Origin: Betaproteobacteria bacterium
Lineage (GTDB): Bacteria > Pseudomonadota > Gammaproteobacteria > Burkholderiales > SG8-41
NCBI GenBank assembly: GCA_029863175.1
Contig: JAOTVX010000033.1
Location: forward strand, 1-42,997
DNA length: 42,997 nt
Direction of reading: 5' to 3'
Shown here: positions 1-42,997 of the stretch, piece after piece
Position numbering within the stretch: the stretch's first letter is position 1
Layout of the letters: the number at the start of each line of letters is the position of its first letter
The notes under the pieces: model-generated
The model's database searches: none
What the model was told of the DNA's origin: nothing
The model's input: the letters and a program-made list of their open reading frames with translations, nothing else
Made by a program: the position numbers and the translations under genes

Positions 1-288
1 TCCCGTGCGCAGCGCGAGCCCGCCCGCCCGAGCCCGGACGAACTGCTTAGAGAAGTTGCGAAGGCTTTCGATCTTCCGCGCAGAACGGTGCTCGACCGCC
101 GCCACGCGCAGGCGTATCGCTGTGCCGTTTTTCTACTGCGACGCGTGGTGAACGAACCGATCGCCAAGGTTGCGCGCCGCGCCGGAATATCCGCCCCACG
201 GGTGTCGCAAATCCAGGCCCAGGCGGAAAGCGCCAAGCCGCAGGGACCGATGCGGATGCTGTTGGAGCTCTATAAGGTAAAGCGTTGA
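1..288 (+). CDS. REP-associated tyrosine transposase (RAYT), C-terminal end only
   Basis: The reading frame is open from the left edge and stops at 286-288, so only the last 95 residues are present. They contain a helix-turn-helix-like segment (AKVARRAGISAPRVSQIQ) and end in LYKVKR, which closely resembles the C-terminal tail I know from proteobacterial RAYT (Y1/HUH) transposases, where RVSQIQ and a final YKVK are common. The catalytic HUH and Tyr residues would lie upstream of the window, so activity cannot be judged. RAYTs are known to act on REP palindromes, and such palindromes follow at 431-490 and recur in the window. The last codons (YKVKR-stop) lie inside a sequence repeated in tandem just downstream. 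The assignment rests on motif memory and could instead be another HTH-ended transposase. Confidence 0.6.
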   Translation, partial: SRAQREPARPSPDELLREVAKAFDLPRRTVLDRRHAQAYRCAVFLLRRVVNEPIAKVARRAGISAPRVSQIQAQAESAKPQGPMRMLLELYKVKR

Positions 289-332
289 CCCCATGAACGC
301 GCGTATAAGGTAAAGCGTTGACCCCATGAACG
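271..332. repeat. Tandem duplication of the transposase gene end
   Basis: A 29-bp sequence starting TATAAGGTAAAGCGTTGACC is present at 271-299 and again, identically, at 304-332 (period 33 bp). The first copy encodes the last residues and stop codon of the transposase. The reverse complement begins GGGGTCAACGC, the same general pattern (GGGGTCA then a variable arm) as the REP-like units elsewhere in the window, so it is probably the terminal REP unit of this element. Confidence 0.8.
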
Positions 333-380
333 TAAGTTGCGGGCCAAGCGGTTTTTCTCTAGTTACATGCTTCCATGATT

Positions 381-410
381 AAACACCCCGCTTCGGCGGG
401 GTGTTTGTTT
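381..410 (+). terminator. Strong intrinsic terminator
   Basis: A perfect 11-bp stem (AAACACCCCGC with GCGGGGTGTTT) closed by a TTCG tetraloop is followed by GTTT. The A/T ends of both arms would let it work in both directions. It separates the transposase end from the lycopene cyclase region. Confidence 0.85.
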
Positions 411-430
411 GCGTATCGTGCTTTCTGAGG

Positions 431-490
431 ATTAAAGGGGCCAGGCTCGATTTATGCGGCAATGAATAAATCGAGCCTGCCCCATTTAAT
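431..490. repeat. REP-like palindrome
   Basis: Arms 431-455 and 466-490 are inverted repeats matching at 23 of 25 positions, around a 10-nt loop. The left arm carries AAAGGGGCCAGGCTCGA, which recurs as a doublet at 37281-37323. It lies just beyond the stop codon of the lycopene cyclase gene. Confidence 0.8.
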
Positions 491-515
491 TGCCGTCGAA
501 TCAAAAAAAATGAAG

Positions 516-1454
516 CTAATGCTCGCCTAGAAATGCCTGTTTGATTGTCTTGTTTGAAGCCAACCAGATCTTGATCACTTCGTAGAGAATGACAGTTGCA
601 TAACTCACAGAAAACCAGAGCACTATTTCTTCTATAGGCAATTCATGCCACGCCTGAATATATATTCCCGTCATTGCGCTATGTTGAAATCCCCACCACT
701 GATATGGCAAAGCCAAGGTTACCTCCCATAATAGGCTAATCAAAACAATTATGAGAACTGTAAAACTAAACGCACGCCAGTTAATAAAATGCTTGGCGCA
801 ATGGTAGAAGCCAAGTGAGGGCAGCAAGGCCACAATGGTTAAATAGATAAAGTACCAGGGGAATCCAGGTTCGCCGGAAAACCAAAGTTTGTAGGTCACC
901 GAACACGCTATTAACAAAGTCGCGATGATCAATGAAAAGGGGTGGAAGCAGAGGATTTTCTCTAATTTTTGTGACTCACTTTGGTAATCAGGAATGTTGT
1001 ATCTCAAAAACCAATACTCATCACCCCAAGCATAAATAAGCAACACCACAATAAAGCCGCTGAGATAAAAAATAAACTCTTCTATGGGGATGCTGCCATT
1101 GACAGCGGGCAGCGAAATGTCTAAGACAGCATTGTGATTTTGAAAGAGAAAAAACGCATTCCCGAACAACACATCCAATATCACGCCTAATGGGAATAGC
1201 AGCGACACTGTCAATATGAACGCTTTCTTTTGAAAACGAATTTCAGGATGTCGGAAAAACCACCACCCAATGGCTAACATGGGAATAATGAACAGGCTCA
1301 GACTTATGGTATAGCCAAGCGGTGTGGGATTGTCCGATGTTACAACAAGCTGGCCAGGGACGATCACTGTCTGCAGTGTTAACGCCGCCGGAATGATCAA
1401 TACGACTATGATGTATATAACAACCGCCGCAGCCTTGTTGTGCCTGTTTTGCAT
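516..1454 (-). CDS. Lycopene cyclase domain protein, two-repeat (CrtYc-CrtYd fusion type)
   Basis: This is a 312-residue integral membrane protein with about seven or eight hydrophobic segments. Two internal repeats each carry the signature PIEE motif, at residues 123-126 (GSIPIEEFIFYL) and 273-276 (HELPIEEIVLWF), preceded by similar aromatic-rich segments (FGNAFFLF; WWGFQHSAMTG). This is the heterodimeric/fused lycopene cyclase family, which cyclises the ends of lycopene to give beta-carotene-type pigments at the membrane. The glutamates of PxEE are the expected catalytic residues. No phytoene synthase or desaturase gene lies nearby, so the lycopene source is unknown and retinal or other terpenoid roles are possible. 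The gene is visibly AT-richer than every neighbour and sits between REP-like palindromes, which suggests recent acquisition. The ATG at 1454 gives a sensible hydrophobic N-terminus. Confidence 0.75.
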   Translation of the reverse strand: MQNRHNKAAAVVIYIIVVLIIPAALTLQTVIVPGQLVVTSDNPTPLGYTISLSLFIIPMLAIGWWFFRHPEIRFQKKAFILTVSLLFPLGVILDVLFGNAFFLFQNHNAVLDISLPAVNGSIPIEEFIFYLSGFIVVLLIYAWGDEYWFLRYNIPDYQSESQKLEKILCFHPFSLIIATLLIACSVTYKLWFSGEPGFPWYFIYLTIVALLPSLGFYHCAKHFINWRAFSFTVLIIVLISLLWEVTLALPYQWWGFQHSAMTGIYIQAWHELPIEEIVLWFSVSYATVILYEVIKIWLASNKTIKQAFLGEH

Positions 1455-1806
1455 AACACATAGTCCTTTAGTGATGCTTTTCGGCTGTTTCTGGTTCAGC
1501 CATTTATAACTACATTAGCACCAACACGGGCAGCCCGCCGCAGCGGGGTGTAGTAAGCGAAATCTAAGACTATGCCGCAGAGGGCAACTGGAACAGGCCG
1601 TGGCAATGGGACCTCCACCGCAATGCATGCCACGGCAGTCTCAGTCGGCAGAAAACAAATGGGAAACAAATGGAGTCAGATTCACATTCCTGCATTCCGG
1701 AAAAGTTACACTGATCCCATTTACACCACTCTTCAGTTAAATATCTGCGGCCTTTTAAGACAGATCAAGAGTACGCGGCGGCGCGCGGGGGCGCATGTCG
1801 GGCGCC
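1455..1806. repeat. Intergenic region with a degenerate REP-like palindrome
   Basis: No gene is visible. An imperfect palindrome at about 1664-1726 has a left arm reading AAATGGAGTCAGATTCACA and a right arm that, reversed, reads AAATGGGATCAGTGTAAC. This is another member of the GGGGTCAG-type family. The stretch 1455-1510 just upstream of the lycopene cyclase start is AT-rich and probably holds its promoter. Confidence 0.5.
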
Positions 1807-2946
1807 TCACGATGAGCAAAGCAATGGTGTGTCTTCGCCCCAAACCCGCCGCGCGGTCTCCACGACCAGTCTGAGCTTTCGTTCCTGGTCTGCCGGGGTG
1901 ACGGCGTTTCCAATCACCGAGTTGGAAAAGCCGCATTGCGGGCTTACCGCCAAACGCTCCAGGGGCACGAAGCGGCTCGCTTCTCGGATGCGGCTTACGA
2001 GCTCGTCCATCGCCTCAAGGTGAGGACGCTTGGTGGTGATGAGCCCAAGCACCACCAACTTGTCTTCGGGCACTTCCCTGAGAGGCTCGAACGATCCCGA
2101 GCGCGCGTCGTCATATTCGAGCAGGAACCGCTGCGCCCGGGCGCGCCGAAAGGCGGTCCGCGCGATCCGCTCGTAGCCGCCGCTCGCAAGCCAGCGGCTG
2201 CCCTGGTTTCCCCGGCACAAGTGAAAACCGAATGTGACACCAGGAATATCCCCGATGATTGCATTGTCCATCTCGATGCCGCGTTCCAGGTAGCGCTCCG
2301 CACTCCAGCCCTGGGATTCGTAAAAGCTGCACGTCGCCGGATCCAGCAGCAGCGCATAGTGGGGCGCGTCGAGCTGGATGTAGGTCGCGCCGAGCCGCAC
2401 CAGCTCCACGACTTCCTCGCGCAGGATGTCCACCACATCGGCGAGGAAGTTTTCCAAGGTGGGATAGGCTGCGCGGGAGCGCTGCGGAGACCAGAAGTTC
2501 GCCCAAAGGCTGGGGCTAGGCAGCGTAATCTTCCGAATGCGTGTCGTGCGCGCGCGCAGAAACACGAACTCCTCCACCGACAAATGCCGCCTGCGTTGGA
2601 GCTTCTCCACGACCCCGAGCCCTGCGGGGCGCTCAATCGTCCGATCGCCGACGGTAGAAGAATCTCCGCGCCAATTGCCCCACAGAAACGCGTTCAGGTC
2701 CCAGTCGCCCAGGCCGCTTACTGATTCGGCGAACTGGCTCTGAAAGGAGAGCCGCCGCTGCTCCCCGTCGGTGACCACCGGCAAGCCCACGCTCTCCTGG
2801 AGCCTGATGGCGTCTTCCACGGCCCGGTCTTCGAGGGCCTTGAACCGGGCACGCGAGATGCGGCCCGAGGCGGCGTCTTCCCGCGCCGAAATAAGTTCAG
2901 ATGGGCGGAGCAGGCTGCCGATATGGTCTGCGTGGCAAGCGATCAT
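1807..2946 (-). CDS. MetE-like cobalamin-independent methionine synthase domain protein
   Basis: The 379 residues match the C-terminal catalytic domain of cobalamin-independent methionine synthase (UROD/MetE-like barrel) without the N-terminal half found in full MetE. Visible markers are HIGSLLRP near the start, DGEQRR at 60-65, IQLDAP at 190-195, FHLCRGN (His242, Cys244), LLEYDD (Glu277) and QCGFSNS (Cys338). The His-Cys-Glu-Cys set corresponds to the four zinc ligands of MetE, so a zinc-activated thiol methyl transfer is expected. Short homologues of this kind often use alternative methyl donors or take part in other alkyl-thiol chemistry, so homocysteine as acceptor is likely but not proven. 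No other methionine gene or riboswitch was noticed nearby. It stands alone on the minus strand. Confidence 0.85.
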   Translation of the reverse strand: MIACHADHIGSLLRPSELISAREDAASGRISRARFKALEDRAVEDAIRLQESVGLPVVTDGEQRRLSFQSQFAESVSGLGDWDLNAFLWGNWRGDSSTVGDRTIERPAGLGVVEKLQRRRHLSVEEFVFLRARTTRIRKITLPSPSLWANFWSPQRSRAAYPTLENFLADVVDILREEVVELVRLGATYIQLDAPHYALLLDPATCSFYESQGWSAERYLERGIEMDNAIIGDIPGVTFGFHLCRGNQGSRWLASGGYERIARTAFRRARAQRFLLEYDDARSGSFEPLREVPEDKLVVLGLITTKRPHLEAMDELVSRIREASRFVPLERLAVSPQCGFSNSVIGNAVTPADQERKLRLVVETARRVWGEDTPLLCSS

Positions 2947-3258
2947 GGTCTAGCCAGTATTTCACGAAAAGTATCGCGCCAAACCCCGGCTAATGCCACC
3001 TGCGATGGCGGTGTTAGGTGATGCGTGATGAGTGATGAGTTATGGGGTTCGCCCGACGCAGACAGCAGAAAGCAGAAGGATGAAGGATAACCAGGGGCTT
3101 TCCCGGTATGCCACTCTTCGCGTTCTTTGCGGCCTTCGCGGTGAGGCTTTTCTCTTTCTTGGCGCCCTCCGCGGCCTTGGCGGTAGAGCTTTTCTGGTCC
3201 TTCGCGGCCTTAACGTCTTGGCGGTGAAGCTTTACTGCTTTTCATCACCCATCACTCG
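2947..3258. repeat. Intergenic repeat block with heptamer ends and CGCGGCC units
   Basis: Positions about 3009-3050 carry GTGATGR-type heptamers and about 3240-3272 carry their inverse (CATCACCCATCACTCGTCACC), making imperfect terminal inverted repeats. Between them run CGCGGCCTTNGCGGT-like units around 3120-3235. Positions 2970-3000 match 40816-40846 (AGTATCGCGCCAAACCCCG identical, then similar). The stop codon of the next gene lies inside the right arm. No gene is visible. Confidence 0.7.
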
Positions 3259-5202
3259 TCACCTAGCCACACTGGCGCTGCTTGCGAGTTCGGCCACGGG
3301 CTGACTTTCCAGCGGCACTGGGCGCTGGAACTGGTTACCTTGCGCGAACTGGGTGCCCATCTCGGCCAGCAGCTTCAGCACGTCCTGCGTTTCAGCGCCT
3401 TCCGCGATCACCTGTTTGTCGAGACCGTGGGCAAGATCGTTCAGCGCCCGCACGAAAATGCGGCTGCCCTCGTCGCCGGCAAGGTCGCGGATGAAGCTGC
3501 CGTCGATCTTGAGGTAGTCGACGTCGAACCGCTTGAGATAGTAGAACGAGCTGAAACCGGCTCCAAAATCGTCAAGGGCGATCCGGCAACCCAAGTCCTT
3601 GAGCTGGTGGATGAAGGTCAGCGTCACGTCGATTTCTGCCATTGCGGCCGTTTCCGTGATCTCGAAAACGAGCTGGCTCGGGTTTACGTCGCTATCCCGC
3701 AGCAGGGTGAGGAAGCGCCGCATCCAGTCCGGGTCCGACATCGAGATACGCGAAATATTGACGAAGTAGCGCACGCGCTTGCCGATTTGATGGTTTTCGC
3801 GCATGAAGGCAAGAAGCTTTTCCACCACGCGCAGATCAATTTCTTTGATAAGGCCGAGGGATTCGGCGAATTCAAGGAAACTTGCTGGCGGGATGTGGCG
3901 CCCGTCCTCGTCACGAATGCGAGCGAGGATCTCGTAGTGCATCGTCTTGCGATCCTTGAGGCGGACGACCGGCTGCGAGAACAGGACCACGCGGTCATCA
4001 TCCAGCGCGTCACGGAGCGTTTTCGCCCAGTGGATGCGCTTGTGCGTGCTGCGCAGGCTGTCGGAATCCTGGTCGAACAACATGTGACGGTTGCGGCCGA
4101 GGTCCTTCGCCTGATACATCGCAATGTCCACGTTCGACAGGACCGCGAGCACGTCGTTGCCGTGGAAGGGATAGAGCGCGATGCCAGCCGAGGCGGTCAG
4201 GTTGGATATGACCTTGTCCTCGGCCGCCTGGAAACGGTAATGGCGCACGGCGTCGAGCGCGCTCTCGGCCACCTCGATGGCCTCCTTGCGCAGCACGGCT
4301 GGCAAATGGATCGCGAACTCGTCGCCCCCGAGGCGATAGAGCTCGCCGTTGAGGCTGCGCATAAGGTCGCGCAGCACGCTGCCAACGCCGATGATCAGGT
4401 GATCGCCGGTGCGATGCCCGAAGTTGTCGTTGACGTATTTGAAATGATCGACGTCCAGGAAGAGCAGGGCGCCCATGCCGCCTGCCGCCAGGGCTTCCTC
4501 GATGCGGCGCTGCAGGCTGTGCCGGTTGGGAAGGTCGGTAAGCGCATCGTGCAGCGCCAGATGCTCGATGCGCAGGGTCGCAAGATGCTGTTCCGTTATG
4601 TCGCGCGCGGTGCCCCGAATGCCAAGTATCGCGCCGTTGTCGTCGAGCGCAACGCGCGCGTTGATGCCGATCCAGCGATCCTGGTCCTTGCTGGTGACCA
4701 GGTGGCTCACGTAGTTCCTAACCTCGCCGTCGCGCTTGAGCACGGCAAGGAACCGCCGGTTGGAAACATGCGAGGCACCGGACTCGAAATCGAAGAAACA
4801 CCTCCCGATCAGGTCCTTGGGCGTCAGTCCGAAGATTTCATACGCGGCGTTGTTGAGATAGGTAAAGCGTCCCTGGGCGTCCGTTGTCCAGATGAGGTCA
4901 TGCGAGGTCTCGACCACGTCGCGGTAGCGGTTTTCGCTGTCGAGCAGCAGCTGGATGACCCGGCGCTTTTCCGCCAGTGATTTCCGAATGGTTGCGAGCT
5001 CGGCATTGGTTTTGTCGCTGTTGGTGCCGAGTCCCGAAACCGTGAGCCGGTTGATGAGTTCCCGCGAGTAGCGTCGGTGTCCGCCGTCCGTCCGCGAGGC
5101 GATCAATACTCCCTGCTCGTCCCAACGCCGCAGTTTCTGTATCGGAATGCCGAGCATTTCAGAAACTTGCTGAATGCTGCAATGCGTCGATGAATCGCTC
5201 AC
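3259..5202 (-). CDS. MerR-type HTH / PAS / GGDEF / EAL protein, candidate DSF receptor with c-di-GMP output
   Basis: I start this protein at GTG 5202 because AAGGAG lies five bases upstream; an ATG at 5394 is possible but would add a low-complexity basic leader overlapping rpfF. In the 647-residue protein, residues about 8-56 form a MerR-like winged HTH (WDEQGVLIASRTDGGHRRY). A PAS domain follows (about 87-205), then GGDEF with intact GGDEF at 292-296 (synthesis of c-di-GMP; the inhibitory RxxD site reads RSLN). The EAL domain has EIL at 424-426, and Asn482, the FEITE motif, DDFGAG, Lys565, Glu601 and Gln621 kept, so hydrolysis is plausible. PAS-GGDEF-EAL encoded beside rpfF is the layout of the Burkholderia BDSF receptor RpfR. 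Here a DNA-binding domain replaces its N-terminal RpfF-interaction region. The gene lies 160 bases downstream of rpfF. Dual transcriptional and c-di-GMP function is my inference. Confidence 0.85.
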   Translation of the reverse strand: MSDSSTHCSIQQVSEMLGIPIQKLRRWDEQGVLIASRTDGGHRRYSRELINRLTVSGLGTNSDKTNAELATIRKSLAEKRRVIQLLLDSENRYRDVVETSHDLIWTTDAQGRFTYLNNAAYEIFGLTPKDLIGRCFFDFESGASHVSNRRFLAVLKRDGEVRNYVSHLVTSKDQDRWIGINARVALDDNGAILGIRGTARDITEQHLATLRIEHLALHDALTDLPNRHSLQRRIEEALAAGGMGALLFLDVDHFKYVNDNFGHRTGDHLIIGVGSVLRDLMRSLNGELYRLGGDEFAIHLPAVLRKEAIEVAESALDAVRHYRFQAAEDKVISNLTASAGIALYPFHGNDVLAVLSNVDIAMYQAKDLGRNRHMLFDQDSDSLRSTHKRIHWAKTLRDALDDDRVVLFSQPVVRLKDRKTMHYEILARIRDEDGRHIPPASFLEFAESLGLIKEIDLRVVEKLLAFMRENHQIGKRVRYFVNISRISMSDPDWMRRFLTLLRDSDVNPSQLVFEITETAAMAEIDVTLTFIHQLKDLGCRIALDDFGAGFSSFYYLKRFDVDYLKIDGSFIRDLAGDEGSRIFVRALNDLAHGLDKQVIAEGAETQDVLKLLAEMGTQFAQGNQFQRPVPLESQPVAELASSASVAR

Positions 5203-5362
5203 GATGTCTCCTTGCCGCGACTTTGTTGTTTCGGTTTCCGCTTGTCGCTGCGCCAACGATGTGGGCGTCGGCTGAAGTTTATCAGAGCCCGCGCCGAAGT
5301 ACGAGAAAGATACGCGACGCACATCATCTGCGTCCCGCCGCCGTCGTCGCCGGGCAGCCGAG

Positions 5363-6289
5363 TCAGTGAACCTGTTGCGATTCGCCGAGGCCATTTTGGC
5401 GGGTGATCAGACGTTGCATCAACTTGAGATCACGCGGGTTGAGCCGCAGGGCGGTGTCGACCCAGATCCGCACGATATCGAGCAGCTCGTCAAAGTCGAT
5501 GCGGTGCACGCGCCGGCGCGCAGCTGCCAGCGCCGCGAGGCCGTTACGGCTGCGGGCCCGGCGCTTGATCAGGTTGGCCACCTCGGCCTCGCCCTGGCCG
5601 TCATCGACCGCTGCATCGATCACGCCCAGAGAGAGCATCTCGTCCGCGCTGTAGATCTTGCCGTTGGTCAGCACTTCTTCCGCCTGCCGCTGGCCGATGC
5701 GCCGTTCCAGGAAGGAGTACGAGCCCATTCCCGGGAACATGTTGAACAGGATCTCGGGAAAGCCGAAGTGCGCATTTTTCTCGGCGATGATGACATCGCT
5801 CGAGAGGGCGGCCTCGAACCCGCCTCCGAGGCATTCTCCCTGCACCAACGAGATGGTGGTGAGGGGAAGGTCATGGGCTACGTAGTTGCGGTAGAGCACG
5901 TCAATGCACGCGCGGCCATAGCGCGTCAGGCCCGCCCGGTCGCGCTGCTCGATGAGCTGACGGAAAAGGTCGAGGTCCCCGCCAAGATTGAAGACTCCGG
6001 GCGTGCCCGAGGCCAGCACCACGTACTCAATGGGATGATCTTCGTCGTAGCAGCGGATCTGCCCGTTGCCTGCCGCGAGAAAATCGTAGTAACTGCGGAT
6101 GCTCGCGAGCAGCGCCGGGTTGAAGCAGGCGCGCGGCTCGGGCGCCCAGCGTGACCACATCGCGTGCGTCTGCTTGTCAAAGCTGACGCGCAGCTGCGGC
6201 GAGAAGCTGAACTCGAGGCCGCTGTCGATTTGTTGAGGTACTGGATATTGACGCGCTTCAAGTAGTGCGGCAGGCAGGTGCATTTCCAT
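5363..6289 (-). CDS. rpfF: Diffusible signal factor (DSF) synthase, RpfF family
   Basis: This 308-residue crotonase-fold protein aligns along most of its length with Xanthomonas RpfF. Shared blocks include VFNLGGDLDLFRQLI, LVQGECLGGGFEAALS, PEILFNMFPGMGSYSFLERRI, NGKIYSADEML and IWVDTALRLNPRDLKLMQRL. The two glutamates needed in RpfF are present with the same 20-residue spacing (Glu159 and Glu179; Glu141 and Glu161 in Xanthomonas). RpfF converts 3-hydroxyacyl-ACP to the cis-2-enoyl thioester and releases the free cis-2-unsaturated fatty acid signal. The ATG at 6289 has GGGAG upstream. The N-terminus is about 20 residues longer than in Xanthomonas. It is the first gene of a likely two-gene operon with the PAS-GGDEF-EAL gene and diverges from an acyl-ACP synthetase gene. 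An ordinary enoyl-CoA hydratase is unlikely given the RpfF-specific blocks. Confidence 0.92.
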   Translation of the reverse strand: MEMHLPAALLEARQYPVPQQIDSGLEFSFSPQLRVSFDKQTHAMWSRWAPEPRACFNPALLASIRSYYDFLAAGNGQIRCYDEDHPIEYVVLASGTPGVFNLGGDLDLFRQLIEQRDRAGLTRYGRACIDVLYRNYVAHDLPLTTISLVQGECLGGGFEAALSSDVIIAEKNAHFGFPEILFNMFPGMGSYSFLERRIGQRQAEEVLTNGKIYSADEMLSLGVIDAAVDDGQGEAEVANLIKRRARSRNGLAALAAARRRVHRIDFDELLDIVRIWVDTALRLNPRDLKLMQRLITRQNGLGESQQVH

Positions 6290-6375
6290 GATTTTCTCCC
6301 CCAGAGAAAAAGCGGAACGGTCTGGTGCTCTTTAGCTGCTCGAAGTAGATTTAAGGCGAAATCTTCCAAAAAAGC

Positions 6376-6466
6376 AAATCTAACAATTCGATAGATTCTA
6401 TATTTTCGTTGTAAAAACATAGATCAAATATCATACTTCCTGGCAGGGTTAAGTCAAAATCTAACA
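6376..6466. promoter_or_regulatory. Direct repeats AAATCTAACA in the rpfF/aas divergent region
   Basis: The decamer AAATCTAACA occurs at 6376-6385 and again at 6457-6466, one near each divergent promoter region. The first copy also pairs with TAGATT at 6392-6397. These may be operator half-sites, but in AT-rich DNA a chance match is possible. Confidence 0.3.
6397..6427 (-). promoter_or_regulatory. Predicted rpfF promoter with 19-bp spacer and central dyad
   Basis: Reading the minus strand, a -35 TTGATC (6427-6422) and a -10 TATAGA (6402-6397) are separated by 19 bases. The spacer region holds the dyad CTATGTTTT, seven bases, AAAATATAG (6422-6398; 8 of 9 pairs). Long 19-20 bp spacers with an internal dyad are the hallmark of promoters activated by MerR-family proteins, and the downstream gene encodes a MerR-type HTH. 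The leader to the rpfF ATG would be about 100 nt. The elements were read by eye only. Confidence 0.5.
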
Positions 6467-6578
6467 TAGTGTGATATAAGTTTCACGGGGGCGACCTGGT
6501 TCGGGAGCGGGGGCGGGGAACCCTGCTTGACGCGGTTGCGATAAGCAGTTAAAAACCCCGTTTAGGCGTTAACTCTTT

Positions 6579-8729
6579 GTGCTAAAAGTAGTTTTTAAGT
6601 GGCTGCTGCGGGGGCTGCTCCGGATTACCGTTGAGGGCGATGTCCAGGCCCTAAGGGCCGCCCGGCCGCTGATCATCGCGAACCAGGGCTCCGCTCTGGA
6701 CGGGGCCTTGCTGGCGCTGTTTCTCCCGGTGCCGGTGACCGTGGCGGTATCGCCCGATGACCTCCGGCGGCCGGTTGTGCGCTGGCTCATCGGCCGCTTG
6801 CGGCATATCACGGTGGAGCCCGCGCGACCGCTCGAGCTGAAGCGGCTGGTGCGCATGGTCCAGCGCGGTGAAGCCGTCGTTGTGCTTCCCGAGGGCCGGC
6901 CAACCACAACCGGGACCCTGATGAAGGTCTACGACGCGCCGGGTGTCATCGCGGCGCGCTGCGACGCGGACCTCGTCCCAATCGTCATCGAGGGATCGAT
7001 ATACAGCCGCTTCGCAGGGACCGGGGGCAACTTCCCCAAGCGCTGGCTGCCGCGGATTACGCTTCGGATCCTGCCTGCGACCAAGCTTCCGGAAATTCCT
7101 GAGTTGCGGGGACGTGCCCGGCGCAGGCGTCTGGCCGACGAGATGCTGAGAATCATGCAGCGCGCCCAGTTGGTAGCACGGCCGCGTCGCACGCTGTTCG
7201 AGGCCTTCCTCGAGGCGGTTGAGCTGCACGGGCGGCATACCTGCATCATCGAGGACGCGCGCAAGATCCCGGAGACCTACGGCGAGCTGCTGAAGGTCAG
7301 CCTGGCGCTGGGGCGGCTGGCCACCCGCCTCGCGAAAGAGGAGGAGGTGCTCGGCGTCATGATGCCGAACATCAGCACGACCGTGTCCCTGCTGCTCGGC
7401 ATGACGGCGATGCGGCGCATTCCAGCCATCATCAACTACACGGCCGGAGGCGAAGCGATGCGCGCTGCCTGTACAGCGGCCGGCGTCAAGCGGATCATCA
7501 CCTCGCGTCGTTTCCTGCAGATGGCCCGCCTCGAGCGCGCGGCAAAGGCACTGGAGGGTTTCGAGTTCTTATACGTCGAGGACCTGCGCGGGCAGCTCAC
7601 CGTGGCCGATAAGCTGTGGCTCATCGGTTTTGCACTGTGGTGGCCGCGCGCCGCGGTCCCGGCAAGCGACCCCGGCGACTCCGCGACGGTACTCTTCACG
7701 TCCGGGTCCGAGGGGCGTTCCAAAGGCGTGGTCCTGAGTCACGAGGCCATGCTTGCCAACATGGCGCAGATGCGTGCGGTGATCGATTTCGGCCCGAACG
7801 ACAAGTATCTCAATGCGCTGCCGCTCTACCACATCTACGGGCTCATCGCCTGCACGCTCATGCCGCTCATGAGTGGCACGCGGCTATTTCTTTACACATC
7901 ACCGCTGCACTACCGCGTTATTCCGGAAATCGCGTATACGCGCGACTGCACCTATATTTTTGGCACGAGCACATTCTTAGGGCACTACGGGCGCCAGGCT
8001 CATCCCTACGACTTCTATCGTGCCCGCGTCGTGGTTTCGGGCGGGGAAAAACTCGACGCGGATGTCGCGCAGTTGTGGATGGAGAAGTTCGGGCTGAGGA
8101 TCATGGAGGGCTACGGCGCGACCGAGTGTGGTCCTGCGATGGCCCTCAACACGCCGCTGTCCTATCGCAAGGGAACGGTCGGCCGCTTCCTGCCCGGTCT
8201 CGAATATCGACTCCTGCCGGTCCCGGGCATCGATCGTGGCGGCGCGCTTCACGTGCGTAGCCCCAACCTCATGCGCGGCTATTACCTCTATGAGGAGCCG
8301 GGCGTGCTGCAGCCGATGAAGTCGGACCTCGGTCCGGGCTGGTACACGACCGGGGACGTGGTCGAGGTGGATGAGGATGGCTACGTCACGATTCTCGGGC
8401 GCGTGAAACGCTTTGCCAAGATTGCCGGAGAGATGATCTCGCTCGAGGTGGTCGAGCGTATCGCCGCGCTCGCGGCTCCAGGCCAACGCCATGCGGCAAC
8501 GATTGAGCACGTGGCTGCGGGCGGCGAGAGCACGGTGCTGTTTACGACTGACCCTGCGCTCGACCGGATTACCCTGCTCAAGGCCGCGCGGGAGCTCGGG
8601 GCGCCGGAGCTGGCCGTGGCCAAGCGCATCGTTCATATGGCCGAGCTGCCCGTCCTCGGCAGCGGCAAGACCGACTACGTCGGACTCAAGGCCATGGCCG
8701 AGTCGCATCGGCAGGCCGGCACGCCTTAA
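6579..8729 (+). CDS. aas: Aas-type acyl-ACP synthetase with inactivated acyltransferase domain
   Basis: The 716-residue protein aligns end to end with E. coli Aas (719 aa), and the GTG at 6579 matches its first residue. The N-terminal PlsC-like domain (about 1-190) keeps PEGRPTTTG, but the catalytic HX4D histidine, position 36 in E. coli Aas, is Gln here (NQGSALDG, codon CAG at 6684-6686). Loss of 2-acylglycerophosphoethanolamine acyltransferase activity is therefore predicted. The C-terminal AMP-forming synthetase looks intact: TSGSEGRSKG near residue 375, GYGATE, WYTTGD, KRFAKIAGE and the final GSGKTD. It should load free fatty acids onto ACP. It diverges from rpfF across 289 bases. RpfB, an acyl ligase for DSF turnover, is encoded next to rpfF in Xanthomonas, so a recycling role here is a reasonable inference. 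No clear Shine-Dalgarno sequence precedes the GTG. Confidence 0.9.
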   Translation: MLKVVFKWLLRGLLRITVEGDVQALRAARPLIIANQGSALDGALLALFLPVPVTVAVSPDDLRRPVVRWLIGRLRHITVEPARPLELKRLVRMVQRGEAVVVLPEGRPTTTGTLMKVYDAPGVIAARCDADLVPIVIEGSIYSRFAGTGGNFPKRWLPRITLRILPATKLPEIPELRGRARRRRLADEMLRIMQRAQLVARPRRTLFEAFLEAVELHGRHTCIIEDARKIPETYGELLKVSLALGRLATRLAKEEEVLGVMMPNISTTVSLLLGMTAMRRIPAIINYTAGGEAMRAACTAAGVKRIITSRRFLQMARLERAAKALEGFEFLYVEDLRGQLTVADKLWLIGFALWWPRAAVPASDPGDSATVLFTSGSEGRSKGVVLSHEAMLANMAQMRAVIDFGPNDKYLNALPLYHIYGLIACTLMPLMSGTRLFLYTSPLHYRVIPEIAYTRDCTYIFGTSTFLGHYGRQAHPYDFYRARVVVSGGEKLDADVAQLWMEKFGLRIMEGYGATECGPAMALNTPLSYRKGTVGRFLPGLEYRLLPVPGIDRGGALHVRSPNLMRGYYLYEEPGVLQPMKSDLGPGWYTTGDVVEVDEDGYVTILGRVKRFAKIAGEMISLEVVERIAALAAPGQRHAATIEHVAAGGESTVLFTTDPALDRITLLKAARELGAPELAVAKRIVHMAELPVLGSGKTDYVGLKAMAESHRQAGTP

Positions 8730-8784
8730 GATATTATGAATGCACACGCGTGGGTGGCGTGGGCATTCATTCAAGGAGGGGGAT

Positions 8785-9015
8785 ATGGCAAAGGGCAAGG
8801 GTAAGGGTAAAGGCAGCGTGTACCGCATCACCGAGCTGGTCGGCACCAGCAGGAACTCCTGGGAAGACGCCGCGCGCAATGTCGTCGAAACGGCGGCGCA
8901 CAGCCTGCGTGACCTGCGCGTGGCGGAAGTGACCAAGACCGACGTGGTGATCGACAACGGCAAGGTCGTGGCCTTCCGCGCCCGCGTGGCGGTGTCGTTC
9001 AAGTACGAGAAGTAA
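8785..9015 (+). CDS. Dodecin family flavin-binding protein
   Basis: The 76-residue protein has the dodecin core: YRITELVGTS, SWEDAARNVVETAA, LRDLRVAEV and the final beta strand VVAFRARVAVSFKYE. Dodecins assemble into hollow dodecamers that store or buffer flavins; the Trp of the SWEDA segment is the flavin-stacking residue in known bacterial dodecins. The start at ATG 8785 is supported by AGGAGG six to eleven bases upstream. Unlike typical dodecins of about 68 residues, it begins with a Lys-Gly repeat (MAKGKGKGKGS). It lies 55 bases after the aas gene and ends just before a strong terminator, so it could be read from its own promoter or through from aas. Confidence 0.9.
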   Translation: MAKGKGKGKGSVYRITELVGTSRNSWEDAARNVVETAAHSLRDLRVAEVTKTDVVIDNGKVVAFRARVAVSFKYEK

Positions 9016-9029
9016 TCACTGGTAGCACG

Positions 9030-9076
9030 AAGCCTGGCAGGACGGGGCGGAAACCCCGTTCGCGCCAGGCTTTTGT
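9030..9076 (+). terminator. Nested stem-loop terminator after dodecin
   Basis: The outer stem AAGCCTGGC (9030-9038) pairs with GCCAGGCTT (9064-9072) and encloses an inner stem ACGGGG/CCCCGT (9042-9047, 9054-9059); TTTTG follows. The structure ends only about nine bases before the ATG of the next gene, so it may also limit translation of read-through transcripts. Confidence 0.8.
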
Positions 9077-9081
9077 CACTG

Positions 9082-9864
9082 ATGATCATCGCCCAGATCT
9101 CGGATCTGCACATCGGCACGGAAGGAAGCCTCGCCTACGGCCGCTACGACACGGCTCTGGCCCTGTCGCGCTGTGTCGAGCATCTGATGCGGCAGCGGCC
9201 CGCGCCCGACGTCGTGCTTGCAACCGGCGATCTTGTCGATGGGGGCAGCGACGAGGAATACCAGCGGCTACGAGGGCTGCTGGCGCCCTTGCCCATGCCT
9301 GTCTATTTCATTCCTGGGAATCACGACGACCGGGACGCGTTGAAGACAGCATTCACCGAGCACGCTTACCTTGGGCCCATTGGTGAGCCCGCGCGCTTTT
9401 GCGTGGAACAATACCCGGTACGACTGATCGCGCTCGACACGACCGTGCGGGGAGAAACGGGTGGCGCGCTGGATGTCGCGCAGATCGACTGGCTCGAACT
9501 CCAGCTCGCTGCCGCGCCGCGTGAGCCGACGCTGATCTTTATGCACCACCCGCCCTTCAAGACCGGAATCGCAACAATGGACGAGATAAGCCTTGATGTA
9601 ACGAGTGCTGAACGTTTCGGCGCAGCGGTCTCACGCCATACGCAGGTCGAGTTGATCACGTGCGGGCACGTGCATCGCGGCATCCAGGTGCGCTGGCGTG
9701 GAACGACAGCGTCCGTGTGCCCGAGCACGGCGTTTCAGTACGGTCTGAATCTGGATGGTCCGGGGCTGAAACCCTCACCGGACGAACCGCCGGCCTACCA
9801 GCTGCATTGCTGGAACGGGGCGGAGCTTGTCACTCACACGGTCGCGGTAGGCTCCGGCACGTGA
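9082..9864 (+). CDS. CpdA-like metallophosphoesterase (3',5'-cyclic-nucleotide phosphodiesterase family)
   Basis: The 260-residue protein carries the full calcineurin-like metal-binding motif series: ISDLHIG near residue 5, TGDLVDGG, PGNHDDR, MHHPP and GHVHRG. The DxH-GD-GNHD-H-GHxH order and the length match the CpdA/Icc class, which hydrolyses cAMP with two metal ions in the cytoplasm. Related enzymes act on other phosphodiesters, so cAMP is the likely but unproven substrate. I start at ATG 9082, which gives the usual MIIAQISDLH beginning; an in-frame TTG at 9073 is less likely because it lies in the preceding terminator stem. No clear ribosome binding site is visible. Confidence 0.85.
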   Translation: MIIAQISDLHIGTEGSLAYGRYDTALALSRCVEHLMRQRPAPDVVLATGDLVDGGSDEEYQRLRGLLAPLPMPVYFIPGNHDDRDALKTAFTEHAYLGPIGEPARFCVEQYPVRLIALDTTVRGETGGALDVAQIDWLELQLAAAPREPTLIFMHHPPFKTGIATMDEISLDVTSAERFGAAVSRHTQVELITCGHVHRGIQVRWRGTTASVCPSTAFQYGLNLDGPGLKPSPDEPPAYQLHCWNGAELVTHTVAVGSGT

Positions 9865-9936
9865 TCCGCGCTGCATACAGGGAAGCCGTCGGGCCAATCG
9901 CCCGTAACAAGATCAGGAACGACAAGCCGTGAATCT

Positions 9937-10803
9937 TTAAGGGGTTGTCCGTTCCGGCAGCGACAAAAGGTACTGGGCGGTCGCCTTTAGGTCGTTATCC
10001 GTCCAATGTGACGTGCTGTTGGCGATCACCTCGTCCATGGGAAAGTCCACCGGCTCGCCGTAGGGCGGTGTGCCGGTTTTCAGAAAATCCACCGCGTCCT
10101 CTGCGGACCAGAGGCCGATGCCCTCTTTGGATTGCGGGGTAATATTCGGCACCGATTTGCCGTCCGGGCCTTTCCTGGCGCCGGCGAGCGCATGATTCTG
10201 GCTGGTCGCGCCGAGGAAATTCCGCGCCGTGTGACATTCGCCGCAATGGCCGGGGCCTGTCACGATATAGGCGCCGCGATTCCAGGGAGCACTCTTCTCC
10301 GGGTCGGGTTTGAACGGACCCGGGCGGAAGAACAACCATTTCCATACCCCGAGTGCAAAGCGGAAATTGTAGGGAAAGCGCATGTCGTGCGGCGGCACCG
10401 CGTTACGTACCGGCCTGACCGTGTCGAGATAGGCTTTCAGGTCGAGCAGGTCCTGCCGCGTCATTCGCGTGTAGGAGGTGTATGGAAACGCAGGGTAGTA
10501 ATGGCTCCCGTCCGGTGCAACGCCTTCGGTCATTGCACGGATGAAATCGCTGTCGCTCCAACGGCCGATCCCTGTCTCGGGGTCCGGCGTGATGTTCGGC
10601 ACATGGAAGGTTCCGAACGGCGACGTCAATTCGAGACCGCCTGCCAGCGGCGCGTCTTTCTTCTTGGGATCCGTATGACAGGAATGACAGCCGCCCAAGC
10701 GAACCACATATTCGCCGTGCTTCGGATCTCCGGCGGCAGCAGCAGTGGGCGATGCGATACTCAGATTGACCAGCGCGAATACCGCCAGTGCAAGGCCAGT
10801 CAT
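9937..10803 (-). CDS. Secreted diheme cytochrome c, alcohol-dehydrogenase cytochrome family
   Basis: The protein (288 residues from ATG 10803) has two covalent heme sites, CHSCH (Cys39, Cys42, His43) and CGECH (Cys187, Cys190, His191). Blocks typical of membrane-bound dehydrogenase cytochrome subunits are present: GGLELTSPFG, VPNITPDPETGIGRWSD, YPAFPYTSYTRM and VPNITPQSKEGIG. Such proteins pass electrons in the periplasm; here two hemes instead of three are present. The N-terminus is odd: it is hydrophobic up to TAAAAG but lacks a basic start. In another frame just upstream, ATG 10850 begins MRTTFLVVAAIGC and stops at a TGA overlapping the annotated ATG. A frameshift splitting the real signal peptide is therefore possible. 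No dehydrogenase gene is adjacent; a cytochrome c' gene lies upstream on the same strand. Confidence 0.85.
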   Translation of the reverse strand: MTGLALAVFALVNLSIASPTAAAAGDPKHGEYVVRLGGCHSCHTDPKKKDAPLAGGLELTSPFGTFHVPNITPDPETGIGRWSDSDFIRAMTEGVAPDGSHYYPAFPYTSYTRMTRQDLLDLKAYLDTVRPVRNAVPPHDMRFPYNFRFALGVWKWLFFRPGPFKPDPEKSAPWNRGAYIVTGPGHCGECHTARNFLGATSQNHALAGARKGPDGKSVPNITPQSKEGIGLWSAEDAVDFLKTGTPPYGEPVDFPMDEVIANSTSHWTDNDLKATAQYLLSLPERTTP

Positions 10804-11023
10804 TTGTTAACGCACCCGATCGCGGCAACGACCAAAAACGTGGTTCTCATGTTGACGCACAATCTGATCAATAATGAACTATTGATCTTCGAATCCGCTG
10901 ATTGCCGCCTGACGGGCGGGTAATAGAACCACCGACTGCCGCCTAACCTCCAGTTCCGATCAAACTCGAAGGTATAGGCGACAGTGCCAGGCGCGTCGCA
11001 ACAGCTTAACTTGGGCTAGTTTA

Positions 11024-11533
11024 TTATTTGACCTTTTCGCCGCGGAAGGTTTTGTGGCATCCGGCACAGCCAATCTTTGTCTTGCTAGACGACCCGGATG
11101 CCCCGATTAGTGCCACGACGCCGTCCTTATCCCCCTCCTTTGCAAGGCGCGCAAGTTTTTCGCTTCCATCAACCATTTCCTGGACGTCTTTCTTGAACCC
11201 GTCCCAATCCGTCCAGATTACGGGCAACGCGCGTGTCATCTTGTCGGGATAGTTGCCGCGGCCGGTGTCCTTCGGAAAATGTGCCGGTATTTCTTTTGCA
11301 AGCTTCACGATGGCCATAGCATTTTCTTCCACGTCGGCGAGCGATCCCTTCCCACTCTTCGCATACGCGGCAAGTGGCTTCCAGTGACCATTCATTTCGT
11401 CCTTCATGAAGTCGACTCGGGCTTTGATCACCTCTTCGCCGCTGGCCGCATGTGATGGTCCCATGGGCAACAGGGTAACCGCCGAAACGGCTGTCACTAC
11501 AACAAAACCCACAATTTTCGCTGCGAGACGCAT
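11024..11533 (-). CDS. Cytochrome c' (monoheme class II cytochrome c)
   Basis: The 169-residue precursor begins with a signal peptide (about 1-29, ending SHA). The mature part reads as a four-helix bundle and carries the single heme motif CAGCH close to the C-terminus (Cys156, Cys159, His160), followed by KTFR. A C-terminal CxxCHxxFR is diagnostic of cytochrome c', a periplasmic five-coordinate heme protein that binds NO and CO and is linked to nitric-oxide tolerance. AGGAGG precedes the ATG at 11533 by about eight bases. The stop lies about 170 bases from the likely start region of the diheme cytochrome on the same strand, so they may be co-expressed. Confidence 0.92.
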   Translation of the reverse strand: MRLAAKIVGFVVVTAVSAVTLLPMGPSHAASGEEVIKARVDFMKDEMNGHWKPLAAYAKSGKGSLADVEENAMAIVKLAKEIPAHFPKDTGRGNYPDKMTRALPVIWTDWDGFKKDVQEMVDGSEKLARLAKEGDKDGVVALIGASGSSSKTKIGCAGCHKTFRGEKVK

Positions 11534-11897
11534 TATTTAATCCTCCTGATCCAAGTTTGAATATTAAAGGCAGGGCACGATTTCACGCGCCCGCGATGCT
11601 ATAACAGTCCCCGCCCGCAGTCCATTCCCCCGAGGCGCCATTTTTTTGGCGGTTTGGCGCGCGGCAGGCCCTCAGTCGGGGCGAGAATCGTTCCATTCCC
11701 TATACAAACTCCCCGAGGCAGAGACGTCAGACTCTACAGTGCGATCTCGGACCGTTCCGGCTGGTCTGCAGTATCGCGGATTGGGGCCTTGATTTTGTTC
11801 TGATTTTGTAGACATTGGCAGGCGAGGCGATCGATTCGGCATCTGTTGGACACCGCCGGGCAGGAAAGCGGTATCACTGCGCCGGCGCGCCCCGCCG
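11534..11897. other. Intergenic region, nothing recognised
   Basis: I see no convincing gene here. Open frames on the minus strand are arginine-rich and lack a ribosome binding site. The part next to 11533 should contain the cytochrome c' promoter. Confidence 0.5.
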
Positions 11898-12320
11898 TTA
11901 CGTGAGATCGAATTGACGGCGGCGGCCGTGCTTGATTTCGCTCTGGCGGCGCTTCGATTCCAGCCGCCGCTCGCGCGAGCGCCGCGTGGGGCGAGTCGGC
12001 CGGCGTATCTTGGGCGGACGCGCGGCCTCGCCAACGAGGGCTACGAGGCGTGCGATCGCGTCGCGGCGGTTGCGCTCCTGGCTGCTGAAGCGTTGCGCGG
12101 TGATGACCAGGACGCCGGCGGAACTGACGCGATGGCCGGCAAGCCGCTCCAGCCGCTGGCGCACGCCGTACGTCAGCGAGGGCGAGTGCCGTATGTCGAA
12201 GCGCAATTGCACGGCGGTCGAGACCTTGTTGACATTCTGTCCGCCCGGGCCCGACGCGCGGATGAAAGAGAGACTGATCTCCTTCTCGTTGAGTTCTATG
12301 TCCGGCGTAACCCTGATCAT
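11898..12320 (-). CDS. arfB: Alternative ribosome-rescue factor ArfB (peptidyl-tRNA hydrolase, YaeJ)
   Basis: The 140-residue protein starts at ATG 12320 (MIRVTPDIELNEKEI), which lines up with the E. coli YaeJ start; an ATG 60 bases upstream would add an atypical leader. The release-factor GGQ motif lies in ASGPGGQNVNKVST, followed by LRFDI, and the last 35 residues are very basic (RRSRERRLESKRRQ and on). ArfB binds stalled ribosomes lacking a complete mRNA in the A site through this tail and hydrolyses peptidyl-tRNA with GGQ. Length and layout fit the family exactly. It stands alone between the cytochrome c' and dsbB genes. Confidence 0.93.
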   Translation of the reverse strand: MIRVTPDIELNEKEISLSFIRASGPGGQNVNKVSTAVQLRFDIRHSPSLTYGVRQRLERLAGHRVSSAGVLVITAQRFSSQERNRRDAIARLVALVGEAARPPKIRRPTRPTRRSRERRLESKRRQSEIKHGRRRQFDLT

Positions 12321-12509
12321 GGGCAAAGTGTACGAGGCCGCGGGTCGCCCCACAACCCGAAATGGGCTCGCGTCATTCACGAAACACGAGCGCCAGTACG
12401 AGCCTCGCGGCTCAAGATGTGGCCGCCGTAGGCATGCGTATTTTTGTTAGAATTCACCCTTTGAGTTCAGGCCTTTTCTTCGCGGGTTAGATTACCAAGA
12501 TTACCAAGC

Positions 12510-13025
12510 ATGTTTTCGCGTTTGCATCCTCGTCTCGGTTACCTTGCCGGCTTTCTGGCGTGCGCCGGCATGATCGGTTTTGCGCTGTATCTGCAGCACT
12601 TTCAGGGCCAGGAGCCGTGCCCGCTGTGCATCCTGCAACGGGTCACGTGGATCGCGTTGGGCGGTATCTTTCTTGTTGCGGCGCTGCACGGGCCGGCCTG
12701 CGTCGGGGCGATCGTCTACGGCGTGCTGCTCTTCGTTGTCGCGGGTATCGGAACGGGAATCGCGGGGCGCCACGTCTGGTTGCAGCACCTGCCCAAGGAT
12801 CGCGTGCCCGCGTGCGGACCGGACCTGGATTTCATGCTGCAGCAGTTTTCGGTTTCGGAAATACTCCGGAAAGTACTCTCGGGGACTGGGGAGTGCGCGG
12901 AAACCGGTTGGACCTTCCTGGGACTGTCGATTGCGGGGTGGTCGTTGCTGTGGTTCGTGCTGTTTGGGGCCTTCGCCGTTTTCTTGACGGTGCTCGCTCT
13001 GACCCGCGCACCGCGCACCACTTAG
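12510..13025 (+). CDS. dsbB: Disulfide bond formation protein B
   Basis: The 171-residue inner-membrane protein has four predicted membrane segments and the two redox cysteine pairs of DsbB: CPLC (Cys37, Cys40) in the first periplasmic loop and Cys102 plus Cys129 in the second. EPCPLCILQR and the GRHVWLQHLP block before the second pair are family signatures. DsbB reoxidises DsbA in the periplasm and passes electrons to quinones. No dsbA is seen in the window. The periplasmic c-type cytochromes nearby also depend on thiol chemistry, but no operon link is visible. Confidence 0.93.
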   Translation: MFSRLHPRLGYLAGFLACAGMIGFALYLQHFQGQEPCPLCILQRVTWIALGGIFLVAALHGPACVGAIVYGVLLFVVAGIGTGIAGRHVWLQHLPKDRVPACGPDLDFMLQQFSVSEILRKVLSGTGECAETGWTFLGLSIAGWSLLWFVLFGAFAVFLTVLALTRAPRTT

Positions 13026-13139
13026 CTTAGCGCGGCAAAAGCAATCATTGGTCCAGCGAGGGGGGAGAGACAGCCAAGGCTGCTGGCAACAGGCGCGGCA
13101 CGACCCGGGCGAGCGCCCGGAAAATGCCGCAGATCACGA

Positions 13140-13349
13140 TCAGGCGAGGATATCGGGCTCGAGCTGGCGCTCGAGCAGCGCGATCTGGTCCTTCAGGAAA
13201 AGTTTTCGTTTCTTGAGGCGTTGCAGTTGAATCTGGTCTTGGGCGGGGCTTTGCGATAGTTGTAATATCACGTCGTCGAGGTCTCGGTGCTCAAGCTGCA
13301 ATTGGTTGATCTTCACTTTGACCGAATCGACTTCGGTGGTATGTATCAT
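13140..13349 (-). CDS. YdcH/DUF465 family small coiled-coil protein
   Basis: About 69 residues, mostly a helical coiled coil, with the family block LQRLKKRKLFLKDQIALLERQ near the C-terminus and LEHRDLDDVILQLS before it. This matches DUF465 (YdcH-like). The molecular role of the family is not known. I prefer ATG 13349 because GGAGG lies nine bases upstream; the ATG at 13355 would have only three bases of spacing. It diverges from the molybdenum hydroxylase genes. Confidence 0.85.
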   Translation of the reverse strand: MIHTTEVDSVKVKINQLQLEHRDLDDVILQLSQSPAQDQIQLQRLKKRKLFLKDQIALLERQLEPDILA

Positions 13350-13419
13350 GGGCATAATCCTCCATACGCTAACGATACCAAGTCAGTATAGACCCAATGA
13401 TTTCAAAAAACGAGCCCGC

Positions 13420-13451
13420 AGCCGGATACGCACTGCCGTGCGCATCCGGCT
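13420..13451. promoter_or_regulatory. Perfect-loop palindrome in the divergent region
   Basis: AGCCGGATACGCAC and GTGCGCATCCGGCT pair at 13 of 14 positions around TGCC. A run of six T on the minus strand follows after about ten bases. It could be a REP-type unit or an operator for the molybdenum hydroxylase genes; a terminator is less likely between two divergent starts. Confidence 0.5.
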
Positions 13452-13532
13452 CAATGAGGATCATTAACCTCCTGTTTTTTCTTTAATATGCTCGCTCACG
13501 AGCGGAACGCGAGCAGTCCTGGAGACCAAAAC

Positions 13533-13997
13533 GTGGCCATTACTCTGACCGTAAACGGCAAGAAGCACGAGGTAGCCGCAGATCCGGAAACACCGCTGCT
13601 CTACGTCCTGCGCAATGATCTTAAGCTGAAGGGCGCGCGCTATGGCTGCGGGCTTGGACAATGCGGCGCCTGCACCGTGATCATCGACGGCGAAGCCGTC
13701 CAGTCATGCGATGTGCCGGCATCGGCCGTGACCGGCAAGGCGATCACGACGATCGAGGGCATCGCCCGGAACGGGAAGCTGCACCCGTTGCAGGAGGCGT
13801 TCATCGCCGAGCAGGCCGCGCAGTGCGGCTATTGCGCAACCGGCATCATCATGGCGGCCAAGGCCTTGCTCGACGCGAATCCAAAGGCGACCGAGAGTGA
13901 GATTCGCACCGCGCTCAAGGGCAATCTGTGCCGCTGCGGCACGCACCAACGCATCCTGCACGCCATTCAGCGCGTGGCGAAGGAGCTGAGACAATGA
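13533..13997 (+). CDS. [2Fe-2S] subunit of a xanthine-oxidase-family hydroxylase (IorA type)
   Basis: The 154-residue protein has the two [2Fe-2S] domains of this subunit: Cys39, Cys44, Cys47 and Cys59 in the plant-ferredoxin-like half, then Cys98, Cys101, Cys133 and Cys135 in the helical half (QCGYC, LCRC). I start at GTG 13533, with GGAGA seven bases upstream, giving the usual ITLTVNGKKHEV beginning. The stop overlaps the ATG of the large subunit by four bases. It transfers electrons from the molybdenum centre of its partner. Isoquinoline 1-oxidoreductase, nicotinate dehydrogenase and aldehyde oxidases share this design, so the substrate is open. Confidence 0.9.
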   Translation: MAITLTVNGKKHEVAADPETPLLYVLRNDLKLKGARYGCGLGQCGACTVIIDGEAVQSCDVPASAVTGKAITTIEGIARNGKLHPLQEAFIAEQAAQCGYCATGIIMAAKALLDANPKATESEIRTALKGNLCRCGTHQRILHAIQRVAKELRQ

Positions 13998-16123
13998 GTA
14001 CAGGGGAAACCACGCCGCGCAAGCTGCCGGGCAGCCTCAATACGAACCGCCAGCTCGACCGCTGGCTGCGAATCAATCGTGAGGGTACCGTTTCCGTTTT
14101 TCCGGGCAAGGTGGAAATCGGGCAGGGCATCCTCACGGCGCTCTCCCAGATCGTTGCCGAGGAGCTGGACGTTGCGCTGGGGCGCATTCGGCTCGCGCCC
14201 ACGGACACGAGCTACAGCCCCGATGAGGGGATGACTTCCGGAAGCCAGTCCATTACCGACGGCGGCGCCGCGCTGCGTTACGCCGCCGCGGAAGCCCGTG
14301 ATTTGCTCATGCAGCGGGCCGCCGCGCAGCTCGGCGTCTCTCTCGAGCAGCTTTCCGTTACCGACGGCACTGTGACGGCGCGCAGCGGCGGCAGCGTGAC
14401 CTATTGGGATATCGCGACGGACGAATTGCTCGCGCGCGAGGCGACCGGGCAGGTCCCGCCCAAACCGGCTGCGCAGCATAGCGTGATTGGCACGGCGGTT
14501 CCCCGCCACGATATTCCGGCAAAGGTGGGCGGCACGCCGAGCTACGTCCATGACCTCGATTTACCAGGCATGCTCCATGGACGTGTGGCCCGCCCGCCGA
14601 GTTATGGCGCGAAGCTCGCAGCGCTGGACGAGGCCGAAGTGCGTGCGATGCCAGGGGTCGTGGCAGTCGTGCGCGACGGCAGCTTCGTGGGTGTGGTCAC
14701 GGAGCGCGAGGACCAGGCCATACGGACGCTGCAGCGGATCAAACGGATTGCGCGCTGGGACGAGCGGGCCACGTTGCCGGAGAACACGAATCCGCGTTTC
14801 CTTCTGAAGGAGGTGAGCGAAGACGAGGTGATCAGCGAAAAGAGCGACAAGGCGGCGGCCGGGCAGGCCGCCAAAACGCTCGAGGCCGAATACACGCGGC
14901 CTTACATAGCGCACGCAACGATCGGCCCTTCGTGCGCGCTGGCATCCTTCGATAAGGGACGCTTCACGATCTGGACGCACAGTCAGGGCATCTACCCGCT
15001 GCGGAATGATCTTTCCAGGGTGCTGGCGGTGGAGCCGGAACGCATTACCGTTATTCATTGCGACGGCGCTGGCTGCTACGGGCACAACGGCGCCGACGAC
15101 GTGGCCCTCGATGCGGCTTTGCTTGCGCGCGCGGCGCCGGGGCGCCCGGTGCGGGTGCAATGGATGCGTGAGGACGAATTCATGTGGGAGCCGTATGGAC
15201 CGGCCATGGTGGTGAAGCTCAAGGCCTCCCTCGACACGGACGGCAACATTGTCGACTGGGTGGAAGATATCTGGAGCAACTCCCACAGCACGCGGCCAGG
15301 CGCGCAGAAAGGCGTCAACCTGATCGCGGCCTGGCACCTTGCGCAGCCGCACGAGCCCTCACCGCCGCGCAATCCGCCGCTGCCGGGTGGCGGCAGTCAT
15401 CGCAATGCGATTCCGATCTACGAGTTCCCGAACCAGCGCGTCACCAATCGTTTGATCAAGCGCATGCCGCTGCGTGTATCCGCGATGCGCGCGCTCGGCG
15501 CCACAGCGAACGTGTTTGCGATCGAGTCCTTCATGGATGAGCTGGCGGCGGCGGCGGGCGCGGATCCCGTCGAATTCCGGCTGCGGCACCTGAAGGATCC
15601 CCGCGCGCGTGCGGTCATCGAAATGGTCGCGGCGAAGGCAGGGTGGAAGAAGGGGGAGAAGGGGGACGGCTCACGCGGCCGCGGGGTCGGCTTCGCCCGC
15701 TACAAGAACGGAGCGTGCTACGTCGCGGTCATCGTCGAAGTGGATGTCGGCAACGAGATTGGCGTGAAGCGAGCGTGGGCGGCGATCGATGCCGGGCTGG
15801 TGATCAACCCCGACGGTCTCATCAATCAGACCGAGGGCGGACTCATTCAGACCGTGAGCTGGGCGCTCAAGGAGGCCGTGCAGTTCGACCGCGAGCGGGT
15901 GCTCACGCAGACCTGGGACGATTACCCCATATTGACCTTCGAGGAGATCCCGCACGTCGAAGTGACGATAATCAACCGGCCCGAGTTGCCGCCGCTGGGT
16001 GCGGGCGAGGGGGCCCAGGGTCCTACTGCCTCGGCCATTGCGAACGCGGTATTCAATGCGATGGGTGCGCGGCTGCGCGATCTGCCGTTTACGCGCGACA
16101 AGGTGATTTCCGCGCTGGCCTAA
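13994..16123 (+). CDS. Molybdopterin-binding hydroxylase large subunit (IorB type)
   Basis: The 709-residue protein begins at an ATGA overlap with the iron-sulfur subunit gene. It follows the isoquinoline 1-oxidoreductase beta-subunit pattern, with an early molybdopterin segment (FPGKVEIGQGILTALSQIVAEEL, TSGSQSITDGG) before the a/b hammerhead domain (GGTPSYVHDLDLPGMLHGRV). Later come GAGCYGHNGADDVALDAALL and RMPLRVSAMRALGA. The catalytic glutamate next to the Mo ion is at 672 (LGAGEGAQGP). There is no FAD subunit, so electrons probably go to a cytochrome or quinone. No Tat signal is obvious at the N-terminus. It should hydroxylate an N-heterocycle or aldehyde with water-derived oxygen; which one cannot be read. 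Confidence 0.88.
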   Translation: MSTGETTPRKLPGSLNTNRQLDRWLRINREGTVSVFPGKVEIGQGILTALSQIVAEELDVALGRIRLAPTDTSYSPDEGMTSGSQSITDGGAALRYAAAEARDLLMQRAAAQLGVSLEQLSVTDGTVTARSGGSVTYWDIATDELLAREATGQVPPKPAAQHSVIGTAVPRHDIPAKVGGTPSYVHDLDLPGMLHGRVARPPSYGAKLAALDEAEVRAMPGVVAVVRDGSFVGVVTEREDQAIRTLQRIKRIARWDERATLPENTNPRFLLKEVSEDEVISEKSDKAAAGQAAKTLEAEYTRPYIAHATIGPSCALASFDKGRFTIWTHSQGIYPLRNDLSRVLAVEPERITVIHCDGAGCYGHNGADDVALDAALLARAAPGRPVRVQWMREDEFMWEPYGPAMVVKLKASLDTDGNIVDWVEDIWSNSHSTRPGAQKGVNLIAAWHLAQPHEPSPPRNPPLPGGGSHRNAIPIYEFPNQRVTNRLIKRMPLRVSAMRALGATANVFAIESFMDELAAAAGADPVEFRLRHLKDPRARAVIEMVAAKAGWKKGEKGDGSRGRGVGFARYKNGACYVAVIVEVDVGNEIGVKRAWAAIDAGLVINPDGLINQTEGGLIQTVSWALKEAVQFDRERVLTQTWDDYPILTFEEIPHVEVTIINRPELPPLGAGEGAQGPTASAIANAVFNAMGARLRDLPFTRDKVISALA

Positions 16124-16145
16124 TGTCGGTGAACGGTGAACGAGC

Positions 16146-16181
16146 AAAAAAAAGCGGACCGGCCACAAGGGCACGGCCCGC
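16146..16181 (-). terminator. Minus-strand intrinsic terminator
   Basis: On the minus strand a GC-rich imperfect hairpin (16181-16154, arms GCGGGCCGTGCC and GGCCGGTCCGC) is followed by eight T. It lies 20 bases beyond the stop of the small minus-strand gene. Confidence 0.75.
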
Positions 16182-16201
16182 CTCCGGGGGAGACTGTTCG
16201 T

Positions 16202-16432
16202 CTAGACCTGGGTCGCGAGGGCGTAGACCCGGTCGAGGAACGCCTTGACGTCGGCGCTCGCGAAATCTTCGGGAAGCTGCGGGCTCATTTCCTGTTCAGT
16301 CTGGTAGCAGGACATCGCAATCACTCCTATGGCGGGGTTCCAGTTCACGCACAGCAACTCTTCGTCGTAGCGGCTGTGCTCGGGGCGCTTGGCAGCTTTC
16401 GCTTTTCTGTGCTCATCCATGTAAATGATCAT
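16202..16432 (-). CDS. Small conserved-looking protein of unknown function
   Basis: A 76-residue protein that I cannot assign. It begins MIIYMDEHRKAKAAKR, has a central YDEELLCVNWNPAIGVIAMSC with two cysteines, and ends in a helix (DVKAFLDRVYALATQV). No membrane segment or signal peptide is evident. It is supported as a real gene by GGAG six bases before the ATG and by a good terminator directly after its stop. It converges with the molybdenum hydroxylase operon and diverges from the PLP dehydratase gene. Confidence 0.65.
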   Translation of the reverse strand: MIIYMDEHRKAKAAKRPEHSRYDEELLCVNWNPAIGVIAMSCYQTEQEMSPQLPEDFASADVKAFLDRVYALATQV

Positions 16433-16915
16433 GGCTTTCTCCGCGGTCGCACTTCTTCCTTGCCCTTCCTTCCCGCAGTTTCCATGCCAGGGCTTTCAAA
16501 AGGAACGGGGTCCCTATACAACTCTCTGATCTATATAAACTTAATTAAGTCTTTGCAATCTGAAATGCGGATTTGTTCATGATTTTTTTCGGCGAATCGG
16601 CCACGTTTTTTGGTCGGTCCGACGGCCAGGTATCGAAATTTCGACAGGTACCCCCTGTAAGCGTGACTTGCGACACGCTGCCGGGCACGCGGGGCGGGGC
16701 GATTCGGAATTGGCTGGCACCCATCCCCCCGGCCACGAGTCGACCGCCACTGTGATAGGGTCTACCCGCTCTGGACCGCCGCTGGCGAGACTGATTGCGC
16801 CCGGCCGGGAGCCGAAGTTATCCACATCTGCAAGGAACCGGGGCTTGACGCAAACCCGCCACCGTTCGCGCGATGTTCTCCTGTTCCTGTTTTTCGGAGC
16901 GTGGAGTACCGCGCT
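16433..16915. other. Intergenic region with AT-rich promoter-like stretch
   Basis: No gene is convincing. Positions 16515-16570 are AT-rich (TATATAAACTTAATTAAG) and may hold promoters for the flanking divergent genes. The remainder is GC-rich and unremarkable. Confidence 0.4.
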
Positions 16916-17890
16916 ATGAGCACCGCTGCGGGGGGTTTCGCGCTGGCTGTCAGCTACGATGACGTGGCATCGGCCGCGCGGCTGCTCGCGGGGCATTGTC
17001 ATCGCACGCCGGTGGTTACCTCCCATACGGTCGACGAGCGCGCTGGCGCGCACGTGTTCTTCAAGTGCGAGAACCTTCAGCGTGCGGGCGCCTTCAAGTT
17101 TCGCGGGGCCTACAACGCGCTCATGCGTCTGACTCCGGAGCAAAGGCGGCGCGGCGTCGTGGCCTACTCCTCGGGCAATCATGCGCAGGCGGTGGCGCTT
17201 GCGGGGCAGTTGCTGCATATCCCGGCGTTGATCGTGATGCCGCGGGATGCACCGCAGGTGAAGGCCAATGCGACCCGCGGCTACGGGGCAGAGATTGTCT
17301 TTTACGACCGCGGCGAGTCGCGGGAAGCGATCGCCGAGCGCCTGGCGCGGGAGCGTAGGCTCGCCCTCGTGCCCTCGTTCGATCACCCAGACATTGTGGC
17401 GGGACAGGGCACTGCCGCCAAGGAGCTGATCGAAGAGGTTGGCCTCCTCGATTACCTGTTCGTGCCATGCGGTGGCGCAGGCCTGTTGTCGGGAAGCGCG
17501 ATCGCGGCCCGCCAGCTGGCGCCGGGGGCAAAGGTGATCGGCGTCGAGCCGGCCGCGGGCGACGATGCCACGCGCTCGTTCCGGACGCGGAAGCTGCAGA
17601 CGGTCATGGATCCTGACACCATTGCTGACGGCGCTCGTACCTCATCGCTTGGGAAAATCACTTTCCCCCTCGTGCTCGAGTACGTCAGCGACATGGTGAC
17701 GGTGACCGATCCAGAACTCCTGTCCGCTATGTTCTTTCTGTGGGAGCGTCTCAAGCTCGTTGTAGAGCCGACTGGTGCCTTGGGCGCGGCGGCGGTGTTC
17801 GAGGGCAAGGTCGATTGCCGTGGTGCTCGCGTCGGCGTCGTCCTGTCCGGTGGCAATGCCGACATTCGCGAGCTGGCTCGCCTTCTTTGA
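16916..17890 (+). CDS. Threonine/serine dehydratase family PLP enzyme
   Basis: The 324-residue fold-type II PLP enzyme has the lysine motif FKFRGA (Lys61), the phosphate-proximal SSGNHAQ (85-91), the glycine loop PCGGAGLLSG and a C-terminal LSGGN. There is no C-terminal ACT regulatory domain, as in catabolic threonine dehydratases, threo-3-hydroxyaspartate ammonia-lyases and serine racemases. It should deaminate a beta-hydroxy amino acid to a 2-oxoacid and ammonia. The ATG at 16916 has GGAG nine bases upstream; a GTG at 16901 is too close to it. The gene is monocistronic as far as can be seen. Confidence 0.88.
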   Translation: MSTAAGGFALAVSYDDVASAARLLAGHCHRTPVVTSHTVDERAGAHVFFKCENLQRAGAFKFRGAYNALMRLTPEQRRRGVVAYSSGNHAQAVALAGQLLHIPALIVMPRDAPQVKANATRGYGAEIVFYDRGESREAIAERLARERRLALVPSFDHPDIVAGQGTAAKELIEEVGLLDYLFVPCGGAGLLSGSAIAARQLAPGAKVIGVEPAAGDDATRSFRTRKLQTVMDPDTIADGARTSSLGKITFPLVLEYVSDMVTVTDPELLSAMFFLWERLKLVVEPTGALGAAAVFEGKVDCRGARVGVVLSGGNADIRELARLL

Positions 17891-18167
17891 GATGATGAAA
17901 ATTTGTGCAATCCAACCGCTAGCACGTTATTTCGCCGCATTTGCGCGAGCGTTGCTGGATTACGCACACGGTTATCCACAGAAATTGTGAATTACTCAGG
18001 ACCCGAGTCGAATCGCCGCGGAGTATGGACTAACTGGAGACTGCAATGAGGCGTTGGGCTCACTGCCGTGGGATCAAGTAGCGCTCGAGTCCGGCTGATG
18101 TCCCGGATGGATTGTTCGCGCGATTCCACGCTTGGTTTCAAGGCGTTAAGTTACTAGAATCAGGCCT
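17891..18167. other. Intergenic region, nothing recognised
   Basis: No gene, terminator or repeat is evident. The stretch before 18168 should hold the promoter of the secreted protein gene. Confidence 0.4.
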
Positions 18168-18896
18168 GTGAAAGTAGCACTCGGGCTGGTACTGGCGGGC
18201 GTCCTCTGCGCCGCAACGGCGGCGCAGGAGGTGGACCTCGTGGCGACCGTCTTTAACGCAGACATTTCCCAGAGCGAACTGGCAGCGGCGTCGGACGATC
18301 GACCGCGCGCGCGCAAGCTCCTTGCCCTGATCTGGAAACATGTTGCGCCCCACTACATCGCGAGCAAGGGGCTTAGCGCGACGCCGGTCGAAATCGCAGA
18401 CTTGGCCGCGTACGACCGGGAGTTCGACGCGAAGGACCGCTCGCAGCGGGCACGCAAGCTCGAGGAGCTCGATCAGCGGCTGAGTGGCGACGGGCTTACC
18501 CCTGCCGAGCACGCTCATTTAATCGATTTCCGCGCCACCCTCCGGCGCCTGGCCCAGTACGATGCGGAGCAGGATCAAGCGCCCCCAGCGGACCCGGCGC
18601 AACAGGCCGCCTTCTATACGCCGTGGATCGAGATGTGGAAGATGAACAAGGCGCTGTACGAGGAGTACGGGGGAATCGTTGTGCTCACGCAGGTTGGGCC
18701 TGATCCTCACGGTGCTCGCGCTGCGCTGTTGCAGGAGTACGAGCGTCAGGGTCTACTGCGGATTGCGGACCCGGTGCTGCACGACGAGGTCATGGCTGTG
18801 CTGCAGGCGCGTCCCTCCATGGTCGTCCCCCCGGAGCGCGTTGACTTTACGCCGTACTGGAAGCGGCCGATTCCGGCGTCCTACGTTCCTGACTGA
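18168..18896 (+). CDS. Secreted protein of unknown function
   Basis: A 242-residue protein starting at GTG 18168 with a clear signal peptide (MKVALGLVLAGVLCAATAAQ, cleavage near residue 19). The first mature part (VATVFNADISQSELAAA) resembles the start of SurA/PpiC-type chaperone domains, but no parvulin domain follows. The rest is helical and rich in charged residues, with LYEEYGGIVVLTQVGPDPHGARAALLQEYE and a C-terminal YWKRPIPASYVPD. I cannot assign a function; a periplasmic chaperone-like role is only a weak suggestion. Confidence 0.7.
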   Translation: MKVALGLVLAGVLCAATAAQEVDLVATVFNADISQSELAAASDDRPRARKLLALIWKHVAPHYIASKGLSATPVEIADLAAYDREFDAKDRSQRARKLEELDQRLSGDGLTPAEHAHLIDFRATLRRLAQYDAEQDQAPPADPAQQAAFYTPWIEMWKMNKALYEEYGGIVVLTQVGPDPHGARAALLQEYERQGLLRIADPVLHDEVMAVLQARPSMVVPPERVDFTPYWKRPIPASYVPD

Positions 18897-19000
18897 GCGT
18901 CGTCAGTCAGGGGTGAATAGTGAATAGTAAATGGAAGAGCCGAGCTCGCGGTTGTGGGGTTCAGTCCACTCACCGCTCACTATTCACACTATCCACGGCA

Positions 19001-19597
19001 TCAAAGCTGGCGGACGAAGGTCTCGATACCGCGCAACAGCATCTCCACGGCGATTGCGGTGAGTATCAGACCCATGAGGCGTTCGAAGGCCATCAGCCCG
19101 CGCTCGCCGACGAGTTTCGAGAGGCGTTCGGCGAACACCAGAACGGCAAGCGTAATCAGCATGGCCACGATCACGGCGGCGATCCACTCGGGCAGGCGCT
19201 GCGGTGCTCGCGACACGAGCAGTATGACGGTCGCTATCGCGGTGGGGCCGGCTATCGAGGGGATCGCGAGCGGAACGATGAATGGCTCACCGTCCACGGT
19301 GTCGCCGAACACGCCCTCAGGCGTGCGAAAAATCATTCGCAGGGCGATCAGGAACAGAATCACGCCGCCGGCGATGGTCAAAGCCGGCTCCGACAATCCC
19401 AGAAGCCCCAGGATCCAGCGGCCAAAGAACACGAACCCGAGCAGCACGGCAAACGCGATCGCACATTCGCGAACGATGACCCGGGTACGCCGCGCGGGAT
19501 CGATATTGCGCAACAGCGATACGAACAGCGGAATATTGCCGACCGGATCCACGACCAGCAGCAGGATAACGACCGCGGAGGCGAAAGACACGTCCAT
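19001..19597 (-). CDS. MarC family integral membrane protein
   Basis: A 198-residue protein with six predicted membrane helices. The first helix carries VVDPVGNIPLFVSLL, and the middle carries PLAIPSIAGPTAIATVILL, both diagnostic of the MarC/YhgN family. Members lie in the inner membrane; despite the name, a role in antibiotic resistance has not held up and the transported substrate, if any, is unknown. It is slightly shorter than many members but complete. Its upstream side holds CGCAGATAAACGCAG-type repeat sequence (19612-19635). Confidence 0.88.
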   Translation of the reverse strand: MDVSFASAVVILLLVVDPVGNIPLFVSLLRNIDPARRTRVIVRECAIAFAVLLGFVFFGRWILGLLGLSEPALTIAGGVILFLIALRMIFRTPEGVFGDTVDGEPFIVPLAIPSIAGPTAIATVILLVSRAPQRLPEWIAAVIVAMLITLAVLVFAERLSKLVGERGLMAFERLMGLILTAIAVEMLLRGIETFVRQL

Positions 19598-19821
19598 GTG
19601 GGCTGAATTTTAACCGCAGATAAACGCAGATACACACTCTCACTCAAAAATCAGCCCGTTCACCATTCGGCATGAACGCTCGTTGACGATTGGTTTATCC
19701 CACCCTAGTATCGCAGTTCTCATCAGGTTTCTGCGGCCCAGCGACCGGCCGGTTGCGGGGTGGCGGCACGAACACCGTCTGGGAGGAGAAAATCGGGGTC
19801 TCGCTTGGATGAGTTGTGTAA

Positions 19822-19992
19822 GCGCGTCGTTCACTCCGGCGGGCCTTGTTACAGCCGCAGCACGATCCCGAGTCGAAAGTGTTGAAAGTCGCGATCATCT
19901 CCGAGGGATTGTGGCAGCCCAAAGCGAGCCCCGAGAAGTATCTCGATCTCGGTTTTTATGCTAAGGCGCACCAGCGCGCACAAGGACGGTAA
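19822..19992 (+). pseudogene. Possible C-terminal remnant of an unidentified gene
   Basis: This frame is open from just after a stop at 19819 to TAA 19990-19992 and its last 37 codons read like real protein (VLKVAIISEGLWQPKASPEK, then YLDLGFYAKAHQRAQGR). No proper start or upstream domain is seen. It touches the start of the first hydrolase gene. It could be the tail of a periplasmic substrate-binding protein, but I cannot support that. The rest of 19598-19991 shows no gene. Confidence 0.3.
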
Positions 19993-21062
19993 TGCCAGAC
20001 GCACGTGTTCAGTCAGCGATTGCGCATTGGGCGCCGCGCTTCGTTTCGAACGGCGTTCCGCTCACGGATTTCGAGGAAGTGACCGCCGCAATCGAGCATT
20101 GGGAGGACTGGTGCAGCGCTTGGTGCCGGCGCGCGGCTGTTCACGAGGAACTAGGGCGCAAGGCGCTGGGCGAAGGTTTCGGGCTGTCGGCTGGCGAGCA
20201 CCTGACGCGCGCCGCAGTGTGCTACCACTTCGCCAAGTTCGTGTATGTGCTCGACTATGAGCAGATGAAGGCCGCGCACGCCAGGGCGGTCGAGTGCCGC
20301 CATCTGGCCCTGCCGCATCTCCGGCCGCCGGGCGAGCGGGTGCTGATCCCGTACGAACGAAAGCAACTCGCCGGGATACTGCGCAAGCCGCTGGGTGTGA
20401 CGCGGCCTCCGGTCGTCGTGCTGTGCATGGGGCTCGATTCGACCAAAGAGGAGATGGACACCAACGAAAGCGTTTTTCTCGTCCGCGGCATGGCGACACT
20501 CACCTTCGACGGCCCGGGCCAGGGCGAGGGCGAGTACGACTTCGCGATCCGCGGCGACTACGAGGCACCGGTCAAGGCCGTGGTCGATTACATCGAAAGC
20601 CGCGATGATCTCGATGCCGCTCGCGTCGGGGTATGGGGCCTTTCGCTCGGCGGCTATTACGCGCCGCGCGCCGCCGCGTTCGAAAAACGCATCAAGGCCT
20701 GCATTGCGCTGTCGGGCCCCTACGATTTTGGCGACCTCTGGGATACTCTGCCAGAGCTCACCCGCGAGACTTTCCGGGTGCGCTCGAAGCGCGATACGCC
20801 CGAGGCGGCCCGCAAGCACGCAGCGAGCCTGAGCTTGAAGGGCGTTGCCGGGCGCATTACCTGCCCGCTCCTCGTGATCACAGGCAAGCTTGATCGCATC
20901 GTGCCGTGGCAGGACACGGAGCGCCTCGCGCGCGAGGCAAAGGGGCCAGCCGAGTTTCTCTTGATCGAGGATGGCAATCACGTCGTCAACAACCGCATCT
21001 ACCGCTACCGCACGCAGTCCGCGGACTGGATTGTGCGGCGGCTGGGCCCGCCGACAACCTAA
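19992..21062 (+). CDS. Alpha/beta hydrolase of the 2,6-dihydroxypseudooxynicotine hydrolase family (paralogue 1)
   Basis: The 356-residue protein has a helical N-terminal domain (WEDWCSAW, TRAAVCYHFAKF) and a C-terminal alpha/beta hydrolase core. The nucleophile is Ser218 in WGLSLGG, the acid Asp301 in GKLDRIVP and the base His330 in DGNHVVNN. These positions almost coincide with Ser217/Asp300/His329 as I recall them for the Arthrobacter nicotine-pathway C-C hydrolase. Enzymes of this type split a carbon-carbon bond next to a carbonyl in a ring-derived intermediate. The gene heads a long plus-strand catabolic island and is followed 37 bases later by a close paralogue. The actual substrate is unknown. 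Confidence 0.85.
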   Translation: MPDARVQSAIAHWAPRFVSNGVPLTDFEEVTAAIEHWEDWCSAWCRRAAVHEELGRKALGEGFGLSAGEHLTRAAVCYHFAKFVYVLDYEQMKAAHARAVECRHLALPHLRPPGERVLIPYERKQLAGILRKPLGVTRPPVVVLCMGLDSTKEEMDTNESVFLVRGMATLTFDGPGQGEGEYDFAIRGDYEAPVKAVVDYIESRDDLDAARVGVWGLSLGGYYAPRAAAFEKRIKACIALSGPYDFGDLWDTLPELTRETFRVRSKRDTPEAARKHAASLSLKGVAGRITCPLLVITGKLDRIVPWQDTERLAREAKGPAEFLLIEDGNHVVNNRIYRYRTQSADWIVRRLGPPTT

Positions 21063-21099
21063 AGCTCATTCATGCCTTTTGGTAAAGGACACGTAGACC

Positions 21100-22188
21100 A
21101 TGGACCTGGCGGTTGGAAAAAAGGATCCGCGCGTAGAGTCGGCGATTTCTCACTGGGCGCCGCGTTTCGTCATCAACGGTGTTCCGCTCACCGATTTCCA
21201 GGAGGTGACGGCGGCCGTCGACCGCTGGGAAGACTGGTGCTCGGCGTGGAGCGCCCGCGCGGCGATTCACGAGGTGCTCGGCAACAAGGCGCTCGCCGAG
21301 GGGTTGAAGCGCTCCGCCGGCGAGCACTACACTCGTGCGGCGGTGTGTTATCACTTCGGCAAGTTCCTTTTTGTGAACGACATGGAGCAGCTGCGCAGGG
21401 CGCACCTGAAGTCCGTCGAATGCCGCAACAAGGCGCTGCCGCTGCTCGACCCGCCGGGCGAGCGCGTCGCCATCCCGTACGAAGGCAAGCAACTCTACGG
21501 TAATTTCCGCAAACCGATCGGCGTTACGAGGGCGCCGGTCGTGGTGATGTGCATGGGCCTCGATTCGGCCAAGGAAGAGATGGACGACTACGAAAACCGC
21601 TTTCTCAGGCGGGGCCTCGCAACGCTGGCGTTCGACGGGCCGGGGCAGGGCGAGGCCGAATACGACTTCGGGATCTGCCCCGAATACGAGAGGCCGGTGA
21701 AAGCGGTGGTCGATTACCTCGAGACACGCAGCGACATCGATCCGGGCCGCATTGGCGTCTGGGGTGTTTCCCTCGGCGGGTATTACGCGCCGCGCGCCGC
21801 GTCCTTCGAGAAACGGCTCAAGGCCTGTGTCGCGCTGTCGGGTGCCTACGAGCGCTCGTCCAGCTTTGAGGGCCGCCCCGTCATCAACGTCGAAGCGTTC
21901 CGCGTGCGCTCGAAGAGCAATAACCTCGAGGAGGCTGGGAAGGTGTCGGCGCGCATGACGTTGCGCGGCGTGGCCCGGAATATCACCTGCCCGATCTACA
22001 TTGTCGCCGGCACTCGCGACCGGCTCACCTCACCCGAGCAGGCTCGCAAGCTGGCCGCCGAAGTATCCGGATCGTGCGTGCTGGATGTGATCGAAGGGGG
22101 CAACCATGTCGTGAACAATCTGTGGTACCGCTATCGCGATCAGACGGCCGACTGGATGGCGGTTCAACTCGGTGCGCCCCGGTGCTAG
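21100..22188 (+). CDS. Alpha/beta hydrolase of the 2,6-dihydroxypseudooxynicotine hydrolase family (paralogue 2)
   Basis: A 362-residue tandem paralogue of the preceding gene, alike over the whole length (HWAPRF, GVPLTDF, WEDWCSAW, GLDS.KEEMD, FDGPGQGE, LGGYYAPRAA). Triad residues are Ser224 (GVSLGG), Asp307 (GTRDRLTSP) and His336 (GGNHVVNN). The main divergence is in the segment after the nucleophile (ERSSSFEGRPVINVEAF against DFGDLWDTLPELTRETF), which in this fold lines the substrate pocket. The pair therefore probably arose by duplication with a change of specificity, or forms a heteromer. No second promoter is obvious. Confidence 0.85.
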   Translation: MDLAVGKKDPRVESAISHWAPRFVINGVPLTDFQEVTAAVDRWEDWCSAWSARAAIHEVLGNKALAEGLKRSAGEHYTRAAVCYHFGKFLFVNDMEQLRRAHLKSVECRNKALPLLDPPGERVAIPYEGKQLYGNFRKPIGVTRAPVVVMCMGLDSAKEEMDDYENRFLRRGLATLAFDGPGQGEAEYDFGICPEYERPVKAVVDYLETRSDIDPGRIGVWGVSLGGYYAPRAASFEKRLKACVALSGAYERSSSFEGRPVINVEAFRVRSKSNNLEEAGKVSARMTLRGVARNITCPIYIVAGTRDRLTSPEQARKLAAEVSGSCVLDVIEGGNHVVNNLWYRYRDQTADWMAVQLGAPRC

Positions 22189-22228
22189 AGCGGGATTGCG
22201 CAAGCCCGTGAAGCCGGAAAACCTGTTA

Positions 22229-22330
22229 GCCACCGAATCACACGGAATTACACGGACCAACACCTGAGGCTGAGAACGCGCTGTGATCAATCAATATTTT
22301 CCGTGTGCTTCCGTGTGTTTCCGTGGCTGT
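22229..22330. repeat. 102-bp CACGGAA palindromic element, copy A
   Basis: The left end (GAATCACACGGAATTACACG) and right end (CCGTGTGCTTCCGTGTG) are inverted arrays of a CACGGAA-type octamer around a non-repetitive centre. The same element occurs at 42781-42883 in the opposite orientation, with the same end-to-end order. No coding capacity. Confidence 0.8.
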
Positions 22331-22440
22331 AGTGGTTTTGGACGGGTGCGAGGCGAGGAACAGAAGGTAGACGCCCGGATTTCCCTGATCTTAGTATTTT
22401 CCTTGGCTATCGTTCGAGGCCTGTCTGCCGGAGGCGGGGC

Positions 22441-23421
22441 ATGCTAGCAGCTTGGTACGAGCAGAATGGCCCTGCGCGCGACGTGCTGCGCGTCGGCGAG
22501 CAGCCCGATCCGTTGCCGGGAAAAGGGGAAGTTCGCGTCAGGCTGCGCGCGTCGGGCCTCAACCCGTCGGACGTCAAGGCGCGCGGCGGCGGCCGGCCGG
22601 TGATCCCGCCGCGGGTGATTCCGAACAGCGATGGCGCGGGCACGATCGATCGAGTCGGTGCCGGCGTGCCCCGACGACGGCTGGGCGAGCGCGTATGGGT
22701 CTATAACGGCCAGTGGCAGCGTCCGTCCGGAACCTCGGCACAATACATCGTGCTGCCTGCACCCCAGGCCGTGCCGTTGGCCAGGAAGCTGTCCTGGCAG
22801 CAGGGGGCGTGCCTCGGCATTCCGGTCATGACGGCGCATCGCTGCCTCTTTTCCGATGGGCCGATTCGGAATCGAAATGTCCTGGTGACCGGCGGCGCGG
22901 GCGTCGTGGGGCACTACGCCGTGCAGCTCGCGCGCTGGGCCGGTGCGCGCGTTATCGCGAGCGTCAGCTCGGGAGAAAAGGCTGCGCATGTGAAAAGGGC
23001 CGGCGCCCACGCGGTTATCAACTATCGGACCGAGGATCTCGGTGCGCGCTTGCGCGAGCTGACCGGCGGAGCGGGTATCGATCGCGTCGTCGATGTCGAA
23101 TTCGGCGCCAACCTGTCGGCTTATGTCAAGGCGCTGCGCCCGGACGCGGTGGTCGCCACCTATGCCTCTATGAAGGCGCCCGAGCCGAAATTGCCCTTCT
23201 ATGACCTCATGCGGTTAAACTTCACGCTGCGGATGGTGTTCGTTTATACCCTCCCGCGTGCGGCCAAGGAACGCGCGCTGGCCGATATCGCGCGCTGGAT
23301 CGCGACCGGCCGCCCGAAATTCGCAATCGCGGCGCGTTTCCCGCTGGGCAAAATCGTTGCTGCGCACGAGTTACTGGAGTCGGGGGACAAGATGGGTCAC
23401 GTGATACTGGATATCTCCTGA
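22441..23421 (+). CDS. NADPH:quinone reductase / zinc-free MDR oxidoreductase
   Basis: The 326-residue medium-chain dehydrogenase/reductase begins with a GroES-like domain (RLRASGLNPSDVKARGG), lacks the structural zinc cysteines, and has a Rossmann domain with the NADPH loop VTGGAGVVGHYAVQLARWAGA followed by VINYRTEDL. This matches quinone oxidoreductase (zeta-crystallin/Qor) enzymes, which reduce quinones or alpha,beta-unsaturated carbonyls. Start ATG 22441. It is 252 bases after the hydrolase pair, separated by a palindromic repeat element, and 41 bases ahead of an ene-reductase gene with which it is probably co-transcribed. Confidence 0.88.
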   Translation: MLAAWYEQNGPARDVLRVGEQPDPLPGKGEVRVRLRASGLNPSDVKARGGGRPVIPPRVIPNSDGAGTIDRVGAGVPRRRLGERVWVYNGQWQRPSGTSAQYIVLPAPQAVPLARKLSWQQGACLGIPVMTAHRCLFSDGPIRNRNVLVTGGAGVVGHYAVQLARWAGARVIASVSSGEKAAHVKRAGAHAVINYRTEDLGARLRELTGGAGIDRVVDVEFGANLSAYVKALRPDAVVATYASMKAPEPKLPFYDLMRLNFTLRMVFVYTLPRAAKERALADIARWIATGRPKFAIAARFPLGKIVAAHELLESGDKMGHVILDIS

Positions 23422-23462
23422 TCTCGCATCCGCATTGACCAACCGCTCAAGAGAGGACCGAC

Positions 23463-24572
23463 ATGGCTAGTGCCCTTTTTTCACCGATCAAATTGCGCGA
23501 GCTCGAGCTTGCGAACCGCATCGTGGTATCACCGATGTGCCAGTACAACTCCGAAGACGGGTCGGCCACTGACTGGCACCTGATGCACCTCGGACAGTTC
23601 TCGCTCGGTGCGGGGGGCTTGGTGATGACCGAAATGACCAATGTGAGTCCGGAGGGCCGCATCACGCTGAAGTGCGCCGGGATGTACTCCGACGCGCACG
23701 AAGCGGCAATGAAGCGGGTCATCGATTTTTGCCGGAAGTACGGGGTCGCGAAGCTCGGGCTGCAGCTCGCCCACGCGGGACGCAAGGGCTCGACTCAGCT
23801 GCCCGCTGCGGGCGGAAAGCCGCTCAAGCCCGAGGAAGGCGCCTTCGAGACGATCGCTCCCTCGGCGCTGCCCTACGCGCCCGACTGGCCTGCGCCGCGC
23901 GCGATGACCCAGGCCGACGTCGAGCGCATCGTCAACGCCTTTGCCGAGTCCACGAAACGAGCGCTGCGGATCGGATATGACCTGATCGAGATGCACGGGG
24001 GACATGGCTATCTCATCCACCAGTTTCTCTCGCCCCTTTCTAACCACCGCACCGACGAATACGGAGGGAGCCTCGAGAACCGCATGCGCTTCCCGCTGCG
24101 GGCGTTCGCCGCGATGCGGGCGGCATGGCCTTCGGACAAGCCAATGGGCGCGCGCATTTCGGCAGTCGACTGGGTCGAGGGGGGCTCGAACATCGAGGAG
24201 TCGGTCGTGTTCGCACGCGAATTGAAGAAGCTCGGCTGCGACTACGTGGACTGCTCCAGCGGTGGGCTCGACGCGCGCCAGCAGGTACCTTTTGCGCCAG
24301 GCTACAACGCGCCCTTCGCGGAGCGCATCCGCAAGGAGGCGGACATCCCGACTATGGTTGTGGGCCTCATCACGAGCCCGCGGCTCTGCGAGGACATCAT
24401 CGCCAGCGGCAAGGCCGATTTTGTTTGCCTTGCGCGCGGCGCGATGTGGAACCCGCGCTTTGCGTGGCACGCAGCCGAGGAGCTCGGCGCCGAGACGCCG
24501 TACGCCCCGAAGTACAGGGCGTGCCATCCAACGCTCAGGCCGCAGATTTTCCCGAACCGCAAGGTCGCCTGA
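23463..24572 (+). CDS. Old-yellow-enzyme family NADH:flavin oxidoreductase (YqjM type)
   Basis: The 369-residue FMN barrel belongs to the thermophilic-like/YqjM class of ene-reductases. Class markers are Cys26 in [18 protein letters not shown] (104-110), the substrate-binding pair His178/His181 in [10 protein letters not shown], and the block [23 protein letters not shown]. It should reduce activated C=C bonds of enones or enals using NAD(P)H. GAGAGGACC precedes the ATG at 23463. In context it could saturate a ring or chain intermediate before or after hydrolytic cleavage. A short gap (28 bases) separates it from the M24 gene. Confidence 0.9.
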
Positions 24573-24600
24573 TACCCGGCATTGTTGCGAGGAGCACGAT

Positions 24601-25959
24601 ATGGCAAAGAGAAGAGCGGAGCCGAAGGTCATCAAGGCCTCCGCGATCAATCCGAAACGGGGACGCCGCGGAAAAACGCTCGCCGAAGCGATGATCGAGC
24701 ATCCCGATCCGCAGCACCGCTGGGACCGCCCGCTGCAGGCCCCGGGTCGGATGCAGGTGGACTTCGAGGAGCGCGTGGATTTCCGGCGGCTCCACGACTA
24801 CCGGCTCGCGCGTACGCGCACTGCACTCGCGAAATCGGGCTTGGGTGCGCTGCTCGTGTTCGACCAATACAACATCCGCTACATCTCTTCGACCGTCATC
24901 GGCGAGTGGGCGCGCGACAAGCTGATCCGTTATTGTCTGCTCACCGGCAATGGCGATCCGTATGTCTGGGATTTCGGCTCGGCTGCGCGGCACCACCGGC
25001 TCTACTGCCCGTGGCTGCCGGCCAATCACTGGCGCGCGGGTAATCCCGGCATGCGCGGCGCGATCCACCCCAGGGTGGGTCTCTTCGAGGCGGCCGCGAA
25101 GGAGATCAAGGCGATCCTCGTCGAGGAGGGCGTGGCGAACATGCCTCTCGGTGTCGACATCGTCGAGCCGCTGTTCCTGTTCGCGCTCCAGAAGCTCGGG
25201 ATCGAGGTGCGGGATTGCCAGCAGACGATGCTCGACGCGCGCGAGATCAAGAGCCACGACGAGATCACGCTGCTGAACATGGCGGCGGCGATGGGCGACG
25301 GCGCCTACCAGGACATCTTCGAGGCGCTCAAGCCCGGCATACGGGAAAACGAGATCGTCGCGATGGCGACGAAGCGCCTCTACGAGATGGGTTCGGACTG
25401 CGTCGAGGCGATCAACGCGATCGCCGGCGAACGCTGCAGCCCGCACCCGCACAATTTTACCGACCGTATGATCCGCCCCGGCGACCAGGCCTACTTCGAC
25501 ATCATGCATAACTACATGGGCTACAAGACGTGCTACTACCGGACCTTCACGGTCGGCTCGGCCACACCGGCGCAGCACGACGCCTATCGCAAGGCGCGCG
25601 AGTGGATGGACAGCGCGATCGATCTCCTGAAGCCCGGCGTCTCGACCGAGCGCGTGGCGCAGGCGTTCCCGAAGGCGCAGGAAATCGGTTTTGAAAGCGA
25701 GATGGCAGCATTCGGGCTTAACTTCTGCCACGGCTTGGGCCTGGGCCTGCACGAGCGACCGCTCGTCTCGCGCTTGAACTCCTTCAAGGATCCCTACGAG
25801 CTCAAGGCCGGGATGGTGTTCGCGGTCGAGACCTTTTGCCCGGCAAAGGACGGCATTTCCGCGGCCCGGATCGAGGAGGAAGTAGTGCTAACGCCCGGGG
25901 GCGCGAAGGTGATCACGCTGTTCCCGGCGCAGGAGCTTCCGATCGCAAATAAGTATTGA
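24601..25959 (+). CDS. M24 (pita-bread) family protein with an altered metal site
   Basis: The 452-residue protein has the creatinase N-domain and the M24 catalytic fold. Of the five canonical metal ligands, Asp300, His377, Glu410 and a Glu at 425-427 are kept, but the second Asp is Cys311 ([19 protein letters not shown]; usual spacing of 11 kept). It is therefore not a standard aminopeptidase P. The N-domain ([22 protein letters not shown]) and the HGLGL...ERPLV block recall the DMSP lyase DddP, a non-peptidase M24 enzyme, but DddP's extra Asp is not found here. A C-N, C-S or amide-cleaving role on a small molecule is possible. Start ATG 24601 has GAGG upstream. Confidence 0.8.
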
Positions 25960-25965
25960 TTGGAA

Positions 25966-26064
25966 GCACAGACACAAAGGACACGAAGGTTTCTCCGCGT
26001 GCGACAAAACTTTTGTCCTTGTTTTGGTGTGCTTTCCTTTGTGTCCCTCGTGTCCTTAGTGTCA
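25966..26064. repeat. Palindromic repeat CACAAAGGACACGAAGG
   Basis: The left arm around 25972-25990 (CACAAAGGACACGAAGG) and the right arm around 26033-26063 (CCTTTGTGTCCCTCGTGTCC) are inverted arrays of a related octamer. The design matches the CACGGAA elements: two short-period arrays in opposite orientation around a unique core. It fills the gap before the dehydrogenase operon. Confidence 0.65.
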
Positions 26065-26084
26065 AAGCTTTTGGAGGTTGACGT

Positions 26085-27107
26085 TTGAAGACGACAGGGA
26101 AAGGCAGAAAAGCGGCGGTGGCGGACGATATCGGGCGCGAGACGCGGCTCGAAATTTACCGGCTGCAGGTGGAGCTGCGCTACTGCGAGAAACGCGCCTA
26201 CGACCTGTTCCTCCAAAACCTGGTCAAGGGCACGAGTCACCTCTCGCTCGGGCAGGAGGCCATTGCCGCCGCGTTCGGCGTGGCGATGCGGCCGGATGAC
26301 TGGACCTTCTGTACCTACCGCGGCCATGCGCATACGCTGGCGCGCGGGTCCTCGATGACCGGCGTGCTCGGCGAGCTGATGGGCCGCAGCTGCGGCCTGC
26401 TTGCCGGCAAGGGTGGATCGATGCATCTTACCGACGTCGAGCGCGGCGTGATGGGTTCATACGCCATTATCGGCGCACATCTGCCGGTGGCGGCGGGCGC
26501 TGCGCTGAGCGCCCAGTACCGCGGTACCGAGCAGGTAGCGGTGTGTTTCTTCGGTGACGGCACGACCAACATTGGGGCGTTCCACGAGGCGCTCAACTTC
26601 GCTGCGGTGTGGAAGCTGCCGGTGATTTTCGTGTGCGAGAACAACCTGTACATGGAGTACACGGCGATCGACACGGTGACCGCGGTTGAACATCCCGCTG
26701 CGGATCGCGCGTCCGCCTACGGCCTGGAGTCGATCCTCGTCGACGGTAACGACGCGGACGAGATGTATCTTACGGCGGTGAAGTACATGAACCGCGCGCG
26801 CAAGGGCGGTGGGCCGGCCCTCATCGAGGCCAAAACCTACCGCCATAGCGGGCACTCGCGTGCCGACCCGGGAAAGTACCGGCCCGAGGGCGAGCTAGAG
26901 AAGTGGTTGGAACGCGATCCGCTCAAGATCTATCGTGAGCGTCTGCTGAAATTCGGTTTTGCGGAGGGCACGCTCGGGGATATAGAGACCGAAGCCATGC
27001 GCAAGGTGGAAGAGGCTACTGCAGCGGCGAAAGCCTCGCCGCCGCCTGCGCTCGATCTCATCGAGAAGAACGTCTGGGCGGACGGAGGTGCGGCATGGCG
27101 GAACTGA
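26085..27107 (+). CDS. Thiamine-dependent 2-oxoacid/acetoin dehydrogenase E1 alpha subunit
   Basis: The 340-residue protein has the E1-alpha landmarks: GTSHLSLGQEAIAA, YRGHAHTLARG, GKGGSMH, and the thiamine pyrophosphate motif GDGTTNIG...CENN. The C-terminal YRHSGHSRADP is also typical. It performs decarboxylation of a 2-oxoacid (or acetoin cleavage) with TPP. The start is TTG 26085, supported by GGAGG seven bases upstream. The gene overlaps the E1-beta gene by 13 bases, so the two are translationally linked. Size and the GHSRADP motif lean towards the acetoin dehydrogenase (AcoA) branch, but the substrate is not settled. Confidence 0.88.
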   Translation: MKTTGKGRKAAVADDIGRETRLEIYRLQVELRYCEKRAYDLFLQNLVKGTSHLSLGQEAIAAAFGVAMRPDDWTFCTYRGHAHTLARGSSMTGVLGELMGRSCGLLAGKGGSMHLTDVERGVMGSYAIIGAHLPVAAGAALSAQYRGTEQVAVCFFGDGTTNIGAFHEALNFAAVWKLPVIFVCENNLYMEYTAIDTVTAVEHPAADRASAYGLESILVDGNDADEMYLTAVKYMNRARKGGGPALIEAKTYRHSGHSRADPGKYRPEGELEKWLERDPLKIYRERLLKFGFAEGTLGDIETEAMRKVEEATAAAKASPPPALDLIEKNVWADGGAAWRN

Positions 27108-28072
27108 CCTACCGCGAGGCAGTCGCTGCCGGCATCGCGCAGGAATTGGAGCGCGATGAGCGCGTGCTCTTTTTCGGCGAGGACGTAGCGGCCGCCGGTG
27201 GCGTTTTCAAGACTACGGTCGGGTTGTTGGAGAAGTTCGGGCCCAAGCGGGTGCGCGACTGCCCGATCTCGGAGCAGGCGATCATCGGCGCGGCAATGGG
27301 CGCGGCCATGACGGGCCTGCGGCCGATCGCGGAAATCATGTTTTCGGATTTCCTCGCCGTGTGCTGGGACATGGTGGCGAACGAGATCGCCAAGGCCCGC
27401 TACATGTCGCACGGCCAGATCCAGCTGCCGCTGGTGATCCGCACGGCAAACGGCGGCGGCGCGCGGTTCGGTGCCCAGCATTCCCAGGCCGTGGAAAATT
27501 GGGCGATGGCGATTCCGGGCCTCAAGGTGGTGGCGCCGGCCACGCCGGCCGACGTGAAAGGGCTCATCGCTGCGGCCGTGCGGGATCCGGACCCGGTCCT
27601 GGTGTTCGAGCAAAAGTCGCTCTACGCGATGAAAGGCGAAGTGCCGGACGGCGAGCACGTAGACCAACTCGGCACGGCGAAAGTGCTGCGTCAGGGCAAA
27701 GATTGCACCATCGTTGCGCTGGCGCTGATGGTACACCGCGCGCTCGAGGCGGCCGAGGCGCTGGAGAAGGAGCACGGCATTTCGTGCACGGTGGTGGACG
27801 TGCGCTCGCTGGTGCCGCTCGATACGCAGACTATTTTGGCGGAGGTCGCGAAGACGGGGCGCCTGGTAACGGTGGAAGAGAACCCGCGGCTCTGCGGCTG
27901 GGGCGCCGAGATCGCCTCGATCGTCGCTGACGAGTGCTTCTGGGACCTCGATGGCCCGATCATGCGTATTACGACGCCCCATGTGCCGCTGCCCTCGGCT
28001 GACCAGCTCGAGGACAACACGATTCCCTCGGTCGCGCGCATCGTGCGCGAGATCCGGGAAAAGATTGACTAG
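27095..28072 (+). CDS. Thiamine-dependent 2-oxoacid/acetoin dehydrogenase E1 beta subunit
   Basis: The 325-residue partner of the preceding subunit. It shows FFGEDVAAAGGVFKTT, RVRDCPISEQAIIGAAMGAAMTGLRPIAE, the GAQHSQ loop with the catalytic-site histidine, and a transketolase C-terminal domain (VVDVRSLVPLDTQTI). E1-alpha and E1-beta form an alpha2beta2 tetramer that hands an acyl group to the E2 lipoyl arm. After its stop lies a 178-base repeat-filled gap before the E2 gene, which may weaken or restructure the transcript but shows no clear terminator. Confidence 0.9.
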   Translation: MAELTYREAVAAGIAQELERDERVLFFGEDVAAAGGVFKTTVGLLEKFGPKRVRDCPISEQAIIGAAMGAAMTGLRPIAEIMFSDFLAVCWDMVANEIAKARYMSHGQIQLPLVIRTANGGGARFGAQHSQAVENWAMAIPGLKVVAPATPADVKGLIAAAVRDPDPVLVFEQKSLYAMKGEVPDGEHVDQLGTAKVLRQGKDCTIVALALMVHRALEAAEALEKEHGISCTVVDVRSLVPLDTQTILAEVAKTGRLVTVEENPRLCGWGAEIASIVADECFWDLDGPIMRITTPHVPLPSADQLEDNTIPSVARIVREIREKID

Positions 28073-28250
28073 AGCGTGACGAGTGATGGGTGACAAGTGA
28101 CAAGTGACGAGTTACGACAATCACCTTCTCCCCCCGATCACTCGGGGGAGAGGGCAGGGTGAGGGGGCATCACCCATCACTCATCACCCATCACTCGCAG
28201 AGACGAGTTTTCCAAGACCGTTTGAGAAAGCGACGAGGTAGGCTCTACAA
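28073..28250. repeat. Composite palindrome of GTGAYRR heptamers around a CTCCCCC mini-element
   Basis: The left part (about 28078-28112) is an array of GTGAYRR heptamers (GAGTGATGGGTGACAAGTGA), the right part (about 28168-28197) its inverse (CATCACCCATCACTCATCAC). Between them at about 28122-28166 sits a CCTTCTCCCCCC/GGGGGAGAGGG palindrome. One repeat family has apparently inserted inside another. It lies within the E1/E2 operon. Confidence 0.7.
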
Positions 28251-29450
28251 ATGGACGTAGTGATGCCGCAGCTCGGAGAGACGGTGGCCGAAGGCACGGT
28301 CACACGCTGGTACAAGAAGGCCGGCGATGCGGTCAAAGCCGACGAGCCGCTGTTCGACGTCGAGACCGACAAGGTGAGCAGCGAGATTCCGGCGCCGGTG
28401 GCCGGCGTGCTCGCCGAGATCCTCGTTGCCGAAGGGGTGACGGCTAAGGTGGGCATGCGGCTGGCGGTCATCCGTGAGGCGGGGGCTCCCGCACAAGCGT
28501 TGGCACCTCCTGTGGCGGCGACCGTGTCGGCCCGCGATGACGCACCCGCAGCTCGAAGCGGTACAGGCGGAGGAATGGCGGGGCGGTTGTCCCCGGTGGT
28601 GAGCCGGCTGATCGCCGAGCACAAGCTCGATGCATCGAAGATTACCGGTACTGGCCGCGATGGCCGCATTACCCGGGAAGATGTGCTGGCCTACGTCGGC
28701 AGTCGCGGCGCGGCTCCGGCAGCCGCGCCAGCGGCCAGCGTAGAGACGGCGCCGCTCAACAGCATCCGCAAACGCACCGCCGAGCACATGGCGAAGGCCT
28801 GGGCCACGGTACCGCATGTGTTGCAGGTGGTGGAGGCTGATTTTTCCGGGGTCGACCAGGCGCGCCGTGCAGCCGGGGCCCGGTGGAATACACAAGTGGG
28901 CTTTTCACTGACCTACCTGCCGTTCGTCGCCTGCGCCACCGCGGCGGCCCTCGTCAAGTACCCCAGGCTGAACGCAAGCTTCGGTGGCGACCACCTCTTG
29001 CTGCACCGGCGCGTCAATCTCGGCATCGCGGTGGACCTCGAATTCGAAGGATTGCTGGTGCCGGTCGTCAAGGACGCGGGCGCGAAATCGCTTCCGGACC
29101 TCGCACGTGCCATCAACGACCTGGCGGCTCGCGCGCGGACAGGAAAGCTCAAGCCCGACGACATGACGGAGTGCACGTATACCATCACCAACAACGGTGC
29201 GTTCGGGACGCTCCTCACCGCCCCCCTCATTAGCCCGCCCCAGGTTGCCGTTTTATCGACCGACGGCGTGCGCAAGCGTCCCGTGGTGATCGAAGACAAC
29301 GGGGGCGATCGTGTTGAAGCGCGCCTGATTGGGACGCTGGCGCAGAGCTTCGATCACCGCGCGGTGGACGGGGCTTACTCGGCCGCGTTCCTGCGCGAGG
29401 TGAAGATGCTCATCGAGACGCGCAATTGGGCGCAGGCGCTGCAGGCGTGA
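28251..29450 (+). CDS. Dihydrolipoamide acyltransferase (E2) with a single lipoyl domain
   Basis: The 399-residue E2 has one lipoyl domain (1-75; lipoyl lysine Lys41 in ETDKVSSE), an Ala/Pro-rich linker, a peripheral-subunit-binding domain (about 105-145; SPVVSRLIAEHKLD, GTGRDGRITREDV), a second linker and a catalytic CAT domain ending in the active-site His369/Asp373 (FDHRAVDGA). It moves the acyl group from E1 to CoA and scaffolds the complex. No E3 (dihydrolipoamide dehydrogenase) gene is in the window, so the general cellular E3 is presumably used. It follows E1-beta with the repeat-filled gap. Confidence 0.9.
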   Translation: MDVVMPQLGETVAEGTVTRWYKKAGDAVKADEPLFDVETDKVSSEIPAPVAGVLAEILVAEGVTAKVGMRLAVIREAGAPAQALAPPVAATVSARDDAPAARSGTGGGMAGRLSPVVSRLIAEHKLDASKITGTGRDGRITREDVLAYVGSRGAAPAAAPAASVETAPLNSIRKRTAEHMAKAWATVPHVLQVVEADFSGVDQARRAAGARWNTQVGFSLTYLPFVACATAAALVKYPRLNASFGGDHLLLHRRVNLGIAVDLEFEGLLVPVVKDAGAKSLPDLARAINDLAARARTGKLKPDDMTECTYTITNNGAFGTLLTAPLISPPQVAVLSTDGVRKRPVVIEDNGGDRVEARLIGTLAQSFDHRAVDGAYSAAFLREVKMLIETRNWAQALQA

Positions 29451-29603
29451 CGCGGAACGATGAGCGCAGAGTGGCGAACGTAAACCGCGGACGCGCTCCG
29501 GAGACGACAATCTGCATCGGCAGTTTCGGATGCTGGCACCGGCGTGAAGAGAGTGGCGCCGGATGGATCTCTTGCGGACCATTCAGTAAGGAGAGGCACT
29601 AGG

Positions 29604-30455
29604 ATGGCAACAGGTAAATCGAGCATGCTGGTCGATCCCGCGTGGCTGCACCGCAGGCGCAACGATCCCAAGGTTAAGGTGATCGAGATCGCCGGCATGG
29701 GGCAGGAAGAAATGCAGACCTACAAGGCGGGCCACATACCGGGGGCAGTGTGTTGGCAGTGGAAGGACATGCTGTGGGATTCGCATCAGCGCGATTTTCC
29801 GACGCCGGAGGATTTTGCACGGCGCTGCGGTGCCGCCGGGATCAGTAACGACACGACGGTCGTTTTCTACGGCGAGGGCGTGCAGTTCGGGTTCTACGCG
29901 TGGTGGACCTTTCGCTACTGCGGGCACAGGAACGCGAAAATGCTTGATGGCACGCGCTATCGCTGGGCGGCGGAGGGCCGGCCGCTCGTGACGGAGGAGC
30001 CGCCAGCGGCGTCGCCCGTGGCGTACACGCCGGTCAAGCGCGTCGAGCGGATGCGCATTCACCGTGACAAGGTGCTGGCAGCCCTCCGAAAGGACTCAAC
30101 GCTCCTTCTCGATGGACGCTCGCCGGAGGAATACCACGGGCAGCGCGTCGGTGGTCCGGTCGGTCCCGACGTGGGCGCGCTTCGATACGGACGGATCCCG
30201 GGCGCCAAGCACTTGTATTTCGAGGAGCTGCTCGACAGCAACCAGGCGTTCAAGCCGGTGCCGGAGCTGAAAAGCCTGTTTGAGGCACGCGGAACCGGAC
30301 CGGAGCGGGATATCATCGCGTACTGCCGAATGAGCCATCGCGCGACCGTGCTCTATTTCGCCCTCACGCAGCTGCTTGGCTTCAAGAACGTGAAGATCTA
30401 CGACGGCTCGTGGACCGAGTGGGGCAACCTGGTTGGCGTGCCCGTCGAACGATGA
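29604..30455 (+). CDS. Thiosulfate/3-mercaptopyruvate sulfurtransferase (two-domain rhodanese)
   Basis: The 283-residue protein has two rhodanese domains. The first (about 10-130) lacks the catalytic cysteine; the second carries Cys241 in the six-residue loop CRMSHRA (YCRMSHRATVLYFAL). Tandem rhodaneses of this length move a sulfane sulfur from thiosulfate or 3-mercaptopyruvate to cyanide or thiols. The loop composition, with a positive Arg after Cys, fits thiosulfate rather than mercaptopyruvate, whose enzymes usually have CGSGVTA. I start at ATG 29604 with AAGGAG ten bases upstream. An open frame extends further upstream but without rhodanese sequence. Confidence 0.88.
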   Translation: MATGKSSMLVDPAWLHRRRNDPKVKVIEIAGMGQEEMQTYKAGHIPGAVCWQWKDMLWDSHQRDFPTPEDFARRCGAAGISNDTTVVFYGEGVQFGFYAWWTFRYCGHRNAKMLDGTRYRWAAEGRPLVTEEPPAASPVAYTPVKRVERMRIHRDKVLAALRKDSTLLLDGRSPEEYHGQRVGGPVGPDVGALRYGRIPGAKHLYFEELLDSNQAFKPVPELKSLFEARGTGPERDIIAYCRMSHRATVLYFALTQLLGFKNVKIYDGSWTEWGNLVGVPVER

Positions 30456-30475
30456 ACGATGAACGATGAACGGAG
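30446..30475 (+). repeat. Tandem GAACGAT octamer repeat
   Basis: About three and a half copies of the octamer GAACGATG cover the end of the rhodanese gene and the spacer before the next start. The first copy codes for the last residues of the rhodanese, so copy-number change would extend or alter its C-terminus. Confidence 0.7.
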
Positions 30476-30482
30476 ACACGAA

Positions 30483-31418
30483 ATGGCAGGACAGAATCTA
30501 AAGGCTCACCGCCTTGGCTGGATCGGGATCGGACGCATGGGCTACTCGATGGCTGAGCGGCTGGCAAAGGCCGGCTGCGACCTCTCGGTGTGGAACCGCA
30601 CCCGATCCAAGGCCGAGCCGCTCAAGGAACACGGCGCGAAGGTCGTCGATTCGCTCACCGACCTCGCGGCGTGCGACATCCTGTTCACGATGGTTGCGAC
30701 GGGGAGGGACGTGAAAGAAGTGCTATTCGGCCCAGACGGTGTCACGTCCAAAGGCAAGGCGCCTGGCATCGTCGTCGACAGCACTTCGATCTCGCTCGAG
30801 GAGTCGGCGGAAATCCGCGACAAGCTCGGCAAGCTGGGCGTGAAGTTCCTCGCAGCGCCAGTTTCGGGCAACGACAAGGTGGTCACGGCGGGCAAGCTGA
30901 TGTTCGTCGTGTCCGGTCCCCAGGCTGCCTACGACACCGCGCGGCCCTACCTCGACCTCATGGGGCGCGGGTCGAGCTACGTCGGCGAAGGCGAGCTCGC
31001 GCGCATCGCCAAGATCTGCCACAACGTTCATCTCAGCGTCGTCATACAGTCGCTGTGCGAGATCACCGTGCTCGCGCAGAAGGCGGGCATGCCGCGCCAC
31101 GCATTCCTTGACTTCATCAATAGCAGCATTTTTGGCTCCATGTTTACGCGCTACAAGACGCCTGCATTGGTCAATCTCGACTTCCACGTGACCTTCACGC
31201 CGGAGCTGCTACGAAAAGACATTGACCTAGGCTTGTCTGCGGGCAGGGAATTTGGCGTGCCGATGCCGCTTGCCTCGACAACCCGCGATTTGGTGCAGAC
31301 GCTCATCGGGAATGGTTACGCGAACCAGGATTTCGCAGCGCTGGTCATGCTCGAAGCCCGGGCGTCCGGAATAGAATTAAAGCCGGAAAACGTGCCCGTT
31401 GGAGACGGGCTTTCCTGA
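30483..31418 (+). CDS. 3-hydroxyisobutyrate dehydrogenase family NAD(P)-dependent oxidoreductase
   Basis: The 311-residue protein has the nucleotide-binding GIGRMG (15-20), the dinucleotide-fold block NRTRSKAEPL, the substrate block AAPVSGND and the catalytic Lys177 in ARIAKICHNVH. This is the beta-hydroxyacid dehydrogenase family (3-hydroxyisobutyrate, tartronate semialdehyde and similar). The exact substrate is not readable; the SGND in place of the usual SGG and an unusual C-terminus hint at a distinct subgroup. I start at ATG 30483 with GGAGA six bases upstream, in preference to ATG 30459 inside the octamer repeat. Confidence 0.85.
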   Translation: MAGQNLKAHRLGWIGIGRMGYSMAERLAKAGCDLSVWNRTRSKAEPLKEHGAKVVDSLTDLAACDILFTMVATGRDVKEVLFGPDGVTSKGKAPGIVVDSTSISLEESAEIRDKLGKLGVKFLAAPVSGNDKVVTAGKLMFVVSGPQAAYDTARPYLDLMGRGSSYVGEGELARIAKICHNVHLSVVIQSLCEITVLAQKAGMPRHAFLDFINSSIFGSMFTRYKTPALVNLDFHVTFTPELLRKDIDLGLSAGREFGVPMPLASTTRDLVQTLIGNGYANQDFAALVMLEARASGIELKPENVPVGDGLS

Positions 31419-31488
31419 TCGGCTGCATGGGACAAAAGCCGAGGCCGGTATTTCTGGTCGACATTACACTTCATTCGTCGCTGCCGTA

Positions 31489-32472
31489 ATGAAATATCGC
31501 CGGCTGGGAAAGAGCGGCCCGCAGGTGTCGGCCATAGGCATGGGGCGCGGCGCCACCCCAATCCGGTTCGGCGACCCGCTGGAAAAGGAATTCAGTTCGA
31601 CCATCGACCGCGCGCTGGACCTCGACATCAATTTTTTCGATTCCTCCGACGGCTACTGGGCCACGCGGCACGAAGTCCTGCTGGGCCGCGCCCTCAAAGG
31701 CCGGCGCAGCAAGGTTCTGATCTGCAGCAAATTCGGAAACATCGATCTCCCGGACGGCAAGAAGGCGGTCAATGGTCGGCCCGACTACATTCCCGGGGCC
31801 TGCGAGGGGAGTCTGAAGCGACTCGGCGTCGATGTAATCGACGTCTATTTTCTGCATCGTGTCGACAACTCGGTCCCGATCGAGGACACCATCGGGGCGA
31901 TGGCGAGTCTCGTCGAGCAAGGCAAGGTGCGCTGGCTCGGCATCTGCGAGGCTTCCGCGGACACGCTGCGGCGCGCGCACCGGGTGCATCCACTGGTGGC
32001 GCTGCAGACCGAATACTCGTTGTGGGCCCGCGATGTCGAGGGATCGATCCTGGCGGCGTGCCGCGAGCTGGGCATTTCTTTTATGGCGTACGCGCCGCTC
32101 GGCCGCGGGCTGCTCACCGGCCGCATCAAGACGGTGGACGACCTGCCGCCCGACGACCGTCGTCGCAGGCATCCCCGCTTCCAGCCAGAGAACCTGGCGC
32201 GGAACGCGACTTTGGTGAAGGAGCTGGAGGCGGTGGCTGCTCGCAACAAGGCGAGCGCGGCGCAGATTGCGCTTGCGTGGCTGCTGACCCAGGGCGAAGA
32301 CGTTATTCCCATCCCTGGTACCAATCACGTTCAGAATCTCGAGCAGAACGTGGCTGCCGTCGCGCTCGAATTACCGACGTCGGATGTGGAGCATTTGAGC
32401 GAGGTCTTTGCGATCGGGGCGGGCGCGGGCGAGCGCTATAACCCAAGGCTGATGGAGAAGTGGGGCATCTAA
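31489..32472 (+). CDS. Aldo/keto reductase
   Basis: The 327-residue barrel protein carries the complete catalytic tetrad: Asp51, Tyr56, Lys81 and His123 (FFDSSDGYWATRHE, CSKFG, YFLHRVD). The late IPIPGTNHVQNLEQN segment binds the NADPH phosphate. It resembles the YajO/PLP-independent AKR13-type group (QTEYSLWARDVE, AYAPLGRGLLTG). It should reduce aldehydes or ketones with NADPH. I start at ATG 31489, giving the usual MKYRRLGKSGPQVS beginning. A longer open frame upstream has no AKR sequence. Confidence 0.9.
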   Translation: MKYRRLGKSGPQVSAIGMGRGATPIRFGDPLEKEFSSTIDRALDLDINFFDSSDGYWATRHEVLLGRALKGRRSKVLICSKFGNIDLPDGKKAVNGRPDYIPGACEGSLKRLGVDVIDVYFLHRVDNSVPIEDTIGAMASLVEQGKVRWLGICEASADTLRRAHRVHPLVALQTEYSLWARDVEGSILAACRELGISFMAYAPLGRGLLTGRIKTVDDLPPDDRRRRHPRFQPENLARNATLVKELEAVAARNKASAAQIALAWLLTQGEDVIPIPGTNHVQNLEQNVAAVALELPTSDVEHLSEVFAIGAGAGERYNPRLMEKWGI

Positions 32473-32477
32473 TTGCT

Positions 32478-32512
32478 GTGACGGGTGACGGGTGACGGGT
32501 GACGGGTGACGA
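32478..32512 (+). repeat. Tandem GTGACGG heptamer array
   Basis: Four exact copies of GTGACGG followed by GTGACGA lie six bases after the aldo/keto reductase stop. This is the same GTGAYRR heptamer family as at 3009-3050, 28078-28112 and 33704-33790, and is likely to vary in copy number. Confidence 0.85.
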
Positions 32513-32542
32513 AGTAATGCGTTGAAGTTGAGAGGCGAGGAG

Positions 32543-33703
32543 ATGGAGAAGAAAAGCAGCAGGAAGACGACGGCGCGGTCGAAGGGCAAGGCGCGGGCGC
32601 CGCAGTACCCGCGTATTGACGAGCGGGCCGCGGCGAATTTCGTTTCGTTGCAGGAAATCGTGCATGCCGCGCGGCGTAATCTTCCCCGGGCGCTGTGGGA
32701 TCACCTTTCCGGTGGTTCGGATTCGGAAACCACCCTGGCCCGCAACCGGCAAGCGCTGGACAGCCTGGCGCTGCGACAACGCGTGCTGGTGGACGTGCGG
32801 GAGATCGATATCACCACGACGCTGCTCGGAAAGAAGCTTGCCAGCCCGGTGTTCCTGGCCCCGGTCGGCGGGTTTGTCGGCTTCGCGCATCCCGAGGGCG
32901 CGCGCAATGTGGCGCGGGCCGCGGTTGCTCACGGCACCACGGCCTTCATCAGCACGGCCGCGAAGCCGGGCCTCGAGGCGGCCGCTGAGGCGGTCAAGGA
33001 GCCGCTCATCTTCCAGCTCTATGTGCGCGCCGACCGCAAGTGGGTCGAAGACATTCTTGATCGCGCGAAAGCAGCCGGCTACCGGGCGCTGTGCGTGTGC
33101 GTTGACCGGAATTACTATGGCCGCCGCGAGCGCGACATCATCAGCCGCGCCAACGTGCGCGAGGGTTTCGGCGACCCGAAGTTCCAGATGGGTCTCACAT
33201 GGAAGGACATGATCTGGATGAAGCAGCGCATGGGTGCGCCGCTCATATTGAAGGGCATCGCGACGGCCGAGGATGCGCGCCTTGCCGTGGAGCACGGCGC
33301 CGACGTCGTCTATGTTTCCAATCATGGCGGGCGGCAGCTCGACCACGGGCAGGGCACCATTGAGGTCCTGCCGGAAGTGGTCGACGCCGTGGGCGGCCGT
33401 GCCGAGATTCTGTTCGATGGTGGGATCCTTCGCGGCACCGACGTCGTGAAAGCGCTCGCGCTCGGCGCGCGCGCAGTGGGCGTGGGCAAGCTCCTCGGCT
33501 GGGCGCTCGGCGCAGCGGGTGAGGCGGGCTTGAAGCGCATGCTCGAGCTGATGGACGTGGAAATCCGCACGGCGCTGGGGTTGATGGGGGTTACCTCTCT
33601 CGACCAGCTTAATCCGTCGTGGGTGCGGCCGGCTCGGCCGGTGCGGCCCGCGGCCCAGACCAACGCCTATCCATGGTTCGCGGAGCAACTAAAGAAGAGG
33701 TGA
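32543..33703 (+). CDS. FMN-dependent alpha-hydroxy acid oxidase/dehydrogenase
   Basis: The 386-residue protein belongs to the lactate/glycolate oxidase family. The catalytic His261 and Arg264 (SNHGGRQLD), flavin-contacting Lys237 (LILKGIA), Tyr160 (FQLYVRADR) and an Arg at 194-195 (YYGRRERDI) are present. The conserved substrate Tyr of the D-Y segment (Tyr24 in plant glycolate oxidase) is replaced by His54 (LWDHLSGGSDSETT). It should oxidise an L-2-hydroxy acid to a 2-oxoacid, which could feed the neighbouring dehydrogenase complex. The basic N-terminal extension (KKSSRKTTARSKGK) is unusual. Start ATG 32543 has GAGG upstream; a TTG at 32522 is less likely. Confidence 0.88.
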   Translation: MEKKSSRKTTARSKGKARAPQYPRIDERAAANFVSLQEIVHAARRNLPRALWDHLSGGSDSETTLARNRQALDSLALRQRVLVDVREIDITTTLLGKKLASPVFLAPVGGFVGFAHPEGARNVARAAVAHGTTAFISTAAKPGLEAAAEAVKEPLIFQLYVRADRKWVEDILDRAKAAGYRALCVCVDRNYYGRRERDIISRANVREGFGDPKFQMGLTWKDMIWMKQRMGAPLILKGIATAEDARLAVEHGADVVYVSNHGGRQLDHGQGTIEVLPEVVDAVGGRAEILFDGGILRGTDVVKALALGARAVGVGKLLGWALGAAGEAGLKRMLELMDVEIRTALGLMGVTSLDQLNPSWVRPARPVRPAAQTNAYPWFAEQLKKR

Positions 33704-33790
33704 TGAGTACTGGTGATGCGTCGGACAAGGCGCTTTTTCATCACCATTTCTCATCACCATCAATCATCACCAGTATTCATCATCATTTTT
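33704..33790. repeat. Inverted GTGAT/ATCAC repeat in the spacer
   Basis: GATGAGTACTGGTGATGCG at the left is answered by ATCACCATTTCTCATCACC and further ATCAC units at the right, so the spacer can fold on itself. Another member of the GTGAYRR family. Confidence 0.6.
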
Positions 33791-33812
33791 TGCACAATTG
33801 GGGGCAGCAGAA

Positions 33813-35000
33813 ATGAAAACGCGAGAAATCCCGCTGAGGCTGGCACCCAGATTGAAGGCGATCATGGCGCAGGAGTATCCGCGTTTCTCCGACGCGGAAT
33901 ATGCGCGCCGGCACAAGGCGCTGGCGGCGGCGATGCAGGAGGCGGGGGCGGACACGCTGCTGGTCGTCACCGAGAACCGCTCCGGCAACGCGCCACAGTG
34001 GGTGACAGGCTGGCCCGGCACGGTCGAGGCCTACGTCGTATTTCGGCCCGGCGAGAAGATGTGGATGACCGTGGAGTGGGTCAACCACTATCCCCTGGCG
34101 GAGAAGATGTGCGCCCACATGGATGTGGTGTGGGGCGAGCACCGCGGGCCGGAGAAGCTGCTCGCGGAGCTGAAGCACCGCGGCGCAAAGCGCGTCGCGG
34201 TGATCGGGCCGCTGCGGGTTGCCCGGTACCGGGCGCTGGAGCAGCACTTCGAGATGATCTCGCTCGGCGCGAAGTACATCCGCATGCGCATGGTGAAGTC
34301 GGAGGAGGAGCTCGACTGGATTCGCATCGGCGCGGCGATGTCCGACGCGGGGCTTGCGGCGCTGCTGGCGGGCACGAAGCCGGGGCTCACCGAGCGCGAG
34401 CTGGGGGCGATCGTCGAGAGCGCGTACATCAAGCACGGCGGCACGACGATGATCCATTACATCGGCGTGACGTCCATGAAGAAGCCCCATATCTACGTGC
34501 CGCCGCAGCACCACTCGCCGCGCAAGGTGAAAAAGGGCGACATGGCGTTCTGCGAGCTATCGGCCTATTGGTGGGACTACGCGGGCCAGGTGCTGCGCAC
34601 GTTCACGGTGGGCGCGGACGCGACACCGCTCTACCGCGACCTGTACGAGACGGCGGAAGCGGCGTTCGACGCAGTGACGAAGGTCGCGCGCCATGGCACG
34701 ACGATGCAGGAGATTGTGGACGCAACCGGCGTGATCGAGAAAAACGGCTTCACGATCTGCGACGACCTGATGCACGGCTTCGGTGGCGGCTACTTCCAGC
34801 CGATCATCGGCTCGAAGAGCCGGCCGGCGGGGCCGCTGCCAGACATGACGCTGGAAGAGAACATGACGGTGGTTGTCCAGCCCAATGTCATCACTCGTGA
34901 CCAGAGCGCGGGGGTGCAAGTCGGCGAACTGATCCGGGTGACGCGCACCGGCTTCGAGCGCCTGCACAAGGCGAAGCGGGGGTTGTTTCGCGTCGGCTAA
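33813..35000 (+). CDS. M24 (pita-bread) family protein lacking canonical metal ligands
   Basis: The 395-residue protein has a creatinase-like N-domain (about 20-155) and an M24 catalytic fold, but the five metal ligand positions read Glu248, Gln259, His321, Gln356 and Glu372 (FCELSAYWWDYAGQVLRTF; LMHGFGGG; VVVQPNVI; VQVGELI). A dinuclear metal centre is thus unlikely. The M24 family includes metal-free enzymes such as creatinase, so a metal-free C-N hydrolase or other hydrolytic role on a small molecule is more plausible than peptidase activity. Start ATG 33813 follows a G-rich but imperfect ribosome binding site. The last codons and downstream region are duplicated at 37341-37893. Confidence 0.8.
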   Translation: MKTREIPLRLAPRLKAIMAQEYPRFSDAEYARRHKALAAAMQEAGADTLLVVTENRSGNAPQWVTGWPGTVEAYVVFRPGEKMWMTVEWVNHYPLAEKMCAHMDVVWGEHRGPEKLLAELKHRGAKRVAVIGPLRVARYRALEQHFEMISLGAKYIRMRMVKSEEELDWIRIGAAMSDAGLAALLAGTKPGLTERELGAIVESAYIKHGGTTMIHYIGVTSMKKPHIYVPPQHHSPRKVKKGDMAFCELSAYWWDYAGQVLRTFTVGADATPLYRDLYETAEAAFDAVTKVARHGTTMQEIVDATGVIEKNGFTICDDLMHGFGGGYFQPIIGSKSRPAGPLPDMTLEENMTVVVQPNVITRDQSAGVQVGELIRVTRTGFERLHKAKRGLFRVG

Positions 35001-35310
35001 AGCAATACTGAACCGCCAAGACGCCAAGACCGCCAAGAAAACAAAATGGAACCGCAGATAAACGCGGATAAAGTCAAAAGCGATCAGCCACAGAGATCAC
35101 AGAGAACACAGAGCGGAGGAGAATTACGAGTCAATTTCCTCATCCCTTCCCCTTCTCCCGAATGGAGAAGGGGAAGCTCGAGCCCCCCCTCTCAGCTTGG
35201 GAGAGGGGGGGGTGAGGATGGGCGCCAAGGAAAATAACAGCCTTACCGCAAAGGCCGCAAAGGCCGCGAAGGATTACCAATAAGAACCGAGAGCCTCAGC
35301 AGATCCACTT
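35001..35310 (+). repeat. Repeat block R1 (copy 1 of a duplicated segment)
   Basis: Contains CGCCAAGACGCCAAGACCGCC, CGCAGATAAACGCGGATAAAG and CACAGAGATCACAGAGAACA units. A two-hairpin CATCCC...GGATG mini-element lies at about 35150-35221 (stems CCCCTTCTCC/GGAGAAGGGG and CCCCCCCTCTC/GAGAGGGGGGG). Apart from two length differences it is almost identical to 37400-37893. An inverted relative lies at about 41073-41260. Confidence 0.85.
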
Positions 35311-35453
35311 ACCAGTTACAGGTCACCGGTCACTGCTCTTGGAAGGACGCGAAGGCAACGCCAAGTCTGGTATTCACGAAGTGCCCGTGGGATCACAGGC
35401 GTCTATTAACTTCCACTTAGACGCACGCTTTTTTGCTCAAAAAACATGCCTCT

Positions 35454-35489
35454 AAGCGCTCAATACCCCTCGTATTGAGCGCTTTATTT
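35454..35489 (+). terminator. Strong intrinsic terminator
   Basis: A perfect 13-bp stem (AAGCGCTCAATAC and GTATTGAGCGCTT) with a five-base loop is followed by TATTTTT. It would end transcripts coming from the M24 gene before the flavoprotein gene. The region 35311-35453 shows no gene. Confidence 0.85.
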
Positions 35490-35492
35490 TTC

Positions 35493-35523
35493 CGCATCAA
35501 TATGTTGCGCAGGTCCGACCCGG
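35493..35523. repeat. Left member of a 30-bp inverted repeat pair
   Basis: Contains TTGCGCAGGTCCGACCCGG preceded by CGCATCAA and four bases. The exact inverse, with only those four bases different, is at 37904-37934. The pair brackets the flavoprotein gene and repeat block R2. Confidence 0.85.
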
Positions 35524-35610
35524 AAACTCAGTAGACTCTTTCAAGTCCGAAATCGCCAAGGATGCGAAAGTGGCGAAGGACGCTGGATCGCGGGCGGACC
35601 GAGGTGGAAC

Positions 35611-37281
35611 ATGAATTTCTCCGAGGACCATGATGTCATCGTGATCGGCGCCGGCGCGGGCGGCATGACCGCGGCGTGCGTCGCGGCGGCCGAGGGGCTT
35701 GCGACGCTGCTCATCGAGAAGGCCGATCGCGTCGGCGGAACGACTTCTGTCTCGGGAGGCATGGTGTGGGTCCCCGCCAACGCGAAGATGCGCGCTGCGG
35801 GACTCGCAGATTCGCTCGAGCAGGCCCGGTGCTATCTGAGCCACACGGTTCCCGGCGACTTCAACCGCGAGCTGCGCGAGGTCTTCCTCGCACGCGCGCC
35901 CGAGGCGATCCAGTACCTCGAAACGCGCACGGCGCTCGCCTTGAAGCCCGTGACGTTCTATCCGGACTACTACCCGGATCTGCCCGGCGCGACCCTCGGC
36001 GGGCGGGTGCTGGAACCAGTCCCGTTCGACGGACGCGAGCTCGGGCGCCATTTCGGCCTGCTGCGCCCGCCGTTGCCCGAGTTCATGCTGTTCGGCGGCA
36101 TGATGGTCGACCGCGCCGACATCCCGCATTTCCGCAAGGCGTGGCGCTCGCTTTCTTCGGCGCTGCGGGTCGCGCGCGTCGTAGCGCGCCATGCGCGCGA
36201 TCGCCTGTCCTTCGAGCGCGGCGCGCATCTCGTGCTGGGCAACGCATTGGCGGCGCGCCTGCTCAAGTCGGTCGTGACACTCGACGTGAAGCTGCGCACG
36301 TCGACGCAGGTCGCGTTGCTCGCGATGGAGGGAAGACGCGTTGCCGGTGTCACGCTCGCCGACGGCACCCACCTGCGCGCGCGGCGCGGGGTCGTCCTGG
36401 CGGCCGGTGGATTTTCGTACGACACCGAGCTGCGCTCCCGCTACCTGCCTGCCGAAACCGGACCGTCGTCCGCGGCCTGCCCGACGAATTCGGGCGATGG
36501 GCTGCGGTTTGGCCTCGCAGCGGGTGGCCGCATGGTCGAGGAGAACACGAACAACGCGTATTGGACACCGGTTTCGCGCTTCCAGCGCGCGGATGGGACT
36601 CCGGCGGTCTATCCCCACACGGTCACCGATCGCGGCAAGCCCGGCTTTATAGCGGTTGACCGTCGTGGGCAACGCTTCACCAACGAAGCCGTCTCGTACC
36701 ACGAGTTCGTCCAGGCCATGTTCCGGGCGCATGCGATTCCGGCCTTTCTGATTTGCGACCGGGCCAGCTTGTGGAAGTACGGCCTGGGGGCGGCGAAACC
36801 GTTCACGGCGTCTCTCGGCGCGTATACGGCAAGCGGCTACCTCGCGCGGGGATCTTCGGTTCGCGCACTGGCCGAGGCGCTCGGCATCGACCCGGCGGCA
36901 CTGGAGGCGACCGTGATGCGCTACAACGAGGATGCGCGCACGGGCGTCGACCAGGTGTTCCGCAAGGGCAGCAACGCATACGGGAAATACCTCGGTGACG
37001 GCGACCACAAGCCCAATCCCTGTGTGGCGCCGCTCGAGCGTGCCCCGTTCTACGCGGTTGCCCTGTACCCCGGCGATCTCGGCACGTCGGCAGGGCTGCG
37101 CACGAATGCGCACGCGCAGGTGCTCGACGCCGCCGGCGCACCGATCGCCGGGCTCTATGCCTGCGGCAACGACATGAGCTCGATCATGAACGGCGGGTAC
37201 CCGGGACCGGGCATCACGCTGGGGCCGGCGTTGACGTTCGGCTATGTCGCAGGCCGGCACCTCGCGCGCGCAGAGGATTGA
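35611..37281 (+). CDS. FAD-dependent oxidoreductase, 3-ketosteroid delta1-dehydrogenase (KstD)-like
   Basis: The 556-residue flavoprotein opens with the FAD-binding VIGAGAGGMTAACVAAAEG (11-29) and Glu36, followed by GGTTSVSGGMVW, and closes with MNGGYPGPGITLGPALTFGYVAGRHL. In that end block Tyr530 and Gly534 correspond to the catalytic Tyr487/Gly491 pair of KstD, and the YPHTVTDRGKPG segment lies where KstD has its other tyrosine. Such enzymes remove hydrogens from the carbon next to a ring ketone. Similar flavoproteins act on non-steroid ketones or reduce fumarate-like substrates, so steroid use is not established; no other steroid genes are seen. GAGGTGG precedes the ATG. The gene is enclosed by inverted repeats. 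Confidence 0.85.
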   Translation: MNFSEDHDVIVIGAGAGGMTAACVAAAEGLATLLIEKADRVGGTTSVSGGMVWVPANAKMRAAGLADSLEQARCYLSHTVPGDFNRELREVFLARAPEAIQYLETRTALALKPVTFYPDYYPDLPGATLGGRVLEPVPFDGRELGRHFGLLRPPLPEFMLFGGMMVDRADIPHFRKAWRSLSSALRVARVVARHARDRLSFERGAHLVLGNALAARLLKSVVTLDVKLRTSTQVALLAMEGRRVAGVTLADGTHLRARRGVVLAAGGFSYDTELRSRYLPAETGPSSAACPTNSGDGLRFGLAAGGRMVEENTNNAYWTPVSRFQRADGTPAVYPHTVTDRGKPGFIAVDRRGQRFTNEAVSYHEFVQAMFRAHAIPAFLICDRASLWKYGLGAAKPFTASLGAYTASGYLARGSSVRALAEALGIDPAALEATVMRYNEDARTGVDQVFRKGSNAYGKYLGDGDHKPNPCVAPLERAPFYAVALYPGDLGTSAGLRTNAHAQVLDAAGAPIAGLYACGNDMSSIMNGGYPGPGITLGPALTFGYVAGRHLARAED

Positions 37282-37323
37282 AAAAGGGGCCAGGCTCGAG
37301 CAGAAAAAGGGGCCAGGCTCGAG
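37281..37323 (+). repeat. Doublet of the AAAGGGGCCAGGCTCGAG unit
   Basis: Two identical 20-bp units at 37281-37300 and 37304-37323, period 23. The unit matches one arm of the palindrome at 431-490 and starts directly at the flavoprotein stop codon. It is a REP-type half-palindrome. Confidence 0.85.
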
Positions 37324-37340
37324 GGTCGTCTCTTTGATTG

Positions 37341-37402
37341 TTACCAGCACCGGCTTCGAGCGGCTGCATCGGGCGAAGCGGGGGTTGTTTCGCGTCGGCT
37401 AA
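37341..37402 (+). pseudogene. 3'-end fragment of an M24 family gene
   Basis: This stretch encodes TSTGFERLHRAKRGLFRVG and a stop, matching the C-terminus of the M24 protein ending at 35000 (TRTGFERLHKAKRGLFRVG). Differences include silent ones, so it is not a very recent copy of that gene. Upstream of it the M24 homology ends abruptly and REP-type units begin. It shows that a longer segment, gene plus downstream repeats, was once duplicated. Confidence 0.8.
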
Positions 37403-37893
37403 AGCAATACTGAACCGCCAAGACGCCAAGACCGCCAAGAAAAGCAAAATGGAACCGCAGATAAACGCCAGCCCTCACTCCTTCCCTCTCTCCAAAAGGG
37501 AGAGGGGAAGCAATTGCCACCCTTCTCCCTTCGGGGGAAGGGTCGGGGATGGGGGATTGAACGCGGATAAAGTCAAAAGCGATCAGCCACAGAGATCACA
37601 GAGAACACAGAGCGGAGGAGAATTACGAGTCAATTTCCTTAACCCTCAACCCTCATCCCTGTTCTTACGACGGGTCGCCAAGGACGCGAGGGCCGCAATG
37701 GAAAAGAAAAGCTTCACCGCCAAGGCCGCCATCCCCTCATCCCTTCCCCTTCTCCCGAATGGAGAAGGGGAAGCTCGAGCCTTCTCTCAGCTTGGGAGAG
37801 GGGTGGGGGTGAGGATGGGCGCCAAGGAAAATAACAGCCTTATCGCAAAGGCCGCAAAGGATTACCAATAGAACCGAGAGCCTGAGCAGATCG
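37403..37893 (+). repeat. Repeat block R2 (copy 2 of the duplicated segment)
   Basis: Matches R1 (35001-35310) almost base for base, but carries two extra pieces: 37469-37559 (see separate entry) and about 37641-37737. The second extra piece contains CGCCAAGGACGCGAGGGCCGC units and may have been lost from R1 by recombination between short CCT repeats, or gained here. Confidence 0.85.
37464..37564. mobile_element. 91-bp non-coding mini-element with 5-bp target duplication
   Basis: The element occupies 37469-37559 and is flanked by AACGC on both sides (37464-37468, 37560-37564). The uninterrupted site with a single AACGC is present in R1 at 35061-35065. The element has imperfect inverted ends (CAGCCCTCACTCC; CAATCCCCCATCC when reversed) and two hairpins (TCTCTCC/GGGAGAG and CCCTTCTCCC/GGGGGAAGGG). 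It encodes nothing and belongs to the same family as the two-hairpin units in R1, R2 and at 28122-28166. It behaves as a MITE. Confidence 0.75.
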
Positions 37894-37903
37894 GCGGGTC
37901 GGC

Positions 37904-37934
37904 CCGGGTCGGACCTGCGCAATGCGTTGATGCG
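37904..37934. repeat. Right member of the 30-bp inverted repeat pair
   Basis: CCGGGTCGGACCTGCGCAA followed by four bases and TTGATGCG, the inverse of 35493-35523. No gene is seen between here and 38085; that stretch contains more repeat-derived sequence. Confidence 0.85.
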
Positions 37935-38085
37935 CAAGAACAACATGCCTGATATCGTGGGAATTTTACGCTTAGAACTGAATTTTCGGGCGCCAAAGTG
38001 CGCGTCTAAGCGACAATCTAGTTGGAAGCCTGTAATTCCAAACGTGTTTCCTGTATACCCCCTTGGCGTTGTCTTCGCGTCCTTT

Positions 38086-39513
38086 ATGTCCTTAGAGACT
38101 CATCGTAAGACATCTTTTGCGGCCGTACTGGGGGGGTCATCCCTCATCCCTCGGGAGCCCATCACCCGCGCCAGCAGTGTTTCGATACTGCTGGCACTCG
38201 TGCTCGCGGGCGCTGCATCTGCCGCCCAGCCGCAGGCCGAAAGCCGCGACATGCGGCTCGTGGGTTTTCACGGCTTGAGCGGCCGCGGCGCCTATCAGCC
38301 GGTGATCCACGAGCAGAGCGGGCGCTGGATCGCCTATGTCGGCCATCACGGCGGTGTGCAACTCAATCCGCAGACCGGCGGGATGGAACCGAATGGCACC
38401 TCGATTCTCGACGTCACCGACCCGAGGAATCCGAAGTACCTTTCTCACGTTCCGGTCGGAACGGGCAGCGGTGCGCAGATGGTGCGCATATGCAACGGCA
38501 AGGACTTACCAAACGGCGACGGGCGCAAGGTGTACATGCTGCGCTCTTCGGGCCATTCCAGTCATGAGGTCTGGGACGTCACGGTGCCGCAAGAGCCCGT
38601 GTTTCTCGTTACAGTCGCAAAGGACCTGAATGGGACGCACAAAAGCTGGTGGGAATGCGACACCGGCATCGCGTACCTCGTTTCGGGCGTGCGGGGATGG
38701 CGCACGCACCGCATGACCCAGGTCTATGATCTTGCGAATCCGGCCAAGCCGGTGTTCATCCGAAATTTCGGCCTGCCGGGGCAGCAGCCTGGCGCGAAGG
38801 GGCCGGTGCCGACGGGGCTGCATGGGGCAATCTCCACCGGCCCGCGCGGTAACCGCGTCTATTTCGGCCATGGCACCAACAGTGATGGCATCCTTCGGAT
38901 CGTCGATCGCGAGAAGCTCCTGAGGGGACCGAGAGAGCCTACGCGGGAGAACCTGCTTTACCCCGAGGTCGGCCGGTTCCGGCTGCCGGTTGATTACGGG
39001 GCGCACACGGTCTTTCCGGTCATAGGCGTAAAGACGGCAGACCCGGCGACGGGAAAGCCGAGCACGCGCGACTTCGTTGTCGTTACCAATGAGGCCTTGC
39101 AGGAAGGCTGCGCGGGTCCGCGCCAGCAGGTGTGGATAGTGAACGTGACCGCAGAATCGCGCCCGATTGCCGTCGCGCAGTGGACAGTGAATGAGAACGG
39201 TAGCGATTACTGCGCGCGCGGCGGCCGCGTCGGCTCACACTCGTCACACGAGAATTTCACGCCGATCTACTACGGGCGAGTCATGTTCATCGCGCACTTC
39301 AACGCCGGCGTGCGCGCGGTGGATATCCGGAACCCTTACCGTCCGCGGGAAATCGCCTATTACGTTCCGGCGGCGGATAGCAGGGGCGTGGTGGCGACCA
39401 ACAACGTAGAGGTTGACGACCGAGGTTACATCTACATTGTCGACCGGGGCAGCCTCGGCCTGCACATCCTCGAGCTGACGGGAGAGGCGCGTGGCGCTGC
39501 GAATTTAAAATAG
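38086..39513 (+). CDS. Secreted LVIVD-repeat (beta-propeller-like) protein
   Basis: The protein has a signal-type segment (SILLALVLAGAASA, cleavage before AQPQ) and then repeated blade-like units such as GTSILDVTDPRNPKYLSHV, HEVWDVTVPQEPVFLVTV, TQVYDLANPAKPVFIRNF and AVDIRNPYRPREIAYYV. These are typical of LVIVD-repeat proteins, which probably fold as beta-propellers in the periplasm or at the surface; no enzymatic role is established for them. About 475 residues from ATG 38086. The true start is uncertain: the 5' end runs through intergenic repeat sequence (CTTCGCGTCCTTTATGTCC, TCATCCCTCATCCCT), no ribosome binding site is clear, and the open frame extends upstream to 37927. Confidence 0.75.
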   Translation: MSLETHRKTSFAAVLGGSSLIPREPITRASSVSILLALVLAGAASAAQPQAESRDMRLVGFHGLSGRGAYQPVIHEQSGRWIAYVGHHGGVQLNPQTGGMEPNGTSILDVTDPRNPKYLSHVPVGTGSGAQMVRICNGKDLPNGDGRKVYMLRSSGHSSHEVWDVTVPQEPVFLVTVAKDLNGTHKSWWECDTGIAYLVSGVRGWRTHRMTQVYDLANPAKPVFIRNFGLPGQQPGAKGPVPTGLHGAISTGPRGNRVYFGHGTNSDGILRIVDREKLLRGPREPTRENLLYPEVGRFRLPVDYGAHTVFPVIGVKTADPATGKPSTRDFVVVTNEALQEGCAGPRQQVWIVNVTAESRPIAVAQWTVNENGSDYCARGGRVGSHSSHENFTPIYYGRVMFIAHFNAGVRAVDIRNPYRPREIAYYVPAADSRGVVATNNVEVDDRGYIYIVDRGSLGLHILELTGEARGAANLK

Positions 39514-39828
39514 AACGTGGGTCAAAAATCAATGAACGACGTTGGCCGCAGATAAGCGCAGATGAACGCAGATAGAAAATGTCAGTGAATCAAGGGCGTC
39601 GGCGTTCGTCGTCGTCCATCAACGGCTGATCGGTCGTAAGTAGGGTCCGTAAGTAGGGTCAGACTCGACTTCCGGAGCAGGGGCGTAAATGGGGCCGGGT
39701 TCACATTTTATACCGGCGCTGAAAAAGTGAACCCGGCCCCATTTACCCGGAGTCTGCCCCCTAAGCCGTGCAAGAAAGTCCGCAAGAAACTCGAGTCTGA
39801 CCCCTAAGCCATGTTAAGAAAGATCCGC
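39514..39828. repeat. Nested REP-like palindrome cluster
   Basis: A perfect 20-bp inverted repeat (GTAAATGGGGCCGGGTTCAC at 39685-39704, its inverse at 39727-39746) lies inside a larger one. The outer arms are GGGTCAGACTCGAC at about 39657-39670 and CTCGAGTCTGACCCCTAAG near 39790-39808. Before it, 39543-39575 carries CGCAGATAAGCGCAGATG units. No gene is visible. Confidence 0.85.
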
Positions 39829-40698
39829 TCACGTCGCCTGTCCGTTGTACCAGTCGAGGATCTTCGCGCCGTCCCATGCCGCGACGCCGGGCCGGCTCAG
39901 GACTTCTTCAAAGGCGCGCCGGACATAGTTGATCCGGTGGGGTATGCCCGAGAGATAGCAGTGCATGGCGACGGCCATGATCTTGGGGCGCTCGGCGGAT
40001 TCCGCATACAGGCATTCGAACTGGTCGATCACCCGCCTGTACATCTGATCGGAGGGATGATTCTGCAGCGCCATGAGCACGATATCGTGAAGCTCGAAGT
40101 TATAGGGCAGCGCGACCATGGGTTTGTGCGTCGTTTTGAGCCTCACCGGTTCATCGTCGAGCACCCAGTCGCCGATGTAGTCGATGCCCGCCGCGGACAA
40201 ATGATCGAGCGTATCGAACGTCTGCGTCAGGCCCGGTCCGAACCAGCCGCGCGGTGGTTTGCCCCAGAATTTGGAGATGATCGCCACCGACTTGTCGATG
40301 ACCGCCCGCTGGTCGTCGAGCTTATGCATGGGTACCTGGTCGTAGCCGTGGGCGTTCAATTCCCAGCCGGCATCCACGCAGGCCTGGGCGACGACCGGAT
40401 ACGTCTCGCAGACGCGCGCATTCAGCGTAACGGTCGGACTGATCTTCAGAGCGTCGAGCATGCGCTTGATGCGCCAGAAGCCGACTCGCATTCCGTATTC
40501 ATGCCAGGTCCAGTTTGGATGGTCAGGCAGCATCGGCTGACCCTGCGGCGGCGTGATGACCATGCGCGCCATCGGCCTGGCCATGTCCCATTCCTCGAGC
40601 GCCAGAACGGGCCACACGATCAGCCGCAATCCGTCGGGCAGCTTCAGCGGCGTGCGGCCCTCGATCGCGGAGTATGGAACGCGTTCCCTTGGATGCAT
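39829..40698 (-). CDS. Polysaccharide deacetylase (NodB fold), PuuE allantoinase-like
   Basis: The 289-residue protein has the deacetylase-barrel blocks of the PuuE-like group: MRVGFWRIKRMLDALKISPTVTLNA, GWELNAHGYDQVPMH, RGWFGPGLTQTFDTLDHLSAAGIDYIGDWVLDDEP and a C-terminal HCYLSGIPHRI. The motif HGYDQ...H would bind the metal; the usual early DDG aspartate motif is not seen, as in PuuE allantoinases, which hydrolyse allantoin without metal. It may open a cyclic amide or remove an acyl group. I start at ATG 40698 with GGGGAGA upstream; longer frames run into repeat DNA. It is the only minus-strand gene between 20 and 42 kb. Confidence 0.85.
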   Translation of the reverse strand: MHPRERVPYSAIEGRTPLKLPDGLRLIVWPVLALEEWDMARPMARMVITPPQGQPMLPDHPNWTWHEYGMRVGFWRIKRMLDALKISPTVTLNARVCETYPVVAQACVDAGWELNAHGYDQVPMHKLDDQRAVIDKSVAIISKFWGKPPRGWFGPGLTQTFDTLDHLSAAGIDYIGDWVLDDEPVRLKTTHKPMVALPYNFELHDIVLMALQNHPSDQMYRRVIDQFECLYAESAERPKIMAVAMHCYLSGIPHRINYVRRAFEEVLSRPGVAAWDGAKILDWYNGQAT

Positions 40699-41283
40699 AG
40701 TCTCTCCCCATAGTGACAAGAAAATCAGCACACCCGTTGCCGCAGTGCGCTCGCCGATTGCTCCCGAGAAAGTAGGGTAGAAAGTGAAAGTAGGGTCAGA
40801 CTCGACTTTCGGAGCAGTATCGCGCCAAACCCCGCCGTATGCCACCCGCAAGAACAGGGATGGGGGATGAACACCCACCCCCACCCTCTGGTCCCTCCCC
40901 CTGAGAGGGAGGGAAGAAGTACAGCGCTACGCGCCAAGAGGATTGAGGGATGAGGGGGCCGGTTAAGTCGGAAGTCAGAAGTCGGAAGGGTAGCGCCCCG
41001 CGTGTTGAACGGCGGTGCTTTGTCCGTTCGAATACGCGGAGTTAAACCGGCGTGTAACATCCGGATTTAACGCAACTTGGCGTTGTCTTCGCGACCTTGT
41101 ATTTGTTCTTATTATCGAATCCTTCGCGGCCTTTGCGGTAAGGCTGTTATTTTCCTTGGCGCCCTCCGCGGCCTCGGCGATGAAGCTCTTATTTTCCTTC
41201 GCGGATTGGCGTCCTTCGCGGTAAAGCTTTTCCGTTCCTTGGCGTGCTTGGCGGTTCAGCTTTTCAACGGCGATAATGGAGGG
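40699..41283. repeat. Repeat-filled intergenic region
   Basis: Holds, in order, a GTAGGGTCAGACTCGACTTTC REP-type unit (about 40773-40811), the 31-bp sequence shared with 2970-3000 (40816-40846), a CCCACCCTCT/GAGAGGGAGGG mini-element (about 40868-40920), and an inverted relative of R1 (about 41073-41260; TCCTTCGCGGCCTTTGCGG, CTTGGCGGTTCAGC). No gene is supported. Confidence 0.75.
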
Positions 41284-42285
41284 ATGAAGAAGATAAAACC
41301 GCCACGCTGTGACGTTGCGCTGCTCGTGGACGAGGAGACGGGCAAGTACGCGGAGTCCGGGCGATTCATTCCTGAATCCGACGACGTCGAGGAGAAGGTC
41401 GTGCGGGCGCTGCGCAAGAATTACAGCCGGGTGGAGGTGGTGCCGTTCTCGCCCAAGGTCGTCGAGACCATTCAATGGCTGCGCCAGCTACGTCCCAAGA
41501 TCGTTTTCAACCTGACCGAATGGGTCAAGGGCGACCGCAAGCTCGACGCCGCGATTACGGGACTGCTCGATGTATTGAGATTTCGCTACACGGGCACCGG
41601 GCCTGACGGGCTGCGGTTGGCGCGCGACAAGGCGCTTTCCAAACAAATCGTCGCCGAGTTCGGCGTGCCAGTGCCGCGCTATTTCGTCGCGGACGGTCCG
41701 CGGGAGCTGCGCGGGCACGACCTGGGCTTCCCGCTCATCGTGAAACCGCTGTTCGGGGACGGCTCGGACGAGGTCAACAAGCACTCGGTGGTACGCAACG
41801 AGAAGCAGCTGCGCGCGCGCGTGAGCGCTCTTCGCAGGCGTTTGGGGGAGCCCGCAGTGTGCGAGGAGTTTATCCCGGGCAACGACCTCTACGTCGGCCT
41901 CCTGGGTAACGAGCCGCGCGTGTTGACGCCGGTCGAGCTCGTCGTGCGGAGCACTCATCGTTCGGCGCCACAGTTCGCGACCTATCGCTTGAAGAACGAT
42001 CCGCGCTACCGCGCGCGTTGGGGCGCGCACTATCGCCGCGCGCGACTTTCCCCGGCGCAGATGCGCCGGGTGCGCGAGGTGAGCCGGCGCATCTTCCAGG
42101 CGCTGAAGCTGCGCGATTATGCGCGGCTCGACTTCCGACTGACGCCCGAAGGCGCGATCTACTTCATTGAGGCCAATCCCAACCCGGACCTCGATCCGTA
42201 CGCGCTCAACCGCAGCGGCTGCTTCGCCGGTGTGCCGTACGCGAATCTGGTCCGCGCGATCGTGGAGTCCGCTCGCGGTCGTTAA
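41284..42285 (+). CDS. ATP-grasp ligase, D-alanine-D-alanine ligase-like
   Basis: The 333-residue protein has the three ATP-grasp parts: an N-terminal domain with FNLTEWVKGDRKLDAAITGLLDVLRFRYTG (as in Ddl ligases), a central lid with FPLIVKPLFGDGSDEVNKHSVV and EEFIPGNDLYVGLLG, and a C-terminal metal site RLDFRLTPEGAIYFIEANPNPDLDP. It should join a carboxylate to an amine or similar group through an acyl phosphate. It is not the standard cell-wall Ddl, since the omega-loop region and spacing differ, so the substrate is unknown. ATG 41284 begins right after GGAGGG with very short spacing; the upstream open frame is repeat DNA. Confidence 0.82.
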   Translation: MKKIKPPRCDVALLVDEETGKYAESGRFIPESDDVEEKVVRALRKNYSRVEVVPFSPKVVETIQWLRQLRPKIVFNLTEWVKGDRKLDAAITGLLDVLRFRYTGTGPDGLRLARDKALSKQIVAEFGVPVPRYFVADGPRELRGHDLGFPLIVKPLFGDGSDEVNKHSVVRNEKQLRARVSALRRRLGEPAVCEEFIPGNDLYVGLLGNEPRVLTPVELVVRSTHRSAPQFATYRLKNDPRYRARWGAHYRRARLSPAQMRRVREVSRRIFQALKLRDYARLDFRLTPEGAIYFIEANPNPDLDPYALNRSGCFAGVPYANLVRAIVESARGR

Positions 42286-42303
42286 GCGCGGGCCGGCGCA
42301 CGG

Positions 42304-42570
42304 CTACTCGCCGCGCGACCCGGAAAGCGCGTTGTAGATCCACCCGAACAACGCCCCGCCGATCGCGCCGTCCACGACCCCGTAGAGCGTTGCGATGACT
42401 ACTGGCCCGAAGGTCGTTCCGGGATGGTAGCCGGGGTAAAGGGAAGCGACGAGCTGCAGGAAGGCCTCGCCGTAGCCCGGCCAGATCACGTTTGCAGAAC
42501 CAACGATCAGGACGGCACCGCCCCAAAACAGACCGGCCGTCACGGCCAATGCAGTGATACTGAATCGCAT
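42304..42570 (-). CDS. Small two-helix membrane protein of unknown function
   Basis: An 88-residue protein with a first membrane helix (ITALAVTAGLFWGGAVLIVG), a loop WPGYGEAFLQLVASLYPGYHPG and a second helix (VVIATLYGVVDGAIGGALFGWIY). Similar short proteins occur in many bacteria and are sometimes labelled holin-like, without proof. The start at ATG 42570 is clear from AGGAGG five to ten bases upstream; an ATG 33 bases earlier is less likely. It converges with the ATP-grasp gene, the two stops being 18 bases apart. Confidence 0.8.
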   Translation of the reverse strand: MRFSITALAVTAGLFWGGAVLIVGSANVIWPGYGEAFLQLVASLYPGYHPGTTFGPVVIATLYGVVDGAIGGALFGWIYNALSGSRGE

Positions 42571-42997
42571 ATCGCCTCCTTTCGAGAAAGACACGCAGCG
42601 CATGACCCGGGCGAAAGAGGCGCGGGCCCGACGCGTGATAGGTTTTTGAGACTCTTATCCATTAGACACCCGCACGAGGCGGTGTGTCACCCGGTCACCG
42701 CGTCAGGCAGCTTCAATCCCACGGTGGACATGTCTTGCGACCGGAGAATTCAAATTTCTAGAAGCTATCTCAAAAACAACACAGCCACGGAACCACACGG
42801 AAGCACACGGAAATTGTTGTTTCATTACAGCCCACTTCGAAATTCAGGTCTTCGTCCGTGTAATTCCGTGTGATTCCGTGGTTAATCGTACTGTGTTTGC
42901 TAATCACGCGCCGCTGCCCGCCGGTACGCTTTCCCGCAGCACGGGCACTGCGGGAGCCCTCGCGCGATGGCGCGTGCCAGTCGATGGCGAGCGGTGG
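42571..42997. other. Intergenic region at the right edge
   Basis: Apart from the palindromic element at 42781-42883, a weak hairpin (ACACCCGC/GCGGTGTGT near 42665-42686) is visible. No gene is supported up to the window edge. Confidence 0.4.
42781..42883. repeat. 103-bp CACGGAA palindromic element, copy B
   Basis: Same element as 22229-22330 but inverted: it begins ACAGCCACGGAACCACACGG and ends with CCGTGTAATTCCGTGTG arrays. Copy A read backwards gives the same order of arms with a different central sequence. Confidence 0.8.

Follow-up and report, generated by a model that had tools for sequence, protein, structure and literature searches.

The available text of a review (PMC4504480) describes DSF perception as two core pathways, RpfC/RpfG and RpfR, complemented by accessory sensors, and describes no core DSF receptor that binds DNA. 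As far as the accessible portions of the primary papers go, RpfR carries an N-terminal FI domain and its gene is convergent with rpfF (PMC6361424), while the protein also acts via the transcription factor BerB (PMC9684580). The RpfR homologue PdeR of E. coli, an organism without DSF synthase (PMC6361424), controls the MerR-like factor MlrA within the PdeR-DgcM-MlrA trigger enzyme module (PMC5052742). Also in E. coli, PdeL joins a HTH to an EAL domain, binds an imperfect palindrome and autoregulates (PMC5052742), and RdmA of Pseudomonas nitroreducens is a DSF-responsive DNA-binding regulator (PMC9973270). A text search of mostly open-access literature, exclusive of bioRxiv preprints, found no MerR-PAS-GGDEF-EAL DSF receptor in the text it covered.

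The window analysed here, i.e., the whole stretch of 42,997 nucleotides, contains an RpfF-type crotonase gene followed, after 160 bp, by the gene for a 647-aa MerR-PAS-GGDEF-EAL protein (the proposed receptor, hereafter simply the receptor), both in tandem on the minus strand. RpfC/RpfG-type genes are not found beside this rpfF, whose neighbours are the receptor gene, an aas-like gene and a metE-like gene. We propose, with a probability of about 0.6, that the locus specifies a self-contained DSF-family quorum-sensing circuit comprising a synthase, a receptor/trigger enzyme, an operator and a regulon.

Features of the rpfF-receptor locus (positions in the window)
Feature	Position	Strand	Basis or remark
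rpfF-type crotonase, 308 aa, Glu159/Glu179	5363..6289	-	NCBIfam PRK08788 and PDB 3m6m matches
MerR-PAS-GGDEF-EAL receptor/regulator (proposed), 647 aa	3259..5202	-	GTG start at 5202, AAGGAG just upstream
MerR winged-helix domain, residues 8-55, with KLRRWD and GGHRRY	5038..5181	-	PF00376, 1.5e-11
Long helix, residues 62-97, probable dimer helix	4912..5019	-	AlphaFold2 model, partly low confidence
PAS domain, residues 92-202	4597..4929	-	Pfam; PAS/LOV fold in structure searches
GGDEF domain, motif GGDEF at residues 292-296	4087..4557	-	Pfam, alignment
EAL domain, ExLxR at residues 424-428	3319..4023	-	Pfam, alignment
Predicted operator, 23-bp dyad, GAATCTATCGAATTGTTAGATTT on the minus strand	6376..6398	.	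Upstream of rpfF
-35-like TTGCTT, 2-bp overlap with the dyad	6372..6377	-	TTG in 20/20 loci with site
-10-like TTAAAT, spacer 17 bp	6349..6354	-	Promoter alignment
Second, weak dyad that may serve the divergent aas-like gene as operator	6457..6479	+	Score 15.6
aas-like acyltransferase/acyl-ACP synthetase, divergent neighbour of rpfF	6579..8729	+	PRK08043, 828.5 bits, just below cut-off 886

The RpfF-type synthase and the domains of the proposed receptor

An earlier note on this DNA had recognized an RpfF-type synthase with both catalytic Glu residues, and this is borne out. The crotonase scores 346.7 bits against NCBIfam PRK08788 (cut-off 177) and matches RpfF of PDB 3m6m at E 1.7e-53; Glu159 and Glu179 are kept at a spacing of 20, equal to that in the 3m6m RpfF fragment. 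The same note's N-terminal MerR-type DNA-binding domain and PAS-GGDEF-EAL layout are likewise confirmed by Pfam, with every domain above its cut-off: MerR at residues 9-45 (1.5e-11), PAS at 92-202 (6.2e-15), GGDEF at 216-372 (6.2e-39) and EAL at 394-628 (8.5e-68). An alternative receptor ORF of 711 aa, starting at 5394 and overlapping rpfF, was judged less likely than the GTG start.

Since residues 1-212 are matched by 913 proteins at E<=1e-10 (of 3558 candidates), the MerR-PAS fusion is not a chance product, and PF00376 together with a PAS family was found in all 120 of those matches that were listed. KLRRWD, GGHRRY and GGDEF are invariant in a 120-row alignment of close homologues only (P0001 and 119 of the 120 listed matches), in which eight EAL positions, whose roles we take to be catalytic, are conserved in at least 97% of rows. 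Solved chains matched by the MerR domain include TipA (5e-4), CarH and CueR, and the traits of the family are present, namely a winged HTH, a GGxRxY wing and, in the AlphaFold2 model, a dimer helix. The GGDEF motif is intact, and so are the EAL catalytic motifs of this putative trigger phosphodiesterase.

Fold searches with the PAS domain rank LOV and general PAS structures at the top; the LOV motif NCRFLQ is missing, which speaks against a light sensor, and neither a LOV nor a haem PAS was retained as a reading. Linkage to rpfF suggests that the PAS may sense a fatty acid. The solved RpfR PAS (6dgg) is not among the 50 VIA-align entries listed for this domain, which is no evidence against RpfR likeness.

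Conservation of the pair and its relation to RpfR

A survey of 399 genomes of the order (Burkholderiales) separated 46 genomes with the receptor from 353 others. The receptor adjoins 37 of the 38 rpfF copies of at least 54% identity, so that the pairing with rpfF anticipated in the earlier note is conserved in related genomes; for the 38th copy (G356) a receptor is present with a MerR/PAS deletion. Upstream rpfF on the same strand, at gaps of 15-549 nt, was found in 38 of the 46 receptor places, and a cut-off of E<=1e-40 yielded no rpfF in the remaining 8 receptor genomes. Both genes decay jointly in G223, where an rpfF remnant accompanies a receptor with stops. In the clade, 20 of 22 loci have an aas match upstream of rpfF. 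Receptor-like matches were also seen in G279 and G219, and the group carrying the pair consists of environmental betaproteobacteria. Six MerR-PAS matches came from a 369-genome sample of the class, full MerR coverage being confined to G001 itself, while the partial matches begin at residue 41 (G440) or at 71 or 73 (the other four). Consequently, this sample provided no independent lineage for a test of the dyad described below.

The earlier note had placed the receptor where RpfR would stand, a view that our comparisons do not uphold. E. coli PdeR and the receptor have the PAS-GGDEF-EAL core in common (31% over 548 columns, BLASTP), in an alignment that starts no earlier than PdeR residue 116. 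The receptor lacks the RpfF-binding FI domain of RpfR, its N-terminus being MerR and PdeR 1-115 aligning in chance pieces only by BLASTP. The receptor PAS matches 6dgg at E 0.52 only. RpfR ligand residue N202 corresponds in BLASTP to the invariant N181, while S169, N172, Y183 and R187 correspond to S144, S147, R162 and S166, provided that E. coli PdeR is numbered as Cronobacter RpfR, which is unsure given a Leu at E. coli 187. The receptor gene follows rpfF on the same strand in 38/38 genomes with both, and is not convergent as in Burkholderia. Membership in RpfR is thus ruled out by the missing FI domain, the gene order and the lack of PAS similarity; the earlier note had itself let the RpfR link depend on the PAS clade, and here too the outcome goes against it. 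An RpfC-type kinase is encoded at each of the six further rpfF loci scanned, accompanied at two of them by an RpfG-type gene; replacement of RpfC/RpfG rather than of RpfR therefore appears the likelier history.

A dyad at the rpfF promoter and its candidate regulon

A 23-bp dyad scoring at least 11 bits lies upstream of rpfF in 34 of 37 paired loci, 30 of which reach 15, as scored with a PWM whose training sites had been picked by eye from these loci, 10 of the 37 being in the training set. None of 68 rpfF control loci without this receptor, L004 included, attains 11 bits (best 10.1). Three genomes (G005, G157, G393) have the pair with no dyad of at least 11 bits at rpfF, and four (G400, G375, G349, G165) have scores of 11-13 only. 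Five receptor genomes without rpfF (G291, G038, G320, G093, G084) keep the HTH with no site of at least 14 nearby, and locus L001 has no second dyad site scoring at least 14. The exact dyad pattern occurs in 33/46 receptor genomes versus 10/353 others (G356 among those 10), a genome-level statistic confounded by phylogeny because receptor genomes are kin; a reversed control pattern gave three matches. The start of the dyad is exactly that of the stretch 6376-6427, in which the earlier note had suggested DNA binding.

Of the 22 loci aligned, 20 have a site, and in every one of these the dyad terminates in a -35-like TTG. A -10-like box usually follows this TTG by 17 bp, its columns at that spacer being T in 17, A in 18 and T in 18 of 20. 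The dyad lies upstream of the -35 with a 2-bp overlap and not inside the promoter spacer. Classical MerR operators sit in a spacer of 19-20 bp, and the 17-bp spacer rules out the classical MerR mechanism.

Further dyad copies were read in genomes of relatives before a T1SS-type ABC transporter (three genomes), a haem-oxygenase-like enzyme gene (four) and GGDEF-EAL genes (three), as well as before an HD_5 gene, a pilG-like (pil-chp-like) operon and, in one genome, a luxR-luxI pair. Genes around these extra sites were called roughly, by ORF length and GC3, and many of the sites are orthologous copies; those at L185, L187, L193, L198, L201, L206, L210 and L219 have no clear downstream gene. Poor -35 or -10 boxes are typical of activator-dependent promoters, and several dyad promoters have one. 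The predicted operator and its further copies make the direct transcription control put forward in the earlier note likely, while the sign of that control is our inference. Overall, that earlier reading stands as to the MerR domain, the intact motifs, the pairing and probable direct control, and falls as to the link with RpfR.

Proposed circuit and comparison with known systems

Domains, intact catalytic motifs, pairing, the dyad with its promoter position and the recurrence of the dyad are all read from sequence. From these we infer a signal, its binding by the PAS, DNA binding by the HTH and the sign of control. RpfF, judging from its family, would convert acyl-ACP into a cis-2-unsaturated fatty acid, for which the MerR-PAS-GGDEF-EAL protein would be the cytoplasmic receptor. 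Binding of the signal to the PAS could alter the dimer, GGDEF/EAL turnover of c-di-GMP and the affinity of MerR for DNA, and the dimer would bind the 23-bp dyad adjoining the -35 boxes of rpfF and a small regulon. The receptor would most likely be an activator, resulting in lux-like autoinduction, and would thus combine trigger phosphodiesterase and transcription factor in a single protein. Precedents are RpfR with BerB, PdeR with MlrA, and PdeL. Fatty acids set free by RpfF are probably salvaged by the divergently encoded Aas-like enzyme, whose gene may stand in for RpfB.

A CarH-like repressor, whose unliganded or c-di-GMP-free dimer would block PrpfF from the dyad until released by the signal, is conceivable but rather unlikely. 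The dyad overlaps the -35-like box in 20/20 loci with a site, the solved MerR relatives matched include CarH, and an EAL protein controls the MerR-like repressor BluR (PMC3509220, in its available part). However, this overlap is just 2 bp, and several promoters, with their poor -35 or -10 box, resemble activator-dependent ones. It is less probable that a different transcription factor from this lineage recognizes the dyad, with the MerR domain binding elsewhere or mediating protein contacts only. The kinship of the receptor genomes, the rpfF-less receptors that keep their HTH with no site nearby and the lack of a site at rpfF in G005 would suit such a factor, yet at rpfF the dyad goes with the receptor (0/68 loci without it, L004 included), its length and symmetry fit a MerR dimer, and the targets include several c-di-GMP or quorum-sensing genes.

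The synthase itself could be doubted, as the crotonase scores 208 bits against the NCBIfam RpfF equivalog NF053515, below its cut-off of 550, and the PAS model is most like LOV and general PAS folds. The pair would then sense another acyl or redox cue, its linkage reflecting fatty-acid metabolism with aas. We hold this to be improbable, since both Glu residues and their spacing are retained, the same cut-off is also missed by relatives beside RpfC/RpfG-type genes (L010, 269 bits; L016, 233 bits), and the four solved chains matching the crotonase below 1e-40 are all RpfF or RpfF-like.

If the DSF circuit is as proposed, a single polypeptide, the MerR-joined receptor, would tie the signal to c-di-GMP and to the promoter, and the trigger-enzyme idea would become testable without partner proteins. 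The dyad provides a regulon that is testable at once, and lineages with an intact receptor that lost rpfF could be natural listeners. The link to aas might explain how cells lacking the FI domain cope with the loose thioesterase of RpfF.

The locus resembles RpfF/RpfR of Burkholderia and Cronobacter in having rpfF beside a PAS-GGDEF-EAL protein, but differs from it by the MerR domain, the tandem genes, its own dyad and the aas-like gene. The RpfF/RpfC/RpfG system of Xanthomonas and others has a related rpfF, whereas it relies on a two-component phosphorelay and its receptor itself has no DNA-binding domain. LuxI/LuxR likewise combines a synthase with a DNA-binding receptor and a dyad, the lux box, at the -35 of the synthase promoter, although the protein families are unrelated and the receptor here carries c-di-GMP enzymes. 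While PdeR, DgcM and MlrA are separate proteins, PdeL has a LuxR-type HTH, and PAS, GGDEF and a signal synthase are not mentioned for it in the available text. RdmA differs as a TetR-family protein repressing DSF degradation genes (PMC9973270). On balance, we lean towards a third core DSF architecture, a one-component circuit built on the logic of LuxI/LuxR. Its receptor would sense the fatty acid, act as a c-di-GMP enzyme and control transcription through an operator of its own, and the regulon would extend to c-di-GMP enzymes, type I secretion and, in a single genome, an AHL luxR-luxI pair.

The rpfF operon with its putative receptor gene, and the products

In the window, rpfF is followed on the same strand, 160 bp further on, by the gene of the putative receptor, a MerR-PAS-GGDEF-EAL protein. 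We regard this arrangement as an apparently new form of DSF quorum sensing that may well amount to a third core architecture; text searches of the literature listed no MerR-PAS-GGDEF-EAL DSF receptor.

The RpfF-type crotonase matches four solved chains below 1e-40 (3m6m, 7zq7, 5fus and 6dgn), among which 3m6m and 6dgn are RpfF chains, the former from Xanthomonas. Glu159 and Glu179 are spaced as in 3m6m, in agreement with the earlier note, which had both catalytic glutamates retained. 5fus is the Burkholderia RpfF studied in PMC6361424. The protein passes the NCBIfam PRK08788 cut-off and falls below that of the RpfF equivalog; since the RpfF proteins of loci L010 and L016, which adjoin RpfC/RpfG-type genes, likewise fall below the latter, this carries little weight against function.

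All four receptor domains exceed their Pfam cut-offs, which bears out the MerR N-terminus proposed to precede PAS-GGDEF-EAL. An AlphaFold2 model generated from a 49-row alignment contains an HTH, a PAS fold and a long helix at residues 62-97 (mean pLDDT 77, pTM 0.49). Fold searches with this model covered mainly residues 85-215; the MerR assignment therefore draws on the Pfam match and on similarity to TipA, CarH and CueR at the sequence level.

Residues 1-212 as query retrieved 913 proteins at E<=1e-10 among 3558 candidates. Conservation was read from the receptor (P0001) and 119 of the 120 matches listed out of the 913, the short P0017 (357 aa) being excluded; as these are the closest matches, the figures are flattered. 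Within these rows KLRRWD, GGHRRY and GGDEF are invariant, while E424, N482, E514, D544, D545, K565, E601 and Q621 of EAL, which we take to have catalytic roles, are conserved in at least 97%. No RxxD I-site precedes GGDEF in the window receptor. One RpfR ligand residue, N202, is placed on invariant N181 by a 31% alignment, in which RpfR Y183 and R187 are unmatched.

Features of the rpfF locus and of other DNA in the window
Feature	Position	Strand	Basis or remark
rpfF (RpfF-type crotonase)	6289-5363	minus	ORF reading, structure matches
Receptor gene, 647 codons	5202-3259	minus	ORF reading, Pfam domains
Predicted operator dyad, upstream of rpfF	6376-6398		shared dyad
Weaker dyad, ~100 bp ahead of aas-like gene	6457-6479		score 15.6
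aas-like gene (acyltransferase/acyl-ACP synthetase-like)	6579-8729	plus	
Three 21-nt imperfect direct repeats downstream of receptor gene	3134-3237		spacing 41-42 bp
2Fe-2S and molybdopterin-type oxidoreductase genes	13488-16123		by eye, ORF list

Pairing of rpfF with the receptor across genomes

Of 143 confirmed rpfF loci in genome_contigs the 80 best were kept, and eight of the nine most similar to that of the window have the receptor directly downstream; in the ninth, L004, nuo genes take this place, and no MerR-PAS match was found in its assembly. The rpfF of L004 falls within the environmental clade. The contig itself is part of a MAG, and its Bordetella parapertussis label is doubtful.

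The survey took in a sample of 399 genomes from the order to which G001 belongs. MerR-PAS was matched in 46, the matches in three (G153, G279 and G219) lacking the MerR region wholly or partly, and rpfF in 72, at 74 places. The pairing with rpfF described in the earlier note proved conserved, rpfF lying upstream on the same strand for 38 of the 46 receptors; in the remaining eight genomes no rpfF reached the survey threshold. The receptor accompanies 37 of 38 rpfF genes of at least 54% identity versus 1 of 36 below it. The one exception is G356, whose receptor carries a deletion in MerR/PAS that is either genuine or an assembly product. Both genes decay together in G223, which retains a remnant of rpfF and a receptor frame with stops. 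In G153 (rpfF 44%) a PAS-GGDEF-EAL protein matches HTH_17 weakly, below cut-off (E 0.006). At L139 (2975-7821) the order is rpfF (44%), a PAS-GGDEF-EAL gene weakly matching HTH_17, then aas; it is a relative of the locus with its genes reordered. Five genomes (G291, G038, G320, G093 and G084) have a receptor and lack rpfF. The receptor frames of L132-L135 and L137 are open, in genomes without rpfF and with no dyad nearby; these receptors are possibly listeners.

In a midpoint-rooted RpfF tree of 94 rows, one branch (97/99) joins the 21 paired rows with L004, L138, L139 and L015, the long L139, L015 and Burkholderia rows being unsure in place. A hybrid histidine kinase gene is convergent to rpfF in six other scanned loci (L010, L015, L016, L021, L036 and L053), with one gene in between in L015. 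L010 and L016 also carry REC-HD genes, and L021 has REC-PAS-GGDEF-EAL. We infer that the MerR protein took the place of an RpfC/RpfG-type system.

A predicted operator and its candidate regulon

The rpfF upstream regions share a dyad whose ideal form is AAATCTAWCAA-N-TTGWTAGATTT. Of 37 paired rpfF upstream regions, 10 of them used in training, 34 score 11 bits or more with a PWM built from 14 sites and then symmetrised (at least 15 in 30, 11-13 in four; G005, G157 and G393 fall below 11), versus none of 68 rpfF loci without a receptor match in the DNA examined (best 10.1), a control that takes in L004, drops four of the 71 loci L010-L080 for missing upstream DNA or a clear start, and includes contigs ending shortly past rpfF. 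The unsymmetric PWM gave two matches of at least 14 (best 14.5) in the 710,263 bases of L010-L080. The exact pattern occurs at 22 of 38 rpfF genes in total; in G032, outside the 37, it lies 110 bp upstream. The weaker dyad before the aas-like gene may serve as a further operator.

The exact pattern was found in 33 of 46 receptor genomes versus 10 of 353 others, G356 among them (Fisher p 7e-29, although the receptor genomes are kin), and the reversed-pattern control gave three matches. Fifty sites lie distant from rpfF, across 27 genomes counting G356; they average 7.6 symmetric pairs of 11 versus 5.9 for the nine sites in receptor-less genomes (p 4e-4), sites which are not independent since related genomes share them.

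Target genes were read in 40 loci covering 41 of the 50 sites. ABC transporters of the type I secretion kind (Pfam) lie 48-180 bp from a site in G141, G001 and G074, the top NCBIfam model for the first two being HlyB-type, below its cut-off. A haem-oxygenase-like enzyme lies 43-158 bp away in G157 and G009 (PF14518 scan) and in G223 and G393 (by eye). At L195, L200, L216 and L218, from four genomes, the dyad sits between a large gene and the haem-oxygenase-like iron enzyme behind it, the large gene being PAS-GGDEF-EAL in L195 and L216 (Pfam). GGDEF-EAL genes in G329, G045 and G099 lie 140-173 bp from a site, as does a PAS-GAF-HD_5 gene in G141. In G329 a site is flanked on one side, at 191 bp, by two response regulator genes and a CheW gene, which resemble pilGHI by eye, and on the other by a FIST gene. 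In G141 a site lies 119 bp ahead of luxR of a luxR-luxI AHL pair (L188 3218-4954, Pfam), and DSF may command an AHL circuit there. At 10 of the 13 named targets (G329 counted by pilG), the dyad is followed by TTG when read towards the gene; many remaining sites have no clear target, or genes without a Pfam match.

Proposed regulation and comparison with known proteins

In 20 of 22 loci (all but L004 and L005) the dyad upstream of rpfF closes with the first two bases, TT, of an invariant TTG, and -10-like columns follow at a 17-bp spacer (T 17, A 18 and T 18 of 20). A lux box lies in this position; a MerR spacer operator does not. We favour signal-dependent activation, in which the receptor would switch on the rpfF operon and its regulon; the main rival is that the receptor represses them and the signal brings release.

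PMC6361424 describes RpfR-bearing bacteria without RpfB and an FI domain proposed to restrain RpfF. Unlike RpfR, the window receptor lacks FI, and the aas-like gene is divergent from rpfF in 20 of 22 loci (partial match in L138 and L142); Aas may therefore recycle fatty acids that RpfF releases. RpfR, PdeR and PdeL, as presented in PMC9684580 and PMC5052742, are PAS-GGDEF-EAL or HTH-EAL proteins that can act on transcription and at once turn over c-di-GMP. Here the MerR part sits within the same chain.
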